Assembly: GCA_001797465.1 (NCBI GenBank)
Contig: MGPQ01000012.1
Location: forward strand, 323,863-387,862
Source of the DNA: Deltaproteobacteria bacterium GWB2_55_19
GTDB taxonomy: Bacteria; Desulfobacterota; GWC2-55-46
Direction: 5' to 3'
DNA: 64,000 nt
A program made the translations under genes and the position numbers. Below, one piece after another: positions 1 to 64,000 of this stretch. Position 1 is the first letter of the stretch; each line of letters opens with the position of its first letter. The notes under the pieces are model-generated. The model searched no databases, was not told where the DNA came from, and saw only the letters and a program-made list of their open reading frames with translations.

Positions 1-409
1 TGTTCCCGGGGTCTCCGTCCGGGTGAATATAGATGGTAATATAGTCCCAGCGGAAGTTGTCTATATCGTACTCGGACGACTGAGTCACGTACCGCGCACT
101 TCCGTCCGCTCGGGTCTTGAAGTGGTGCTCGTCCACACCGAGGGGTTTTAATTCCCTCGGCTCCTTCGTCTCAAGCCATACCGTATAGACCGCGCCGGGC
201 TTGAGGCCGGATAAATCTATGCCGATTGACCGTTGGCCGTAGGTGATGCCTATTTTTTCAATAGTCACCTCCCCGCTGGCCCGCTGGCCTGTTGCGTCCT
301 TCAATGCCAGGATCTTCCGCGCCGGGTAGTCAAACCCAAGGGTTGCTATCAAGAGGATTAACGAAACAAACAGAAAAACCGGCTTTGTATACGAAAGCGT
401 CCTGTTCAT
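1..409 (-). CDS. Exported protein of unknown function (3' end outside window)
   Basis: Reading leftward from an ATG at 409, an open frame of 136 codons runs off the window edge without a stop. The start has a strong ribosome binding site (AAGGAGGTCTC directly before ATG). The N-terminus (MNRTLSYTKPVFLFVSL, then a hydrophobic run to about residue 27) looks like an uncleaved signal anchor or a signal peptide. The following region has the look of a beta-sandwich (GLKPGAVYTVWLET, later DYITIYIHPDGDPGN), as in small periplasmic or surface Ig-like domains. I do not recognise the family. It is transcribed in the same direction as the YdcF-like gene behind it. Function unknown; that it is a real gene is fairly certain. 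Confidence 0.7.
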   Translation of the reverse strand, partial: MNRTLSYTKPVFLFVSLILLIATLGFDYPARKILALKDATGQRASGEVTIEKIGITYGQRSIGIDLSGLKPGAVYTVWLETKEPRELKPLGVDEHHFKTRADGSARYVTQSSEYDIDNFRWDYITIYIHPDGDPGN

Positions 410-422
410 GAGACCTCCTTTA

Positions 423-437
423 GCTACCTCTAAAAAT
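423..437 (-). repeat. 15-bp dispersed repeat, copy 1
   Basis: The minus strand reads ATTTTTAGAGGTAGC here, and the identical 15-mer occurs on the plus strand at 31878-31892. Both copies are intergenic. Fifteen identical bases in two intergenic gaps is more than expected by chance in 64 kb, but the role is unknown. Confidence 0.4.
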
Positions 438-445
438 GGCAATTT

Positions 446-1039
446 TTAGTCGTACACCCCGAGCCCGAACCCGGCCGCATACCAGTAAAATTTGAGGAAC
501 TCGGCTGTAAGGAGGCCAAGAGAAGTCGACCCCCACCACCTCGTCTCATCGAAATTCGGCGATTCCACGCTGTAAGGCATTATGATGTAATCGCCAGGCA
601 TGACGCGCCTGAATATGTAGAGCGCCCTCTTCATGTGATAGCCTGAGGTGATGAGCACCATGGACCTGAAGCCCTTTTCCTCGAATATGCGCCTCACCTC
701 TATGGCGTTCTCGATGGTGCTACGAGACTTTTTCTCAAGTATTATCCTTAACTTATCATTTTCATTAAGCTTTTTATTGAAAAATATGGCACCAAGGTCG
801 GCGTCCTCATGGACCCCGCTTAATATCATCACCCCTGCCGTGCCAACGGAGAGGAGGTTTAGCCCCACCTCGGCCCTGCCGAGCCCGCCGGTGAGCACGA
901 CTATCGCATCGGCCTTGCCGCTGGCCTCGTAGCCTGTCTCCCTCACGTCCCCGATGAAGCCGGAGAAGAGATATATGATGTATGATGCTATGAGGGCCGC
1001 GACGAGCGCGAGCCCCCGGTCATTTGTCTTATTATTCAT
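446..1039 (-). CDS. YdcF family (DUF218) membrane-anchored protein
   Basis: This 197-residue protein has one N-terminal transmembrane segment (about residues 10-30), then the DUF218/YdcF fold. The first strand and turn read ADAIVVLTGG (about 43-52). The conserved middle block is SRSTIENAIEV, followed by MVLITSGYHMKRAL with the typical SGYHMxRA signature. Related proteins (SanA, YdcF, ElyC) are implicated in envelope or peptidoglycan-precursor metabolism; the exact reaction is generally unknown. The ATG at 1039 has only a weak Shine-Dalgarno (GAAG). It is divergent from rpmB. The family call is good; the physiological role is not established. Confidence 0.8.
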   Translation of the reverse strand: MNNKTNDRGLALVAALIASYIIYLFSGFIGDVRETGYEASGKADAIVVLTGGLGRAEVGLNLLSVGTAGVMILSGVHEDADLGAIFFNKKLNENDKLRIILEKKSRSTIENAIEVRRIFEEKGFRSMVLITSGYHMKRALYIFRRVMPGDYIIMPYSVESPNFDETRWWGSTSLGLLTAEFLKFYWYAAGFGLGVYD

Positions 1040-1118
1040 TATACTTCAAAAATCCCTTGCGTAGCCCGGTCTTTTATGCTATTTTTTTTAGATTACAATT
1101 TTCATGGAGGAGAACCAG

Positions 1119-1310
1119 ATGGCAGCCACATGCGACATATGCAAAAAGGGCCCGACATTCGGCAACAACGTCAGCCACGCCCATAACAAGACCAGGAGGA
1201 GATGGAACCCAAACCTCCAGTCCGTCCGTGCGATCCAGAACGGCCAGGTAAAGAAGATCCGGGTATGCAGCAGGTGCATCCGCTCAGGGTCCGTGACCAA
1301 GGCAGTCTGA
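1119..1310 (+). CDS. rpmB: 50S ribosomal protein L28
   Basis: This gene encodes a 63-residue L28 protein of the large ribosomal subunit. I chose the ATG at 1119 because GGAGGAG lies 6 nt upstream and the protein then begins [12 protein letters not shown], the normal L28 start; an upstream in-frame ATG at 1104 overlaps that ribosome binding site. Two CxxC pairs (CDIC near residue 5 and CSRC near 52) mark the zinc-binding C+ type of L28. The core motif [19 protein letters not shown] is intact. It is monocistronic, with a strong intrinsic terminator 23 bp after the stop. Confidence 0.95.
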
Positions 1311-1332
1311 TCCGCCCCAACACTTTCAGATT

Positions 1333-1361
1333 AAAGACCCGCCGCAAGGCGGGTCTTTTGT
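1333..1361 (+). terminator. Intrinsic terminator of rpmB
   Basis: A perfect 11-bp inverted repeat (AAAGACCCGCC, loop GCAA, GGCGGGTCTTT) is followed by a short T-rich stretch. It lies directly downstream of rpmB and is palindromic enough to work from either side. Confidence 0.9.
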
Positions 1362-1418
1362 TTGCGGGTTTTCATCACTTGGTACTTTTCACGGGGCCGC
1401 GCCGCCCTTCCCTCTGCC

Positions 1419-1811
1419 CTAAGCATCGTCATCTATTACCGCAATCGCGTCTATCTCTATCTCGACCCCCTTCGGTAGTCCGCTGACCTCGACCGTCGCC
1501 CTCGCCGGGTAAGGCGGCATGAAGAACTCTCCGTATACGCCGTTCATTTCGGCGAACCTGGATAAGTCCTTTAGGAAGACCGTCGTCTTCACGATGTCTT
1601 TGAGCCCGGCGCCGGCTTCGGAGAGGACCATCTGCAGATTTCTCAAGACCTGCCTCGTCTGTATCTTTATATCCCCCGGCACGACCTCGCCCGTCATCGG
1701 CTCTATCGGTATCTGGCCTGAGAGGTAAATCTGACGGCCTATCTGCACCGCCTGTGAGTACGGCCCTATGGCCCGCGGAGCCCTGTCGGTCTTTATCTCT
1801 TTTCTCTGCAT
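1419..1811 (-). CDS. ridA: RidA family reactive intermediate/imine deaminase
   Basis: This 130-residue protein belongs to the YjgF/YER057c/UK114 (RidA) family. These proteins hydrolyse reactive enamine/imine intermediates made by PLP enzymes such as threonine dehydratase. Diagnostic blocks are IGPYSQAVQIG, IYLSGQIPIEPMTGEV, TTVFLKDLSRFAEMNGVY and PPYPARATVEVSGLPKG; the Arg in PARATVEV is the substrate-carboxylate-binding residue of active RidA. I chose the ATG at 1811 because CCAGGAGGCTTG lies just upstream; a longer open frame to 1883 adds 24 unrelated residues. The upstream gap carries two kinds of short repeat. Confidence 0.93.
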   Translation of the reverse strand: MQRKEIKTDRAPRAIGPYSQAVQIGRQIYLSGQIPIEPMTGEVVPGDIKIQTRQVLRNLQMVLSEAGAGLKDIVKTTVFLKDLSRFAEMNGVYGEFFMPPYPARATVEVSGLPKGVEIEIDAIAVIDDDA

Positions 1812-1822
1812 CAAGCCTCCTG

Positions 1823-1843
1823 GTCCTTGCCGGACGGGCAAAT
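1823..1843 (+). repeat. 21-bp dispersed repeat, copy 1
   Basis: This 21-bp sequence contains the inverted repeat TTGCC/GGCAA and is found again, exact and in reverse complement, at 39699-39719. Here it sits just upstream of the ridA ribosome binding site. A short REP-like element is the simplest explanation. Confidence 0.45.
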
Positions 1844-1888
1844 TTAGAATCAAAAAAATGGGAGCCCTGTAATCCTGAATCAAAATAT

Positions 1889-1976
1889 TTTCCCCTTTTT
1901 TAAAGGGGACTAAGGGGGGATTATAAAATAAGTTATTGAAGCTAACCTCCCCTCGCCCCTCTTTATAAAAAAGGGG
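1889..1976. repeat. Palindromic CCCCTTTTT/AAAAAGGGG repeat pair
   Basis: Two copies of a short palindromic element lie in inverted orientation between ridA and the Rel/SpoT gene: CCCCTTTTTTAAAGGGG followed by ACTAAGGGGGGATT at about 1892-1922, and the same pattern on the other strand at about 1944-1976. A third, similar copy sits at 15918-15955 between pcm and surE, and a half copy (GAGGGGGGATTACA) at about 47793-47808. The copies are non-coding and can fold into hairpins, as REP/MITE-like dispersed repeats do. They may also end transcripts of both flanking minus-strand genes. Confidence 0.6.
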
Positions 1977-2018
1977 CCCGGAAAATCATTCATTGGGCGA
2001 ACTGGCTCGCCCCCCCAC

Positions 2019-4190
2019 TCAGACCGCCCCCTCCGAGTCCTTTGTGACGCCACGGAGCCTCTCCACCTTTATGACCTTCTTTATCTTCTGAAGCCCGGCC
2101 ATTATTGACTTAAGGTGCTGGAGGTCGTTTACCTCGACTTCAAAGGTGCAGACCGCCTTGTTATCCTGGTTAGTCCTTATGTCCGCGCTCGAGATGTTCG
2201 CGTCGGCGGCCTTTATGGCGTTGGTCATCTCGGCGAGCAAACCCTTTTCGTTACGGCAGAGGACCTCAATCTTCGCGGGCCTCGTAGTCCGCGCCTTTTT
2301 GTCCCACTCGACGTCGATCTTTCTTTCGCTGTCTATGTTCATAAGGTTCGAGCACCCCATCGCGTGTATCGCCACCCCCTGTCCGTGGGTGATGAACCCG
2401 GCTATCTCGTCGCCCGGGAGCGGGTTACAGCATTTGGCGAACCGGACCATCACGTCCTCGACCCCCTTGACTACGACCGCGTTCCTTACCGGCTTGGACT
2501 TGAACTTGTCGAGTACCTTTCTGAAAAAGAACTTCTGCTTCTGTTCGAGCTTTTCAGGCGGCAGGATCTTGCCGAGTATCTGGTGTATGGAGACCTTTCC
2601 GTAGCCGATGGAGGCAAGGAGGCTGTCGATGTCCTTCAGTCCCAGGTCCCTGCATATCTTTTCGAGGTCCCCGGCCTTGAGTATCCTGGCGTACTCGACC
2701 CCGTGTTTCAGGAACTCCTTCTCGCAAATCTCTTTTCCGAGGTCGATGGACTTTTCCCTCTCCTCGGTCTTTATCCACTGCCTGATGCGCGCCTTGGCCT
2801 TGGAGCTGACAGCGAACTTCAGCCAGTCCTTCGACGGGTGGTGCGACTGCGCGGTAGTTATCTCGACGACGTCGCCGTTCCTGAGCTTGTACTTCAAAGG
2901 CACCATGCGCCCGTTGACCTTGGCGCCGGCGCACCTGTTGCCTATGTCGGTGTGGATGGCAAACGCGAAGTCAACCGGGGTCGCGCCGACCGGGAACTCC
3001 TTTACCGCGCCCTTGGGGGTGAATACAAAGACCTCCTCGGGGAAGAGGTCTATTTTGAGCGACTCCATGAACTCATCGGAGTCCTTGAGGTCTTTCTGCC
3101 ATTCGAGGAGTTGCCGGAGCCAGGCAAAGCTCTTGTCGTCTTTGCCCCCGTGCGCGACCCCTTCCTTGTACTTCCAGTGCGCGGCGATCCCGTACTCGGC
3201 TATCCTGTGCATCTCATCGGTCCGTATCTGGACCTCCATCCTTATCCCGTAAGGCCCGACTACGGTCGTGTGCAGGGACTGGTAGAGATTGAGCTTTGGT
3301 ATCGCGATGTAGTCCTTGAAACGCCCGGGCACCGGCTTCCAGATGGAGTGGACGAGCCCTAAGACCTCGTAGCAGTCCTTTATCTCCTTTACGACGACCC
3401 TGAAAGCGATGATGTCGTGGATGTTTTCGAGGTCCACGTCCTGGTCGCTCATCTTCTTGTATATGCTGTATATCTGCTTGAACCTGCCCGTGACCTCGCC
3501 CGAGACCCCGTGCTCCTTGAGTTTTTCCTCGATTATGCCCTTTACCTCTTCAAGGTAGCTCTCTCTCTGGAGCCTCTCCTTCGCGAGCCTGTCTTTCAGC
3601 CATGCGTATTTTTCCGGCTCAAGGTACATGAAGGCGAGGTCCTCGAGCTCGAACTTCATCCACCCGATGCCGAGCCTGTTCGCTAGCGGCGCGTAGATGT
3701 CAAGCGTCTCCCGGGCTATCTTTTTCTGTTTGGCCGGGTCGAGCGCGCCCAATGTCCGCATGTTGTGGAGCCTGTCGCAGAGCTTTATGAGTATTACGCG
3801 GATGTCCCGGCCCATGGCCAGTATCATCTTGCGGAAGTTCTCGGCCTCCTGGTCCTCTTTCTTCTCGAAGGTCATCCGGCTCAATTTGGTGAGCCCGTCG
3901 ACGAGGTTCGCAACCTCTGCCCCGAAGACCTCCTCTATCTTCTCAATTGTGGTGTGCGTGTCCTCGACTGTGTCGTGGAGGAGGCCTGTGGCGATGGACG
4001 CGGCGTCCATTTTAAGGCTCGTAAGGATATTGGCTACTTCAAGGGGGTGGTTGAGGTAAGGCTCTCCGGAGACCCTCGTCTGCCCCTGATGGACGACCCC
4101 GGAGAAGACATAGGCCTTCTTTATGACATCGAGGTCAGCGGACGGGTTGTATGCTACAACTTTTTCAAGGATTTCCTCTAACCTGACCAT
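2019..4190 (-). CDS. spoT: Bifunctional (p)ppGpp synthetase/hydrolase (Rel/SpoT)
   Basis: This full-length (723 aa) RSH enzyme makes and degrades the alarmone (p)ppGpp. Domains in order: an HD hydrolase domain with an intact HDxxED motif at residues 72-77 (LLHDTVEDT); a nucleotidyltransferase domain at about 235-345, where the RFKD at 290-293 is the RxKD form typical of bifunctional enzymes rather than the ExDD of RelA; a TGS domain at about 385-447; a zinc-finger/CC region (AKCCNPLPGDEIAG); and a C-terminal ACT domain from about 648. Both activities should therefore be present. There is no Shine-Dalgarno before the ATG, and a promoter lies unusually close (see 4199-4227). It is a single RSH, as in most deltaproteobacteria. 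Confidence 0.96.
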   Translation of the reverse strand: MVRLEEILEKVVAYNPSADLDVIKKAYVFSGVVHQGQTRVSGEPYLNHPLEVANILTSLKMDAASIATGLLHDTVEDTHTTIEKIEEVFGAEVANLVDGLTKLSRMTFEKKEDQEAENFRKMILAMGRDIRVILIKLCDRLHNMRTLGALDPAKQKKIARETLDIYAPLANRLGIGWMKFELEDLAFMYLEPEKYAWLKDRLAKERLQRESYLEEVKGIIEEKLKEHGVSGEVTGRFKQIYSIYKKMSDQDVDLENIHDIIAFRVVVKEIKDCYEVLGLVHSIWKPVPGRFKDYIAIPKLNLYQSLHTTVVGPYGIRMEVQIRTDEMHRIAEYGIAAHWKYKEGVAHGGKDDKSFAWLRQLLEWQKDLKDSDEFMESLKIDLFPEEVFVFTPKGAVKEFPVGATPVDFAFAIHTDIGNRCAGAKVNGRMVPLKYKLRNGDVVEITTAQSHHPSKDWLKFAVSSKAKARIRQWIKTEEREKSIDLGKEICEKEFLKHGVEYARILKAGDLEKICRDLGLKDIDSLLASIGYGKVSIHQILGKILPPEKLEQKQKFFFRKVLDKFKSKPVRNAVVVKGVEDVMVRFAKCCNPLPGDEIAGFITHGQGVAIHAMGCSNLMNIDSERKIDVEWDKKARTTRPAKIEVLCRNEKGLLAEMTNAIKAADANISSADIRTNQDNKAVCTFEVEVNDLQHLKSIMAGLQKIKKVIKVERLRGVTKDSEGAV

Positions 4191-4198
4191 ATCTAACC

Positions 4199-4227
4199 AA
4201 TTTAGCGCAAAAACAGGGACTTTTCAA
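4199..4227 (-). promoter_or_regulatory. Sigma-70-type promoter for spoT, possibly leaderless
   Basis: On the minus strand TTGAAA (4227-4222) and TAAATT (4204-4199) are separated by 17 bp. The -10 box ends 8 nt before the spoT ATG, so transcription would start at or next to the start codon. No Shine-Dalgarno is present, in keeping with a leaderless mRNA. Confidence 0.4.
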
Positions 4228-4489
4228 TAGACAACGTCTTATTGAGGTGTCCACTTATTTTACAACCTTAAGAATATGATAACTATTTGATTCTTTTTGG
4301 TTTTTTGCAGGCCGCCCATTCGCTCAATAAACGACCCATAATATCCTTTACACTTTACAGAATTTAAATACCTTTTAAAGTTGGATTTTTCAATTAAATC
4401 AATAAGTTAAAAATTTAAAAAACTGGTTCGTTTTTTGCATTAAATATAAAGCCTTTATCAGCAAAAATTTAAAGAGGGGTCGAGATAAA
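4205..4489. other. AT-rich divergent intergenic region
   Basis: This stretch between spoT (-) and the lipoprotein gene (+) is much richer in A and T than its surroundings, especially 4330-4480. I see no open frame, RNA gene or clear repeat in it. It presumably holds promoters for both flanking genes. TTGCAT at about 4435 and TATAAA at about 4445 are too close together to form one promoter. Confidence 0.4.
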
Positions 4490-4900
4490 ATGAAAACCAG
4501 GGAGATCAAGGCCGCGTTTCTGGCCCTGCTTGCGGCCTTTTTCATAATGACTGCCGAGGGGTGCGACAAGGGCCCAGGGGACGGCACGCTCCCCCAGAAG
4601 CTCACGGCTGACTACCACGCCGTCTTCCTTGACAACGGCCAGGTTTTCTTTGGAAGGCTCAAGGCGCCATCCTCCGATTTTATCGAGCTTATGGATATCT
4701 TCTATGTCAGGAGCGAGACGAATAAGGAGACGAAGGAAGTAAGGAGCGTGCTCATCAAGAGGGGGCAGGAGTGGCACGGCCCGGACAGGATGTTCGTGAA
4801 CTCTAAGCACGTCACCCTCATCGAGCCGGTATCCCCCGGCTCCAAGGTGGGCGAGCTCATAAAAGAGGCGGCCTCAAAGGGCGCTGGTACAGGCAAGTAG
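4490..4900 (+). CDS. Small lipoprotein of unknown function
   Basis: This 136-residue protein starts with a lysine/arginine-containing signal sequence (MKTREIKAAFLALLAAFF) ending in a plausible lipobox (TAEGC, Cys at about residue 25), so it is probably an outer-membrane or periplasmic lipoprotein. The mature part contains YHAVFLDNGQVFFGRLKAP followed by IELMDIFYVRSETN, a pattern seen in small uncharacterised periplasmic proteins with a beta-barrel-like fold (an SH3-like guess only). GAGGGG lies upstream of the ATG. It is 48 bp ahead of, and co-directional with, the PEP-CTERM gene, so the two may be co-transcribed. Function unknown. Confidence 0.7.
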   Translation: MKTREIKAAFLALLAAFFIMTAEGCDKGPGDGTLPQKLTADYHAVFLDNGQVFFGRLKAPSSDFIELMDIFYVRSETNKETKEVRSVLIKRGQEWHGPDRMFVNSKHVTLIEPVSPGSKVGELIKEAASKGAGTGK

Positions 4901-4948
4901 GTTTTACCGATTTTGCATTAAAACCATGTTGAACAGAAGAGGAATCCC

Positions 4949-7195
4949 ATGAAAAGAAAGATGCTTTTGACGCTCTCCGTACTGTTCCTTTCGGCAACGC
5001 CTTTTTCCATAGCGCATGCGGAACCCAAGCACTGGGATTCCGGACTTTGCGGCTCGGGTGGTTCATGGACGACTGCAGACGCTTGCTGGTCAGGTACTGG
5101 TCAGCCTGCAAGCGGGGATAGTGTTTATCTGAGACCTGGCCTAATAACCGGCGGCTACACGGTAACCTACGACAGCAACTCCAACATCACCCTTGAAGAT
5201 ATGAAGGTCGGAGAAGGGTCGCCCGGGATCGTCACGCTCGAGATCACGGCCCCATTCGCCTCTATAGATACCGTAAATTTTAGTGTAGGTGCAGGGAGCG
5301 GTTACTGGGCGGGGGCTGGCTCCGGCGCTGTCGTGCAGGAGGCCGGGACAGTCGGCTCTGACTCCCTTGTCCTCGGTTTAGGGAACGACGACAGCGGCTC
5401 ATATACGCTCACAGGCGGGAGCCTCTACGCGACAACCGAAACCATCGGACATTACGGCTCCGGCGTATTTACCCATGACGGAGCGACAGGCTTCAGTAAC
5501 ACAACCAATGACGCCACTACATTGTATCTCGGATACAAGACAGGCTCAAACGGCACCTATAACCTCGGGGCCGGGGAGCTTACATCGGATATTCAATACA
5601 TAGGCTATTCTGGAACCGGGGAGTTCATCCAGACCTCGCCGCTAAACTCATATAACACTACTAACGAACTTTACCTTGGGTATGATAACAGTGGCATTGG
5701 CACATATACCATGATGGGCGGGTGGCTGACGGCAGGGTCCGAGTCCATAGGCGACCAAGGCGACGGCACATTTACACAATGGGACGGGCTCAATAGCGTC
5801 TCAGGCGATCTGACCATAGGCGCATTTAGCGGCTCAAGCGGTGAATATTCAATGATGGGCGTCCTCGGAGGCGACCCAACGCTCACCGTAGGCAATAATG
5901 TGTATGTCGGAAAAGGCGGAAACGGCACATTCACCCAGGAGGGCGGCTCAATTACTGCCGTAAACGAATATATAGGCTATCAAAGCGGGGGCGTAGGCGC
6001 CTTTACGCAAAATAGCGGGACAAATACCGTCTCAGGCGCGCTTTACCTCGGCTATGGGGGTTCAGGCACAGGCACATACAACTTGAGCGGCGGCTGGACC
6101 TCCGTGCTCTCGGCAGGGGCCGAGGTTGTAGGCAATGACGGCCACGGCGTCTTCAACCAATCAGGCGGGTGGAACATCGTAAGCACCAACCTTATTGTCG
6201 GCTCCGGCGCAGGCACGGGCGAATATAACTTGAGCGGGGGCTACCTTAACGCCTCAAACGAGGACATCGGCGTCGGCACAGGCCTCGGGGTCTTCAATCA
6301 GACCGGCGGTAACAACCATGTCTCCGGCACCCTGACCATCGGCGCCAACGGGCAATACAACCTGAGCAACTCCCCGGACGCCGGATATTATATCTTCCTC
6401 GACACCGGGACCATCGTAAACAACGGCACCATCAACTATTCCGGCGGATATGTCTCGCTCAACGCCACAGGCGGCAATATATGCACATACTGCGGAAACT
6501 ATGACCCCAACGCGACGACCTTCGAAAACAACGGCACCCTGAACATCAGCGGCGCGGGCGCAAAGACCATAACCGGAAACGTCACGAATAACGGCACGGT
6601 GAACGCCGTCAACACCGATATCACCTTTAACGGCACCTTTGTCAATAACGGCGAATACTTTAGCGACCCATCGTCGAGCTATTTCGACGACCTCATCATC
6701 AACCCGACCGGATACCTCATCGGCGGGACCGGCGACAACTTCTTCATCTCCGGCGACCTCATGAACTACAGCGTTGAGACGTCCCTCTGGTATACGGCAG
6801 ACTCCTACCTCGGGTTTACAGGCGCGACCCTCCACGAGTTTTATCTTGCCGGATGGGACAGCGCGTCAAGCATGAGCTTTTCATGGGACACGCTCGAACT
6901 CGGCGACGGAGGGTCGATATTCCTTAACGGCGGCGCCGGCGCCTCCCTGTACGTGGACAACCTCATTTTGAGCGCGGGCTCTTCCCTTGACCTTAACGGG
7001 TTCAGCCTCTATTACTACAGCCTTACCGACCTCGGAGGCTCTTACTTCAACGGCCAGCTCATCAACCTGGCGAGCAACACAGGCGGGGGGTCAGCGGTGC
7101 CTGAGCCCTCGACGCTGTTCTTACTGGGGAGCGGCATAGCCGGTCTCGCCGGAATCCGCAGATTTTACATGGGTGCATGGCATAGGTCCGCTTGA
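4949..7195 (+). CDS. PEP-CTERM protein with beta-strand repeats
   Basis: This 748-residue secreted protein has an N-terminal signal peptide (MKRKMLLTLSVLFLSATPFS, cleavage likely after AHA) and a C-terminal sorting signal: VPEPSTLFLLGSG, a short hydrophobic helix, then RR. That is the PEP-CTERM signal recognised by exosortase. The body, about residues 100-500, is a series of about 40-residue repeats alternating GTYNLSGG-like and GTFTQ-like strands, resembling the strand-loop-strand repeats of autotransporter passengers; it is rich in Gly, Ser, Thr and Asn and nearly free of Cys. The last 200 residues differ. PEP-CTERM proteins are usually cell-surface or exopolysaccharide-associated. No exosortase gene is in the window, so it must be elsewhere. 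Confidence 0.9.
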   Translation: MKRKMLLTLSVLFLSATPFSIAHAEPKHWDSGLCGSGGSWTTADACWSGTGQPASGDSVYLRPGLITGGYTVTYDSNSNITLEDMKVGEGSPGIVTLEITAPFASIDTVNFSVGAGSGYWAGAGSGAVVQEAGTVGSDSLVLGLGNDDSGSYTLTGGSLYATTETIGHYGSGVFTHDGATGFSNTTNDATTLYLGYKTGSNGTYNLGAGELTSDIQYIGYSGTGEFIQTSPLNSYNTTNELYLGYDNSGIGTYTMMGGWLTAGSESIGDQGDGTFTQWDGLNSVSGDLTIGAFSGSSGEYSMMGVLGGDPTLTVGNNVYVGKGGNGTFTQEGGSITAVNEYIGYQSGGVGAFTQNSGTNTVSGALYLGYGGSGTGTYNLSGGWTSVLSAGAEVVGNDGHGVFNQSGGWNIVSTNLIVGSGAGTGEYNLSGGYLNASNEDIGVGTGLGVFNQTGGNNHVSGTLTIGANGQYNLSNSPDAGYYIFLDTGTIVNNGTINYSGGYVSLNATGGNICTYCGNYDPNATTFENNGTLNISGAGAKTITGNVTNNGTVNAVNTDITFNGTFVNNGEYFSDPSSSYFDDLIINPTGYLIGGTGDNFFISGDLMNYSVETSLWYTADSYLGFTGATLHEFYLAGWDSASSMSFSWDTLELGDGGSIFLNGGAGASLYVDNLILSAGSSLDLNGFSLYYYSLTDLGGSYFNGQLINLASNTGGGSAVPEPSTLFLLGSGIAGLAGIRRFYMGAWHRSA

Positions 7196-7266
7196 CGCAG
7201 ATACAATGAATTAAAAAAAACCACACTGAGTTCTCATCTTTCTGGGGCCCCTTCAAGGCGTTTACC

Positions 7267-7295
7267 TTGCTTTACCCCCGTGTTTTTGCTATCAT
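7267..7295 (+). promoter_or_regulatory. Sigma-70-type promoter for PBP1A, possibly leaderless
   Basis: TTGCTT and TATCAT are separated by 17 bp, and the -10 box ends 6 nt before the ATG at 7302. No Shine-Dalgarno lies between them, so the transcript would begin at or beside the start codon. Confidence 0.45.
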
Positions 7296-7301
7296 TTCCG
7301 A

Positions 7302-9677
7302 ATGCGTCTTCTGAAGATACTTCTTGTTCTCATCGCCGGGATAATATTATCCATATCCGGCGCTTACTTCTATTTTACGAGAGACCTCCCCTCGCTCGCC
7401 ACACTTGAAGAATACCACCCCAACCTCGTCACAAATGTCTACTCCCACGACGGAAGGATCATAGGAGAGTTCTATATAGAGAGGCGCGTCGTCGTACCCT
7501 TGAGCAAGATCCCTGCGCACCTCATAACAGCCTTTTTGGCCGCGGAGGACACGAGGTTCTTCGAGCACGAGGGGATAAACTACATTTCCATCCTCCGCGC
7601 CATGTTCAAGAACATGTTGGCGGGAAAGGTCGTCCAGGGCGGCTCCACGATAACCCAACAGCTCGCCAAGAGCTTTTTAAGCTCCGAAAGGAAGCTCTCC
7701 CGGAAGGTCCGTGAGGCAATCCTCGCTTACAGGATAGAAAAGCACCTCACGAAAGATGAGATACTCACCCTTTATCTTAACCAGATATACTTCGGCAACG
7801 GCGCGTACGGCGTCCAGACCGCGGCTGAGTCGTACTTCGGAAAAAACGTCCATGACCTCGACCTCGCCGAGGCCGCGCTCCTCGCTGGCCTTCCCAAGGC
7901 GCCTTCAAAGTACTCGCCCTACGCCTCGATGGAGCTTGCGAGGAAGAGGCAGGAGTTTGTCCTTGAGAGGATGGTCGAGGAGGGCTTCATAACGGCTGAA
8001 GACGCGCAGAAGGCGGCGTCCAAAAAACTGAAACTAAGGCCCCGGAAAACGGAGAGCCTCGGCATCGCCCCGTACTTCACTGAGAATATCCGCATCTATC
8101 TCGAAGAGAAGTACGGGCAGGAGGCTCTCTACAAGGGCGGGCTCGAGGTGCACACGACGCTCGATGTGGAGGCGCAGAAGGCCGCCAACATCGCCGTAAG
8201 GGACGGTTTAAGGGAGTACGACAAGAGGCACGGTTACAGGGGGCCTGAGGGCGCCATCAAGGCTAAAGAAGAGGCGGACGCCTTCAGGGCCGAGGCAGAT
8301 AAAAAGATGCTCTACGATCCGCTCAAAGACGGCGAGATATACAAGGGTCTTATAACGGCCGTAAACTCCAGAAACCCCGCGATCATGGTCGACATCGGGT
8401 CGAGGCACGGGGTAGTAACAGGCGCGGACCTCGAATGGGCGAAGCTCTACAACCCCTCGAACACCCCTAACGGCGGAAGACCCGAACCCGACATATCAAA
8501 GATATTCCACGCAGGCGACGTCGTCGAAGTGATGGTAAAGTATCTGCCGCCGCAGGGCTCGATGATACTGCCTTTAAAGCTCGAACAGGAGCCTGTCGCG
8601 CAGGCCGCCCTCCTCGCCATAGAGCCCGAAACCGGCGCGATAAGGGCGATGGTCGGCGGCGCGGACTTCTCAAAAAGCCAGTTCAACAGGGCGACCCAGG
8701 CGTTAAGACAGCCGGGGTCGTCGTTCAAGCCCATCATCTACACCGCGGCTATCGACAAAAATTACACCCCGGCCACCATCGTAATGGACTCGCCGCTCGT
8801 ATTCGACGAGACCATAAAGGAGACTCAGTGGAGGCCGAGGAACTACGACGAGCAGTTCGAAGGGCCAACGACCGTCAGGGAGGCCCTCGCCCGCTCACGG
8901 AACATCATAACCATAAAGGTATTAAAGGACATCGGCATAGACCACGTCCTCAACTACGCGCGGCTCCTGGGTATTAACTCACCGCTCGCGCGCGACTTAT
9001 CGCTGGCGTTGGGCTCTTCCGCCGTAACGCTCGAGGAGATGACTACGGCCTTCGCGACCCTCGCCAACATGGGGGTCAGATCCGAGACGATGTATATAAC
9101 GAAGGTCGCGGACCGGTCAGGCACGGTGCTTGAGGAAGACCAGCCCTTCTCAACGCCGGTAATAAGTCCTGAGACAGCTTATATAATGACGAGCCTCCTG
9201 CAAAGCGTCATCGAGCGCGGCACCGGCATGAGGGCAAGGGCGCTTGGCAGGCCCGCCGCAGGCAAGACCGGCACCACCAACAACCTGAACGATGCCTGGT
9301 TCATGGGTTATGTCCCGGGGCTTGCGGCCGGGTCCTGGTTAGGGTACGATGAAGAGAGGGAGCTCGGCAGGGGCGAGACCGGCGGAAGGGCGGCTCTGCC
9401 CATCTGGCTCCGCTTCATGCAGGGGGCGACGGCCGGTACGCCGATAAGGAGCTTCCCGGCGCCCGAGGGGATTGAATTCGCGCGGATAGACCCTGATACG
9501 GGCCTTCTCGCCTCATCGGCCACCGAAGACCCGGTATTCGAGGTATTCAAGGCAGGGACCGCGCCTAAGGAAGTATCCGTTGGCGCGGCGAGGGATTCGT
9601 CGCCAGACTTCTTCATGATGGACACCGGCGGAAGACCAAAGACCAAAAAGGCGGAGCCGCTGGAGCCTGAGGACTAA
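7302..9677 (+). CDS. mrcA: Penicillin-binding protein 1A (transglycosylase/transpeptidase)
   Basis: This 791-residue class A PBP polymerises and cross-links peptidoglycan in the periplasm. One N-terminal membrane anchor (about 5-26) is followed by a GT51 transglycosylase domain with the catalytic Glu82 in EDTRFFEHEG and the GGSTITQQLAK motif. A linker/OB-type region (about 290-430) leads to the transpeptidase domain with SxxK (SSFK, Ser473), SRN (about 530) and KTG (GKTGTTNN, Lys655). All catalytic motifs are intact. The ATG lacks a ribosome binding site and has a promoter just upstream. The stop lies 8 bp before moaA, so the two are probably co-transcribed. Confidence 0.95.
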   Translation: MRLLKILLVLIAGIILSISGAYFYFTRDLPSLATLEEYHPNLVTNVYSHDGRIIGEFYIERRVVVPLSKIPAHLITAFLAAEDTRFFEHEGINYISILRAMFKNMLAGKVVQGGSTITQQLAKSFLSSERKLSRKVREAILAYRIEKHLTKDEILTLYLNQIYFGNGAYGVQTAAESYFGKNVHDLDLAEAALLAGLPKAPSKYSPYASMELARKRQEFVLERMVEEGFITAEDAQKAASKKLKLRPRKTESLGIAPYFTENIRIYLEEKYGQEALYKGGLEVHTTLDVEAQKAANIAVRDGLREYDKRHGYRGPEGAIKAKEEADAFRAEADKKMLYDPLKDGEIYKGLITAVNSRNPAIMVDIGSRHGVVTGADLEWAKLYNPSNTPNGGRPEPDISKIFHAGDVVEVMVKYLPPQGSMILPLKLEQEPVAQAALLAIEPETGAIRAMVGGADFSKSQFNRATQALRQPGSSFKPIIYTAAIDKNYTPATIVMDSPLVFDETIKETQWRPRNYDEQFEGPTTVREALARSRNIITIKVLKDIGIDHVLNYARLLGINSPLARDLSLALGSSAVTLEEMTTAFATLANMGVRSETMYITKVADRSGTVLEEDQPFSTPVISPETAYIMTSLLQSVIERGTGMRARALGRPAAGKTGTTNNLNDAWFMGYVPGLAAGSWLGYDEERELGRGETGGRAALPIWLRFMQGATAGTPIRSFPAPEGIEFARIDPDTGLLASSATEDPVFEVFKAGTAPKEVSVGAARDSSPDFFMMDTGGRPKTKKAEPLEPED

Positions 9678-9685
9678 AGAAAACC

Positions 9686-10681
9686 ATGACAATGCTCGTC
9701 GACTCATACGAACGGAAGATCGATTATCTCCGCATATCAGTAACAGACCGCTGTAACCTAAGGTGCGTCTACTGCATGCCGCCTGAGGGCATCGATTTAA
9801 CGGAGGCCGGCAACATCCTCAGGTACGAGGAGTTCCACCGCATAGCGAGGATAGCCGCGGCGCACGGGGTCTCGAAGATAAGGATTACCGGCGGAGAACC
9901 TCTTGTAAGGAAAGGCATCATAGAGTTCCTCGCCTCGCTCGCGGAAATCCCCGGCATAGAGGATTTGAGCCTCACGACCAACGGAGTACTGCTTAAGGAC
10001 TACGCGCAGAGGCTCAAAGACGCCGGGCTAAAGAGGGTGAACGTAAGCCTCGATTCATTACAGCGCGAGAGGTTCCAGAAGATGACGCGCGGGGACAACC
10101 TCCAGGACGTACTCGACGGGCTCGATGAGGCTGAGAAGGCCGGGCTCACGCCCGTAAAGATAAACATGGTCGTCATCAAGGGCTTCAACGACGACGAGGT
10201 GCTGGACTTCGCCCTGATGTCAAAGACAAAGCCCTATCACGTAAGGTTCATCGAATACATGCCCTTCAACACACAGGAGGGGTGGCAGAAGGACAAGTGC
10301 CTCACCATGAAGGAACTTAAATCCATTATAGAAGACAGGCTCGGCCCACTTGAGCCGATAAAGGACCCCAAAGGCGGGGCAGGCCCGGCGCGCAGATACC
10401 GCTGGAAGGACGCCCCCGGAGAGGTCGGCTTCATAAGCCCGGTCTCGGAGCACTTCTGCGGCTCGTGCAACAGGCTCCGCCTCACCTCCGACGGCAAGCT
10501 CAGGGTCTGCCTGTTTTCGGACAGCGAGATAGATATAAGAAAGGCCTTGAGGGACGGGTCAAACGACGAGGAAATCGAGCGCCTGCTCTTCAAGGCCGTA
10601 GCTGAAAAGCCTGAGCGCCACCACATAAACGAGAACATATTCAAGAAGTGCTCGAGGACGATGAGCCTCATAGGCGGATAG
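9686..10681 (+). CDS. moaA: GTP 3',8-cyclase MoaA (molybdenum cofactor biosynthesis)
   Basis: This 331-residue radical SAM enzyme carries out the first step of molybdopterin synthesis, converting GTP to 3',8-cyclo-7,8-dihydro-GTP. The N-terminal cluster motif is CNLRCVYC (Cys23, 27, 30) after RISVTDRC. The C-terminal [4Fe-4S] site that binds GTP is seen in HFCGSCNRLRLT and the later RVCLFS Cys. The protein ends in the conserved Gly-Gly (LIGG) needed for activity. Two ATGs lie close together (9686 and 9692). It follows PBP1A by 8 bp and precedes the sensor kinase by 14 bp. No other moa gene is present. Confidence 0.95.
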   Translation: MTMLVDSYERKIDYLRISVTDRCNLRCVYCMPPEGIDLTEAGNILRYEEFHRIARIAAAHGVSKIRITGGEPLVRKGIIEFLASLAEIPGIEDLSLTTNGVLLKDYAQRLKDAGLKRVNVSLDSLQRERFQKMTRGDNLQDVLDGLDEAEKAGLTPVKINMVVIKGFNDDEVLDFALMSKTKPYHVRFIEYMPFNTQEGWQKDKCLTMKELKSIIEDRLGPLEPIKDPKGGAGPARRYRWKDAPGEVGFISPVSEHFCGSCNRLRLTSDGKLRVCLFSDSEIDIRKALRDGSNDEEIERLLFKAVAEKPERHHINENIFKKCSRTMSLIGG

Positions 10682-10695
10682 CGCAAGAAGGCGAC

Positions 10696-12909
10696 ATGAA
10701 AGACAGGGACAGCGATCTTCTTGCCGGGCTCGACGCAAGGATATCGGAGTGCAGAAAAAAAATAGCCCTCTACGGGGAGAACGCCTCTCTCGATTGCATT
10801 GAGAGCGAGCGGAAGTTCCAGAAGACGAACAATCTGCTGAAGGCCATCAGCAGGGCGCACTCGCAGTTCATAGCGAATGTAGACACCCGCGTCCTTTTCG
10901 GCGAGCTCCTCGGGACCCTCCTCACCCTTACGGAAAGCGAATACGGCTTCATCGGAGAGGTCTTCTTCGACTCCACTGGCACGCCTTATCTCAAGACACA
11001 CGCCATCACGAACATCGCCTGGGACGACGCAACGCGCGCGCTCCTCGAAAAACATTCAAAGACAGGGCTGGAGTTCCGCAAACTCAACACACTCTACGGC
11101 GCGGCGCTCACGACCGGCAAGGCAGTTATCTCCAACAGCCCGTCGACTGACCCGAGGGGCTACGGCATCCCCGAAGGCCACCCGCCGCTAAACGCCTTCC
11201 TCGGCATCCCGTTTTACAGCGGAGACAAGCTCGTCGGAATGGTAGGGCTCGCCAACCGCCCGGGCGGCTACGACGAGGTACATGTCAATTATCTCGATCC
11301 GCTCCTCACCACCTGCGCCAACATCGTCGAGGCGCATAACATCGACAAGCTGAAGGAAAAGGCGGAGGATGCCCTCAGAAGGAACGAATCGAGCCTCGAG
11401 TACGCTCAACACATGGCGAGGCTCGGCCACTGGGAGCTGGACATTCCCGCCAACAGGCTCCACTGGTCAAAGGAGATATACAACATATTCGAGATAAGCC
11501 CTCAGGAGTTCGAGGCCTCTTACGAGGCGTTCCTCTCGGCGGTCCACCCCGACGATAGGGCTCTTGTTGACAGCGCCTATATGGAATCGGTCAAAAGCGG
11601 CCGCCCTTATGAGATCGCCCACAGGCTCCTTCTTAAAAACGACACCGTGAAACATGTGATAGAAAAGGGCTTCACGGAGTATGCGCCGGACGGTAGTCCG
11701 GCGCGCTCGGTCGGCACGGTCCAGGACATAACCGAGCGGAGGAAAATGGACGAAGAGCTCTTGAAGATGGAGAAGCTCGAGTCCCTCGGGATCCTCGCCG
11801 GCGGCATAGCCCACGACTTCAACAACGTCCTCACGGGCATTATCGGGAACATCTACTTCGCAAGGGAGTCGCTGGATAAGGACAGGCGGGAGCAGGCCTT
11901 AAACGAAGCGGAGAAGGCGGCCATGCACGCAAAGGAGCTGACCGGACAGCTCCTTACATTTGCGAGAGGCGGCTCTCCCATAAAAAAGACTGCGGTTGTG
12001 AGCGAGATAGTACGGACGAGCGCGGAGTTCATGCTCAGGGGCTCGAACGTCAGGTGCGAGTTCTCATTCGCGGACAGCCTCAAAACTGCGGCGGTAGACC
12101 CTGGGCAGATCAGCCAGGTCATAAGCAATATCATCTTGAACGCTAAACAGGCGATGCCTGAGGGCGGCGTGGTCAAGGTGAGCGCCGGGAATGCGGACGC
12201 CTGGACGGATAAACGCCTGCCGTTCAAGGACGGGTCTTATGTGAGGATTTCCATTGAGGACAACGGCCCCGGCATACCCGAGGAGATAAGGCACAAGGTA
12301 TTCGACCCCTATTTTACCACCAAGAACGAGGGCAACGGATTAGGGCTCGCAAGCGTCTACTCCATCATCGCCAGACATAACGGCCATGTCTCGTTCGATT
12401 CCACGCCCGGAGTTGGCACCGTATTCCACATATACCTGCCGGCATCGAATGAGTCCGTAGCGGAGTCTCCGGCGGGTCCGGCTGGACCTGACGCCGCCAT
12501 TACCCAGGGACACCACGGCAGGTTACTCGTCATGGACGACGAGGAGATGATAAGGGATATCGCGCTGGAGATACTCGAAACATCAGGCTATGAGGCGCGC
12601 TCGGCCTCCTCGGGCGAGGAGGCGATAAAGATGTACCAAAAGGCCTTTGAGGCCGGAAGTCCTTTCGACGTAGTCATAATGGACCTTACGATACCCGGCG
12701 GCATGGGAGGAAAAGAGGCGATACAAATGCTTAAAGAGATAGACCCCGCAATAAAGGCGATAGTATCAAGCGGCTACTCGGACGACCCTATAATGGCCGA
12801 GTACGAGCGCTACGGCTTCATCGGCGTAGTCGTAAAACCATACAGGGTGCAGGAATTGTGCGAGGCGGTCTCAACAGCCATCAACGCCGGGCGCCGCAAA
12901 CACCCTTAA
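10696..12909 (+). CDS. Hybrid sensor histidine kinase (GAF-PAS-HisKA-HATPase-REC)
   Basis: This 737-residue cytoplasmic hybrid kinase has no transmembrane segment. Order: N-terminal coiled region; GAF domain (about 55-210) with GYGIPEGHPPLNAFLGIPF; PAS domain (about 240-345) with ARLGHWELDIPANRLHWS and the PAC end; HisKA with phospho-acceptor His373 in GGIAHDFNN; HATPase_c with N-box (NIILNAKQAMP), DNGPGIP and GLGLASVYSII; and a C-terminal receiver with phospho-Asp663 in VIMDLTIPGG and the conserved Lys. I chose ATG 10696 (preceded by AGAAGG) rather than an in-frame ATG at 10648 inside moaA. A separate DNA-binding partner is not adjacent, so its output is unknown. Confidence 0.92.
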   Translation: MKDRDSDLLAGLDARISECRKKIALYGENASLDCIESERKFQKTNNLLKAISRAHSQFIANVDTRVLFGELLGTLLTLTESEYGFIGEVFFDSTGTPYLKTHAITNIAWDDATRALLEKHSKTGLEFRKLNTLYGAALTTGKAVISNSPSTDPRGYGIPEGHPPLNAFLGIPFYSGDKLVGMVGLANRPGGYDEVHVNYLDPLLTTCANIVEAHNIDKLKEKAEDALRRNESSLEYAQHMARLGHWELDIPANRLHWSKEIYNIFEISPQEFEASYEAFLSAVHPDDRALVDSAYMESVKSGRPYEIAHRLLLKNDTVKHVIEKGFTEYAPDGSPARSVGTVQDITERRKMDEELLKMEKLESLGILAGGIAHDFNNVLTGIIGNIYFARESLDKDRREQALNEAEKAAMHAKELTGQLLTFARGGSPIKKTAVVSEIVRTSAEFMLRGSNVRCEFSFADSLKTAAVDPGQISQVISNIILNAKQAMPEGGVVKVSAGNADAWTDKRLPFKDGSYVRISIEDNGPGIPEEIRHKVFDPYFTTKNEGNGLGLASVYSIIARHNGHVSFDSTPGVGTVFHIYLPASNESVAESPAGPAGPDAAITQGHHGRLLVMDDEEMIRDIALEILETSGYEARSASSGEEAIKMYQKAFEAGSPFDVVIMDLTIPGGMGGKEAIQMLKEIDPAIKAIVSSGYSDDPIMAEYERYGFIGVVVKPYRVQELCEAVSTAINAGRRKHP

Positions 12910-12960
12910 AAGGCCAGCCCCTTCCGCCTTGCGGCGGCAATCAGCCGTCCAACCTGCCTG

Positions 12961-13479
12961 TTAATACCTTATCAGCGAAAATACCGGGTGCGGGCTCAAC
13001 TTCTCCCTGCCGTTCAACTCCTCGAGCTCGACGATGAAGGCGCACTCGACTATGTTTCCGCCCATATCCTTAACGAGGCTGGTTACCGCGCCAGCGGTGC
13101 CGCCGGTCGCAAGCAGGTCGTCGGCTATTACGACGTTCTGCCCCTTCTCTATCGCGTCCTGGTGTATCTCAAGGGAATCCTTGCCGTACTCGAGCGTGTA
13201 GCTCGCCTTGTGGGTCTTGTGCGGGAGCTTTCCGGGCTTTCTAACTAGCACGATCCCGGCCCCGAGCTTGTAGGCGAGCGCCGCGCCGATGATAAACCCC
13301 CTCGCCTCTATGCCCACGACGAGGTCTATCCTTTTGCCGACGTAGCGGTGGCCGAGGAGGTCGACCATGCGCTGGAACAGCGCGGGTTCCTTGCAAAGCG
13401 TCGTTATGTCCTTGAAGAGTATCCCTTTTTTCGGAAAGTCAGGGACATCGCGTATGGATTTCTTGAGATCTTCGACCAT
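12961..13479 (-). CDS. apt: Adenine phosphoribosyltransferase
   Basis: This 172-residue purine salvage enzyme converts adenine and PRPP to AMP. The family signature is complete: [20 protein letters not shown] at the N-terminus, [14 protein letters not shown], and the PRPP-binding loop [26 protein letters not shown] precedes the ATG. It is the last gene of the surE-pcm-nlpD-rpoS minus-strand run, 32 bp after rpoS, and ends facing the hybrid kinase gene. A weak CCGCC/GGCGG hairpin lies in the convergent gap at about 12924-12937. Confidence 0.95.
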
Positions 13480-13511
13480 TTCCTTCTCCTTGTTGCCTTT
13501 AATATGTATTA

Positions 13512-14432
13512 TTAAACCGCGTCGAGCGTCGCTATATGGTGCCTCTCGACTATAATCTTCTTGAGTTTCGTAAGCGCCTTTACCTCTATCTGCCTGACCC
13601 GCTCCCTTGTAATGCCGAATGCCTTGCCTATCTCCTCAAGCGTCTGGGGGCCGGCGAAGTCGAGGCCGAACCTGAGCCTTATTATCCGCCTCTCTGGGTC
13701 GCTTAAGAGCGAGAGCCAGGCCTCTATCTTACGCGCCTTCCGGGCCATATCGAGGGTCTCCAGCTGTGGCGTGGCGGACAGGTCCTCGAGCTTATCCAGC
13801 AACGTCTGGTCACTCCCGTCCGGGAGGGACGCCTCGAGTGAATAACTTTTTTTTGAGACGATGTCAAGTTTTTTCACGTATCTGCCGGAAAAACCCGTCC
13901 TCTCGGCGAGCTCCCGCGCGTCAGGTTCCCTGTTAAGGGACATCGTGAGCTCGTGTGTAGCCCTGCTCAACTTGGCTATATCGGCGGAGATGTGTATCGG
14001 GAGCCGGACGACGTTCGACTGGTTCGCGAGCGCCCTCTCAATAGACTGCCGTATCCAATAGGTGGCGTATGTAGAAAACTTGCACCCCTTGGCGGCCCTG
14101 AACCTCTCGACGGACTTTATGAGCCCGATGTTCCCCTCCTCTATCAAGTCCTGGAGCGGGAACCCCCTGTTCATGTATTTTTTTGCGATGTTGACGACGA
14201 GCCGTAGGTTCGACTCTATCATCCGGTGGCGGGCCTTCGGGTCTCCCTTGGATATCTTCCTGGCGAGGTCTTTTTCTTCCCTGGATGTGAGGAGGGGGTA
14301 CTTCTTTATTGAGCTGAAGAAGATGTTTAAAGAATCTGTTGACGGGCCCTGGACGGGCTCCCTCTGCTCATTGAGCCTCGGGATGAACGTGCCTTTTACG
14401 CTTTCGTTCGTTCTTCTCATATCGCGCCTCAT
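13512..14432 (-). CDS. rpoS: RNA polymerase sigma factor RpoS (group 2 sigma-70)
   Basis: This 306-residue sigma factor lacks region 1.1 and has region 1.2 ([21 protein letters not shown]), region 2 ([49 protein letters not shown]), region 3 (VRLPIHIS) and region 4 (ETLEEIGK-like [21 protein letters not shown]). The [10 protein letters not shown] stretch matches RpoS more than RpoD, and the gene order surE-pcm-nlpD-rpoS is the classical RpoS neighbourhood. It is therefore probably the general stress/stationary-phase sigma factor. The start could be the ATG at 14432 or the one at 14420. About 75 bp separate it from nlpD. Confidence 0.88.
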
Positions 14433-14507
14433 TTTGAACGAGAAGCATACCCGAGATGCGGTTTGATGGTTATTCCATATAATACTGTTTCTACTATAAA
14501 AAACGGG

Positions 14508-15194
14508 CTATGGCAAGAAAAAAAGCGGATTTCTGACGGTCTTGCCCTGTCTGACCTCGAAGTGGAGGTGGGCGCCGGTTGCGTTGCCGGTGGAGCCGAC
14601 GTTAGCGATTACCTCGCCTTTTTTTACGGATTCACCTGTTTTTACAAGGTTTTTCTCGTTGTGCGCGTACACTGTATAAAAGTCATCCTTGTGTTTAAGT
14701 ATTATAATATTGCCGTACCCGCGGAGACTTGAACTGACATATACCGCCTCTCCGTTCTCGGCCGCCTTCACGGGCGTACCCTCCCTGGCCGCGATATCAA
14801 TGCCATCGTGACGCCCGCCGTTCCTCGGCCCGAAGGGGGACTCGATTAAACCGTGGACAGGCCAGGAGAACCTGTCCTTCTCAATGACTATCTTTCCCTC
14901 TGGTTCGGGCTCCTTCTCGTTGCTACCCGGTACATACGGCTTGACCTTTTTGACCCTCCTTGCCCCGGGTATGAATATCCTCTTGCCGGCCTTTATTTCA
15001 GTTGGGTCCTTGATGTTATTGAGCTCGGCGACGTCCTGGATATCGACATTGTAGGTCTTGGATATCCTGTAAAGCGTTTCTCCCTTGTGGATGGTATGGT
15101 AAACGCCGCCTCCGGCGAAACAACCGCTGAAAAATATTAAAAGGGAAAGAAAAACAGGGAAGCGAAGGGAGGGAATATTGAGGACCTTAGCCAT
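14508..15194 (-). CDS. nlpD: NlpD-like lipoprotein with LysM and M23 (LytM) domains
   Basis: This 228-residue envelope protein starts at ATG 15194. The signal peptide ends in a lipobox (IFFSGC), so it is a lipoprotein. A LysM peptidoglycan-binding domain (HTIHKGETLYRISKTYNV, about 35-80) is followed by a proline/lysine linker and an M23/LytM domain. The zinc ligands appear intact: HxxxD in GRHDGIDIAA, YAHN, and HLHFEV near the end. E. coli NlpD has lost these residues and only activates amidases; this one may therefore be an active endopeptidase. A longer open frame to 15287 overlaps pcm and lacks a signal sequence at its start, so I rejected it. Confidence 0.88.
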   Translation of the reverse strand: MAKVLNIPSLRFPVFLSLLIFFSGCFAGGGVYHTIHKGETLYRISKTYNVDIQDVAELNNIKDPTEIKAGKRIFIPGARRVKKVKPYVPGSNEKEPEPEGKIVIEKDRFSWPVHGLIESPFGPRNGGRHDGIDIAAREGTPVKAAENGEAVYVSSSLRGYGNIIILKHKDDFYTVYAHNEKNLVKTGESVKKGEVIANVGSTGNATGAHLHFEVRQGKTVRNPLFFLP

Positions 15195-15238
15195 AAGGGA
15201 CCTGAAACGAGCCGCAAGGGCTGGGGGGTGGTCCTCGA

Positions 15239-15907
15239 TCAACTCTTGGACCAGCCGTGTTTGCCGATGAGTTTTACGAACCTGCAATTGCCGAGTGTTT
15301 CGCTCACTGTGGAGCCGTCCGCCTTTTTGGTGATGCGGAGCAGTTCCTGGGAGTCTTCAGGGCCGACTGGTATTACGAGGCGGCCACCGGGTTTGAGCTG
15401 TTCGACGTATGCCGCCGGGACCTGCGGGGAGCCGGCGGTCGTTATTATGGCGTCGAACGGCGCCTCGTCGGGCCATCCGGTAGTGCCGTCGGCGACCCTT
15501 ACTATGACGTTCGAACACAAGAGGCCGTCGAGTATCTTTAACGCGCGCGAGGCGATGGTAGAAAGCCTTTCAACCGTATAGACCTTGTACGCGAGCATGG
15601 AGAGTACCGCCGTCTGGTAGCCTGAGCCGGTGCCTATCTCAAGGACCCGTTCGTTGCCGTCGAGCTTCAACGCCTCTGTCATCAGTGCGACGGTATAGGG
15701 CTGTGATATGGTCTGCTTCTCGCCTATTGGGAGCGGGCAATCGTTGTATGCCTGGGAATAGAGCGCCTCTTCTACGAAGATGTGGCGTGGGACCGTAAGC
15801 ATGGCGTGGAGGACCTGCAACTGGCTTATACCCCTCGGGATGAGGTGGTTGTCCAGCATCTGCTGACGCTGTCTTTCGTATATGTCCCTTTTTACGCGGA
15901 TGGTCAT
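15239..15907 (-). CDS. pcm: Protein-L-isoaspartate O-methyltransferase
   Basis: This 222-residue SAM-dependent methyltransferase repairs isoaspartyl residues in aged proteins. Diagnostic motifs are [12 protein letters not shown] near the start, [29 protein letters not shown] split across about 50-75, the SAM-binding loop [15 protein letters not shown], and GGRLVIPVG near the end. GGAGGTG lies 10 nt before the ATG. It is second in the surE-pcm-nlpD-rpoS order, 44 bp ahead of nlpD. A palindromic repeat lies in the gap between it and surE. Confidence 0.95.
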
Positions 15908-15917
15908 GTCAGTTGTT

Positions 15918-15955
15918 CACCTCCCCCTTTTTAGAGGGGGATTGAGGGGGATTAC
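15918..15955. repeat. Palindromic CCCCCTTTTT repeat within the surE-pcm gap
   Basis: CTCCCCCTTTTTAGAGGGGG, then ATTGAGGGGGATTA, has the same design as the repeat pair at 1889-1976. Its hairpin lies inside the presumed surE-pcm transcript, so it could partly uncouple the two genes. Confidence 0.6.
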
Positions 15956-15978
15956 GGTCGCGAGGCCCACAGGGAGGG

Positions 15979-16737
15979 CTATTTTATCGTCCACTTTCTT
16001 AATTCCTGCATGGAGCTCACATTCGTCATGTCGAGGTGTATCGGCGTAATGGAGACGTACCCCTTGCTTATGGCAAAATAATCGGTGTCCTCTCCGCCCT
16101 CCCACCTCTCCATAGACCCGCCTATCCAGTAGTACTTCTTTCCCCTGGGGTCTACCTTCTCGACGACCACGTCGCTGAAAAAGCGCTTGCCCTGTCTGGT
16201 GATCCTGTATCCCTTTATCCTCTTTGCCGGGGGGATGTTGACGTTAAGGAGGGTGTCTTTCGGCAACCCTTTCTTGAATACGAATCTGACGAGCCTCAAC
16301 GCGAACTCGGAGGCGGGTCTGAAGTCGAACGCCTCCCTTTTGGCGAGTGAGAACGCAATCGACGGTATGCCGAGGAGCGTGCCTTCCATAGCGGCTGATA
16401 CCGTGCCTGAGTACGAGACGTCCTCTCCGAGGTTCCCGCCCTTGTTTATGCCGGATACCACTATATCGGGGCGGACCGGCAGTATCCCGTTCACCGCGAG
16501 CGTCACGCAGTCGGTCGGCGTGCCGTCTACGGCGTACATCCTTTTGCCCACCTCCTCGACCCGGAGGGGCCTGTGGAGCGTAAGAGAGTGGCTCGCCGCG
16601 CTCCTCTCCCTGTCCGGGGCGACGATATAGACGGTCCCAGCCTTTTTGAGCGCGCTTGCGAGCTTCAATATCCCTTCGGAGCGGACGCCGTCGTCGTTCG
16701 ATACGAGTATTATTTTTTTCTCGGTTTTTTCAGCCAA
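15979..16737 (-). CDS. surE: 5'/3'-nucleotidase SurE
   Basis: This 252-residue divalent-metal-dependent nucleotidase acts on nucleoside monophosphates in stationary phase. Metal ligands are visible: the paired Asp in ILVSNDDGV (residues 15-16), the Ser in VSYSGTVSAAMEG and the Asn in VSGINKGGNLG. No ATG lies near the start; the reading frame most likely begins with TTG at 16737, preceded by AAGAGGCTTGA as a ribosome binding site. It is the first gene of the surE-pcm-nlpD-rpoS-apt run and divergent from glgB. Confidence 0.94.
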   Translation of the reverse strand: MAEKTEKKIILVSNDDGVRSEGILKLASALKKAGTVYIVAPDRERSAASHSLTLHRPLRVEEVGKRMYAVDGTPTDCVTLAVNGILPVRPDIVVSGINKGGNLGEDVSYSGTVSAAMEGTLLGIPSIAFSLAKREAFDFRPASEFALRLVRFVFKKGLPKDTLLNVNIPPAKRIKGYRITRQGKRFFSDVVVEKVDPRGKKYYWIGGSMERWEGGEDTDYFAISKGYVSITPIHLDMTNVSSMQELRKWTIK

Positions 16738-16902
16738 TCAAGCCTCTTTTCCTGAACAATCGGTTGTGGACAATATAATGGAATATCGGGGAAAATTCAA
16801 TTGTTAAAACCCTTTCTCCGCCTTCGTGCGGCTTTTTTTCAGGACAGCGCCTTCGGGCCAATGGCCTGGTTTTCACAAACTGGCTACAAAATCGGACTTT
16901 TA

Positions 16903-16918
16903 TGGTATATTTATTGCT
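16903..16918 (+). promoter_or_regulatory. Sigma-54-like promoter upstream of glgB
   Basis: TGGTATA-N4-TTGCT fits the sigma-54 consensus TGGYRYRN4TTGCW at every fixed position, with GG and GC 10 bp apart. The predicted transcription start (about 16929) would leave an 18-nt leader containing the ribosome binding site. A TATATT hexamer inside the same stretch could instead be a sigma-70 -10 box. Confidence 0.4.
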
Positions 16919-16946
16919 TCACACATCTTTCAGAGGAGTGAACCCG

Positions 16947-18872
16947 ATGCAGACGCAGGACGCGATAATCCACGGCGCGAGTCATATCACCGACCACGAC
17001 GTCTACTTTTTCAAGGAAGGCAACCACTTCAAGCTCTACAACAAGCTCGGTTCGCACTTAACCGAGGTCAACGGAGTAAAGGGCGTGCACTTCGCCGTAT
17101 GGGCCCCGAACGCCGAGGAGGTCTCGGTCATCGGCGAATTCAATTCCTGGAAGACCGATACGCACAAGCTCTCTGTAAGGGACGACTGGTCCGGGATATG
17201 GGAGGGGTTCATGCCCGGGCTCGGCGCCGGCACGCTTTACAAGTACCACATCAAATCAAGGTACCACGGCTATTGCGTCCAGAAGGGCGACCCGTTCGCT
17301 ATCCGCTGGGAGGTCCCGCCCAGGACCGCCTCGATGGTCTGGGACTTGGATTATAAGTGGAACGATCTCGATTGGATGGAGGGCCGCCTCCACCGGAATT
17401 CCCTCAAGGGCCCGATATCCATTTATGAGGTGCACATAGGCTCCTGGAGGCGCGTCCCCGAGGAGAACAACCGGCATCTCAATTACCGGGAGTTCGCCCA
17501 CCAGCTCTCTGATTACGTCAAGGAGATGGGCTTTACCCATGTTGAGCTCCTGCCTATAATGGAGCACCCGTTCTACGGCTCGTGGGGGTACCAGACGCTC
17601 GGCTACTTCGCGCCGACAAGCAGGTACGGCACGCCGCAGGACTTCATGTACCTCGTCGACCACCTCCATCAGAACGGCATAGGGGTAATCCTCGACTGGG
17701 TGCCTTCGCACTTCCCGTCAGACGAATACGGGCTCGCCTACTTCGACGGCACGCACCTCTTCGAGCACTCAGACCCGAAAAAGGGCTTCCACCCCGACTG
17801 GGGTAGCAACATATTCAACTACGGCAGGAACGAAGTGAGGTCTTTTCTCATAAGCTCTGCGATGCACTGGCTGGACAAATACCATATAGACGGCCTCCGG
17901 GTCGACGCCGTAGCCTCGATGTTATATCTCGACTATTCGAGGAAAGAGGGCGAGTGGATACCAAACGAGTACGGCGGAAGAGAGAATATCGACGCCATAA
18001 GCTTCCTCAAAAGGATGAACGAGGCGCTCTACCAGGAGTACCCGGACATACAGATGTTCGCCGAGGAGTCGACGGCCTGGCCTATGGTCTCGAAACCGAC
18101 GCACATCGGGGGCCTCGGTTTTTCCATGAAGTGGAACATGGGCTGGATGCACGACACTCTCAAGTACTTCTCCAAGGACCCCATACACAGGAAGTATTAC
18201 CACAACCAGCTCACCTTCAGCATCTGGTACGCCTTTACCGAGAACTTCCTGTTGCCGCTCTCCCACGATGAGGTCGTCCACGGAAAGGGTTCGCTCCTCG
18301 GCAAGATGTCGGGGGACGAGTGGCAGAGGTTCGCTAACCTAAGGCTCCTCTACGGGTACATGTACGGCCACCCCGGCAAAAAGCTCCTCTTCATGGGTTG
18401 CGAATGGGGGCAGGTGAAAGAATGGGCGCACGACGAGAGCCTCGAATGGCACGTCCTCCAGTACCCGAGACACCGCGGCATGCAGACGTGGGTCAAGGAC
18501 CTTAACAGGATATACAGGTCAGAGACCGCGCTCCACCAGGCTGACTTCGAGAACGCCGGGTTCGAGTGGATAGACTTCCACGACTGGGAAGACAGCGTCA
18601 TAAGCTTCATAAGAAAGGGGCGCGACGCCAATGACATCATACTTGTCGTCTGCAATCTCACGCCCGTTTTCAGGACCGAGTACCGCGTAGGCGTGCCTGT
18701 TGACGGCTACTGGAAGGAGCTCTTGAACAGCGACGCGGTAGAATACGGCGGAGGAGGCAAAGGCAACCTCGGCGGCGTCCATGCGGACCACGCAACGTCG
18801 CACAAGAGGCCGTATTCTTTACGGCTCACATTGCCGCCGCTCTCGGTCTGCTTCTTCAAAAAGAGCTCTTAG
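16947..18872 (+). CDS. glgB: 1,4-alpha-glucan branching enzyme
   Basis: This 641-residue GH13 enzyme forms alpha-1,6 branches in glycogen. An N-terminal CBM48 domain ([20 protein letters not shown]) precedes the catalytic barrel. The nucleophile Asp is in [13 protein letters not shown], the acid/base Glu in MFAEEST and the third Asp in [13 protein letters not shown]. The C-terminal beta domain is present. Length fits the shorter GlgB type lacking the first N-terminal module. I chose ATG 16947 because GAGGAG is 8 nt upstream; a longer frame to 16902 runs through the promoter. No other glycogen gene adjoins it, so other glg genes must be elsewhere. Confidence 0.95.
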
Positions 18873-18978
18873 ATGGTTCATACGGACGGGACTATTTGCG
18901 GGTTCAGGTTTGTAACCTGAACCCTTTAATTCGTGACCCGATTTGCGCTTATATGGTTATTTGAGTCTTTTTGCCCAA

Positions 18979-19007
18979 GGCTTTTTTGCGCGCACCGCAA
19001 AAAAGCC
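18979..19007. terminator. Perfect 12-bp hairpin between convergent genes
   Basis: GGCTTTTTTGCG, 5-nt loop, CGCAAAAAAGCC. The A/T-rich arms give a T-run for each direction, so it can serve glgB (+) and the hydrolase gene (-) as a bidirectional terminator. Confidence 0.65.
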
Positions 19008-19051
19008 CGGCAGGGCGCAACAGGCCTTAATCTCAGCTAATATTTTTAAGG

Positions 19052-19711
19052 CTATATCCGAGCCTCTGCCGGCTTCAACCTCTCCTTAAACCAGAAAGCC
19101 GCGAGTCTTGCGACCTCCTCAAGCGCACCTGGCTCCTCGAAGAGATGAGTCGCCCCAGGTACTATGACAAGCTCCTTGTCGCACTTAAGCTTCGCGTAAG
19201 CCTTCCTGTTAAGATCAATTACAACATCGTCCCTGCCGCCGACAATAAGAAGCGTAGGCGCCTTGACCTTGGGCAGGGAGTCAAAGGCGAGGTCTGGCCT
19301 CCCGCCGCGCGAGACGACGGCGCCTATGGTCTCCCCCATGCTGACCGCGGCCTTCAAGGCCGCCGCCGCGCCGGTCGAGGCCCCGAAGTACCCGATACTC
19401 GACCCAGGCATCTCGTCCTTAAGCCAATATGTAGTTGTCTCCAGCCTGCCGGAAAGCAATTCTATATCGAACCTCGCGTCATAGTCCATGTCCTCTTCCC
19501 TCGTAAGGAGGTCCATGAGGAGCGTACCCATCCCCGACTTCCTTAAGACCTGCGCCACGAAGTTATTCCTCGGGCTGTGGCGTGAAGACCCGCTGCCATG
19601 CGCAAAAAGCACTACACCTTCCGCGCCTTCCGGCACAACGAGCGAGCCTTCGAGCCTCACCTTTCCAGCCTCTATGAAGACAATCTGCTCTGAAGAGTTT
19701 ACAAGCCTCAT
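19052..19711 (-). CDS. Alpha/beta hydrolase (dienelactone hydrolase-like)
   Basis: This 219-residue cytosolic protein has the alpha/beta hydrolase fold. An early strand and HGSGSS oxyanion motif (VVLFAHGSGSSRHS) is followed by the nucleophile elbow GYFGASTGAAAAL, the acid in LLIVGGRDDVV and the His in VPGATHLFEE, so a complete Ser-Asp-His triad is likely. No signal peptide is seen. GAGGAG precedes the ATG. Proteins of this type are often annotated as dienelactone hydrolase family, and in many genomes they are fused or adjacent to phosphoribosyltransferases, which is not the case here. Substrate unknown. Confidence 0.82.
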   Translation of the reverse strand: MRLVNSSEQIVFIEAGKVRLEGSLVVPEGAEGVVLFAHGSGSSRHSPRNNFVAQVLRKSGMGTLLMDLLTREEDMDYDARFDIELLSGRLETTTYWLKDEMPGSSIGYFGASTGAAAALKAAVSMGETIGAVVSRGGRPDLAFDSLPKVKAPTLLIVGGRDDVVIDLNRKAYAKLKCDKELVIVPGATHLFEEPGALEEVARLAAFWFKERLKPAEARI

Positions 19712-19883
19712 CGTCGGCTCCTCTTAGGGGTTGTATGAATAGAGGTCTTTATCTCTTGCCTAAGTATTGCCTTACATTCCAGCGATGTCAATGGCCCGGC
19801 TAACCATTTGTTTTTATTCTATATTTATCCATTCAAACATTCACGGCGCTCCATGCGGCGCGCCGCGCCGCCGGAGTGCGCAT

Positions 19884-19911
19884 AAAAAAAGGGCAGGGTT
19901 GTCCCCTGCCC
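19884..19911 (-). terminator. Intrinsic terminator of wrbA
   Basis: On the minus strand GGGCAGGG, 5-nt loop, CCCTGCCC is followed by seven T residues. It lies 28 bp downstream of the wrbA stop. Confidence 0.88.
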
Positions 19912-19939
19912 GATTAAGAACCATATTGTATGCAAAACT

Positions 19940-20548
19940 CTACCTGAAGAGCCTCCCTGCGATACCCGCGACGTGTTTGCCCTGGAAGCGGGCCATTGCG
20001 AGCTCGTTTTCCGACGGCGTTCTGTCTCCCGCGGGCGAGGCTATGGTCGTCGCCCCATATGGGCTTCCGCCGCTTATTTCACTCATCGTCATCTGCCTCT
20101 GCTCCGAGTACGGGAGCCCGACTATGATCATGCCGTGATGGAGAAGGGTCGTATGGAAGCTCAATATGGTAGACTCCTGCCCGCCGTGCTGTGTAGCAGT
20201 CGAGGCGAAGACGGAGCCGACCTTGCCGATTAACGCCCCCTTCATCCAGAGGCCGCCGGTAGAATCCAGAAATGCCCTCATCTGCGCGGACATGTTCCCG
20301 AAGCGCGTAGGCGTGCCGAATATGATGGCGTCGGGCTCGCTAAGATGATCGAGCGTCGCCTCAGGCACATGGGCGAAGGCCTTCTTCGCCTCGGTCGCCC
20401 TCATACTGGCGATGATATCGTCTGTGAGCGTCTCCTTTACCTGGAGCACCAAGACATCCGCCCCGGCCTCCTTCGCGCCCGCCGCTATCGCCTCGGCCAT
20501 CTTCCAGACGTGCCCGTAAACGCTGTGGAATATTACATTCACCTTCAT
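19940..20548 (-). CDS. wrbA: NAD(P)H:quinone oxidoreductase WrbA
   Basis: This 202-residue flavodoxin-like FMN protein carries out two-electron reduction of quinones. The FMN phosphate loop is in [17 protein letters not shown]; the conserved blocks [21 protein letters not shown] and [12 protein letters not shown] are present, and [11 protein letters not shown] near the C-terminus is the type IV signature. ATG 20548 follows AAAGGAGG; an upstream in-frame ATG at 20566 has no ribosome binding site. It lies 28 bp after sthA, and the pair forms a redox operon ending in the terminator at 19884-19911. Confidence 0.94.
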
Positions 20549-20576
20549 TTCATGCCTCCTTTGCAAATGGATTCTT

Positions 20577-21962
20577 TCAAAGTTTATTGAGGCCGTTCAG
20601 CGCGGCCTCTTTATAAGCCTCCGAGAGCGTCGGGTAATTGAAGACGACGTCCTTGAAGTAGTCTATCGGCCCGCCGAAGTTAAGCACCGCCTGGCCTATA
20701 TGGATGAGCTCTGAGGCCTTTTCCCCTATTATGTGGACCCCCAGAAGCCTCCTCGTATCCCTGTCAAAGAGGAGCTTAAGCATACCGTGGACGTCCCCTA
20801 TTATCTGCCCGCGCGCGACCTCGTGAAAGTACGCGCAACCAGTCTCGTAGGCGACTCTCTTTTCAGATAGGCTGTCCTCGGTCTCGCCTACCATCGATAT
20901 CTCAGGTATGGTGTATATCCCGAAGGGCAGGTGCCCGGCGATCGCGCAGGTAAGCCCTTCCTTTTCGAAGGCGTGGCATACGGCGCGCCTGCCCTGCTCC
21001 ATCGAGGTCGAGGCGAGCGAGGGGAACCCTATCACGTCGCCTATGGCGTATATGTGAGGGACTGCGGTCCTGAAACCGTTGTCCACCGTAAGAAGCCCCC
21101 TCGCCCCCGCCTTTATGCCTATGGCTTCCAGGTTAAGGGTATCGGTATTCCCTACCCTTCCCATTGTATAGAGGAGCTTTTCAGACAATATGAGCTTTCC
21201 GCTTTTAAGGTGCGTGGCTACCCTTTCGCCGTCTGTCGCTATCTTCACGACCTCTTCCTTGAGCCTCAAGGTCACGCCCGAGTGCCTCATCCAGTATATG
21301 AGGCTGTTTACTATCTCCTCGTCGGCGAATGCGAGGAGCCTCTCCTTCCTCTCAACGAGGTTCACCGAGACGCCGAGGGAGGCGAAGATGCAGGCGTACT
21401 CGCACCCGATTATCCCGCCGCCGACAATCGTAAGGCTCCTCGGGATGGCGTCGAGGCTCAAGATCGTGTCGCTGTCATAGACATATTCGGAATCAAAGGG
21501 TATGTCAGAGGGGCGAGAGGGTCTCGAACCCGTCGCTATTATGATAAAATCGCTTGTGATCTCCTCTCCCGCTCCGGTCCTCCCCTTAACGAGAAGCGTG
21601 TGTCCGTCGGCGAAAGAGGCGTCCCCGTAGATTATCTCGACGTTGTTCCTGTTGAACTGGTCGATTATGACCCCCATCTGCTTCCTTATGACCTCGGTCT
21701 TCTTGTACATGAGCTCGGTGAGCGTCACATCCCTTCCGAGCGTGAACTGAAAGCCGAAGACCGCCCTCTGCTTAAAGCCGGTTAAGAAGAGCGCGGTCTC
21801 GCGTAGCGTCTTCGACGGCAGAGTCCCGGTGTGGAGGCCCGCGCCGCCGATGTAGGGGGACCGCTCGACTATCGCGACCTTTTTGCCGAGCTTGGCCGCC
21901 TGTATCGCCGCCTTCTGGCCGCCGGGGCCAGAGCCTATGACAAGGCAATCGTATCTCTTCAT
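20577..21962 (-). CDS. sthA: Soluble pyridine nucleotide transhydrogenase (Si-specific NAD(P)+ transhydrogenase)
   Basis: This 461-residue FAD flavoprotein of the disulfide-reductase fold transfers hydride between NADPH and NAD+. The FAD-binding motif is [19 protein letters not shown] and the NAD(P) motif [20 protein letters not shown]. Where dihydrolipoamide dehydrogenases have the redox CxxxxC, this protein reads [14 protein letters not shown]. Absence of the redox cysteines with retention of the TxPSKxLRE motif is the SthA hallmark. ATG 21962 is preceded by AAGAGG; a longer frame to 22004 has no support. It is co-transcribed with wrbA. Confidence 0.93.
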
Positions 21963-22055
21963 AAAGCCTCTTGCGGGAGATTCATTGATTAAAACAACAT
22001 GCATAAAATATCTGACGGATTATATCCTCATCCGCCGGATTTGCAACCTGACGGC

Positions 22056-23672
22056 TTATTCCCTCTCTTTTTCAAGGATAGGATATGCCGCGTTGGAGAT
22101 GTAGGAGTTTATCCTCTTGAGGTTCGTGAGGACATCCAGGTGTATGGCGCTCGTGTCGATAGATTCCTTGAGCCCCAAGTGGAGCCTGTTTATGTGGGCC
22201 TGCCGGAGCTCCCTTTCGAGCTCGGATATCTTCGCCTTGTGGCTCAAAAGCTTCCTCGCAAGCTCCCCGTCGCCCCCGGCGAACGCCGCTACCCCTGTCT
22301 CGAAGTTCTCCATGACCTTCTGGTGGAGGAGGCGTATCTCGTCCATCCCTTCCTTCGAGAAAGAGAGCCCACCCTTTATCTTTTTACGGGCGAGGTCCAT
22401 GATGTTCTTATCTATCACGTCGCCTATGTTCTCGATGTTGTCGGAGAAGAGCATTATCTCGAGCTCCCTCCTCGCCTGCTCATCCGAGAGGCTCTCTTTG
22501 GAGAGCTTTGTGAGATAAAGCTTCACCTCCCTGTCAAGGAGGTCGACGTCGTCGTCCCTCTCTTCGATCGACTCAAGGAGGTCGAGGTCATTCCTCTCGA
22601 ACACCTCAATGGATTTTTTGAGCATCTCGCCGACTATGTCGGAGGCCCGCAGAGCCTCCCTCGATGCCTGTACGAGCGCGAGCGTGGGTGAAGCGAGGAC
22701 CATTGGGTCAAGGTACTTGGGCCCGAACCGTTTATGCTCCTCCCTCTCGGGAAGGAGTATCTTTATGAAGTCGGTGAAAGGCCCGGTGAAGGGGAGGAAT
22801 AAGAGCGCGATGGCGATATTAAAAAAGGTGTGCGCGTTCGCTATCTGTCTGGCGAGATCCGGCGTGGAAAGGCCGACGAGGTCTGTGAATACACCAAGGA
22901 AGGGTATCACTATGACGACCCCCAGCACCTTGAAAAGGATATGGGCTATCGCGACCCTTCTGGCGTCGATGTTAGCCCCGAAGGACGAGACTATGGCGCT
23001 CACGCTCGTGCCGATGTTCGCCCCCAATACTATCGGCATGGCGGAGTCCAGCGTCAATAACCCGGCGTGCGCGAACGTGATGGCAAGACCGAGGGTCGCG
23101 GCGCTCGAATGGAGGAGGGCCGTTAAGAGCGCGGTCACTATTATCCCGGCGAAGGGGTCCCGGCTAAGGCTTAAGAGTATCTCGGTCCAGAGGGGGTTTC
23201 TGGCTATAGGTTCGAAGGTCTCGGTGAGGGTCTTTAGCGCGAAAAACACGAACCCGAAGCCGAGTATCGCCTGCCCCAGGTCCTTTGCCGGGCCGCGCCT
23301 GCCGATATACTTCATGAGTATGCCGACGCCGATTACTGCTATCGCGTAGTCGTAGACCCTGAAGGCGATTATCTGGACTGTAAGGGTCGTGCCGATGTCG
23401 GCGCCGAGAATGACGCCCATCGTCTCTCCAAGACCGAGCAGGCCTGAGCCGACGAAGCCGACGAGCATGACGGTTGTAGCGCTCGATGACTGCAAGAGCG
23501 CGGTTATAGCCGCGCCTGCGCCGAGACTTTTAAAGCGGTTGGAGGTGGCTGTAATGAGAAAACTGCGGAGGCGCGCTCCCGCGGCCCTCTGAAGGCCCTC
23601 GCCCGCAAGCCTCATCCCGTAGAGGATGAGCATAACTCCGCCGAAGAGACTTAATATTGATAAGGTGGACAT
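22056..23672 (-). CDS. Na+/phosphate cotransporter family protein with PhoU-like domain
   Basis: This 538-residue membrane protein has two internally repeated Na/Pi cotransporter units. The first carries LLQSSSATTVMLVGFVGSG (about 60-80) and GADIGTTLTVQ; the second LLHSSAATLGLA and GANIGTSVSA, i.e. the QSSS-like motifs of the NptA/YjbB family. About eight hydrophobic segments occupy residues 1-310. A C-terminal helical PhoU-like domain follows from about residue 330. It probably moves phosphate across the inner membrane, by analogy with YjbB as an exporter. No pho genes adjoin it. Confidence 0.9.
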   Translation of the reverse strand: MSTLSILSLFGGVMLILYGMRLAGEGLQRAAGARLRSFLITATSNRFKSLGAGAAITALLQSSSATTVMLVGFVGSGLLGLGETMGVILGADIGTTLTVQIIAFRVYDYAIAVIGVGILMKYIGRRGPAKDLGQAILGFGFVFFALKTLTETFEPIARNPLWTEILLSLSRDPFAGIIVTALLTALLHSSAATLGLAITFAHAGLLTLDSAMPIVLGANIGTSVSAIVSSFGANIDARRVAIAHILFKVLGVVIVIPFLGVFTDLVGLSTPDLARQIANAHTFFNIAIALLFLPFTGPFTDFIKILLPEREEHKRFGPKYLDPMVLASPTLALVQASREALRASDIVGEMLKKSIEVFERNDLDLLESIEERDDDVDLLDREVKLYLTKLSKESLSDEQARRELEIMLFSDNIENIGDVIDKNIMDLARKKIKGGLSFSKEGMDEIRLLHQKVMENFETGVAAFAGGDGELARKLLSHKAKISELERELRQAHINRLHLGLKESIDTSAIHLDVLTNLKRINSYISNAAYPILEKERE

Positions 23673-23834
23673 GGCCCCCGGTATGTATTTCGGCGGAATC
23701 CCGCGCTCTTATAAGGAAAAACATGCGGCAAATCAATGATATCCCTTGTGCCGGGTTTCCGCAAGGGATTCCTTGCGTTCTCGTTGGCCCTGCGCGCGGT
23801 TCCTGCCGTTTTTTTCAGGGCCGCGCGTTTTGCC

Positions 23835-23862
23835 TTGCATTTTTCAGCTTCAAAAGTATAAT
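23835..23862 (+). promoter_or_regulatory. Sigma-70-type promoter for enolase
   Basis: TTGCAT, 16-bp spacer, then a perfect TATAAT. It lies 66 bp before the eno ATG, leaving a leader of about 60 nt that contains GAGGAGGG. Confidence 0.65.
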
Positions 23863-23865
23863 TAA

Positions 23866-25209
<1,344 letters not shown>

Positions 25210-25223
25210 AAACTAATTAAATC

Positions 25224-25256
25224 AGCAGGTTGCCCTCCGGAGGAGGGCAACCTGCT
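25224..25256 (+). terminator. Terminator hairpin after enolase
   Basis: A perfect 15-bp inverted repeat (AGCAGGTTGCCCTCC and its complement) with a 3-nt loop starts 15 bp after the eno stop. There is no T-run on the plus strand, so it may end transcription inefficiently or protect the mRNA 3' end. Confidence 0.6.
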
Positions 25257-25430
25257 CTCCTCACCTGTTGATTAAGAGAGTCCTTTTGTGATATACTTCT
25301 TTATCCATGCGACGAGATAATCCCATACCTTATACCCAGGCCTTTTCCAATAAACTTTCAATTTTAAATCACATTATAAATTTTAGGGTGCGCACGGGTA
25401 TTTAGCCCGCGCCCTGGAGGACTGGTATCT

Positions 25431-26768
25431 TTGGAAGGCCTTATATTCGAGGTTATAATCATTGTTGTTTTAATACTCCTGAACGGCTTTTTCTCAGGCG
25501 CAGAGATTGCGATAATCTCCGCCAAGAGGTCGGCGCTTGAAAAACTCGCAAAAGACGGCAACATCTCCGCCGGGGTCGTAAACCGGATGAAGGACGACCC
25601 GGACAGGTTTCTCGCGACCGTCCAGGTGGGCGTAACCGTCGTAAGCACGCTCGCCTCTGTCATAGGCGGCTACACCGCGGCCTATCACTTAAAACCCGTC
25701 TTCGCGGCTATTCCCTTCGGGCCGTTGCAGGAGTTCTCGGAGTTCGTATCACTCGGCGTCGTGGTCGTAGTGATATCGTACGCGACCCTCGTAATCGGCG
25801 AGCTCGTGCCGAAGTCTTTGGCGCTGCGCTACGCCGAGAGGATAGCCTGCTTTTCCGCGCGCCCCCTGCACCTCTTGTCGCGATTCTCGTCCTTCTTCAT
25901 AAAGTTACTCACGGCCTCGAACAGGGGGGTACTGAAGCTCCTTAACGTAAAGGAGCCGGACAAACGGGTATTTATCTCGGAAGAGGAGATAAAGTTCTTC
26001 ATACAGGAAGGCAGGGAGACAGGCATATTCGAGGAGACCGAGGCCGACCTCCTCCACGGCGTATTCGAGTTCGCCGACACGACCGTAAAGGAAGTCATGG
26101 TCCCGAAACACAAGTTCAGCGCGATTGAGGTGAACATGCCTCCGGAGCAGGCGTTGAAGTACATCTCGGAGACGGGGTTTTCGAGGTACCCGGTCTACAT
26201 GGAGACGCTTGAGCGGGTAGTGGGCATCCTCTACAACAAGGACCTCTTCAGGGCAATGGAGCAGGGCAGGCCCATAGTGCTAAAGGACCTCCTGCGCACC
26301 CCGTACTTTGTCCCTAACTCGATCATGATAAGCAGGTTGCTCCGCGAGATGCAGAGGCGGAAAGTCCACATGGCCGTCGTCGTTGACGAGCACGGCGACG
26401 TAGACGGGCTCGTGACTATCGAAGACATATTGGAAGAGATAGTCGGAGAGATAGAGGACGAGTACGATATCGACAAGGGCGGGCTTGTGGAGAAGCTACG
26501 CGACGGCACGATGGTCATAGACGCCTCGGCCTCCATCAGGGACCTCGAGGACCTCGGCGTCGTAATAGACGAGGAGACCGAGGAGGAGTACCACACGCTC
26601 GCTGGGTTCATGCTCGCGAAACTCCAGAGGATACCGAGGGGCGGCGAATTCGTCATCTACCAGGGCCAGAGGTTCACGATAGTGGACGTGGAGCTGAACC
26701 GCATAATCAAGGTCAAGGTCGAGTCGTTGGAAAGCCCAAAGAAGACGACGACCATAGCGACGGCATAG
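25431..26768 (+). CDS. HlyC/CorC family membrane protein (CNNM-CBS-CorC)
   Basis: This 445-residue protein has a CNNM (DUF21) domain with four hydrophobic segments (1-170, containing SGAEIAIISAKRSALE and the membrane-border block LVIGELVPKSLALRYAE). Two CBS domains follow (about 205-330; FSRYPVYMETLERVVGILY and HMAVVVDEHGDVDGLVTIEDILEEIVGEI), then a C-terminal CorC_HlyC domain (about 350-430). Relatives act in Mg2+ or Co2+ efflux; the older 'hemolysin' label is probably misleading. The start is most likely TTG at 25431 with GGAGG 10 nt upstream. Confidence 0.9.
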   Translation: MEGLIFEVIIIVVLILLNGFFSGAEIAIISAKRSALEKLAKDGNISAGVVNRMKDDPDRFLATVQVGVTVVSTLASVIGGYTAAYHLKPVFAAIPFGPLQEFSEFVSLGVVVVVISYATLVIGELVPKSLALRYAERIACFSARPLHLLSRFSSFFIKLLTASNRGVLKLLNVKEPDKRVFISEEEIKFFIQEGRETGIFEETEADLLHGVFEFADTTVKEVMVPKHKFSAIEVNMPPEQALKYISETGFSRYPVYMETLERVVGILYNKDLFRAMEQGRPIVLKDLLRTPYFVPNSIMISRLLREMQRRKVHMAVVVDEHGDVDGLVTIEDILEEIVGEIEDEYDIDKGGLVEKLRDGTMVIDASASIRDLEDLGVVIDEETEEEYHTLAGFMLAKLQRIPRGGEFVIYQGQRFTIVDVELNRIIKVKVESLESPKKTTTIATA

Positions 26769-26846
26769 ACGATTGAGCGATGGCGCTTTTGAACGCGCGG
26801 CATAGATGAACGAAGCGTAAGGGATGAAGAGTCGAGGAATGCGTCC

Positions 26847-28586
26847 CTACCCCTTCTTAAGGAACCTCATCAGTCCCTTCAAGGGCATCGTGTTTATCAC
26901 GTCCTTCTTCTCTATCCACCCCCTTCTCGCCGTGTGTATGCCGTAGACGATATTCTGAAGATGGTTTATCGAGTGGGCGTCGGTGGAAATGGCGATCTTG
27001 ACGCCCTTGTCCTTTGCGAGCCGCAAATGCATGTCGTTAAGGTCGAGCCTCTCCGGACAGGAGTTGAGTTCAAGGGCGACATTGTGTTTTTTCGCCTCAT
27101 CCATTACGGCGGCCATGTCGACCTCATACGGCGGCCTCTCTCCTAAGAGCCTCCCGGTCGGGTGGGCGACGATGTTCACGAGGCCGGTTTGAATAGCCTT
27201 TATAATCCTCGCGGTCATCTCCTCCTTCTTCATCCCGAAGCCTGAATGGACGGCCGCTACGACGCAGTCGAGGGCGCAAAGCACCTTTTCCGAATGGTCG
27301 AGCGTCCCGTCCGCCCTTATGTCGACCTCGCTCCCCTTTAAGACCCTGAACCGTTCGCCTTTCTTCTGAAGGCGTCTGTTGAAGTCATCGACATACGCCA
27401 TCTGCGCGAGTATTCGCGCCTCGTCGAGCCCGTGGGCTATGACTACGGCCTTAGAGTGGTCGGTTACGGCGATATACTCGTAGCCCATCTTTATAGCCCC
27501 CTCTGCCATAGCCTCAAGAGTAAAGCCGCCGTCGCTCTCATTTGTGTGGACATGGAGGTCGCCTTTAATGTCCTCTGTTTTCAATTGTACAGGGAGCCTC
27601 CCTGCTTCCGCGGCCTCTATCTCGCCCCTCATCTCCCGGAGTTCCGGCGGGATCCACGGCAGCCCAACGGCCTTATAGACCTCCTCTTCGTTACTTCCCG
27701 CGACCCGCTTGCCGGTCGCGGAATCGAATACCCCGTACTCGCTTACCTTGAGCCCCATCCTCTTTGCCCTGTCGCGGATGGCGACGTTATGCGCCTTCGA
27801 CCCTGTAAAATACTGCAGAGCCGCGCCGAAGGACTGTCTATCCAGCGCGCGGAGATCAACCTGAAGGCCTGACTTAAGCACCACCGTCGACTTTGTCTCG
27901 CCTTTCGCGAGCACGTCCCGTATCTCCGGGTGCGAGAGAAACCTCTCCATCACCGCCTTCGGGTCCCTGCAGGTAGCGAGTATATCGAGGTCTCCGACCT
28001 CCTCCTTCCACCTCCGCAGGCTCCCTGACAAGACAATCTCGTATACGCCGGGTACGGTCTTTATATAGTCGCTGAATACCTCTCCGTAGCGGAGGGAGGT
28101 AGATATCTTCCACTTGCCCGATATCAATCTCAGTGCCTCTATCCCCTTCAGTATTTTTCTCTCGGTGACTTCCCCGAAGCCGGGGAGGTCACGTATCCGC
28201 TCTTCCCTTGCCGCCTTCTCAAGCTCGTCAATCGATGATATGCCGAGCTCCTTATGGAGCATAGCCGCCTTCTTTGGGCCGAGTGACGCGACCCTTATCA
28301 TCTCCAGCACCCCGGCCGGTATCTCCCTCAGGAGCTCGTCGTGAAAGGCGCAAGAGCCGGTTGTGAGCATCTCGACGACCTTTGAGCGGGTCGATTCCCC
28401 TATGCCGGGTATGTGTTTCAGGCCTTCCACGCCGTTTTTCCCATAGAGCGAGCGAAGCGGATCTTCGAGGCCGTCAATAATTAACGCGGCGTTCCTGTAT
28501 GAGCGGACCCTGAATAAATCCCCGCCCTTTATCTCAAGGAGGTCGGCTATCTCATGGAACACGCGCGCTATCTCAGGGTTCTCCAC
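26847..28586 (-). CDS. polX: DNA polymerase/3'-5' exonuclease PolX
   Basis: This 579-residue family X DNA polymerase with a C-terminal PHP domain is a base-excision repair enzyme. N-terminal helix-hairpin-helix repeats ([23 protein letters not shown]) precede the nucleotidyltransferase palm with [17 protein letters not shown] (the Asp-x-Asp pair) and the third Asp in GLQVDLRAL. The PHP domain from about residue 335 has [10 protein letters not shown], later histidines ([16 protein letters not shown]) and STDAHS, all expected for the exonuclease metal site. It starts with GTG, preceded by GGGAGAGG. Confidence 0.95.
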
Positions 28587-28661
28587 GGCCTCTCCCTTTC
28601 CTTTGCAGTTTTCATGCTTTAATTATATAATAAACGGGTTTTTCCGTCTCCTGCGAAAAGG

Positions 28662-28691
28662 TTGACATCGCACCCGGTAATTACATACACT
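28662..28691 (+). promoter_or_regulatory. Sigma-70-type promoter for murI
   Basis: A perfect TTGACA, 18-bp spacer and TACACT. It lies 35 bp before the murI start, in the divergent gap with polX. Confidence 0.55.
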
Positions 28692-28726
28692 CAAGTATTG
28701 CAAAAGTCCACTCGGATCACTTCAAG

Positions 28727-29530
28727 ATGATGAAAAACCCCATAGGGGTATTCGATTCCGGCATCGGGGGCCTGACGGTCCTCAGGGAGATAACGAGGCT
28801 CCTGCCCGGAGAGAACACCATTTATCTCGGCGACACCGCACGCGTCCCATACGGGTCGAAGTCGAAGGAGACGATAGAGCGGTACTCATTCGAGGTCGCC
28901 TCGTTCCTCATGAGGCACGACATAAAATTCCTCGTGGCGGCGTGCAACACGGCCTCCGCGCTCGCGGTGCCGAAGCTCACGCTAAAGCTCGGCATCCCGG
29001 TCCTCGGCGTCATCGAGCCCGGCGCAAAGGCGGCTGTTTCGGCTACGAGGAATAAGCGCATAGGGGTCATCGGGACCGAAGGCACTATCAGGAGCGGGGC
29101 TTACGCCTCCGCGATAAAAATGATAGACCCGTCCGTCGAGACGTTCGTAAGGGCATGCCCTCTCTTCGTGCCGCTCGTCGAGGAAGGCTGGAACGAAGAC
29201 GATGTGACCATGCTTGTTGCCGAGCGGTATCTGAACGGCCTGAAGGCCGCTGAAGTCGACACGCTCGTCCTCGGTTGCACGCATTACCCGCTCCTTAAAG
29301 ATATCATCTCAAAGGTCATGGGCGCGTCCGTACGCCTGATAGACTCGGCAGAGGCGACCGCCGTTGAGGTAAAACGCATACTCTCGGAAAAGGCGCTCTT
29401 GAATAGCGGCGCAAATACCTCGCACAGCTTCTTCGTGACCGACTCTCCCGAAAGGTTCCTCGCGGTCGGCAGGAGGTTCTACGGAGAGGGCCTTGAGCGC
29501 GCTGAGCTTGCCAACATTGAAGGCCTCTAA
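28727..29530 (+). CDS. murI: Glutamate racemase
   Basis: This 267-residue cofactor-independent racemase supplies D-glutamate for peptidoglycan. The catalytic cysteines are in VAACNTASA and VLGCTHYPLL, and the N-terminal acid motif is GVFDSGIGGLTVL. Length is normal. Two adjacent ATGs (28727, 28730) are possible starts; the ribosome binding site is weak. It heads a plus-strand run with the GerMN gene 8 bp behind it. Confidence 0.96.
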   Translation: MMKNPIGVFDSGIGGLTVLREITRLLPGENTIYLGDTARVPYGSKSKETIERYSFEVASFLMRHDIKFLVAACNTASALAVPKLTLKLGIPVLGVIEPGAKAAVSATRNKRIGVIGTEGTIRSGAYASAIKMIDPSVETFVRACPLFVPLVEEGWNEDDVTMLVAERYLNGLKAAEVDTLVLGCTHYPLLKDIISKVMGASVRLIDSAEATAVEVKRILSEKALLNSGANTSHSFFVTDSPERFLAVGRRFYGEGLERAELANIEGL

Positions 29531-29538
29531 AACCTGAC

Positions 29539-30114
29539 ATGGCTAAGAAAAAGGGACCTGAAAAAGGAAAAGACAGACCGAGGCCGAAGAAGAAACGGTC
29601 CGGCAAAGGCTCTGGCGCGCTTACGGTAGCCATCGCGGCGGTCATTACCATAGTGGCCGGGCTCATACTCATATCCGTATACGGCGGAAGAGCCCCCTGG
29701 GAGAGGCCCGCGAAAGAGATCCTCGTATATATCGCCGATGATGAAGGGGTGCGCCTCGCGCCAAAAAAGACGCTGATACCGGATGGGTCCGTGGAGAGCG
29801 AGGTGCGCGAAGCCCTAAGGACGGCGATCAGGGACGGCGAAGGCACCATCCCGGAGTCCACAAGGGTGCTCCGGGTCAACATAAAACAACGCTCCGCCTC
29901 AGTCGATCTCAGCAAGGAGGTCTCAGAGGACCACCCCGGCGGCTCCACAGGCGAGATTTTAACGGTATACTCAATTGTGAACACAATCGCCCTCAACTTC
30001 CCGGAGATCGAAGAGGTCCAGATACTCATAGAGGGCAGGAAGGCGGAGACATTGAAGGGGCATATAGACATAAGCCAGCCGCTCAAACCGGACAGAAAGA
30101 TAATAAGGGAATAA
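29539..30114 (+). CDS. GerMN-domain membrane-anchored protein
   Basis: This 191-residue protein starts with a highly basic stretch (about residues 1-24, many Lys/Arg), followed by a single transmembrane helix (about 28-47). The GerMN domain (about 60-185) contains LIPDGSVESEVREALRTAI, RSASVDLSKEV and IVNTIALNFPEIEEVQILI. GerMN domains were named from spore-germination GerM but are widespread in non-sporulating bacteria, probably as peptidoglycan- or envelope-associated modules. Its place 8 bp after murI suits an envelope role. Exact function unknown. Confidence 0.85.
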   Translation: MAKKKGPEKGKDRPRPKKKRSGKGSGALTVAIAAVITIVAGLILISVYGGRAPWERPAKEILVYIADDEGVRLAPKKTLIPDGSVESEVREALRTAIRDGEGTIPESTRVLRVNIKQRSASVDLSKEVSEDHPGGSTGEILTVYSIVNTIALNFPEIEEVQILIEGRKAETLKGHIDISQPLKPDRKIIRE

Positions 30115-30126
30115 ACACCTAAAAAA

Positions 30127-31542
30127 ATGCCTGAAAGCTTCAGACAGGAAAAAGACTCGCTCGGCGAGCGGATGGTCCCAAAAGATGCCTATTACGGGAT
30201 ACAGACGCTCCGCGCGCGCGAGAACTTTCAAGCGAGCGGCATCCGGCCAAAACGGGCGTTCATAAGGGCTACCGCACTTGTGAAACACGCCTCTGCTTCC
30301 GCGAACATGTTGCTCGGCCTCCTCGATAAAAAGACAGCCTCCGCCATAATGAAGGCCTCCACTGAGGCCGCCGAAGGCCTTTTCGACGAAGAGTTCATAG
30401 TGGACGTATACCAGGCAGGGGCCGGGACGTCGCACAACATGAACGCGAACGAGGTCATCGCCAACAGGGCGATAGAGCTCCTCGGCGGAAAAAAAGGCGA
30501 CTACTCGCTCGTACACCCGAACGACCACGTCAACAGGAGCCAGTCGACGAACGACGCGATGCCGACGGCTCTGCGCCTTGCTATCCTCATTTCCTCAGAG
30601 ACCCTGTTGGCCCCCCTCGCCTCTTTTGAGTCCACGCTCAGGAAAAAATCAAGGGAGTTCTCCTCCGTCATTAAATCCGGGAGGACCCACCTCCAGGACG
30701 CCGTACCCGTGACACTCGGAGATGAGTTCGGCTCATACGCCTCAGCCGTTAAAAACTCGGGGCTACGCCTTAAGCAGGCGCTCGAGCGCATGAAGACGAC
30801 GGGCCTCGGCGGGACAGCCGTCGGCACTGGCATGAATACGCACCCGTTGTACAGGGATACGGTCACGAAAGAGCTCTCTAAAGTCTCCGGGGTTCGCTTT
30901 GTCAAGGCAAAGGACCCGTTCGAGGCCTTAAACAGCATGGCGGACTTTGCCTCTTTCTCAGGCGAGCTCCGGAACCTCTCCCTTGAGCTCATACGGATCT
31001 CGAACGACCTCCGGCTTTTGAGCTCAGGCCCTAATACCGGGCTCTCTGAGATAAGGCTCCCTCCTCTCCAGCCCGGCTCTTCCATTATGCCGGGTAAGGT
31101 CAACCCGGTGATGGCCGAGATGCTCTCTATGGTCTGCTTTCAGGTCGTCGGCAACGACGCGGCCGTAGCCCTGGCTGTCCAGGCCGGACAGCTGGAATTA
31201 AACGTGATGGGGCCGGTCGTAAACTACAATATCCTCCAGTCTATGGAGATACTCGGCTCCGCGATTGCCGCGTTTACGGATAAGTGTGTGGCAGGTATAA
31301 AGGCGGACGCGAAGAGGTGCGCAATGCTTTTCGAGCGCTCTGCCGGGCTTGCAACACTCCTCAACACGTTTATCGGTTACGACAAAGCGGCCTCTGTCGC
31401 AAAGGAGGCCCTTCGTACCGGAGAGACGATAAAGGACATTGTTATCGGGAAAGGCATAATGACGGGAAAGGAATGGGACAGGCTCATGGACCCGGCCCTC
31501 ATAACGGGCCCCGCGGACTTAAAGAGGTTCCGGAAGGGATAA
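30127..31542 (+). CDS. aspA: Aspartase/fumarase superfamily lyase, aspartate ammonia-lyase-like
   Basis: This 471-residue protein of the class II fumarase/aspartase superfamily eliminates ammonia from aspartate (or water from malate) to give fumarate. The active-site loop GSSIMPGKVNPV with the catalytic Ser is intact, as are AGAGTSHNMNANEV and SGRTHLQDAVPVTLG. The blocks YYGIQTLRARENF and PNDHVNRSQSTNDA resemble AspA (in FumC they read YGAQTQRS and PNDxVNxSQSSND), so I favour aspartase; the C-terminal part (YNILQSMEILG, GYDKAA) is closer to FumC. Its stop codon overlaps the start of the next gene. Confidence 0.8.
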   Translation: MPESFRQEKDSLGERMVPKDAYYGIQTLRARENFQASGIRPKRAFIRATALVKHASASANMLLGLLDKKTASAIMKASTEAAEGLFDEEFIVDVYQAGAGTSHNMNANEVIANRAIELLGGKKGDYSLVHPNDHVNRSQSTNDAMPTALRLAILISSETLLAPLASFESTLRKKSREFSSVIKSGRTHLQDAVPVTLGDEFGSYASAVKNSGLRLKQALERMKTTGLGGTAVGTGMNTHPLYRDTVTKELSKVSGVRFVKAKDPFEALNSMADFASFSGELRNLSLELIRISNDLRLLSSGPNTGLSEIRLPPLQPGSSIMPGKVNPVMAEMLSMVCFQVVGNDAAVALAVQAGQLELNVMGPVVNYNILQSMEILGSAIAAFTDKCVAGIKADAKRCAMLFERSAGLATLLNTFIGYDKAASVAKEALRTGETIKDIVIGKGIMTGKEWDRLMDPALITGPADLKRFRKG

Positions 31543-31862
31543 TGGACTGGATATACCTCCTCTTTGCCGGCGCGTTCGAGATAGTCTGGGCGCTCGGCCT
31601 CAAATACACCGCAGGCTTCACCCGCCTCCTGCCGTCGGTCCTGACCATAGGAGCGATGGCGTTCAGCTTCGTATTCCTCTCGCTCGCCCTCCGGAACATC
31701 CCGATAGGGACCGCCTACGCCGTATGGACAGGCATAGGAGTGATCGGGACAGCCATAGCCGGTATCATCCTCTTCAACGAACCCCGTGATATTTTAAGAC
31801 TCGCCTGCATCGTCCTCATTATCGCCGGCATAGCCGGGCTGAAACTCACTTCAGGACACTAA
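31542..31862 (+). CDS. sugE: SMR family transporter, SugE/Gdx type
   Basis: This 106-residue protein with four transmembrane helices belongs to the small multidrug resistance family. The first helix has the essential Glu14 in FAGAFEIVWALGLKY; the GFTRLLPS turn and TAYAVWTGIG stretch are characteristic of the SugE/Gdx subgroup, whose members export guanidinium ion, rather than of EmrE. The ATG overlaps the stop codon of the lyase gene (TAATG), so translation is probably coupled. The same frame is open further upstream inside the lyase gene, but that extension is not credible. No guanidine riboswitch can be placed directly upstream because of the overlap. Confidence 0.88.
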   Translation: MDWIYLLFAGAFEIVWALGLKYTAGFTRLLPSVLTIGAMAFSFVFLSLALRNIPIGTAYAVWTGIGVIGTAIAGIILFNEPRDILRLACIVLIIAGIAGLKLTSGH

Positions 31863-31877
31863 TCCGGGAAAAGAACA

Positions 31878-31892
31878 ATTTTTAGAGGTAGC
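31878..31892 (+). repeat. 15-bp dispersed repeat, copy 2
   Basis: Identical to the minus-strand sequence at 423-437. It lies in the short convergent gap between the SMR gene and the rhodanese gene. Confidence 0.4.
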
Positions 31893-31894
31893 AA

Positions 31895-32227
31895 CTACTT
31901 ATCGTCAAGCGGCAGTGCGGAAGCCTGCCACGCGTTGAAGCCGCCGAGGAGCGCGCTCGCCTTTTTAAACCCGTTGTTCAAGAGGATGAGCGCCGCACCG
32001 GCGCTCGAATGCTCGTCCGTTCAGGTGCAATACGCTACGGCCTCTTTTTCCTTATCGAGCTCGCCTAACCTTGACTCGAGCTCTTTTAAAGGTATCCGTA
32101 TCGCCTTTGGCAACCTCTTTGAGGAGGCCGCGTAATCGGTCGTGTTACGGACGTCGAGTATCGTGAGGTCCTCCCCGGAATCCATCTTACTCTTGAGCTC
32201 TTCCCTTTTTATCCTTGGCGCGTCCAT
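31895..32227 (-). CDS. Rhodanese-like protein with in-frame TGA, candidate selenoprotein
   Basis: Read through one TGA (32023-32021), this frame encodes a complete 110-residue single-domain rhodanese. The N-terminal half has LTILDVRNTTDYAAS and KAIRIPLKELESRLGEL; the active-site region is AYCT, then the TGA at codon 69, then TDEHSSAGAALILL; the end has NNGFKKASALLGGFNAW. Related rhodaneses commonly read YCTC(P/x)DE(A/x)(S/T)SA here, so the TGA falls on a conserved Cys, and one base change separates TGC from TGA. A hairpin of bacterial SECIS type follows (31988-32006). AAAAAGGACGG precedes ATG 32227, 12 bp after pncA, so the two are probably one operon. The alternative is a nonsense-mutated pseudogene, but the frame beyond the TGA is fully conserved. 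Confidence 0.7.
31988..32006 (-). promoter_or_regulatory. Candidate bacterial SECIS hairpin
   Basis: On the minus strand, 14 nt after the in-frame TGA, lies a perfect 7-bp GC-rich stem (GAGCGCC/GGCGCTC) with loop GGTGC. The loop starts 22 nt after the TGA and its first two bases are G. Both features fit the general bacterial SECIS pattern, in which a hairpin shortly after the UGA carries a G at the start of the apical loop for SelB. It lies within the coding sequence, as bacterial SECIS elements do. Confidence 0.55.
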
Positions 32228-32239
32228 AATCCGTCCTTT

Positions 32240-32830
32240 TTATGCGAACTCTATCTCGTCTACCGTAGATGTATCGGCGCCTTTTGCCATCATATCCTCA
32301 AGGGCCGTCTCTGAATCGCCGGGGTTGGCGTCAACGCCCCTTATGGCGTCGAGCAGGACCGTCACCTTGAAGCCTCTGCCAAGTCCGTCCAACGCGGTCG
32401 CCTTTACGCAGTAGTCGGTGGCGAGCCCGCCTATATAGATGTGCGTTATACCCCTCCCCTTTAGAGAATCCTCGAAGTCCAGCCCAACAGCGTCGTGGCC
32501 GTCGAAACCTGAGTAGCTGTCCCCTTCGGGAGATTCGCCCTTTGTGATTATTACCGCGTCAGCTGGAATCTTCAGCCCCGGATGGAATCGCGCGCCCTCT
32601 GTCTCCTGTATGCAGTGCGGAGGCCACAAGCCGCCGAATTCCTTAAAGTGGACAGTCCTTGCCGGGTGCCAGTCCCTTGTAAAGAAGACCGGGACCCCGG
32701 CGGCCATGAAAAGGTCCAGGTACCTTTTTACAACCGGGACTATCCCGTCGCCCTCGGGTATTGGTAACGCCCCTCCGGGGCAGAAGTCGTTCTGGAGGTC
32801 GACTATGACGAGAGCGCTACTATTCTTCAT
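32240..32830 (-). CDS. pncA: Nicotinamidase/pyrazinamidase
   Basis: This 196-residue isochorismatase-fold amidase converts nicotinamide to nicotinate for NAD salvage. The catalytic triad is visible: Asp in IVDLQNDFCPGG, Lys in IITKGESPEGDSYSGF and Cys in GLATDYCVKATALDG. Metal-binding residues are in FTRDWHPARTVHF. ATG 32830 follows a GGAGGGAG site; a longer frame to 32869 adds a glycine-rich tail of no relevance. A TATAAT on the minus strand at 32874-32869 may be its -10 box. The candidate selenoprotein follows 12 bp after its stop. Confidence 0.94.
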   Translation of the reverse strand: MKNSSALVIVDLQNDFCPGGALPIPEGDGIVPVVKRYLDLFMAAGVPVFFTRDWHPARTVHFKEFGGLWPPHCIQETEGARFHPGLKIPADAVIITKGESPEGDSYSGFDGHDAVGLDFEDSLKGRGITHIYIGGLATDYCVKATALDGLGRGFKVTVLLDAIRGVDANPGDSETALEDMMAKGADTSTVDEIEFA

Positions 32831-33011
32831 CGCCCCGCTCCCTCCATCGGCCCCTCCTCTGGCCTTCAATTATACAAGACTCCAGGCCGATAACCGGCCC
32901 GTCAGAAAAATAATATCGGATTTTCCTTTTGTGTCAAGGCAGAGGGGTTGAAAATGGTGAGGTTTTGGTCTATCCTTATCTATTCGGAATTGAAAACGGA
33001 GGTTTTATACG

Positions 33012-35675
33012 ATGTTAAGAGCAAGGATGGTCTTATACGCGGCCATTTTCACGGTCGTACTAACGCTATTCGCGGCAGACTCTCAGGCCATCGACGTGGT
33101 CCAGCGGCACAGGCTCCCTAACGGCCTTACGGTAATCATAGAGGAGGCCCATTCGGCCCCTGTCGTTTCGGTCCAGATGTGGGTAAGGGTCGGGAGCGCG
33201 GACGAGACCGACAAAGAGGCCGGCATCTCCCATGTATTCGAGCACATGTTATTCAAGGGGACTGGCAAGAGGACGGTCGGAGAGCTCGCCTCGATGATTG
33301 AGTCCGTCGGCGGCGACATAAATGCGTACACCTCCTTTGACAATACCGTCTACCACCTGACCGTGCCAAGCAGGCACTTCGCTACCGGCCTCGACGTCAT
33401 AGCGGACGCTATACAGAACTCTTCCTTCGATCCCGATGAGCTCAAAAAGGAGCTCGAGGTCGTCCTTGAAGAGATACGGATGAACGAGGACAGCCCCGGC
33501 AGGACGATGTACAAGTCGATATTGAGGAACGCGTACACGACACATCCTTACAGGAGGCCGGTCATCGGGTATCAGGAGACGGTAAGCTCGTTCACGAGGG
33601 CTCAGATATTGGGCTTCTTCAGGCAATGGTACGTCCCCAACAACATGACTCTTGTGATCTCCGGCGACGTGGACGGCTCTGCCGCGCTCTCAGAGGTCAA
33701 AAAGGCCTTCAGGGGCTTTAAAAAGGCCGAAGACCCGCACAAAAAGAGGCCCGTTGAGCCAGCGCAGAGAGGGCTTAAGACCGAGATACTCTCAAGGCCT
33801 ATAAAGGACGCGCACCTGGGGCTCGCCTTCCACATCCCTTCTCTTAAGGACCCGGACGTATACGCGCTCGACGTGGCGGAGGTGATACTCGGAGGCGGTG
33901 AGACATCGCGGCTCTATAAAAAACTCAAGCTGGAAAAGTCCCTCGTCCACGGGATCTCCTCATACGGCATGTCTCTTAAGGACCCAGGTCTCTTCTTTAT
34001 AACCGCGGTCCTTGAGCCCGGGAACATCGGCCCCGTGATTTCCGAGGCCATCTCAGAGCTTGAGAGGCTCAAACACGAGGGTCCTGACCACGAGGAGCTC
34101 GGAAGGGCGAAGTTCAACATCGAAAGCGACTTCGTCTACTCGCGGGAGACAATGGACGGGATAGCCGGAAAGCTCGGGTACTTTGAGACGAACCTCGGGG
34201 ACGTCAACTATGAAAAAAAATACATCGAGGGGATAAGGAGGGTGGGTTCGGACGACATACGGCGCGTGCTCGCGAAGTACTTGAACCCGGAGGCGATGAC
34301 CGTCTCAGCGCTCCTCCCGAAGGACGCCCCTCCCATTTCAAGGGACGCAATCGCCGGAACAATAGCCGCGTCCCTCAAGGCGGCCTCTTCCAAGCCGGTA
34401 AATGCCGCGTCAGATACGAAGACAACGAAGGTGAGGCTTGAAAACGGCATCACGCTCATCGTAAAGGAGGTCCACTCGAACCCGACGGTAGCGTTTTACG
34501 GTGCGTTCCCCGGCGGCCTCAGGTTTGAGACAGCAGAAAAGAACGGCATAGGGAACTTCACCGGAGCGATGCTCGCGAGGGGCACTGCAAAGAGGACGCG
34601 GGAGGAACTCTCCCGCGAGGTCGATGAGATGGCCGGGGGCGTATCAGGCTTTTCCGGCTGGAACTCCACCGGGGCTTCCGGCAAGTTCTTGTCGTCTTTC
34701 TTCGACAAGGGGCTCGGGATATTCGCCGACATCCTTTTAAACCCGGTATTCCCCGAGGACGAGATAGAAAAACTCCGGAAAGACACGCTCGCCGGGATCA
34801 ACAGGCAGGAGGACAACCTCCCGGGCTATACCTTCAAGCTCTTGTATAAAGAGATGTTCAGGGTCCACCCTTACGGCATGCCTGCAATAGGCACCAGGGA
34901 GACTGTCGCTAATTTCAAGCGCAACGACATGGCCGCCCACCACGAGGCGTTCTTTGCGCCTGATCGGATGATACTGACGATAGTCGGAGACGTGAAGACC
35001 GATTACGCGATAGAGAAGGTAAAGGCGGCCTTCAAGGACTTCAAGAATACCGGGAAGGCGCTTGCGCGCCCTTTGCTCGACTCGCCGCCCTCCGGCATAG
35101 TAAAGACCGGAGAGGTGAAGGATAAGGAGCAGACCCACATGGCGATCGCCTTCCCCGGCACCACCATAGGCAACGAGGACAGTTATGCGTTAAGGGTCTT
35201 AAGCGAGATACTCTCCGGCCAGGGCGGGAGGCTCTTTATAAACCTGAGGGACAGGCTCTCTCTCGCGTACAGCGTAAGCGCCGTTGAGCGTGAGGGCGCG
35301 GACCCCGGCATATTCGGCGTCTACATAGCCTCGGCGCCGGATAAGAAAGACCAGGCCTTGTCTGCGCTCATGAAGGAGCTCGAAGAGATAAGGACGAACC
35401 CTGTTACGAGCGATGAGCTGAACCGCGCCAGGAGGTCGCTCATCGGCTCATACGAAATAGGCCTCCAGGAGGTATCGAGCCAGGCCTCCGACATGGCGAA
35501 TAACGAGCTATACGGCCTGGGCTACGAGTTCAGCAAGGAGTATCCGGGAAAGATCGAGGCTGTTACCGTTGAGGACGTATTGAGGATAGCGCGAAAGTAC
35601 ATAACGCTCGACTCTTATGTCACTTCGATTGTAGGGCCGAACGGCAACAAGGCTGAATCGGAACCGAAGCCGTAA
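33012..35675 (+). CDS. Tandem M16 zinc metallopeptidase (PqqL/insulinase-like), exported
   Basis: This 887-residue protein has a signal peptide (about residues 1-26, ending DSQA) and two M16 units in one chain. The first unit has the inverted zinc motif HVFEHMLFKGT (HxxEH) and a downstream Glu in the helix containing LEVVLEEIRMNED, so it is catalytic. The second unit (from about 475) has the fold (NGITLIVKEVHSNPTVAF, GIGNFTGAMLARGT) but lacks HxxEH, as expected for the inactive partner in fused M16B enzymes. It is likely periplasmic, degrading peptides. GGAGG lies upstream of the ATG. It ends at a strong bidirectional hairpin. Confidence 0.93.
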   Translation: MLRARMVLYAAIFTVVLTLFAADSQAIDVVQRHRLPNGLTVIIEEAHSAPVVSVQMWVRVGSADETDKEAGISHVFEHMLFKGTGKRTVGELASMIESVGGDINAYTSFDNTVYHLTVPSRHFATGLDVIADAIQNSSFDPDELKKELEVVLEEIRMNEDSPGRTMYKSILRNAYTTHPYRRPVIGYQETVSSFTRAQILGFFRQWYVPNNMTLVISGDVDGSAALSEVKKAFRGFKKAEDPHKKRPVEPAQRGLKTEILSRPIKDAHLGLAFHIPSLKDPDVYALDVAEVILGGGETSRLYKKLKLEKSLVHGISSYGMSLKDPGLFFITAVLEPGNIGPVISEAISELERLKHEGPDHEELGRAKFNIESDFVYSRETMDGIAGKLGYFETNLGDVNYEKKYIEGIRRVGSDDIRRVLAKYLNPEAMTVSALLPKDAPPISRDAIAGTIAASLKAASSKPVNAASDTKTTKVRLENGITLIVKEVHSNPTVAFYGAFPGGLRFETAEKNGIGNFTGAMLARGTAKRTREELSREVDEMAGGVSGFSGWNSTGASGKFLSSFFDKGLGIFADILLNPVFPEDEIEKLRKDTLAGINRQEDNLPGYTFKLLYKEMFRVHPYGMPAIGTRETVANFKRNDMAAHHEAFFAPDRMILTIVGDVKTDYAIEKVKAAFKDFKNTGKALARPLLDSPPSGIVKTGEVKDKEQTHMAIAFPGTTIGNEDSYALRVLSEILSGQGGRLFINLRDRLSLAYSVSAVEREGADPGIFGVYIASAPDKKDQALSALMKELEEIRTNPVTSDELNRARRSLIGSYEIGLQEVSSQASDMANNELYGLGYEFSKEYPGKIEAVTVEDVLRIARKYITLDSYVTSIVGPNGNKAESEPKP

Positions 35676-35710
35676 AAAAGGCACAGGCGGCCCGAAAGGG
35701 CCGCCTGTGC
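35675..35710. terminator. Terminator between convergent M16 and GT39 genes
   Basis: A perfect 13-bp GC-rich stem (GCACAGGCGGCCC, loop GAAA) lies right after the M16 stop. On the minus strand it is followed by a T-run (35680-35675), so it is a good terminator for the GT39 gene and possibly for the M16 gene too. Confidence 0.8.
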
Positions 35711-35742
35711 ATGAATCCGCGCATCCCCACTCAGGACGCCCC

Positions 35743-37494
35743 TTATTTTATCTCATATATCGAATACCCGTTCGCGTCAAAGAGCCTCTTCGCGTGAACG
35801 TTGAAAAACTCCGCGACGCGCTTGAGGCCGTCTCCCTCGAAGTTGTCGTTCAAAAACCTCTCAAATATCTCGTCGTTAAAAAACAGGTGGGTTATCCCAA
35901 TGTCGCGGAGCCTCGCCTCGAATTCCTCCGCGTTTTTTGATGAGAGCACCATGACTTTCAGGAGCTTACCCATCCTGTCGCCGTAAAAGTAGTCCCTCTC
36001 CCAGTAATAACCCCTGTCGCCTGAAAATAAGAGGAATACCCTGGAGCCTTCAGGGATGCGGCTGTTGGCGTATGATACGGCCTTGTAATCCGGGAGCATC
36101 CTTTCAAGGTACGCCTCCCTGGTGTCATTCCCGAAGAGATACGAGAGCGGCCTGTATTTGTCATAAAGCCCCTTTTCGTAAGCGAAGCCGCAGCCGACCG
36201 TAGCGACCGCGAGCGCGATTGCGAGCCATTTAAGCCTTGTACCATAGAGGTTCCTTAAGCCGAGCGCGGCGAATATCGCAAAAAGCGGGACGACAGGCAT
36301 GAGATACCTTGAAACGAGGTCGACCGAGAGTATCGCCATCGCTATAAAGAGCCCGGCGAAGAGCGCGAGGTACTTTATCTCCCCTCCCCGCCTTTTTATA
36401 AACGCGAGCGGCATGAGGACGAGGAAGAGCGGGTTCAATACGCCGTCGAACTTTTGAATCGAATTATCCTCTCCCCCGATGAATATCCTTATTGGTATGA
36501 GGACGATATCGAGCACGCCTTCATTGTAGAGGACGATCCTTTTGGCGATCGGCGCAAGCTCCGTAGTCACATGCACGCCTTCTCCTTTTCCAACTGACGA
36601 GGCCGCGCTCTCGTAAAGCGGATAGAGCGGGGACCCGGTCCAGAAATAATTCCGGAGAAGCCAGGGTGAGAGTACGGCGATGGCGATAGCGGCATAAGCG
36701 GCGGTATTTACGAGCGCGAGCGCGTACCTCTTTTTGTTGAGGCATGTAATGAAAACAAAACCAGAGACGAGGGCGAACGAGAGTATTGTATTGTACTTCG
36801 CCGACATCGCGAGTCCCATGGATATGGACGAGAGTACAAACCATTTGAACTCATCGTTATCCTTCCACCGGAGGGCCGCTACGACCGCGAGTGTCGAGTA
36901 GAAGGCCGCGCCGTTGTCTATGTACGCGGTCCTTGAGAGGTTCGAAACGAGAGGGACGGTAAGGTAAAGGAGCATCCCGACAAGGCCCGTCGCCCTGCCT
37001 GACGCGCGCGCGAGATAGAAGTATATGACGAGCCCGGTCGCTACGGCGAAGCCGAGATGGATGAGTTTTGGGACGACGTCGCTGCCGAGCCCGAGCGAAA
37101 TCATGTATAAGAGGTCGATGTTCTGCGGCAGGTACGAATAATTCATGAAAGGTATCTCATGTATCGCGCCTTTTTGGAGGTAGAGCTTCGGGATCGCGAG
37201 GTGGGAGATGAGCTCGTCGCGGACAATCGGAGGGATGAGAGCGAGCGGTACTATTATGATAATAGAGACCAGGACGGCCCCAATAAGGAGCTTGTGCTTT
37301 AGGGTCCATTCCTGGGGCATCCGCGTCCTTTTCGCGCGCCATGCAAAGAATGATAGAAGAGCCGCTGGAATGAATATGGAGAGGAGGAGAAAAGGCGGCG
37401 TAATGAGGCCGACATGCCCTAAAGCGAATACGATGAGGCTTGATAGGCCAAGCGCAAACCCGAGCCTGTATATGTCTTTAAGGCAGAACTTCAA
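35743..37494 (-). CDS. GT39/ArnT-like integral membrane glycosyltransferase
   Basis: This 583-residue protein has about 11-13 hydrophobic segments in its first 430 residues and a soluble C-terminal domain. The first periplasmic loop contains PPIVRDELISHLAIPKLYL, in which the Asp-Glu pair is the expected acidic catalytic motif of PMT/ArnT-type enzymes that use polyprenyl-phosphate sugar donors; SRTAYIDNGAAFYS and SAKYNTILSF are further family-like blocks. Acceptor and sugar are unknown. It starts with TTG, preceded by AAGGAG overlapping the sppA stop, so it is translationally linked to sppA. Confidence 0.82.
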   Translation of the reverse strand: MKFCLKDIYRLGFALGLSSLIVFALGHVGLITPPFLLLSIFIPAALLSFFAWRAKRTRMPQEWTLKHKLLIGAVLVSIIIIVPLALIPPIVRDELISHLAIPKLYLQKGAIHEIPFMNYSYLPQNIDLLYMISLGLGSDVVPKLIHLGFAVATGLVIYFYLARASGRATGLVGMLLYLTVPLVSNLSRTAYIDNGAAFYSTLAVVAALRWKDNDEFKWFVLSSISMGLAMSAKYNTILSFALVSGFVFITCLNKKRYALALVNTAAYAAIAIAVLSPWLLRNYFWTGSPLYPLYESAASSVGKGEGVHVTTELAPIAKRIVLYNEGVLDIVLIPIRIFIGGEDNSIQKFDGVLNPLFLVLMPLAFIKRRGGEIKYLALFAGLFIAMAILSVDLVSRYLMPVVPLFAIFAALGLRNLYGTRLKWLAIALAVATVGCGFAYEKGLYDKYRPLSYLFGNDTREAYLERMLPDYKAVSYANSRIPEGSRVFLLFSGDRGYYWERDYFYGDRMGKLLKVMVLSSKNAEEFEARLRDIGITHLFFNDEIFERFLNDNFEGDGLKRVAEFFNVHAKRLFDANGYSIYEIK

Positions 37495-37502
37495 TCAGCT
37501 CC

Positions 37503-38459
37503 TTACTGCATCCAGAGGTACATAAAACTCATGCCGAGCCTCCCTGTGAACGAGCCCGCGTCGATATTGACGAGGTTAATGGAGACCGGCAGGTCCTCGA
37601 GACTCGAATAAATGTTGTTCCTGTACGAGCGCGGAGGGGCATATGTGATGAGGCGCGCCTCTTTTATACCCGCCTTTGATTTGGCGGCCTCAACCGCGTC
37701 GTCCAAATAGCCTATCTCGTCGATGAGCTTCAAGTCAAGCGCCTGCCGTGCGGTATATACCCTGCCGTCGGCGATTTTCTTAAGCTCATCGCGCGTGAAA
37801 GAGCCCTTTCTCCCGTCCATAACAATATCAAGGAACCTCTCGTAGAGGTCGTCTATGATCGACTGGATTATGATTCTTTCGTCACCCGTCATGGGGCGGA
37901 GCAACGAGCCTATGTCTTTCTTATCCCCGGACTTTATCGTTTGGTTGGTTATCCCTACCTTCTCAAGGAGCCCTGAGGCGTTTACGCTGAAGGCGACGAC
38001 CCCTATGGAGCCTGTTACCGTAGTCGGGTGGGCTATTATCCTGTCGGAGGCCGCCGCGATATAGTAGCCGCCTGAGGCGGCGACGTCCATGAGCTCGGCT
38101 ATTACGGGGACCTTTTTCTTCTCCCTGAACTTCTTTATCTCGTGGGCGATGATGTCGGATGTCGTAACAGCCCCGCCCGGAGAGTCTATCCGCAGGACCA
38201 CTGCCCTTACGTCCTCGTCAACGGATGCCTTGTCAAGCTCCTCCCTTATCCGGGCGGTCATGTTCTGCTTCGTCGAGAAGACAGCGTCTTTCCTGTCGCT
38301 ATCGGTTATGATGCCGGATATGTCGATCAAGAGGACCTTGGCGTCGCCCTCGCCACCTATGACCTTTTCAATGAGAGGCTCGGCCGTGGGCAGCGTAATG
38401 ACTACGCACCCGCTCAGAAAAATCGACAAGAGAAAGATAAGTCTCAAGGCCGTCATCAT
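37503..38459 (-). CDS. sppA: Signal peptide peptidase SppA (short, lipoprotein form)
   Basis: This 318-residue S49 serine peptidase cleaves leftover signal peptides. The N-terminus ends in a lipobox (FLSGC), so it is probably a lipoprotein. VLRIDSPGGAVTTSD, the nucleophile Ser in VAASGGYYIAAASD, the following TVTGSIGVV and the catalytic Lys expected upstream of GDKKD indicate the single-domain (36K) type. Two ATGs (38459, 38456) with AAAGGAGG about 10 nt upstream are possible starts. Neighbours on both sides are on the same strand. Confidence 0.93.
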   Translation of the reverse strand: MMTALRLIFLLSIFLSGCVVITLPTAEPLIEKVIGGEGDAKVLLIDISGIITDSDRKDAVFSTKQNMTARIREELDKASVDEDVRAVVLRIDSPGGAVTTSDIIAHEIKKFREKKKVPVIAELMDVAASGGYYIAAASDRIIAHPTTVTGSIGVVAFSVNASGLLEKVGITNQTIKSGDKKDIGSLLRPMTGDERIIIQSIIDDLYERFLDIVMDGRKGSFTRDELKKIADGRVYTARQALDLKLIDEIGYLDDAVEAAKSKAGIKEARLITYAPPRSYRNNIYSSLEDLPVSINLVNIDAGSFTGRLGMSFMYLWMQ

Positions 38460-38465
38460 GGCGCT

Positions 38466-39539
38466 TCAAGCCTCCTTTATTATCCGCCTTATCCTCGCCT
38501 GCGTCTCTTCGACCGTCTCTACACCCGTATTCAATACGTGACACGTAGCCGATTCGAAGAGGGAGGAGAAGAAGGCCCTCTGGGCCTCGTTCCTCCTCAC
38601 AAGGAGGTATGGGTTATAGAACGACTCGTATTTGAAAGACCCGACGTCCGCGCCAGCGCCCGCGAGTACCTGTATTCTCCCCTCTTCGAGAACGGCTATC
38701 GCCTCGGCCGCATTAAGCCTCGCCTCAGCAGGCGAGTCAGCGTCCCTCCGCAGAAGTATAACAGACTTTACGACAGCCCTCTCGACGAACTTGTCGGCTC
38801 CGCCTATCCACTCCGGGTCGAGTATCGCCCTCGAATTAGCGAACGCGACGAAGTCGTTGTCCGGGACGTTCTCGCACTTGCAGCGTTCAAGGAGGCGCGT
38901 AAGCCCGGGGAAGCTCCTTACCATGTCTGTGCGGAGGTAGAACTTCCTCTCGGAAATATCCGCCATAGCGAGCCCCTTCTTGTACTGGAGGAAGACCCAG
39001 TCGTCGGAATGGATCTTTCCGTCCGGCAGTTGCATGAGCCCCCACGTGTGCGTGGATTTCCCGGTGCCGGTCGGCGCTATTATGACGACCCCCTTGCCGT
39101 GCAAAACCGCGCACGAGCCGTGTATGGAGTGGATGTTGTGCTGTGTCTCGAGTATGTCAGCGGCCATGCCGAGGGCCCACGACTTGCACTGGCCGTAGTA
39201 TTCGGTGTTTATGAATACGGCGGTCCTCGTCTCGTGGTTGTAGTAGGCGTGCGGGTCCATCCCCGCGACACCCGTTACCGCGTAAATGACCCCGTGCGGG
39301 AGCACATTCTGGGTCCTCGGGCCGGGGAACCAGTTCTCCACCCAGAAGTCGTATAGGTGGGCGGAATTCGTGTATAAGCGGATGACAATGCCGTGGATGT
39401 TGGCGTTCCAGTGATAGGTCTCGAAACCTTCGGAGAGCCTCGCCTCGGCAAGCGCGACGAGCGAGTTCCTCTCTTCGACGGTGACGTCCTTGCGGGAATC
39501 GACGCGGCCCCTTACGGCCGTGATGTGGTTAGAGAGCAT
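38466..39539 (-). CDS. P-loop protein with HPr kinase/PEPCK-like ATP-binding core, function unknown
   Basis: This 357-residue soluble protein has a P-loop in IIAPTGTGKSTHTWGLM and an acidic partner in GKIHSDDWVFLQYKKG, an arrangement like that of HPr kinase/phosphorylase and PEP carboxykinase (Walker A followed shortly by a Ser-Asp-Asp metal site). Before the P-loop are HGVIYAVTGVAGM and IHGSCAVLHGKG, the latter recalling the HGS-type strand before the HprK P-loop. The C-terminal third is helical. I do not recognise a named family. The frame is open to 39593; I prefer ATG 39539 (AGGGG upstream). It is 6 bp ahead of sppA. The nucleotide-binding part is fairly sure, the substrate unknown. Confidence 0.7.
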   Translation of the reverse strand: MLSNHITAVRGRVDSRKDVTVEERNSLVALAEARLSEGFETYHWNANIHGIVIRLYTNSAHLYDFWVENWFPGPRTQNVLPHGVIYAVTGVAGMDPHAYYNHETRTAVFINTEYYGQCKSWALGMAADILETQHNIHSIHGSCAVLHGKGVVIIAPTGTGKSTHTWGLMQLPDGKIHSDDWVFLQYKKGLAMADISERKFYLRTDMVRSFPGLTRLLERCKCENVPDNDFVAFANSRAILDPEWIGGADKFVERAVVKSVILLRRDADSPAEARLNAAEAIAVLEEGRIQVLAGAGADVGSFKYESFYNPYLLVRRNEAQRAFFSSLFESATCHVLNTGVETVEETQARIRRIIKEA

Positions 39540-39624
39540 TAAAACCCCTGGATACATTCGTACCGGCGGGCCCGGGGAGGCGGTCAATACCACGGCATGA
39601 TGTCGTTCCCGCGGAGTTTAAGCA

Positions 39625-39645
39625 GGCCCTGTTCGGCACAGGGCC
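39625..39645. other. Intergenic hairpin upstream of the P-loop gene
   Basis: GGCCCTGT, loop TCGGC, ACAGGGCC forms a perfect 8-bp stem in the 179-bp gap between the ribbon-helix-helix gene and the P-loop gene. No T-run follows on either strand, so it may be a weak terminator or an RNA leader structure. Confidence 0.4.
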
Positions 39646-39698
39646 AGAGTTCAAAATGAGCCCAATTGGTGTTTATTAAGCACGAACGACGGTTACGG

Positions 39699-39719
39699 AT
39701 TTGCCCGTCCGGCAAGGAC
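39699..39719 (-). repeat. 21-bp dispersed repeat, copy 2
   Basis: Exact reverse complement of 1823-1843. It abuts the stop codon of the small ribbon-helix-helix gene. Confidence 0.45.
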
Positions 39720-39907
39720 TAGCTCATCTTCCCCATCTTCGTGAGGAAGTCGCCGACCGCGACCCTTACCATGGCGCTAAGCGTCCACCTCTGGCCGAGC
39801 TTGCCTTTGTACTCTTCGGCAAGCTCCTTGAGCATATCTATCTGCTCGTCTTCGAGCGAGATAGTGACTTTTTTGAGTTTCTCCTCCGCGTGACCGTGGT
39901 CATCCAT
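39719..39907 (-). CDS. Small ribbon-helix-helix-like protein
   Basis: This 62-residue protein consists of a charged tail, a short strand (KKVTISLEDEQ), a helix (IDMLKELAEEYKGK) and a second helix (RWTLSAMVRVAVGDFL). That pattern matches the CopG/MetJ-type ribbon-helix-helix DNA-binding fold. AAGGGG precedes the ATG. It is 13 bp after the LOG gene and likely in the guaB-guaA-LOG transcript. There is no toxin gene beside it, so an antitoxin role is not supported. Target unknown. Confidence 0.65.
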   Translation of the reverse strand: MDDHGHAEEKLKKVTISLEDEQIDMLKELAEEYKGKLGQRWTLSAMVRVAVGDFLTKMGKMS

Positions 39908-39920
39908 TTAAAATCCCCTT

Positions 39921-40637
39921 TTAAGGAACGAGCTTTTTTTTCACGACCCTGGTCCGCGCCTTCGCACTCATTTTCCCTGAGGAGGACTTTATGAGCTTCT
40001 TCTTCCATTTCATGTGCCTGTTGATGATGCGGAGGACCTCTTTGGGGTCGTCGGTGACGTCGATGAAGTTAAGGTCCTCGGGCGTGATCGTCTTGTACTT
40101 GATCATCGTCTTTTTCATGAAGTCGAGGAGCGGGGCCCAGTACTCTCTCCCGAAGAGTATGAGCGGGAACGGGTGTATCTTGTGGGTCTGGATGAGCGTC
40201 AACGCCTCGAAGAACTCGTCCAGCGTGCCGAAGCCTCCGGGCATGCAGACGTACCCGATGGCGTACTTGACGAACATCACCTTTCTGGCGAAGAAGTACT
40301 TGAAGTGGAGCGCCTTGGACTGGTACCTGTTCGGCCTCTGCTCCTGCGGGAGCGTGATATTGAGACCAACCGACGCCCCGCCGTTTTTGCAGGCGCCCTT
40401 GTTCGCCGCCTCCATGATGCCCGGGCCGCCGCCTGTTATTATCGCATACCCGTTTTTAGAAAGGAGTGCCGCTATCTCCTCGGTCTTCTTATAATACTTG
40501 TTGTTCTGGTTTATCCTCGCCGAGCCGAAAATCGAGACCGCCGGGCCCATGTCCGAGAGCTCGTCGAACCCCTCGATGAATTCGCTCATGATCCTGAAAA
40601 GCCGCCAAGTCTCCTTGCCCTTGAGGTCCTCTACCAT
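39921..40637 (-). CDS. LOG family protein (TIGR00730, putative nucleotide 5'-monophosphate phosphoribohydrolase)
   Basis: This Rossmann-like protein of about 238 residues carries the two LOG signatures GGGPGIMEAANKGA and PGGFGTLDEFFEALT. LOG enzymes release the base from nucleoside monophosphates; PpnN-type bacterial members act on purine and pyrimidine nucleotides, plant ones activate cytokinins. I prefer ATG 40637, for which the GGGAG at the end of guaA can act as ribosome binding site; an ATG at 40655 would overlap guaA by 10 bp with no such site. Its place directly behind guaB-guaA suggests a link to purine nucleotide balance. Confidence 0.88.
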   Translation of the reverse strand: MVEDLKGKETWRLFRIMSEFIEGFDELSDMGPAVSIFGSARINQNNKYYKKTEEIAALLSKNGYAIITGGGPGIMEAANKGACKNGGASVGLNITLPQEQRPNRYQSKALHFKYFFARKVMFVKYAIGYVCMPGGFGTLDEFFEALTLIQTHKIHPFPLILFGREYWAPLLDFMKKTMIKYKTITPEDLNFIDVTDDPKEVLRIINRHMKWKKKLIKSSSGKMSAKARTRVVKKKLVP

Positions 40638-40645
40638 GTCCTGAG

Positions 40646-42193
40646 CTACTCCCATTCTATAGTTGATGGTGGTTTAGAGCTTATGTCGTATACAACCCTG
40701 TTTACGCCTCTTACCTCGTTTATGACGCGCCTCGATATGTTCTCCATAACCTCGTAGGGGAGCTTCACCCAGTCCGCGGTCATGCCGTCCACGCTCTCAA
40801 CGGCGCGGAGCGCGATGGTGTTCTCGTATGTCCTCTCGTCCCCCATGACCCCGACGGTCCGTATGGGCAGGAGCACCGCAAACGACTGCCAGATCTTCTT
40901 ATACAACCCGGCTGACTTTATCTCCTCAAGGACTATCGCATCGGCCTCTCTTAATATATCGCACCTTTTCTTCGTTACTTCACCTATAATCCTTATGGCG
41001 AGGCCGGGGCCGGGGAACGGCTGGCGGTCGATTATCTCGTCCGGCATCCCCATCTCCCTGCCCAAGGCCCTCACCTCGTCCTTGAAGAGTTCGCGGAGCG
41101 GCTCCACGAGCTTGAGCTTCATCTTCTTGAGCAAACCGCCGACGTTGTGGTGGCTCTTTATCGTAGCCGAGGGCCCCTTGAAGGATACGCTCTCGATGAC
41201 GTCGGGATATAAAGTGCCCTGCGCAAGGAACTTTACGTTCTTTATCTTCTTCGCCTCCGCCTCGAAGACCCGGACGAACTCCCCGCCTATTATCTTCCTC
41301 TTCCTCTCGGGGTCCTCTACACCCTTGAGCTTCTTAAGGAACCTGGCCGAGGCGTTGACACGGCGGATGTTCATGTGGAAGCTCTTTTTCAAGGTCGCCT
41401 CGACCTTGTCTGCCTCATTTTTTCTCAAGACGCCGTTATCGACGAATATGCAGGTGAGGCGCGCGCCTATCGCCTTGTGGACGAGGAGCGCGGCTACGGC
41501 GGAGTCGACCCCGCCGCTTATGCCGCAGACGACGCGGTCTTCACCGGCCCTTGCCCTGATGTCTTCAATTGACGTCTCGATGAACGACTTCATGGTCCAC
41601 GCAGGCTTCAACGCGCATACCTGGAAGAGGAAGTTCTTGAGTATCTTATCCCCCTTAGGGGTATGTACGACCTCGGGGTGGAACTGGACTCCGTATATTT
41701 TACGTTTTGCGTCCCCCATCGCGCAGATTGCGGAGTTGTCTGACCTCGCGATGGTCTTGAATCCCGGCGGCAGGGCCTCAACCCTGTCGCCGTGGCTCAT
41801 CCAGACCTTCATAGGGCCGGAACCCAGCCCATTGAAGAGGTCTCCGGCGTTTTCTATGACGATGTCGGCGCCCCCGTACTCGCGTTTATTCGACCTCTCG
41901 ACCTTGCCGCCGAGGAGCTTGGCAATAAGCTGCATACCGTAGCAGATGCCGAGCACCGGTACGCCGAGACCAAAAATCTCCCTGCCTATCATCGGCGCGC
42001 CCTTGTCATAGACCGAGGACGGGCCTCCCGAGAGTATGATGCCCTTGGGTTTAAACGCCTTTACGGACGCAAGCCCCGAATTAAAGGGATGTATCTCGCA
42101 GTAGACCTTCGCCTCCCTGACCCTCCGGGCGATGAGCTGGGTGTACTGGGAGCCGAAGTCGAGTATAAGTACCTTTTCTGAGTGTATGTCCAT
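40646..42193 (-). CDS. guaA: GMP synthase (glutamine-hydrolysing)
   Basis: This 515-residue enzyme converts XMP to GMP. The class I glutaminase domain has Cys in [10 protein letters not shown] and His-Glu in [11 protein letters not shown]; the ATP pyrophosphatase has the P-loop [15 protein letters not shown]; and the C-terminal dimerisation domain ends with the characteristic KPPSTIEWE. It lies 30 bp behind guaB; LOG follows within 10 bp. The ATG has no clear Shine-Dalgarno. Confidence 0.97.
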
Positions 42194-42223
42194 ATCGATT
42201 AAATGACGGGGTCTCCTCCGCCC

Positions 42224-43684
42224 TTACGCCTCCTGCTTGTAGTTCGGGGCCTCTTTGGTTATCGTTACGTCGTGGACGTGGCTCTCTCTCAACCCCGACG
42301 ACGTTATCTTTACGAACCGCGCCTTCTCGTGGAGCTCTGGTATCGTCCTTGAGCCGCAGTAGCCCATCCCGGCACGGAGGCCGCCTATGAGCTGGAAGAT
42401 GGTAGAGGCGATGGGGCCCTTGTGCGGGACCCTCCCCTCTATGCCTTCGGGCACGAGTTTAAGCTCGCTCTCCACGTCCTCCTGAAAGTACCTGTCCTTC
42501 GACCCCTTCTTCATCGCTTCAATAGAGCCCATGCCCCTGTAAACCTTGAAGGTGCGGCCCTGATAAAGGATCGTCTCTCCGGGGGACTCGTCCGTCCCGG
42601 CAAACAGGCCGCCTATCATTATGGAGTCTGCCCCTGCCGCGAGCGCCTTTGTGATGTCGCCGGAATACTTTATTCCGCCGTCGGAAATGACCGGGATGTT
42701 CTTTTTCCGCGCTACGGCCACGCAATCGCTCACCGCGGTTATCTGCGGCACCCCTATGCCGGTGACTATCCTGGTCGTGCAGATGGAGCCTGGCCCCACG
42801 CCGACTTTTATGGCGTCTACCCCGGCCTTGATGAGCGCTTCAGCCGCCTGCGCGGTCGCGATATTGCCTGCTATCAACTGGCAGTTGAAGCTCTTCTTCG
42901 TGGACCTTACCGCGTCGATTACGCCGCTACTGTGGCCGTGAGCGGTATCGATGATGATGCAGTCCGCGCCAGCCTTAATGAGGGCCTCAATACGCGCCTC
43001 CCTGTCAAAGGACACCCCGACGGCCGCGCCCACGCGGAGCCTGCCGAGATCGTCCTTGCAGGAGTCCGGGTACTTCTCCCTCTTCTCGATGTCGGTTACG
43101 GTGATGAGGCCCTTAAGCCTGTTCTTTTTATCCACCACCGGGAGCTTCTCTATCCTGTGCTTGTGGAGCATCTCCTTGGCCTTTTCAATGGACGTCCCGC
43201 AAGGGACGGTTATGACCTTCGTAGTCATAATCTCGGATATTTTCCTTAAATGGTTCGTCTCGAACCTCAAGTCCCTGTTGGTGAGTATGCCGACGAGGAC
43301 GCCGTCCTTGACGATCGGGAAGCCCGATATCTGCTCCCTCCTCATTATATCGAGCGCGTCCTCGACCTTCTGCTCGGGGCTCAAAGTCATGGGTTTTGAG
43401 ATTATGACGGACTCGTACTTCTTGACCTTGTCGACCATCGCCGCCTGCTCGTCTATCGTAAGGTTCTTGTGTATGATGCCGATGCCCCCGGCCTGCGCTA
43501 TGGCTATTGCCATGCGGGACTCGGTCACAGTGTCCATCGCCGCGCTCATGAGCGGGATATTCAGCCTTATCTCGTTAGTGAGCCTCGTTGAGATATCTGC
43601 GTCCCTCGGAAGCACCTTCGAGAACGACGGCTCCAGGAGCACGTCGTCAAAGGTCAGTGCGTTCTTTATCTTAAGATAATCCAT
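42224..43684 (-). CDS. guaB: Inosine-5'-monophosphate dehydrogenase
   Basis: This 486-residue enzyme oxidises IMP to XMP, the committed step to GMP. The barrel start is [14 protein letters not shown]; two CBS domains are inserted at about 95-210 ([38 protein letters not shown]); the catalytic Cys loop is [13 protein letters not shown] and the flap region follows [25 protein letters not shown] precedes the ATG. It heads guaB-guaA-LOG-RHH, and is 15 bp after the Ppx/GppA gene, so purine synthesis and an alarmone/polyphosphate enzyme share a transcript direction. Confidence 0.97.
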
Positions 43685-43699
43685 GCGTCGAACCTCCCG

Positions 43700-44659
43700 T
43701 TATAAGACGGTCTTATTTATCTCGTTCAATATTATGCCTTCGAGGAGCCCGGCGTCAACGACCGTAATGGAAGAGAAGCCAAAGGCCTCCATGGTAAGGA
43801 GCGTAATGGCGGACCCGGGGATGATCAGGTCTTCCCTGCCCTTTTCCAGCGACAATACCTTCTCGCGCTCCTTAAGGCTCATGGGAAGGAGCCACCTGTA
43901 CATCCGCTCTACATTAGCCTTCTTAAGGACGTAATTGTTTATGCGGCCTCTATCATAGACAGCAAGGTCCTGGTCGAGCGCGGCGAGCGTCGTGATGGTC
44001 CCGGCGGTGCCTACGAATATCGCGCCGCCTTTGCCGGAGTATCTTTCCAGATCGACCCCGGCCCTGGATACGCGCTTCCTTAACTCTCCTATTACAGACC
44101 CTATCTCTGCCTCAAGGGCGGCTATCTCTTTCGCCACGGGAGGGTCGCTTTTCAGGTGCCTCTCGGTCAGGTGTACGACACCCATCTCCATTGACCACTC
44201 GAGCGCGACACCGTCTTTATCCGTGAATATGAATTCCGTTGAGCCGCCGCCTATGTCGATGACGAGCCTTTCCGGGGACCCGTCCTTTATGACCGACATG
44301 ACGCCCTGAAGCGACAGCCGGGCCTCCTCGTCGCCTGTTATGACGGTTACATCTATCCCGGTCTTTTCCAATACCTCTTTTCTGAATGCCGAACTGTTTT
44401 GGGCGCGCCTCACCACACTTGTGGCGAATGCGAGGACCTTGGTAACCCCGTTTGAGTCTATCTCCTTCTTAAAGCCCTCAAGCGCCTTTATGGTGCGTCT
44501 CATCGCCTCATCCGACATCCCCAACTCATCCGAGTAACCGCCGCCGAGCCTCGTTATCGCCCTCTTGTACAAGATGGGTTTAAGACCTTTGTCCGTGGAC
44601 GGCTCGGCTATTAACAGCCTCAGGGTGTTCGTGCCGATATCGATGGACGCGTATCTCAT
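43700..44659 (-). CDS. Ppx/GppA family phosphatase
   Basis: This 319-residue protein of the ASKHA fold hydrolyses terminal phosphates from polyphosphate or from pppGpp. Motifs: IDIGTNTLRLLIAE (phosphate 1), FATSVVRRAQNSSAF, the catalytic Glu region VITGDEEARLSLQG, VIDIGGGSTEFIF (phosphate 2) and GTAGTITTLAAL. It is of the short type lacking the C-terminal HD-like domain of E. coli Ppx/GppA, so the two activities cannot be told apart from sequence. AGGAG lies immediately before the ATG. Confidence 0.92.
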   Translation of the reverse strand: MRYASIDIGTNTLRLLIAEPSTDKGLKPILYKRAITRLGGGYSDELGMSDEAMRRTIKALEGFKKEIDSNGVTKVLAFATSVVRRAQNSSAFRKEVLEKTGIDVTVITGDEEARLSLQGVMSVIKDGSPERLVIDIGGGSTEFIFTDKDGVALEWSMEMGVVHLTERHLKSDPPVAKEIAALEAEIGSVIGELRKRVSRAGVDLERYSGKGGAIFVGTAGTITTLAALDQDLAVYDRGRINNYVLKKANVERMYRWLLPMSLKEREKVLSLEKGREDLIIPGSAITLLTMEAFGFSSITVVDAGLLEGIILNEINKTVL

Positions 44660-44671
44660 CTCCTGCGTAAG

Positions 44672-45079
44672 CTACTCCCTCTCGGTTGCGATGGATAGCC
44701 TCTCGGCGCCGGCGAGCTTCGCGGTATCGAGTATCCTTACTATCAGGCTGTGGCGGGCGTCGCCGTCGGCCTTGACGACGACGGTCCTGTCCTTGCCCGC
44801 CTCAAATCCGGTCCTTAATTCACCTGAGAGGCCGGCAAGGGTTACAGGCCTGCCGTTCAGGTTTATGACCCCGTCAGAGCTCACCGCGACTATGGCCCCT
44901 TTGCCAGGCTCGGCGTCGGAGGTCGACGCCCTCGGGAGCTTTATCTTGAAGGACTCGGTCATGATGAGCGGCGTCGTCACCATGAATATGACGAGGAGGA
45001 CGAGCATCACGTCGGTCAACGGCGTGATGTTTATCTCGGCCATCATCCGCTCTTTATTATCGTTTATCTTCCATGCCAT
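44672..45079 (-). CDS. tolR: TolR/ExbD biopolymer transport protein
   Basis: This 135-residue inner-membrane protein has one transmembrane helix. The N-terminus MAEINITPLTDVMLVLLVIF carries the essential Asp of TolR/ExbD; the periplasmic domain fits in the rest. With TolQ it forms the proton-driven motor that energises the outer membrane. Its start overlaps the end of the TolQ gene by 23 bp. tolA, tolB and pal are not in the window, so Tol and Exb cannot be separated with certainty. Confidence 0.9.
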   Translation of the reverse strand: MAWKINDNKERMMAEINITPLTDVMLVLLVIFMVTTPLIMTESFKIKLPRASTSDAEPGKGAIVAVSSDGVINLNGRPVTLAGLSGELRTGFEAGKDRTVVVKADGDARHSLIVRILDTAKLAGAERLSIATERE

Positions 45080-45695
45080 CGGATATAAAAGCCTCCGTTA
45101 ACTCCGAGGCCGAGGCCTCGAGCTCGAGCGAGTACTTCGAAACGGTCCTTACAAAGTAGTTGTACGCCGCGACCGCCGGTATAGCGACGAAAAGCCCGGC
45201 GGCTGTCGCAACGAGCGCCTCGGCTATGCCGTCGGCAACGGCTGAGGGGGACGCCCCTTGAGTGAGCGCCATGTCGCTAAAGGCCCTTATGATGCCGAGT
45301 ACCGTGCCAAAGAGGCCGATGAACGGGGCTGTCGAGCCGATCGTCCCGATGACACCCAGGAACCGCTCCAGCTTTTGTACCTCACGCCTCCCGGCGAGCT
45401 CCATCGCCCCTTCTATAACATCCTTCTTTCTGCCACGCTTCTCGTAACCTGCGAGGAACACCCTTCCAAGGGGGGATTCCGCCACGCCCGAGTAACCGGC
45501 CGCAACAGAGAGGCCGCTACTGCCAAGCGTCTTTTTTAGCGGTCCGATGAGGTCGGCGATCCCCCTCCTGAACTTTCTAAAGGCCCACGCCCTCTCAAGC
45601 ATGATAGCGACGGACAATACCGAAAGCAACCCGAGGACGATGACCGTAACCCCGCCCTTTGAAATGAGCCCTATGAAGGAAAGCCCTCCGAACAC
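45057..45695 (-). CDS. tolQ: MotA/TolQ/ExbB proton channel family protein
   Basis: This 212-residue inner-membrane protein has three hydrophobic segments (about 12-34, 115-140, 155-180). The family block GTIGSTAPFIGLFGTVLGIIRAF is split between helices 2 and 3, and GIAEALVATAAGLFVAIPAV contains the conserved Thr/Ala stretch of the channel. It starts with GTG, with AGGGGAG upstream, immediately after the stop of the gamma carbonic anhydrase gene. TolR follows in an overlapping frame. This is not MotA: the length and the TolR partner argue for Tol/Exb. Confidence 0.92.
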   Translation of the reverse strand: MFGGLSFIGLISKGGVTVIVLGLLSVLSVAIMLERAWAFRKFRRGIADLIGPLKKTLGSSGLSVAAGYSGVAESPLGRVFLAGYEKRGRKKDVIEGAMELAGRREVQKLERFLGVIGTIGSTAPFIGLFGTVLGIIRAFSDMALTQGASPSAVADGIAEALVATAAGLFVAIPAVAAYNYFVRTVSKYSLELEASASELTEAFISDGMEDKR

Positions 45696-46214
45696 CTAAG
45701 CTCCCCTGTATTCGAGATAGTTCCTCGAATACTCCATATAGTTCCCGGCGGACTTAAGGATGCGCGCGACCTCTTCGTCCGTAAGCGCCCTCTTTACCTT
45801 GCCGGGGACGCCCAAAACAAGTGACCGCGGCGGGACCTTCATGCCTTCGGTCACGAGCGCGCCCGCGCCGATTATCGAGTCCTCGCCCACTTCCGCGTTG
45901 TCGAGTATTATCGAGCCCATGCCTATGAGACACCTGTCCCTGACAATACACCCGTGGAGTATGACGTTGTGCCCTATGGTTATGTCGTCGCCTATTATGA
46001 GCGGGTAGGTGTCTTTCGTGACATGTAGGGTGCAATTGTCCTGTACATTGGTCCTCTTGCCTATGCGGATGTAGTGGACGTCGCCGCGAACTACCGCATT
46101 GAACCAGACGCTCGAGTGTTCGCCTATCTCGACGTCCCCTATGATGGACGCGTTATCGACTACGAAGGCCGTCTCGTGGATACGGGGGTTTATCCCCTTG
46201 TAAGGCATTATCAT
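45696..46214 (-). CDS. Gamma carbonic anhydrase family protein
   Basis: This 172-residue left-handed beta-helix protein has hexapeptide repeats (VVDNASIIGDVEIGEHSSVWFNAVVRGD is the first part, followed by DNCTLHV, IGHNVILHGC, IGMGSIILDNAEVGEDSIIGAGALVTEG in order). The three zinc-site histidines (LHV, IGHN, LHG) are present, as in the YrdA/CaiE/PaaY group; carbonic anhydrase activity is possible but not assured. Its stop abuts the TolQ GTG start, so the three genes form one transcript. Confidence 0.9.
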   Translation of the reverse strand: MIMPYKGINPRIHETAFVVDNASIIGDVEIGEHSSVWFNAVVRGDVHYIRIGKRTNVQDNCTLHVTKDTYPLIIGDDITIGHNVILHGCIVRDRCLIGMGSIILDNAEVGEDSIIGAGALVTEGMKVPPRSLVLGVPGKVKRALTDEEVARILKSAGNYMEYSRNYLEYRGA

Positions 46215-46331
46215 TATGGGCTATCCCCCGTTGAGTATGACTTCAGTTTCGATGCCTTTTGAGCCAGTTACGCACGGCATGGATTTGAACTGTTAATTCT
46301 ATAACTTTTCATGGACGAATTAAAGCGATTT

Positions 46332-47717
46332 TTAGCCGCCTCGCCCCACCCATTCCACCTTGAGGACTCTGGCGGTCTTGCCGGTGACCCTGAAGAGGTC
46401 CGACCTCTTTACCCCAGCGACCCATATGACATCCCCTCCCCTTAAAAGTAATGGGATGGACTGGCGGGTATGCCTCGGGGCCTTCGCGTCGATTAAGATA
46501 TCCTTTATCTTCTTGTGCCCTGTCATGCCGAAAGGGACGATCCTGTCTCCGGGGATGAAGGGCCTTAAAAAAAGGCCGTCTCCGGCCTCGTCGAGGTCGA
46601 GATATATGGTATCCACCCCGGTCACGATGGACTTTGGTCTCTTATTTGAAACCTCGGCCACAAAGGCCCCACAGCCGGGGATTACGGTCCTCCCCGGGAC
46701 TTTGAGTATTTTCTCGAATGGCTTCCTTTTAACGGGAGTGCCTCGCGCAATTATCACTCTGTCATACTCGCGCCTTAGGACGATTCCGCAGGGGAGCTTG
46801 ATCGAGGCCGATGGAGACCGCCCGTCCACAATCGCATGGAAGGCCTCGACATGGGCGGATGAGAGGTCAGAGGCGGATGCGGGGTCGAAGCTCCCCAATG
46901 CCTTAAGGAAGACCCGCGACGAGACGGCCCTGTGGAGGGAGAGGATTTTCAGCCTGTCGAGCGCTAAATAGCCTTTTCCGCGCTCTATGAGCGCGGGAAA
47001 GGCCTCATCAGCCGCGCCATCTATAAAGGCGTCGTCAAAGGCGAGGACGCGCGCTGTCCTCGCGAGCGTCTCTTTTACGGAGCAATTATAGTTTTTCTCG
47101 AGGAAAGGGATGAGGGCGAGCCTTACGCTGTTCCTCAGGTACTTGGGGGTATTGTTAGTCGAGTCGATTACAAAGTCGATGCCTTCATCCGCCGCGTACC
47201 TCTCTATCTCCTCCCTCTTAACTTCAATCAAGGGCCTTATGAAAGGCGCGCGGACGGGCGGAATCCCAGAGAGGCCGCTCAAGGACGCGCCCTTCAAGAG
47301 CCTCAAAAGCACGGTCTCTGCCTGGTCGTCGAGCGTGTGTCCGAGGGCGATCCTGTCGGCCCCGGTCTTTTTCGCGGCGTCCTCAAAAAACGCGTAGCGC
47401 TCCTCGCGCGCGGCCTCCTGGAGAGACTTGCCCTTCAGGACGAGGGCGCCTTTACCGAGCGTCTTTCCGATGAACTTAAGGCCCAGGCCGCGGGCCGTCT
47501 TTTTGACGAACTCGAGGTCGCGCATGGATTCCGCCCCCCTCATGTTGTGGTTCAAGTGGCAGACGGAGAGCTTAAGTCCAAGCTCGTCTTTTACGGTACT
47601 GAGGAGGCGGAGCATGACGATAGAGTCAGCGCCGCCTGAGACCGCCGCGAGGACCGCGTCGCCCTTCCTGAGAAGTCCGAGCCTCTTTATCGTATTCCTG
47701 AAGGTTTTTTCGATCAT
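46332..47717 (-). CDS. tilS: tRNA(Ile)-lysidine synthase
   Basis: This 461-residue enzyme converts C34 of the AUA-reading tRNA-Ile to lysidine. The PP-loop is VLAAVSGGADSIVML; other blocks are VCHLNHNMRGAES, ALGHTLDDQAETVLLRLLKG, FIRPLI and NTPKYLRNSVR. TilS-N, a middle domain and a TilS-C (HKKIKDILIDAKAPRHTR near 410) are all present. I place the start at ATG 47717, where the family normally begins (MIEKTFRNTIKR); the frame continues to 47780 but the added residues lack a ribosome binding site. No strong site is seen at 47717 either. Confidence 0.93.
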   Translation of the reverse strand: MIEKTFRNTIKRLGLLRKGDAVLAAVSGGADSIVMLRLLSTVKDELGLKLSVCHLNHNMRGAESMRDLEFVKKTARGLGLKFIGKTLGKGALVLKGKSLQEAAREERYAFFEDAAKKTGADRIALGHTLDDQAETVLLRLLKGASLSGLSGIPPVRAPFIRPLIEVKREEIERYAADEGIDFVIDSTNNTPKYLRNSVRLALIPFLEKNYNCSVKETLARTARVLAFDDAFIDGAADEAFPALIERGKGYLALDRLKILSLHRAVSSRVFLKALGSFDPASASDLSSAHVEAFHAIVDGRSPSASIKLPCGIVLRREYDRVIIARGTPVKRKPFEKILKVPGRTVIPGCGAFVAEVSNKRPKSIVTGVDTIYLDLDEAGDGLFLRPFIPGDRIVPFGMTGHKKIKDILIDAKAPRHTRQSIPLLLRGGDVIWVAGVKRSDLFRVTGKTARVLKVEWVGRGG

Positions 47718-47823
47718 GGATAGAAGAAGAAGCGCGAAAAGGCCTTTTTTCAGAAAAAGGCCCGATTCAATGGATTCCATTATACTTTATTATGAGGGGG
47801 GATTACAAGGGAGCAGGTGAATG

Positions 47824-48363
47824 CTACTTTTCGGCGGTCTTCTCGCCGCGGAGCAGTTTCCTCTGCTTGGCGAAGATGTATCTTATGATCTTGTCGCGGG
47901 TCGTCTCGTCCATGTCGACGTACTTGACGGCCGTCTCGTACTTATCATTGCCAGTTGGAGCGGAGCGGACGACCTCGCACTTTATCTTTATGATGTGTGC
48001 GTGCGTGGGGAGAAAGGTCTTTAAGAAGAGCCTGTCTCCGGGGTTGAAACGCTCGGCGCTGAAGAACCGCAAACCCCCGCCGCTGATGTTCACGTCTCTC
48101 GCCTCTGGCATGTTGAAGCCGCTTTGCCCTGACATGTGGTTCAGGAGTATGTTGAGCTTCTGGTTGATGTCGAAGAGGAGCTCGTAGAGCCTGGGGTTCT
48201 CCTCGGGCTTCGGGTCGATGTCGTCGAAGAGGAGCTCCCAGTCCGGTTGCGCGCCCCCAGGGGCCTCCCCGGAGAGAAGCTCGTAGTAGACGGGGATATT
48301 GTCGCTGGTCCTTACAAACTCGCGCTTTCCTTCAGTCGACACCCCTTCCCTGAAGTCCGTCAT
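47824..48363 (-). CDS. PilZ-domain c-di-GMP-binding protein with central insertion
   Basis: This 179-residue soluble protein carries the PilZ RxxxR motif near the start (KREFVRTS, about residues 15-20) and the D/NxSxxG motif in DVNISGGGLRF (about 100), followed by the PilZ barrel (GDRLFLKTFLP, IIKIKCEVVRSA, YETAVKYVDM). The roughly 75 residues between the two motifs, with helical sequence (ENPRLYELLFDINQKLNILLN), are longer than in standard PilZ domains and could form an oligomerising helix. It overlaps the HD-GYP gene by 4 bp (ATGA), so synthesis of the receptor and the phosphodiesterase is coupled. Target unknown; motility or surface attachment is likely. Confidence 0.85.
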   Translation of the reverse strand: MTDFREGVSTEGKREFVRTSDNIPVYYELLSGEAPGGAQPDWELLFDDIDPKPEENPRLYELLFDINQKLNILLNHMSGQSGFNMPEARDVNISGGGLRFFSAERFNPGDRLFLKTFLPTHAHIIKIKCEVVRSAPTGNDKYETAVKYVDMDETTRDKIIRYIFAKQRKLLRGEKTAEK

Positions 48364-49913
48364 TGGCCCTCCTTAAGGATCCCGGAGTGGAGGAAGCCGT
48401 CAACCACCTCCGGGTCGAACTGCGTGCCGGCGCACCTGACTATCTCGTCCTTCGCAACCTCAAAGGGAAGGGCCTTCCTGTACGGACGAGTCGAGGTCAT
48501 CGCGTCAAAGGTGTCAGCCACGCTGAATATGCGCGCTACGATCGGGATGTCGCCCCTGGAGAGCCCCTTCGGATAACCGCCTCCGTCCCATCTCTCGTGG
48601 TGGTAGAGGACGACAGCCCTCTCCAGCGCGAGCAGGTTAAGGGGCTTCAATATCTCCTCGCCCCTGACGACGTGCGACTTCATTATCTCCCTCTCGTCTA
48701 TCGAGAACTGCCCCTGTTTGAGGAGGATATCGTCCCTTATGGCGATCTTGCCTATGTCGTGGAGCGGGCCGGCGAAGCTTATGCTGTCGACTATGTCCTG
48801 CCTGCACTCAAGGGCTTTGGCTATCTGCACCGCGTACCTGGTCACCCTGTTCGAGTGGTCCTTGGTGTAGGTGTCGCGCGCGTCAAGCGCGTTTATGAGC
48901 GAATTGAGCCCCGCGACGATGGAGGTGAATATGTTCTCCGAGAGCGCGATATTCTCGAGCTTGAGAGACGCCTTCGCCGTGAGGTTCAGAAGCAGCGTCA
49001 ACGCGTCGTTCGTAAACTCGACCATGCCGTCCATCCCGGCGAGCCCGAGGATGACGACGACCTCCCTGTTTATAGTGAGTGGCGCGAGGAGGAGCGAAGG
49101 CCTCTTGCCCGGGCCGAACGAGCCTGCGATGAGCGGCGAGAGGTCGCGGCCGTCCACGAGGACGTGCGAGTAGCATTTATTTTTAATGACGCCGCTGAAA
49201 GGCTCCTCAGAGGCCGGGAAAGCGAGGCCGACGATGTCGCCGTCGTAACCGGATGCGGCGCGGACCACAAGGGCCGCTCCGTCACTCTCCACCACCATAA
49301 TGAACGCCCTGCCTGCGTCGGTTATGATCTGGGCGATGTCCATCGTCTTCCTGAATATGTCTTCCTTCTCGCTCACCTCGTCGAGCGTCTCGCTTATGGT
49401 GTGCAGGATCGAGAGCTCCTTTATCTTGTCCTCGAGCCTCCTTCTGGCGAGCTCCGGGAGATGGACTATCGTCCTGCCGGCTTCCGGCTTGGCCTCCTCG
49501 TGTACCCGGACGACCCGTGCCTCGCTCACGGCCTTCCTGACGATTATCTCGAGTTCCTGCGTCTTGAAGGGTTTGGCGAGGAAGTCGACGGCGCCTATCT
49601 TCATCGCCTCGACGGCGAGGTCTATCGAGGGATACCCGGTCACCATCACGACCGGCACGTCGGGCGCGGACTCCCTGGCCATCAACAGGAAATTCATGCC
49701 GCTCAAACCCGGCATGTTTATGTCGGCGAGCACGCAGTCGTATTGTCCGCCTCGGAGCGCCGAGAGCGCCCCTTCGGCGTTCGAGAACGCGTCCACCTGC
49801 CATCCCTTGCGCTCGAGTATCTCGCTCACCGACTCTCTGACCGAATCGTCGTCGTCGATGAACATTATCCTGAACTGATCAGGTATCGCTACCGCAGTCT
49901 GTAGTTCCATCAT
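48360..49913 (-). CDS. Response regulator c-di-GMP phosphodiesterase (REC-GAF-HD-GYP)
   Basis: This 517-residue protein starts with a receiver domain (about 14-125; phospho-Asp64 in VLADINMPGLSG, Lys in FLAKPFK), then a GAF domain (about 185-325), then an HD-GYP domain. The last has LHDIGKIAIRDDIL, KSHVVRGEEIL, YHHERWDGGGYPKGL and ADTFDAMTSTRPYR; HD, the HHE/RWDGxGYP (GYP) motif and the adjacent metal ligands are intact, so it should hydrolyse c-di-GMP. Two adjacent ATGs occur (49913, 49910). It is 21 bp behind the small response regulator and overlaps the PilZ gene. Confidence 0.94.
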   Translation of the reverse strand: MMELQTAVAIPDQFRIMFIDDDDSVRESVSEILERKGWQVDAFSNAEGALSALRGGQYDCVLADINMPGLSGMNFLLMARESAPDVPVVMVTGYPSIDLAVEAMKIGAVDFLAKPFKTQELEIIVRKAVSEARVVRVHEEAKPEAGRTIVHLPELARRRLEDKIKELSILHTISETLDEVSEKEDIFRKTMDIAQIITDAGRAFIMVVESDGAALVVRAASGYDGDIVGLAFPASEEPFSGVIKNKCYSHVLVDGRDLSPLIAGSFGPGKRPSLLLAPLTINREVVVILGLAGMDGMVEFTNDALTLLLNLTAKASLKLENIALSENIFTSIVAGLNSLINALDARDTYTKDHSNRVTRYAVQIAKALECRQDIVDSISFAGPLHDIGKIAIRDDILLKQGQFSIDEREIMKSHVVRGEEILKPLNLLALERAVVLYHHERWDGGGYPKGLSRGDIPIVARIFSVADTFDAMTSTRPYRKALPFEVAKDEIVRCAGTQFDPEVVDGFLHSGILKEGQ

Positions 49914-49934
49914 GTCTTCCCTGACGCGACCCTC

Positions 49935-50537
49935 TCAATTCGACTTGAGCGCCGGTTTTGTCCTTATGAAGCGGTCCGCTTCCTTCAGGTACTCCTGTTG
50001 CTTCTGAGGCGGGGGCGCATCCTTCTGCACCGCCGGGAAGGACGCGCCTGAATCATTCTGGTCCCTCGGGCCGTTCTGCTGGGCGAGCGCGCTCTTCAAT
50101 ACCGATATCTCGCCGTAAGCGGTCCGCAGTTCGTCAAGGAGCCCCTTGTTCTGGAGCATCAGGCGGAGCCTCTCGCACGCGTTCTTTATGACAATCATCA
50201 GCTCGTCGAGCCTGAAGGGCTTGGCTATGTAGTCGTAGGCGCCGGCCTCGATGGCCTTTACCGCGGTCTCGATCGTAGCGTATCCCGTGATGATTATCAC
50301 GAGTATCTCGCCGTCGAGCTCCTTAATCCTTTTCAAGAGCGCGAGCCCGTCCATCACCGGCATCATCAGGTCGGTGATGACGATATCGTACCTCTCCATG
50401 CGGAGCTTCCTCAAGGCCTCTTCCCCGTCCTTTGCGACTGAGACCGTATAGCCCCAGTTCTTGACCGCCTCGGTCAAGAGCTCCCGGAGATCGCCGTCGT
50501 CGTCCGTTATGAGTATCTTGAAGTTGTCATTCGCCAC
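49935..50537 (-). CDS. Single-domain response regulator with C-terminal coiled extension
   Basis: This 200-residue protein has a full receiver domain (about 6-120; acidic cluster TDDD at 11-14, phospho-Asp56 in IVITDLMMPVMDG, Lys in YIAKPFRLDEL). The remainder is a helix (NKGLLDELRTAYGEISVLKS) and a polar tail rich in Gln and Pro, with no DNA-binding domain. It begins with GTG. Position between the flagellar genes and the HD-GYP gene suggests a signalling input to motility. Output unknown. Confidence 0.85.
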   Translation of the reverse strand: MANDNFKILITDDDGDLRELLTEAVKNWGYTVSVAKDGEEALRKLRMERYDIVITDLMMPVMDGLALLKRIKELDGEILVIIITGYATIETAVKAIEAGAYDYIAKPFRLDELMIVIKNACERLRLMLQNKGLLDELRTAYGEISVLKSALAQQNGPRDQNDSGASFPAVQKDAPPPQKQQEYLKEADRFIRTKPALKSN

Positions 50538-50617
50538 TGTGGGACCCGTTTCTTAGTGCGTTAACAGCCGCAGTTGAAATATACAATTGCGGCGCGGCGC
50601 CTGTCAATACGCGATTT

Positions 50618-50818
50618 TCAGGGTTTCTTGGCGCCGTTATGGTCGGATATCCGCGCCATGAGCTGGCCCATGATGTGCTTTTTCTTGCCTTCCTCGGAGA
50701 TAACAACCGAATCCCCCTCGGAGGGCCTTGCGTCTTCCTGGCGGCCCCTCGCGTTATTGTTTGAATACTTGTCTGAGAGCGCCAGGTTCTGTCCCGGGAG
50801 CGTGTCTATCTTTAACAT
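50618..50818 (-). CDS. Small FlgM-like flagellar protein (uncertain)
   Basis: This 66-residue polar protein has a very strong ribosome binding site (GGGGGAGGGG) and lies behind a sigma-28-like promoter. The sequence MLKIDTLPGQN followed by GDSVVISEEGKKKH recalls the N-terminal region of FlgM-type anti-sigma-28 factors (MKI..., then D-V-x-I/L-S), but it is shorter than FlgM (about 90-100 residues) and the sigma-binding helices are at best partial (KHIMGQLMARISDH). It may be a truncated FlgM relative or an unrelated flagellar small protein. That it is a gene is fairly certain; identity is not. Confidence 0.55.
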   Translation of the reverse strand: MLKIDTLPGQNLALSDKYSNNNARGRQEDARPSEGDSVVISEEGKKKHIMGQLMARISDHNGAKKP

Positions 50819-50855
50819 TTGGCCCCTCCCCCAATTTTATTTACGGTCACTTCTT

Positions 50856-50883
50856 ATATCGGCGGAAGATGCCTTTTGCTTTA
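50856..50883 (-). promoter_or_regulatory. Sigma-28 (FliA)-like promoter
   Basis: Minus strand: TAAA (50883-50880), 16 bp, GCCGATAT (50863-50856). The -10 box is identical to that of fliC, with the spacing one base longer than the usual 15. It lies about 37 bp before the small FlgM-like gene. Confidence 0.6.
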
Positions 50884-51001
50884 GTTTTTTTTCAGGGTTT
50901 TTCGGGGTTCGGGAAAGAAGGCTTCGCGGATTGCGGCGGCTTATCAAACGGACTGAAGAAAATCATGCAACACTGCGGATTACAACAAAAAAATATTTTG
51001 G

Positions 51002-51322
51002 CTAACGGCTGGCAGAGCCGTATGCCTTCATCATTATGGCGCCTTTACTTATCCTGCCGAGCTTGCCGGTGATATCGGCCTTCGCGGACTCCATGGAGAG
51101 GGTCAGGACCCTGTCGCTCTCCAGTATCCCCTTTACGAGCGCTTCGGCCTCCTTCCGGACAACGTCCATAGGTCCGAGCGTTGCGAGTTCGGCGAATAGC
51201 GCCTCTCTCTCCTTCTGCTTAAGCACAAGCTCCTCGAACCTCTTCTCGTCGAAGAGCCTCCTCTGCAGGACAGAGGTCTCAAGCACGGCCCGGAGAATAT
51301 CGAGGCGCCTCTCAGCCCCCAT
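51002..51322 (-). CDS. FliT/FlgN-like flagellar chaperone
   Basis: This 106-residue, almost wholly alpha-helical protein (RRLDILRAVLETSVLQRRLF, then FEELVLKQKEREALFAEL) directly follows fliS and overlaps it by 11 bp. Position, size and helical heptads fit FliT or FlgN export chaperones, which protect FliD or hook-associated proteins. Sequence identity in these families is too low to tell which. GGGGGTGAGCT precedes the ATG. Confidence 0.6.
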   Translation of the reverse strand: MGAERRLDILRAVLETSVLQRRLFDEKRFEELVLKQKEREALFAELATLGPMDVVRKEAEALVKGILESDRVLTLSMESAKADITGKLGRISKGAIMMKAYGSASR

Positions 51323-51731
51323 AGCTCACCCCCGCTCCCTCGCGCCGCGGCTCCGCGGCAGTGGCGCTCGAAGAGTGCGCTATCGCCTCCCATCCGGCCT
51401 TGAGCTCGGCCATCACCCTGTTGACCCCGTCTATGGCGGACGCGTCGTTAGTGAGGTTCGCCTTTGTGAGGCTCGACTGCGCGAAGTCGTAAAGCCTCGC
51501 GAGGTTCATGGCGACTTCACCGCCCTCCTCCATATTGAGGGAGTTGGCGAGCTCGCTTATGATCGCCAGCGACTTGTTTATGTAGAGGCTACGGGACTCG
51601 ATTTTCTTCTCCGCTATGGCCTTCTGGGCGCACCTGTTGAAACGCAATACCCCGTCGTACAGCATTATTATTATGCGGACCTTGTCCGCTGTCATCACCT
51701 GTATATTCTGGTACTGCGCCACCCTGTTCAT
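51312..51731 (-). CDS. fliS: Flagellar export chaperone FliS
   Basis: This 139-residue helical chaperone binds the flagellin C-terminus in the cytoplasm before export. The family features IIIMLYDGVLRFNRCAQKAI, KSLAIISELANSLNMEEGGEVA and LARLYDFAQSSLTKANL are clear, and the position right behind fliD is typical. AGGAGATTCT precedes the ATG. It is 8 bp downstream of fliD and its end overlaps the chaperone gene. Confidence 0.94.
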   Translation of the reverse strand: MNRVAQYQNIQVMTADKVRIIIMLYDGVLRFNRCAQKAIAEKKIESRSLYINKSLAIISELANSLNMEEGGEVAMNLARLYDFAQSSLTKANLTNDASAIDGVNRVMAELKAGWEAIAHSSSATAAEPRREGAGVSYGG

Positions 51732-51739
51732 AGAATCTC

Positions 51740-53068
51740 CTATAAATTAGAAAGGAAGCTGGACTGGGTCTTAAGGCTCGCGAGCATCGACTCAAGTCCC
51801 ATGAACTGCGCGCGGAGCTGGTCCTCGTAGAGCGAAAGCGTGTACTCCTTGTTCCTTATGTCGTCATCTATTTTTTTAATATTGTCCTGGAGGCCGTCCT
51901 GCCTTCCCTTTATCCTGCCGTCCGCGGTGTCTGTTATATACGAGGCGGAATTATACATGAGCGCGCCGAAACCGTCGGTCGTGGTCCCGTCCTCGAAGAG
52001 GGCGACGACGTCGTCGAAGTTCGACGAAAGCGCAGTCTTGAGCTTGGATGAGTCGAGGGAGTATACGCCGTCCGTACTGCTCGTAACGCCTATGTGGAGG
52101 AGCCTGCTCATCGTGTCGGGCAGGCCGGCTACCGCCCCTGACATGACCTTTCTCAAGTCGTCCCAGATGGACCTGGCCACGGTGTCCCCGAAAAACGCGC
52201 CGGCGACCTTCGTCTCGCTGTCGTAGCGGTTGTTCGCCTTTATGTACGAGACCACGGAATTGTACTTGTCGAGCAGCTCCGTGACCTTTTCCGCGATCTT
52301 GTCGGAGTCCCTGTCCACGGAGAGCGTTACTGTCTTGGCCGCGTCCCCGCTTTTAAGATCGAGGGTGACGCCGGTTATGACGTCAGTTATGGTGTTCGAC
52401 GCCCTCGTGAAGGCCATGGTGTCGACTGTGAACGAGGCGTCCTGCGCGGCCTGGAGGGTCGTGTTGAACGCAACCGTTGTGTCGTTCTGCGTGACGGTGA
52501 CGCCGTTTGAAGCTCCTGTCGATGAGCTCGTGAGTATCAGCCTGTAAGGTGTCGCGCTTCCGTCGTTCACGATCGAGGCCGTGACCCCCGCGCCGAGCGC
52601 GTTTATCGAGTCCCGGAGACCGGCGAGCGTCGTCGTGGCGTCTACCGCGACCGTCTGCTCGGCCCCCGCGCCTACCGTGAACTTGAAGGAGCCCGCCGCT
52701 CCGGCGATTGTCGAGGTCTCGGCGGCGAACCCGTCGGCCGCTATCTTGTGCGCCTTGGCGATGTTCGTGACAACGATCGAATAGCTCCCCTTTGACGCGG
52801 TCGATGACGCAGTGCCGCCGAGTATCGTCTCATCGCTAACCGTCGTCTTGAACACCTTGAAGGCGGACATGTTCCTGAGGGCGTCAGCCGCGCTCTTTAA
52901 CTCGTCGACCTTGGAGTTCAGGTTGGAGTAGGCGCTGTTGGTCTTCTCGAGAGTCTTCTTATCTTCCGAAAGCTGTGTAATCGACTGCCTTCTTATGCCG
53001 ACGAGCTGGGAGATGAGAGTTTGATAGTCTATGTTGCTGACGACCCCTGAGGTCGCGGAAATGGCCAT
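51740..53068 (-). CDS. fliD: Flagellar filament cap protein FliD
   Basis: This 442-residue filament-cap protein guides flagellin assembly. The N-terminal FliD_N domain (SNIDYQTLISQLVGIRRQSI, ALRNMSAFKVFKTTVSDE), a variable middle region rich in Ala/Thr (about 100-240), and FliD_C (IAEKVTELLDKYNSVVSYI, then GVTSSTDGVYSLDSSKL, about 255-430) are all in place. The C-terminal coiled coil contains QDNIKKIDDDIRNKEYTL. AGGAG lies upstream of the ATG. The order flaG-fliD-fliS is standard. Confidence 0.95.
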   Translation of the reverse strand: MAISATSGVVSNIDYQTLISQLVGIRRQSITQLSEDKKTLEKTNSAYSNLNSKVDELKSAADALRNMSAFKVFKTTVSDETILGGTASSTASKGSYSIVVTNIAKAHKIAADGFAAETSTIAGAAGSFKFTVGAGAEQTVAVDATTTLAGLRDSINALGAGVTASIVNDGSATPYRLILTSSSTGASNGVTVTQNDTTVAFNTTLQAAQDASFTVDTMAFTRASNTITDVITGVTLDLKSGDAAKTVTLSVDRDSDKIAEKVTELLDKYNSVVSYIKANNRYDSETKVAGAFFGDTVARSIWDDLRKVMSGAVAGLPDTMSRLLHIGVTSSTDGVYSLDSSKLKTALSSNFDDVVALFEDGTTTDGFGALMYNSASYITDTADGRIKGRQDGLQDNIKKIDDDIRNKEYTLSLYEDQLRAQFMGLESMLASLKTQSSFLSNL

Positions 53069-53107
53069 GGCTCGGTGCTCCTATATAGATGGAGTTCTCC
53101 GGTCGTT

Positions 53108-53476
53108 TCAGGACCTGGCGTTGTAAAGGACCCCGATAAGGTCTTTCATCCGCTCCCTTATGGCAAGGAGCTCTTCAGACGGTATCTGCCTTATCACCTG
53201 CTTGGTCTCGGGGTCGATGATCTTTATGATCATTTCATCCGATTCATTGTCGACCTCGAACCTGAGCTCGGTGTTGAGCCTCTTCAGGTGGATCTGGACG
53301 TCGGAGGCTATCTCCTCGACTTCCTTCGGGGGCAGGTCCTTTTTGGCCTCGGCCGCGTCCGTGATTACGCCCGAGCGCACCTCGGCCTTTTTAGCTACGG
53401 CGGTCTTGCCGGATGCCTCGCCAGGCCTTTCAGTTGCGGCCCTTGAAATGTCCTTTATCGCGAATTCTATGCTCAT
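53108..53476 (-). CDS. flaG: FlaG family flagellar protein
   Basis: This 122-residue protein of the FlaG family influences filament length in some species. The N-terminal 50 residues are charged and low-complexity; the C-terminal domain (IHLKRLNTELRFEVDNESDE, then IIKIIDPETKQVIRQIPSEE) is the conserved FlaG core. ATG 53476 follows AGGGAGGGCAT; an in-frame ATG at 53506 gives an extra 10 residues without a ribosome binding site. It sits between fliC and fliD, with a hairpin just upstream. Confidence 0.9.
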   Translation of the reverse strand: MSIEFAIKDISRAATERPGEASGKTAVAKKAEVRSGVITDAAEAKKDLPPKEVEEIASDVQIHLKRLNTELRFEVDNESDEMIIKIIDPETKQVIRQIPSEELLAIRERMKDLIGVLYNARS

Positions 53477-53493
53477 ATGCCCTCCCTGGACTT

Positions 53494-53518
53494 GGCGGGG
53501 AGACAAAGCCTCCCCGCC
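53494..53518 (-). other. Hairpin between fliC and flaG
   Basis: GGCGGGGA and TCCCCGCC (8 bp, 9-nt loop) form a GC-rich hairpin just upstream of the flaG ribosome binding site. No T-run follows. It could stabilise the 3' end of fliC mRNA, giving more flagellin than downstream proteins. Confidence 0.45.
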
Positions 53519-53540
53519 AGATCAAGGCTTAAATCTTTAA

Positions 53541-54371
53541 CTACCTGAGGAGCGAAAGCGCGTTCTGCGGCAGTGTGTTGGCCTGGGCGAGCACCGAGGT
53601 GCCGGCCTGGACCATTATCTGGTTCTTTGTGTACTGCGCGGTCTCGTAGGCGAAGTCAGCGTCCCTTATCCTCGATTCGGCGGCCTGGTAGTTCGTGAAG
53701 GTCACCTGGAGGTTCGAAAGTGCCGCGGTCAGCCTGTTGGAGGATGCGCCGTAGATGGCTCTTGCGTCGTTGATGGTCTTCAAAGCCGCGCTCACGGAAT
53801 CGAGGGCGGAGAGGGCGCCTGTGATGGAGCCGAGTATGCCGCTCGAGAGGTTAAGGCCGCTGGCGCCGGTGGTCAAGACCTTTAGCGATACAGAGAGCTG
53901 GTCGTTCGTGGAGTTCTTGAAGCCTATGTACATCGTAAGATAGGACGTGTCGCCGTTGATGAGCTTGTAGCCGCCGAACTCGGTGGTGTTCGCGATTCTG
54001 TCGATTTCGCTCTTGAGCTTGTCGAACTCGTCGCTGTAGTAGGTCCTGTTGGTGGTGTCCAGGGTGCCCTGCGCGGCGCTTGCGGCCAGTTCGCCCATCC
54101 TTGTGACGATGTTCGTGATCTGCTCGGCGACCTTGTCGCTTATTTCCATGGCGCTCACGCCGTCGTTGACGTTCCTTATGGAGGCCTGGATCATCCTCGA
54201 CTGTGATTTAAGCTGGTCGGCGCGGCCAAGGCCCGCGGCGTCGTCCGCAGAGCTGTTGATCCTGAAGCCGGATGAGAGTCTCTGTACGCTTACTTTCAGC
54301 TGGGAGTTCGAAGTGGCGAGGTTCTGCTGGGCTACGAGTGCGGCGACGTTTGTGTTGATGACTAATGACAT
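53541..54371 (-). CDS. fliC: Flagellin
   Basis: This 276-residue protein consists mainly of the conserved D0/D1 ends: N-terminal VINTNVAALVAQQNL, VQRLSSGFRINSSADDAAG and VSAMEISDKVAEQITNIVTR; C-terminal FTNYQAAESRIRDADFAYET, ANTLPQNALSLLR. The variable central part is short (about 140-190), so there is little of the D2/D3 outer domain. Ser/Thr residues in that region (YFGSS-like surface stretch) are potential glycosylation sites. AAGGAGGG precedes the ATG and a canonical sigma-28 promoter lies 120 bp upstream. It is the first gene of fliC-flaG-fliD-fliS-chaperone. Confidence 0.97.
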   Translation of the reverse strand: MSLVINTNVAALVAQQNLATSNSQLKVSVQRLSSGFRINSSADDAAGLGRADQLKSQSRMIQASIRNVNDGVSAMEISDKVAEQITNIVTRMGELAASAAQGTLDTTNRTYYSDEFDKLKSEIDRIANTTEFGGYKLINGDTSYLTMYIGFKNSTNDQLSVSLKVLTTGASGLNLSSGILGSITGALSALDSVSAALKTINDARAIYGASSNRLTAALSNLQVTFTNYQAAESRIRDADFAYETAQYTKNQIMVQAGTSVLAQANTLPQNALSLLR

Positions 54372-54490
54372 GGTGTACCCTCCTTAGTGTTTTACATCGG
54401 CATCCTTGCCGTGTTTTGTGGTGAGGTCTTCAGCCGGCCTTAAGTCCACCCTCCTTTTCGGCCTTACTCGCCTATCTCCTCTTAATATCT

Positions 54491-54517
54491 ATATCGGCGG
54501 TGAGTTTTTTTTCTTTA
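54491..54517 (-). promoter_or_regulatory. Sigma-28 (FliA) promoter of fliC
   Basis: Minus strand: TAAA (54517-54514), exactly 15 bp, GCCGATAT (54498-54491), which is the textbook FliA consensus. The leader to the fliC ATG is about 110 nt. Confidence 0.85.
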
Positions 54518-54559
54518 ACTTTTTTTAGCCTGCCAATCCGCTGAAAAACCATAAAATTG

Positions 54560-54681
54560 TCCGGTTGCTCAAAAAGCTCCAGATGAGAGGCGTTGACAAG
54601 GGGAACGAGGCGTACTTTTCTATACGCCGCAGTGCCACGCGCCGAAGACAACGAAGCAGGTGGACTTTTTCAGTAGCCTGC
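54560..54681. repeat. MITE-like inverted-repeat element between the modification operon and fliC
   Basis: About 120 bp bounded by imperfect inverted ends: minus-strand AGGCTACTGAAAAAGTCC at one end and plus-strand GGTTGCTCAAAAAGCTCC at the other. The interior is largely self-complementary (CGTTG/CAACG arms, GCGTA/TACGC apex). The outer edge abuts the TAG stop of the 197-residue gene. The TGAAAAAGTCC...CTTCGTTG wording resembles short dispersed elements I recall from deltaproteobacterial and metagenomic genomes. Only one copy is in the window, so mobility is inferred. Confidence 0.55.
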
Positions 54682-55274
54682 TAATGGAAGACCTCTTCTT
54701 TTATCTCCTCCAAAAGAGGCTTGAGCTCATACTCCAATACGTCCGCGAGGAGGACGGTGTCCCCGCTTTTCTTGACATTTGTAATGGTTTCAAGCTTCTG
54801 GTGGAGGGGGCTGAAGTACTCCTCCGGCTTCTTTTTGAAAAGCTTCATATTATAGCGGATCGTCCCCTGTGAGAGGGCGTCCATGGTCTTTACTACCTCA
54901 ATTACGCCCTCGAATACCGTCGAGAAGGCCGCCTCTGCGGAAGGAGACCCGATCCTCAAGTCCTTCACGCAGGCCTCTATCGTCTCGCCGATGACATTTA
55001 TATACTCGCGCACGGTATCGAGCCCAACTATCGCCATGTCTTCGACGGATGTGGTCGTAAGCCGGATCTCAGCGCACTCAGAGAGCTTTCTCCCCGACAC
55101 CTCCCCTCCCCTCCATCCGTGTGGCGCGTCTGTCCCGTCCACGGCTATCTCAAAGATGAAGCGCTTGAGAGAGCCCAGTTCCTTGTCAAGGGCGCTAACA
55201 AGTTCCCGGATCGTTGAGTCCTTGCCGGTGTCCTCGTAATCGATCTGCATGTTGTCGAGATAGACCTTTGGCAT
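54681..55274 (-). CDS. Unknown protein upstream of flagellin
   Basis: This 197-residue soluble protein has a short N-terminal beta region (MPKVYLDNMQIDYED), then mixed alpha/beta with mostly helices from about residue 70 (DMAIVGLDTVREYINVIGE, VFEGVIEVVKTMDALSQG, LLADVLEYELKPLLEEIKEE). No known domain recognised. AGGAGATTTGG precedes ATG 55274. It is the last gene of the modification operon, 61 bp after the DUF115 gene, and ends at the MITE-like element. The all-helical C-terminal half looks like a chaperone or adaptor; a role in flagellin handling is a guess from position. Confidence 0.6.
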   Translation of the reverse strand: MPKVYLDNMQIDYEDTGKDSTIRELVSALDKELGSLKRFIFEIAVDGTDAPHGWRGGEVSGRKLSECAEIRLTTTSVEDMAIVGLDTVREYINVIGETIEACVKDLRIGSPSAEAAFSTVFEGVIEVVKTMDALSQGTIRYNMKLFKKKPEEYFSPLHQKLETITNVKKSGDTVLLADVLEYELKPLLEEIKEEVFH

Positions 55275-55335
55275 CCAAATCTCCTGAAAAACCATTTAAG
55301 AACAACGGCTTTTAAAACAAACTTCATACTTCCAG

Positions 55336-57243
55336 TCATAGCCCGGCAGCAATACCCCTATTCTCTTCACTGCCCCGGGCTGCCCTTATGGATGCGGCCG
55401 CCTCATCAAACCTTTTAGCGAACCTCAGGCAGACCGCTGTCATCGACTTGTAGGAGCCTATTACGGCCTCGAGGTCCCGGAGGAATTGGCCGCCCTCACC
55501 TGCGCTGTCATCCATATCCTCCTTGAGGTACTCCTTAAGGGCATAGGTATTGTTGATGAGCGCCTCCCATATGAACTTTGCGCGGTCAGATTCATCGAAT
55601 ATCGATTCTTCAAGCCTCTTGATCCTGTCGATATTCCCCTTTAGCGCGGAGGTGAGCCCCTTTTTAGCGTAGATATTCTTCGCCTCAGCCGCCTCCTTGA
55701 GAATTGAGGCGGCGAGCCTGTTGACCCGGCTCAAGACCGCGGCTGTATCCCTGAAAGACGCTTCGAGAGAAGTATAATCTATCCTCGGCCTCGACGCAAC
55801 CGCCCCGTCGATAGCCGCGTCAAGGGGCAGTTCCTTGTTCACGCAGGTTTCGAGCACGCGCCTTAATGTCGTATGTTCCATCCCCTCTATGTACGCCCCG
55901 CCCTCGGTCGCGTTTATGACCCTTACACCGGGCCTTTCCTTTTTAAGATAGTGCATGTAGTTCTCAAACCACTGGTGGAAGGTCGCCCAATCGTACTTGG
56001 AAGGCACTGGTTTTCCAGAAAGGCCCTTCAACCACTGGAGCTTGTAGGTGTATGTCTGCTTATCGTTTATGTACTCGTCCTCGACCGAGATCAGCCCGTT
56101 TTCCTTGTCTATCCTCACGTTCTGCGCCACATAGACGCCGCCCGGGGCGTGTGTCTCGTTTTCTCCGAAGGAGAGGTCCTGCCCGACGAAGGTTATCGGG
56201 TTGCAGCCGAACATTATCCCCATGTCGAGCGCCGCTGTCGTTACAGACCCCCCGATGGCCGGGAAGTACGAGCTCCCCCAGAGCCCTGCATGAGTGGCAC
56301 TCAACGAAAGGTATGGGCTGAAAAAAACGAACTTGCCCTTTACATCCCTCTCGAACATCCCGGGGTGCGAAAGCTCTCCCAGGATGAGCCTCGTCTTTTT
56401 ATCGTCCTCCCCGAAGGTAAAGTACTCCGGCAGGTCGACCATCTCGGAGGCTATTACAAAGTCCGGGACTACGCCGAGCTTAAGGAGCGGCTTATACGAG
56501 GTGATCGCCGCGACTATAAGCGCCTTGCCCTTGAATTCCCTGAGGAGCTCTCCGTTCTTCCTAAGCGACGGCCCGGCCCCGGCGATTATCATGGGCACGC
56601 CCTTGAACCTATCACGGAGGACGTCGATCGGCGGGGCAAAAGGCAGCGACTTCAGGTTCGAGAGGTAGTTATCTATCCAGGCGCTCCTGGACTTCATATC
56701 CGTCTTTATGCCGACCTGGTTCGTAATGTGCGCGTTGTGTATCCTGTTCGTGAAGTCCGAGAGCTCTTTCGGGAAGACGGACTTGTACGGGGCCGTAGAG
56801 TAGACAAGGAGGTTGTCGAAGCCTTCGGTCTCTCCGCGGAGCCTCTCTATCGCCGAGTGCATATCGACTGCCAGAAAGACCTTCTCCTCATCGAAGACCG
56901 GCGAGAGGTCGATATTTTCAAGCGCGCCCTTTAATATCTCCGTTGACGGCTCGAAGACGATGACCTTTTTAAACCCCTTCTGAACGAGCGCGCTTAAGAG
57001 GTGCCCGCAACCAAGCCCGAAGAGAAATACCCAGTCCGGCTTTTTGCCCGCCATCTCCACTGCCTGAACGTCGGCTTCAGTTGCGGGGTTGTATCTGCTG
57101 TGGAAGTATATGCCCTTGTATCTGAAGGTGGCTCCGCCAGCCTTCGCCTCCTCTATTTCCACACCCTGGCAATTTTCAAGCCCTTCGAAAATAGCGGGGT
57201 CTTTTGAGGCGATATTGCGGAGGTTCTTCTCAAATACCGTCAT
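55336..57243 (-). CDS. DUF115 (Maf/MptE-like) motility accessory glycosyltransferase
   Basis: This 635-residue protein belongs to the motility associated factor (Maf) group, which in Campylobacter, Helicobacter, Aeromonas and others attach nonulosonic acid or other sugars to flagellin Ser/Thr residues. The core DUF115 block is near residues 215-275: PMIIAGAGPSLRKNGELL and VVPDFVIASEMVDLPEY. Later GGSVTTAALDMGIMFGCNPI and VGQDLSFGENETHAPGG are typical of the 6-hydroxymethylpterin-diphosphokinase-like fold. C-terminal 150 residues are helical. The ATG at 57243 (AAGGGGG upstream) overlaps the GH57 stop (ATGA); a frame to 57309 is open but unsupported. Confidence 0.87.
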   Translation of the reverse strand: MTVFEKNLRNIASKDPAIFEGLENCQGVEIEEAKAGGATFRYKGIYFHSRYNPATEADVQAVEMAGKKPDWVFLFGLGCGHLLSALVQKGFKKVIVFEPSTEILKGALENIDLSPVFDEEKVFLAVDMHSAIERLRGETEGFDNLLVYSTAPYKSVFPKELSDFTNRIHNAHITNQVGIKTDMKSRSAWIDNYLSNLKSLPFAPPIDVLRDRFKGVPMIIAGAGPSLRKNGELLREFKGKALIVAAITSYKPLLKLGVVPDFVIASEMVDLPEYFTFGEDDKKTRLILGELSHPGMFERDVKGKFVFFSPYLSLSATHAGLWGSSYFPAIGGSVTTAALDMGIMFGCNPITFVGQDLSFGENETHAPGGVYVAQNVRIDKENGLISVEDEYINDKQTYTYKLQWLKGLSGKPVPSKYDWATFHQWFENYMHYLKKERPGVRVINATEGGAYIEGMEHTTLRRVLETCVNKELPLDAAIDGAVASRPRIDYTSLEASFRDTAAVLSRVNRLAASILKEAAEAKNIYAKKGLTSALKGNIDRIKRLEESIFDESDRAKFIWEALINNTYALKEYLKEDMDDSAGEGGQFLRDLEAVIGSYKSMTAVCLRFAKRFDEAAASIRAARGSEENRGIAAGL

Positions 57244-59267
57244 TTGCCGTCCCCCTTGAGGGCCTTTATCTTGAAGGTTATCTCGTTGACCCCGCGCCAC
57301 ACCCACCACGCGGTATCGTCGACCTCTCCGACGGAATGCTGGAGCCGGAGGAATGACTTACCCTCCTCGGCAAGCTCCATGTGCTTGAGCAGAGGGACCG
57401 AAAAGAGCTTCGACTTATCCGTCGATATCTCAAGCGCCTTGCAGGCGTCCCCTATCCGAACTCTCCCGTCGGTAGCGCCGAGACAGCTTGAGGCAGTGAC
57501 CGACTGGCTGACGGGCTCGTCATGGGAGAGGGTTTTCCCCTTGAGGTAAAACCTCTCAGGGCCCGCACCGCCGTTTATCGATTCATACCAGAGGGTATCA
57601 GCGTCGAAAGAGCCCGGCATGAACGTGAATATCCCAAGCCTCAAGGAGGAGGCGAGGAGGCCGTTGACCTTGAGCTTGAGGCTCAAGGATATCGACGGCT
57701 CGGTCTTCGATATCTCGTAAGTCTTCGTCAGGAACCCTATGTCCAGAGGCATCTTCGCCTCAAGCACGACGGATGCGTCGTTTTCAGTTATTTCCGCCGA
57801 GGCGGGTTTAAGGTCCGTCGTCTTTTTCCCGTCCCTCGCAACGTGGATAAGGTGGCCGGTGAAGAAGTCTGCGCCGAGCCTTATGTCTTCATAGTAACCG
57901 TGCGGGATGGTGCCTATGAGAGGCTTGTCGAAGACCCCCGGGAAGGCGGTCTTTTTAATGGCGAAGCCCCTTGAGGGGAGGAACTCGGCCTCGACTGTCC
58001 CGGTCGATATGAGGAGCGAGTTTTCCGCCCTTGTTATCACGGCCCCTCTTTTTGCGGGCCTCCCGGCCCCGTGTACTAAAGGCTCTCCTGTTTGAAACGC
58101 TGGAGACAAAGCGCCTCCGGCGATAACCGGCGTCCTCTTGAGGAGCCGCTCCGTCTCGGTTTTGAGCCACCCAAGCCTGTTCTGGAAGTACTGGAACTTC
58201 TCGTCGATCGTATTAGATCTGAAATCGCTCCCCCAGAGGTCGGAGATGAGCTCCTTGTACTCCTCGGCCTCGTCCGGCGAGAGCGCGCCCGCCTCTATCA
58301 GCCTTGAAATATTATTGTAAACCCTGTAACACTCGGTATTAATGTGGACGCTGTCCCTCCCGGCGACAGCCCAACGCGCGGGGTTATATTTATCCTGCTT
58401 CTTGCATACGACCGGCGTCTCAGTTGACTCAAGCGAGAGCCTGTGTCCCGCCTTCGGGTTTCCTTTAAAAAGCTCGCTCACCCCCCCGGGTGTCGAGAGG
58501 CTGAACCTCTCGTCCTCGCGTATGCGGGAGAGCACCTCGCGTATGCGCGCCCATTCGGCCTTTTTGACCTCCTCGCCTCCGGGCCTGTAATCAAAGACCT
58601 CGGCGTCGTTGGTGTAAAGCACAAAGGACCTCTCCTCGTCATTAGAATGGTGGGTAGAGAGAAAGTCCATGTACTCTTCGACAGATACGCCGCCGTGTAT
58701 GAGCCTCTGGAACTTCTGGAAGGCGATGGAGTGGCTCCAGACGACCTCGATGTCGGCTGAAAGCCCCTTTGCTATCTGCGGGAAGTAGACGTGCTCCTTC
58801 GGAAAATTATTGTATTTATGGGAGTTGTTCCAGTCCATTATGACAGACTTGTAGCCCGCGGCCTTATAAAGGTCTACGAGGCCGCGTGAAAACGTCTGCT
58901 CGTTCACGAGCGCGACTTCCGGGCGTCTGCCGAGTATCTCCGTATAATGCCTCATCCCGGACTCAAGGTTCCATCGGTTGACTTCAGTCGGGATGAGCGG
59001 AAATATAGCCTGCGAAAATCCCGAGCCGATGAACTCGATCTTCTTCGCGTACAAAAGCTCCGTGAGCCTCAGAACGAACGCCGGGTCGATAGCCTTGACC
59101 TCCCGGAGGGTCCATGCGGTCATCTCAATGGCGACCGGGAACCCGTCTTCCGCGAGCCGGAGGATTGGCCAGTAGCACCTCTCGATGACAGCGGGGAAGG
59201 CCCCGCGCTCAATCGTCGAAAAGGCGAGGTTGCAGTGAAAGGCCGTATAAAGGTGCAGGCGCGACAT
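57240..59267 (-). CDS. GH57-like glycoside hydrolase/transferase with beta-sandwich C-terminus
   Basis: This 675-residue protein resembles family 57 enzymes such as the 4-alpha-glucanotransferase of Thermococcus litoralis. The N-terminal (beta/alpha) barrel has His11 in LYTAFHCNLAFS; a Glu at 123 (ALVNEQTFSRG) that aligns in number with the GH57 nucleophile, and Asp221 (YTNDAEVFDYRPG) in the position of the acid/base. The C-terminal half (from about 400) is a beta-sandwich. It has no signal peptide, so it acts in the cytoplasm. Position between a radical SAM enzyme and a Maf-like protein suggests work on a sugar precursor rather than starch. The stop overlaps the DUF115 start by 4 bp. Confidence 0.82.
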   Translation of the reverse strand: MSRLHLYTAFHCNLAFSTIERGAFPAVIERCYWPILRLAEDGFPVAIEMTAWTLREVKAIDPAFVLRLTELLYAKKIEFIGSGFSQAIFPLIPTEVNRWNLESGMRHYTEILGRRPEVALVNEQTFSRGLVDLYKAAGYKSVIMDWNNSHKYNNFPKEHVYFPQIAKGLSADIEVVWSHSIAFQKFQRLIHGGVSVEEYMDFLSTHHSNDEERSFVLYTNDAEVFDYRPGGEEVKKAEWARIREVLSRIREDERFSLSTPGGVSELFKGNPKAGHRLSLESTETPVVCKKQDKYNPARWAVAGRDSVHINTECYRVYNNISRLIEAGALSPDEAEEYKELISDLWGSDFRSNTIDEKFQYFQNRLGWLKTETERLLKRTPVIAGGALSPAFQTGEPLVHGAGRPAKRGAVITRAENSLLISTGTVEAEFLPSRGFAIKKTAFPGVFDKPLIGTIPHGYYEDIRLGADFFTGHLIHVARDGKKTTDLKPASAEITENDASVVLEAKMPLDIGFLTKTYEISKTEPSISLSLKLKVNGLLASSLRLGIFTFMPGSFDADTLWYESINGGAGPERFYLKGKTLSHDEPVSQSVTASSCLGATDGRVRIGDACKALEISTDKSKLFSVPLLKHMELAEEGKSFLRLQHSVGEVDDTAWWVWRGVNEITFKIKALKGDGK

Positions 59268-60772
59268 CAGGGATACACCTCCCTGATCTTCAGAAAGTCG
59301 TATTTGACGAACATCTTCGAGGTCTCGTATAAGACAGGCAGGAAGTGCTCGCGCCTCCTCCTCCAGACGTCCCTTACGAGCCTCAGCGTCCTCCTGGGAT
59401 TGGTCTTTATGAGGTGGTGCGTCCTGTCGGCCTCAAGTATCGTCGTTATGAAGTCCGGAGAAAAGTCCTTTGTCTTTATATTCGGCTTAACGACCTCGAC
59501 CTTCGAGTACGAAAAGCCCTCGGCAAGGAGCCCTTCCCGCACGCACTGCTCGAAGAGCGCGGAGCCAGGGAGCGGGGTGGCTATGTATATCTCCCTGCTG
59601 TCAAAAAGCCCCGAGTAGTTGGCCATGTACAGGCTCCTCCTTATATCCCGCTTCGTCTCGCCAGGGAACCCTATTACAAAAGTCCCTGTAAGGTGTATGC
59701 CTTGCGAGCGAGCGTATTTCAGGAGCTCCATCGCGCGGACGAGCTTCAGGGGTTTCTTTACGACATTAGTGAGTATGTCCTGCACGCCGGACTCGATCGC
59801 GAAGCCCATCGAGGCGCACCCGATGGATTTGAGCTTGTCGATCAACTCCTCGTCCATGCACCAGAGCGCGAGCACCATGAAGTGCAGTTCAATATCGAGC
59901 CCCTGCCTCTTGAACTCGTCGCAGAACTCCTTGGCCCGGTTCTTATTGTGCGTGAAGTTGTCGTCGATTATCATGAGCTTCTTTATCTTGTAGGTATCCA
60001 CAAGGAAGCGTATCTCCTTGAAGACGTCGTCGAGCTTCCTCGCCCTGAACTTGCTCCCCATGGTCTTGTGGACCGAGCAGAAGACGCACCCTCCGGCGCA
60101 CCCCCGGGTCGTCAGCACCGAAGGCATAGCCTGCGCCTCCCCCCAGGTGACTGCGCGGGGCTTGTAGTGCCTGCTGTACTTCTCATAAGGGAAGAGGTGC
60201 CACGCCGGGTACGGGAGGCTGTCGAGGTCGTGTATCAAGGCGCCCGTCTTGTTTTTTATAATCGCCCCGTCCCTCCTCCAGACGAGGCCTGGGACGGACT
60301 CGAAGCCCTTGCCTTCCACAATCGCCTCTATCAGCCTGGGAAAAGAGATCTCGCCCTCGCCCATGATGACGTAGTCGATTGCCCCCTCTCCCATCACCTC
60401 TTCCGGAAGCGACGTCGGGTGGTTGCCCCCTGCGACGACCGGCACTGAGGGAAAGAGCTTTTTAACAAGCCGCGACGCCTCCATCATGTGCGGGACCATG
60501 ACTGAGAAGTTGCAGGTAATGCCTACGAGGTCCGGCCTTGAGGCCGTTATCCTCCCGGCTATCTCATCGATTGGTATGCCAACTTCCACGTATCCGTCTA
60601 TGACCTCCGCGCCCTTATCCAACCCCTCGGTCTGGCAGTCGAGTATCTCTACCTCATAGCCCTTTTTCTCAAGGACAGAGGCGAGGTACATGATACCGAT
60701 CGGAGGATAGACTATCCTCTGCCCGGAGGTGGCGACCTTCATGTTAGGCTGGACGAGAAGTATCTTTTTCAT
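59267..60772 (-). CDS. B12-binding domain radical SAM enzyme
   Basis: This 501-residue protein combines an N-terminal cobalamin-binding Rossmann domain (about 1-160; VQPNMKVATSGQRIVYPP, VVAGGNHPTSLPEE) with a radical SAM barrel whose cluster motif is CAGGCVFC (Cys225, 229, 232) after LTTR. Further blocks are LMIIDDNFTHNKNRAKEF, MGFAIESGVQDIL and TGTFVIGFPGETK. B12 radical SAM enzymes of this layout often methylate unactivated carbons or rearrange carbon skeletons. Start at ATG 60772 (GAGGGG upstream). It overlaps the GH57 gene by one base (TGATG). Substrate unknown; sugar or lipid modification for the flagellin glycan is an inference from context. Confidence 0.88.
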   Translation of the reverse strand: MKKILLVQPNMKVATSGQRIVYPPIGIMYLASVLEKKGYEVEILDCQTEGLDKGAEVIDGYVEVGIPIDEIAGRITASRPDLVGITCNFSVMVPHMMEASRLVKKLFPSVPVVAGGNHPTSLPEEVMGEGAIDYVIMGEGEISFPRLIEAIVEGKGFESVPGLVWRRDGAIIKNKTGALIHDLDSLPYPAWHLFPYEKYSRHYKPRAVTWGEAQAMPSVLTTRGCAGGCVFCSVHKTMGSKFRARKLDDVFKEIRFLVDTYKIKKLMIIDDNFTHNKNRAKEFCDEFKRQGLDIELHFMVLALWCMDEELIDKLKSIGCASMGFAIESGVQDILTNVVKKPLKLVRAMELLKYARSQGIHLTGTFVIGFPGETKRDIRRSLYMANYSGLFDSREIYIATPLPGSALFEQCVREGLLAEGFSYSKVEVVKPNIKTKDFSPDFITTILEADRTHHLIKTNPRRTLRLVRDVWRRRREHFLPVLYETSKMFVKYDFLKIREVYP

Positions 60773-60789
60773 CTTTGTCCCCTCGTTAT

Positions 60790-62019
60790 TCAAACGGGTA
60801 TCCCCGGCTCTACAACGACAGTAACCCTGTCAAAGACCCTCTTTATGGCGGCCCTCGCCCCTTCGCGCGTATCTCCGGTCGTGACCGCCATGCCCGCCCT
60901 GCACGGGTGGCTCGTGATCCTCTTTACCTCGTCGCCTACCTTCACATAGACCTTGAGCATGGCAAGCGACTCCTCCTGCATCTCCGGGACGGATACCTTC
61001 CTTACTATTCCCGGCTCAGGAAAAAGGAACCTCTGGCAGACGGCCTTCGCGGCACTCGGCCTGAAATCGTTCAACCCTATCTCCTCGCCAAGGGCGAGGA
61101 GTATCGCCGCCCCAACAAAGTCCGTGCCCGTTGAGAGCGGTATCGTGTGACTGCAAAAATACCCGCCGCTTAAGCGCGCCGCGACCTCTATGACGATTGG
61201 GCCGGACTCCCCTATCACTATATCGCCCTTTATCGTCCCGCTCTTCATGCCTATGGCGCGAGCGACCTTGCCTATTATCCGGTCTATCTCTACCCTTTCA
61301 TCCTCTGTTAAAATCGCGGGGAGGTCCCCGCCGTCCTCTATTACAAAAGGAGCGAACCGCTCAAGCTGTTCGTAGTTCCTGTCGGAGAGCCCAGGGGTAA
61401 TTACTCCATCGGGTGTTATAATAGATTCGGTGCTTATCTGCCTTCCGTTTATCCACTCCTCTGCCATGACTCTGCTGGAGGGCGAGTTTTTCATAGCCTC
61501 GTCGAACGCCCAGGCGATGTCCACGCCCTCGACGAGGCGAACGACCCCTCTTGCGCCGCGGCTGTCCACGGGCTTTATAACAAGCGTCTTTTTCTCCCTC
61601 AATAATTTTTCAAGGTGTTCCGCGCTCCTCACCTGCGAGAACCACGGCACCGGGACCCCTGAGGAGGAAAAGGTCCCCTTCATAAGGAGCTTATCCGCCA
61701 CTATCCTGGCCGAATTTACGCTTATGCCGGGTAGTTTTAGCCTTTCGGCGACAGCGGCGACCGTCAAAGGCACGTCCGCCGCCGCGGCCATGACGCCGTC
61801 TATCCTCTCGGCCTCGTTCAACTCGAAGGCGAGTTCAGCCGTCTTCTTTTCGTCATACGTGCTTGCGATGATCTTAAAGTCAGCCATCCTGAAGCCCGGT
61901 GCGTCCGCATTTCCGTCCGAGACCGCGACCTTAAGCCCCAAGGCCTTCGCCCTCTCAATTATAGGGACAGCCTCCACGCCGCCTGAGATGATGAGAATCG
62001 TCTTACCTTTTACGGGCAT
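60790..62019 (-). CDS. ATP-grasp carboxylate-amine ligase family protein
   Basis: This 409-residue protein has a pre-ATP-grasp Rossmann region (ILIISGGVEAVPIIERAKAL, VAVSDGNADAPGF), then the ATP-grasp fold with TLVIKPVDSRGARGVVRLV, VMAEEWINGRQISTES, and the Mg site PIVIEVAARLSGGYF. It belongs to the CarB/PurK-like carboxylate ligases that form amide or ester bonds from a carboxyl-phosphate intermediate. It could add an amino acid or carboxylate group to a sugar. Its end is 17 bp before the radical SAM gene; its start overlaps the dehydrogenase gene by 10 bp. Confidence 0.85.
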   Translation of the reverse strand: MPVKGKTILIISGGVEAVPIIERAKALGLKVAVSDGNADAPGFRMADFKIIASTYDEKKTAELAFELNEAERIDGVMAAAADVPLTVAAVAERLKLPGISVNSARIVADKLLMKGTFSSSGVPVPWFSQVRSAEHLEKLLREKKTLVIKPVDSRGARGVVRLVEGVDIAWAFDEAMKNSPSSRVMAEEWINGRQISTESIITPDGVITPGLSDRNYEQLERFAPFVIEDGGDLPAILTEDERVEIDRIIGKVARAIGMKSGTIKGDIVIGESGPIVIEVAARLSGGYFCSHTIPLSTGTDFVGAAILLALGEEIGLNDFRPSAAKAVCQRFLFPEPGIVRKVSVPEMQEESLAMLKVYVKVGDEVKRITSHPCRAGMAVTTGDTREGARAAIKRVFDRVTVVVEPGIPV

Positions 62020-63044
62020 ACGACCACCTTTACCGCGCTGTTGGCGTCCTTGTCGAACGCGATGGAATATCCTTTCATGATGTCTTCAAGGCTCACCCTG
62101 TGGGTGACGAGGAGGGAGCCGTTTATCGCGCCCTTTGCGTAGAGGTCAATGGCTGCGGCGTAGTCCTCCCTCCGGTACCTCTGCGTCCCCTTTATCTCTA
62201 TCTCCCTCTCGGTCAGGAACTTAAGGTTCATGTTTGGCGTCTTGTAGTGTACGCCCGAGAGCATGAGCGTCCCGCCTGGCCTGAGGATATTCAAAGACTG
62301 CGCAATCGATTCGCTCTCGTACCCGCCGACGGTCTCGAATACTAGGTCGGCCTTCGCGCCTTTGAGCGCCTCAATAACAAGTCTCTCAATTCCGGGGTCG
62401 GCTGAACCGAGGGCCGCGTCTGCCCCGAGCAGGGTCGAGAGCCTCCTCTGGTGGCCGTACTTGCCGATGGCTATGATTTTTTGCGCACCGAGCGCCTTTG
62501 CCGCAACGACGGTCAGAAGCCCAATGGTGCCGCAACCGACTACCACTATCATTTTCCCGGCAATATCGCCGGCCCTCTTGAAAGAGTGCAGGACATCGGC
62601 GAGCGGCTCTAACAAGACCGCCTCGTCAAAACCCATTTTATCTGGTAGCCTGTATATGTTCTCCCGAGGCGCTACGACGAACTCGGAAAAGCCGCCTCGC
62701 GCGTTGAAGCTAATGAATACGCAGTCCGGGCATATGTTTTCAAGCCCTGCCCTGCATAACTCGCATTTGCCGCATGGGATAAGCGGCGCGACACTCACGC
62801 GCTCTCCCGCGTTCAAACCCTCGACACCGGGGCCAATCTCCTCTATCTCTCCGCTTATCTCATGGCCGCCCCAGTACTTCGGGATGGGCGGGTCTCTCCT
62901 GAAGATGTTCAAGTCGCTCCCGCAGATGCCGCATGCGCGCACCCTTACGAGGACCTCTCCGGGGTTCAAGTCCGGCGCGGACACCTCCCTTACCTCAAGC
63001 TCTCCGGGGCCTTTGAACAAGGCCGCCTTGAATCGGTTAGCCAA
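62010..63044 (-). CDS. Zinc-dependent medium-chain alcohol dehydrogenase
   Basis: This 344-residue MDR enzyme resembles sorbitol/threonine/L-iditol dehydrogenases. Catalytic zinc ligands: Cys in CGICGSDLNIF and the GGHEISGEI His-Glu. The structural zinc lobe is complete (CGKCELCRAGLENICPDC, spacing CX2CX2CX7C). The NAD(P) motif is VVVGCGTIGLLTVVAAKALG. It probably oxidises a secondary alcohol of a polyol or sugar. It overlaps the transaldolase gene by 8 bp and the ATP-grasp gene by 10 bp, so translation is coupled across the set. Confidence 0.92.
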   Translation of the reverse strand: MANRFKAALFKGPGELEVREVSAPDLNPGEVLVRVRACGICGSDLNIFRRDPPIPKYWGGHEISGEIEEIGPGVEGLNAGERVSVAPLIPCGKCELCRAGLENICPDCVFISFNARGGFSEFVVAPRENIYRLPDKMGFDEAVLLEPLADVLHSFKRAGDIAGKMIVVVGCGTIGLLTVVAAKALGAQKIIAIGKYGHQRRLSTLLGADAALGSADPGIERLVIEALKGAKADLVFETVGGYESESIAQSLNILRPGGTLMLSGVHYKTPNMNLKFLTEREIEIKGTQRYRREDYAAAIDLYAKGAINGSLLVTHRVSLEDIMKGYSIAFDKDANSAVKVVVCP

Positions 63045-63726
63045 CGTTTTCGACCCTCCTTCTCGAGAAAGCCTCTCCCCTGCCGGGGACCTTTTCCCAG
63101 TCGGAGAGGAATTTTTCGAGGTCCGTGTCCGTCATGGTATTGAGGAGCATCTTCTCAAGGACAGCGAACGGCATCGTGATGATGTGGGCGCCGGTCTTCG
63201 CGGCCTCGATCACCTGGTGCGGGTCGCGTATCGACGCCGCTATGATCTCGGTCTTGAACTTGTAGGCGTTATGTATGTGCATGATGTCGCGGACAAGCCC
63301 TATCCCCTCGTAGCCCCTGTCCTCGAGCCTGCCGATAAAGGGGCTTACGTACGTTGCGCCCGCGCTCATCGCGAGGAGCGCCTGGGACGTCGAGAATACG
63401 AGCGTCAGGTTCGTCTTTATGTTCTCGCCCTTAAGGAGGTTCAAGGCCGCGAGGCCTTCGGGGTTCGTCGGGAGCTTCACGACGACGTTCCTGCCGAGCT
63501 CGGAAATCGTGCGGGCCTGCTCGGCCATCCCCTCGCCGGTCCTGTCGACGACCTCAAGGCTTACAGGGTACGGGTGAACGAGATCGCAGAGCTCCTTGGC
63601 GAGTTTGACGAAGTCCTTCCCTTCCCTCGCTACAATCGATGGGTTCGTCGTAAGCCCCTTCAATACCCCCCACCTCTTAGCCTTTTTTATCTCCTCGATG
63701 TTAGCGGTGTCCAGAAAGATGTTCAT
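63037..63726 (-). CDS. fsa: Transaldolase family protein (fructose-6-phosphate aldolase-like)
   Basis: This 229-residue protein matches the short transaldolase/FSA family. The start MNIFLDTANIEEIKKAKRWG and KGLTTNPSIVAREG are typical, the Schiff-base Lys is in VVVKLPTNPEGLAAL, and TLVFSTSQALLAMSAGATYVS and SPFIGRLEDRG form the rest of the barrel. The IVAREGKDF form is the one labelled fructose-6-phosphate aldolase or TalC in genomes. It could cut or make a C-C bond in the sugar precursor. AAGGAGGG precedes ATG 63726. It is 15 bp after the truncated dehydrogenase at the window edge. Confidence 0.9.
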   Translation of the reverse strand: MNIFLDTANIEEIKKAKRWGVLKGLTTNPSIVAREGKDFVKLAKELCDLVHPYPVSLEVVDRTGEGMAEQARTISELGRNVVVKLPTNPEGLAALNLLKGENIKTNLTLVFSTSQALLAMSAGATYVSPFIGRLEDRGYEGIGLVRDIMHIHNAYKFKTEIIAASIRDPHQVIEAAKTGAHIITMPFAVLEKMLLNTMTDTDLEKFLSDWEKVPGRGEAFSRRRVENVG

Positions 63727-63741
63727 CAAACCCTCCTTAGG

Positions 63742-64000
63742 TTAATTGAATGTGATGGTATATTTGCCGCCGTTGTTCTCAAGCGCCTTTATGGCCTCAT
63801 TTATCTCTTCGAGCCGGTAACTGCCGGAGCTGAAGCCGTCGAGCTTGAGCCTCCCCTGCTTGTAGAAGTCAAGGAGCCTCGGTATGTCGCGCACCGGGTT
63901 TGAAGACCCGTATAGCGAGCCTACGATCCTCTTCTCAAGGTGGAACTCAATCGGCTGGACCGAGTACTTCGCGAGCGGGTGCGGGTAGCCGACCATAACG
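63742..64000 (-). CDS. Zinc-binding dehydrogenase, C-terminal part only (5' end outside window)
   Basis: The last 85 or so residues of an MDR alcohol dehydrogenase are inside the window (YPHPLAKYSVQPIEFH, EKRIVGSLYGSSNPVRDIP, RLEEINEAIKALENN, ending KYTITFN). The frame stays open to the edge, so the visible ATG at 63996 is internal. EKRIVGSLYGSSNPVRDIP resembles the class III/S-(hydroxymethyl)glutathione and 6-hydroxyhexanoate dehydrogenase group. It is the first visible gene of the modification operon, 15 bp ahead of the transaldolase. Confidence 0.85.
   Translation of the reverse strand, partial: VMVGYPHPLAKYSVQPIEFHLEKRIVGSLYGSSNPVRDIPRLLDFYKQGRLKLDGFSSGSYRLEEINEAIKALENNGGKYTITFN

Follow-up and report, generated by a model that had tools for sequence, protein, structure and literature searches.

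A probable CxU rhodanese-fold selenoprotein encoded in a deltaproteobacterial genome

We describe a gene of Deltaproteobacteria bacterium GWB2_55_19 that very probably (about 95%) encodes a CxU rhodanese-fold selenoprotein, with the UGA at codon 69 serving as a selenocysteine (Sec) codon. The reading draws on comparative sequence evidence: an in-frame TGA retained across many relatives, conservation of the frame downstream of it, a SECIS-like hairpin, and the Sec machinery of the host genome. The protein is a well-supported addition to a CxU selenoprotein kind that is already known. The gene and its surroundings were examined in a stretch of 64,000 nucleotides (the window), and the features discussed below are collected in Table 1.

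Table 1. Features of the rhodanese locus, with positions counted from the first nucleotide of the window.
Feature	Position	Strand	Remarks
Candidate single-domain rhodanese selenoprotein gene	31895..32227	minus	ATG 32227, TAG 31897..31895; 110 residues + stop
In-frame TGA, codon 69, putatively read as selenocysteine	32021..32023	minus	C67-T68-U69 motif, active-site loop
SECIS-like hairpin	31988..32006	minus	7-bp stem GAGCGCC/GGCGCTC, loop GGTGC, 14 nt after TGA
Neighboring nicotinamidase-like gene (pncA)	32240..32869	minus	name from the first sequence-only reading

A rhodanese frame continues through an in-frame TGA

The frame opens with ATG and runs through 68 sense codons, the TGA, and 41 further codons to a TAG at codon 111, with no stop besides TGA codon 69 and this terminal TAG. 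A Shine-Dalgarno-like AAAGGA lies 5' of the ATG. A preliminary description of this DNA had proposed a rhodanese frame with one TGA at codon 69, in the context YCT-U-TDE, and the read-through product agrees with that proposal, matching the Pfam Rhodanese model (PF00581) at 55.1 bits (E=1.2e-14; curated cut-off 22.2). Because the match spans residues 9-102, there is rhodanese sequence on both sides of the TGA. The protein is leaderless and probably cytosolic.

TGA is an ordinary stop in this code, and standard gene finding lists a 68-amino-acid open reading frame here, as would be expected if translation ended at 68 residues and the remainder were the remnant of a pseudogene. Against such a true stop stand the retention of the TGA throughout the genus (five genomes) and in the 51 best matches, which come from many families, the purifying selection on the sequence 3' of it, and the Sec machinery in the genome. 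We regard a pseudogene or true stop as very improbable and, in practice, already refuted.

The TGA and the sequence downstream of it are conserved

Searches of 97 related genomes returned 51 best matches (E up to 2.4e-16), all 51 with an in-frame TGA and 50 with exactly one. The UGA-containing homologues that the preliminary description had proposed to look for in sister genomes turned up in each of the four other members of the genus; counting our own genome, the TGA is kept in all five. Across 80 loci of the genome collection, the codon at the Sec position is TGA in 73, TGT or TGC in 5, and unread in 2 (L080, with two TGA codons, and L090, which is frame-shifted), although these relatives share ancestry and the counts overstate the number of independent events. 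In L090 (match 4001-4328), a frameshift 5' of the TGA disrupts the rhodanese frame and represents either gene decay or an assembly error.

The pattern is that of a bacterial selenoprotein, with an in-frame UGA conserved among homologues and Cys in others. The five homologues with TGT or TGC at this codon bear out the Cys/Sec exchange that had been suggested. The accompanying statement that many homologues read YCTC was right in that YCTC, YCSC, and FCTC forms exist, but these are a minority and TGA is the usual codon (73/80 loci). The occurrence of TGY forms in some homologues is also what gives any footing to the idea of a sequencing or assembly error, in which the codon would really be TGC or TGT. 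The same TGA, together with the conserved hairpin, is found in independent assemblies of sister genomes; since each of the five genomes in the genus has the TGA, it is not an assembly error, a possibility to which we assign even less weight than to a true stop.

Decay 3' of the TGA in sister genomes, which would have spoken against the Sec reading, was not seen in those checked. The sequence is conserved there, and dN/dS 3' of the TGA lies between 0.05 and 0.2 in most comparisons (0.54 in one), which indicates that the downstream frame is under purifying selection. The residues invariant in 27 relatives are Y66, C67, position 69, E72, S75, A76, and A79.

A protein 88% identical to the window protein is encoded at L049 (JACREU010000070.1), in a deltaproteobacterial metagenome-assembled genome (MAG) from groundwater, and the host is presumably a groundwater bacterium, given that its closest named relatives in the collection are groundwater MAGs. 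A search of plasmids matched only diverged rhodaneses, at <60% identity.

The genome encodes the selenocysteine machinery

The host genome (2.6 Mb in 21 contigs, listed as 100% complete) holds all four components that the preliminary description had named as a check: tRNA-Sec (72 bits, over the cut-off, anticodon tca), SelB (350 bits), SelA (573 bits), and SelD (372 bits). The selD gene (L130, G000:C5:28864-29790) contains a single in-frame TGA, and SelD is for this reason probably a selenoprotein itself. With this machinery present, the TGA conserved in the genus, and the downstream sequence conserved, the original proposal that the TGA encodes Sec is well supported.

We also compared genomes of the class. 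SelB scores above threshold in 32 of the 37 class genomes with the TGA rhodanese versus 11 of the 26 without it (Fisher p=3e-4), and all five genomes that have the TGA rhodanese with selB below threshold contain selA. In four same-family genomes without selB and without the TGA rhodanese, selA was not found either. Some genomes (e.g., G007) have selB and no TGA rhodanese, as would be expected if such a gene can be lost.

A conserved SECIS-like hairpin follows the TGA

Bacterial SECIS elements are characterized by a hairpin close behind the UGA whose small apical loop contains a G (PMC1088965). Both features are present at this locus, exactly as first described: a perfect 7-bp GC stem that starts 14 nt after the TGA and is closed by the loop GGTGC, with SECIS-like spacing and loop G. 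The region (54 nt) folds at -18.3 kcal/mol, which is modestly stable relative to dinucleotide shuffles (z -1.34). The window has 1876 TGA triplets, and only 1.2% of them are followed by a stem of like quality and range. In synonymous recodings of the codons, drawn from the codon usage of the window itself, 2.3% folded as well and 0.4% retained the 5-bp core stem with a GU loop; the rhodanese protein sequence by itself favors a GC stem.

Among relatives, 70 of 74 TGA forms have the full 5-bp stem, where synonymous recoding would predict about 4%, and 1 of 5 Cys forms has it. Compensatory changes occur at two pairs, C-G to U-A at one (four sequences) and C-G to G-C at another (one sequence), and the stem covariation score was reached in 0/500 shuffles. 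Searching the genome with Rfam SECIS_1 gave no match, as was also the case for the control genomes, and an Rfam scan of the hairpin site gave chance-level matches only. Taken together with the Sec machinery, these features suggest that SelB and tRNA-Sec would decode UGA codon 69 under the guidance of the hairpin 14 nt downstream; we infer actual Sec insertion, the binding of SelB by the hairpin, and the chemistry considered below.

One locus, L091 in an Acidobacteria MAG, has TGT (Cys) at the Sec position and keeps the complete SECIS-like stem with the loop CGTGT. It looks as if Sec had lately been replaced by Cys there.

The active-site loop carries a predicted pair of chalcogen residues

An AlphaFold model, built with Cys substituting for Sec, has a rhodanese fold (pLDDT 88.7, pTM 0.80). 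Its best structural match is the rhodanese domain 3tp9 (Z 18.4, 1.8 A, 104 residues), and it also resembles the single-domain rhodanese GlpE (Z 14.7 to 1gmx). GlpE has a catalytic Cys and no Sec, whereas the loop of the window protein holds a C-x-U pair. In the model, residue 66 is the last of the predicted strand, directly before C67, in the loop motif Y66-C67-T68-U69, both of whose chalcogen positions are invariant in the 27 relatives. Sequence alignment places the canonical catalytic Cys at position 69 relative to 6mxv and 1yt8 and at position 67 relative to 6pfz, so that either C67 or U69 may occupy the canonical catalytic place, an ambiguous assignment.

We tentatively favor, at somewhat less than even odds, a mechanism in which sulfane sulfur is the target of a selenol-thiol pair, over plain sulfur transfer or peroxide removal. 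One of the two loop residues, C67 or U69, would take up sulfur or become oxidized, the other would resolve it via an Se-S bond, and a thioredoxin-like reductant would then reopen that bond. A selenoprotein performing ordinary sulfur transfer is a serious contender, if not a probable one; here, one residue of the loop would deliver sulfur to an acceptor protein as a persulfide or selenosulfide, with no redox role for the second chalcogen as its partner. It would suit the predicted rhodanese fold, since sulfurtransferases and persulfide-handling domains are among the closest structures, and the weaker matches to MoeB and MoeZ models. The invariance of both chalcogen positions, and the relatives in which each of the two is predicted to be Sec, suggest that the two residues work as a pair.

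Some relatives possibly encode Sec at both positions

Five loci in five genomes from four families (L140, L141, L143, L145, and L146) have a YUxU motif, with a TGA at both positions and the same kind of hairpin after it. L141 is the same locus as L133, and L145 the same as L134 and L080 (G006:C3:186817-187140). These relatives carry a signal peptide or an N-terminal extension. Four of the five group together in a tree, with L145 apart, a topology compatible with a single origin. Three other matches to the UxU pattern were not rhodaneses and were set aside.

UxU is not among the rhodanese forms tabulated in a recent review (PMC13188914), and our literature search for a UxU rhodanese found none among the papers covered, so this is possibly an undescribed double-Sec form. 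The CxC, CxU, and UxU proteins offer a natural series for a direct test of what Sec does in rhodaneses. It is conceivable, if on present evidence somewhat doubtful, that CxU and UxU rhodaneses are in general selenium redox-pair enzymes, forming Se-S or Se-Se bonds in the active-site loop, and that the leaderless clade is a cytosolic branch with a function of its own.

The protein belongs to a leaderless branch of a known kind

That a class of Sec-containing rhodaneses was known beforehand, as the preliminary description stated, is correct. The CxU kind appears as "Rhodanese-like domain-containing protein form 3" (NF041203) in a 2026 review, which credits it to Zhang and Gladyshev 2005 (PMC13188914), and as COG0607 form 2, CxU, in an earlier one (PMC9312934). 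Form 3 is defined by a rhodanese domain with a CxU motif (PMC13188914, PMC9312934), and the window protein has both, with YCTU.

By far the best model for the window protein is NF041203 rhodanese_LYCAU, "rhodanese-related (seleno)protein" (NCBIfam), with which it shares the domain and the Sec position (YCxU) over model positions 19-126 of 126. It differs in lacking a signal peptide and in its score of 99.6 bits, which is below the curated cut-off of 115. The window protein is thus of the CxU selenoprotein kind by motif and lies just outside NF041203 by threshold, being no certified member. Its leaderless relatives behave likewise: the seven that we scored (L049, L052, L060, L062, L066, L070, and L095) reached 91-109, all below the cut-off, and one membrane-anchored relative reached 98.5, while two with signal peptides passed at 117 and 119. 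There is also a weak match (21.7 bits) to TsoB (NF045694, rhodanese/DsbD fusion-like selenoprotein, UxxxxU), another rhodanese domain with Sec, although TsoB is far larger (a 572-position model) and has two Sec residues and a different motif.

In a phylogeny in which L049 (88% identical) stands for the window protein, and which is based on a short alignment with many unresolved forks, the leaderless deltaproteobacterial forms make up one clade (15 rows, support 82/88) beside signal-peptide forms of related bacteria. The automatic "leaderless" label of the tree is wrong for some membrane-anchored rokubacterial and acidobacterial forms, and we rely only on the deltaproteobacterial leaderless clade. 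The novelty initially attributed to the short form and its Sec position did not survive comparison: at least 15 relatives have the short form, which is found in Acidobacteria, Planctomycetes, and Chloroflexi as well, and many relatives share the position of Sec. A modestly distinctive point is the existence of a leaderless clade that scores just under the NF041203 cut-off. This branch is missed by NF041203, and genes of this type are therefore likely annotated as truncated. For groundwater bacteria, which are poorly known, the gene enlarges the predicted selenoproteome by one well-supported member.

The adjacent pncA gene is part of a longer conserved gene order

The putative pncA gene ends 12 nt 5' of the rhodanese gene on the same strand, and the two are probably cotranscribed. 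Their pairing, which had been put forward as possibly new, turned out to be kept in nearby lineages only, where it forms part of a more extended conserved gene order. Such adjacency could point to a common pathway, with the rhodanese acting alongside pncA in NAD salvage, and of 16 close relatives checked, 13 do have pncA immediately 5' of the rhodanese gene (L049-L058, L060, L061, and L090). It is absent beside the rhodanese gene in the other three (L059, L062, and L063) and was not seen at any more distant locus, and we consider the NAD-salvage link unlikely. Genes for an M16 peptidase and a fumarase are likewise conserved around the rhodanese gene, and the adjacency of pncA may therefore reflect plain synteny, which we prefer to a functional link.
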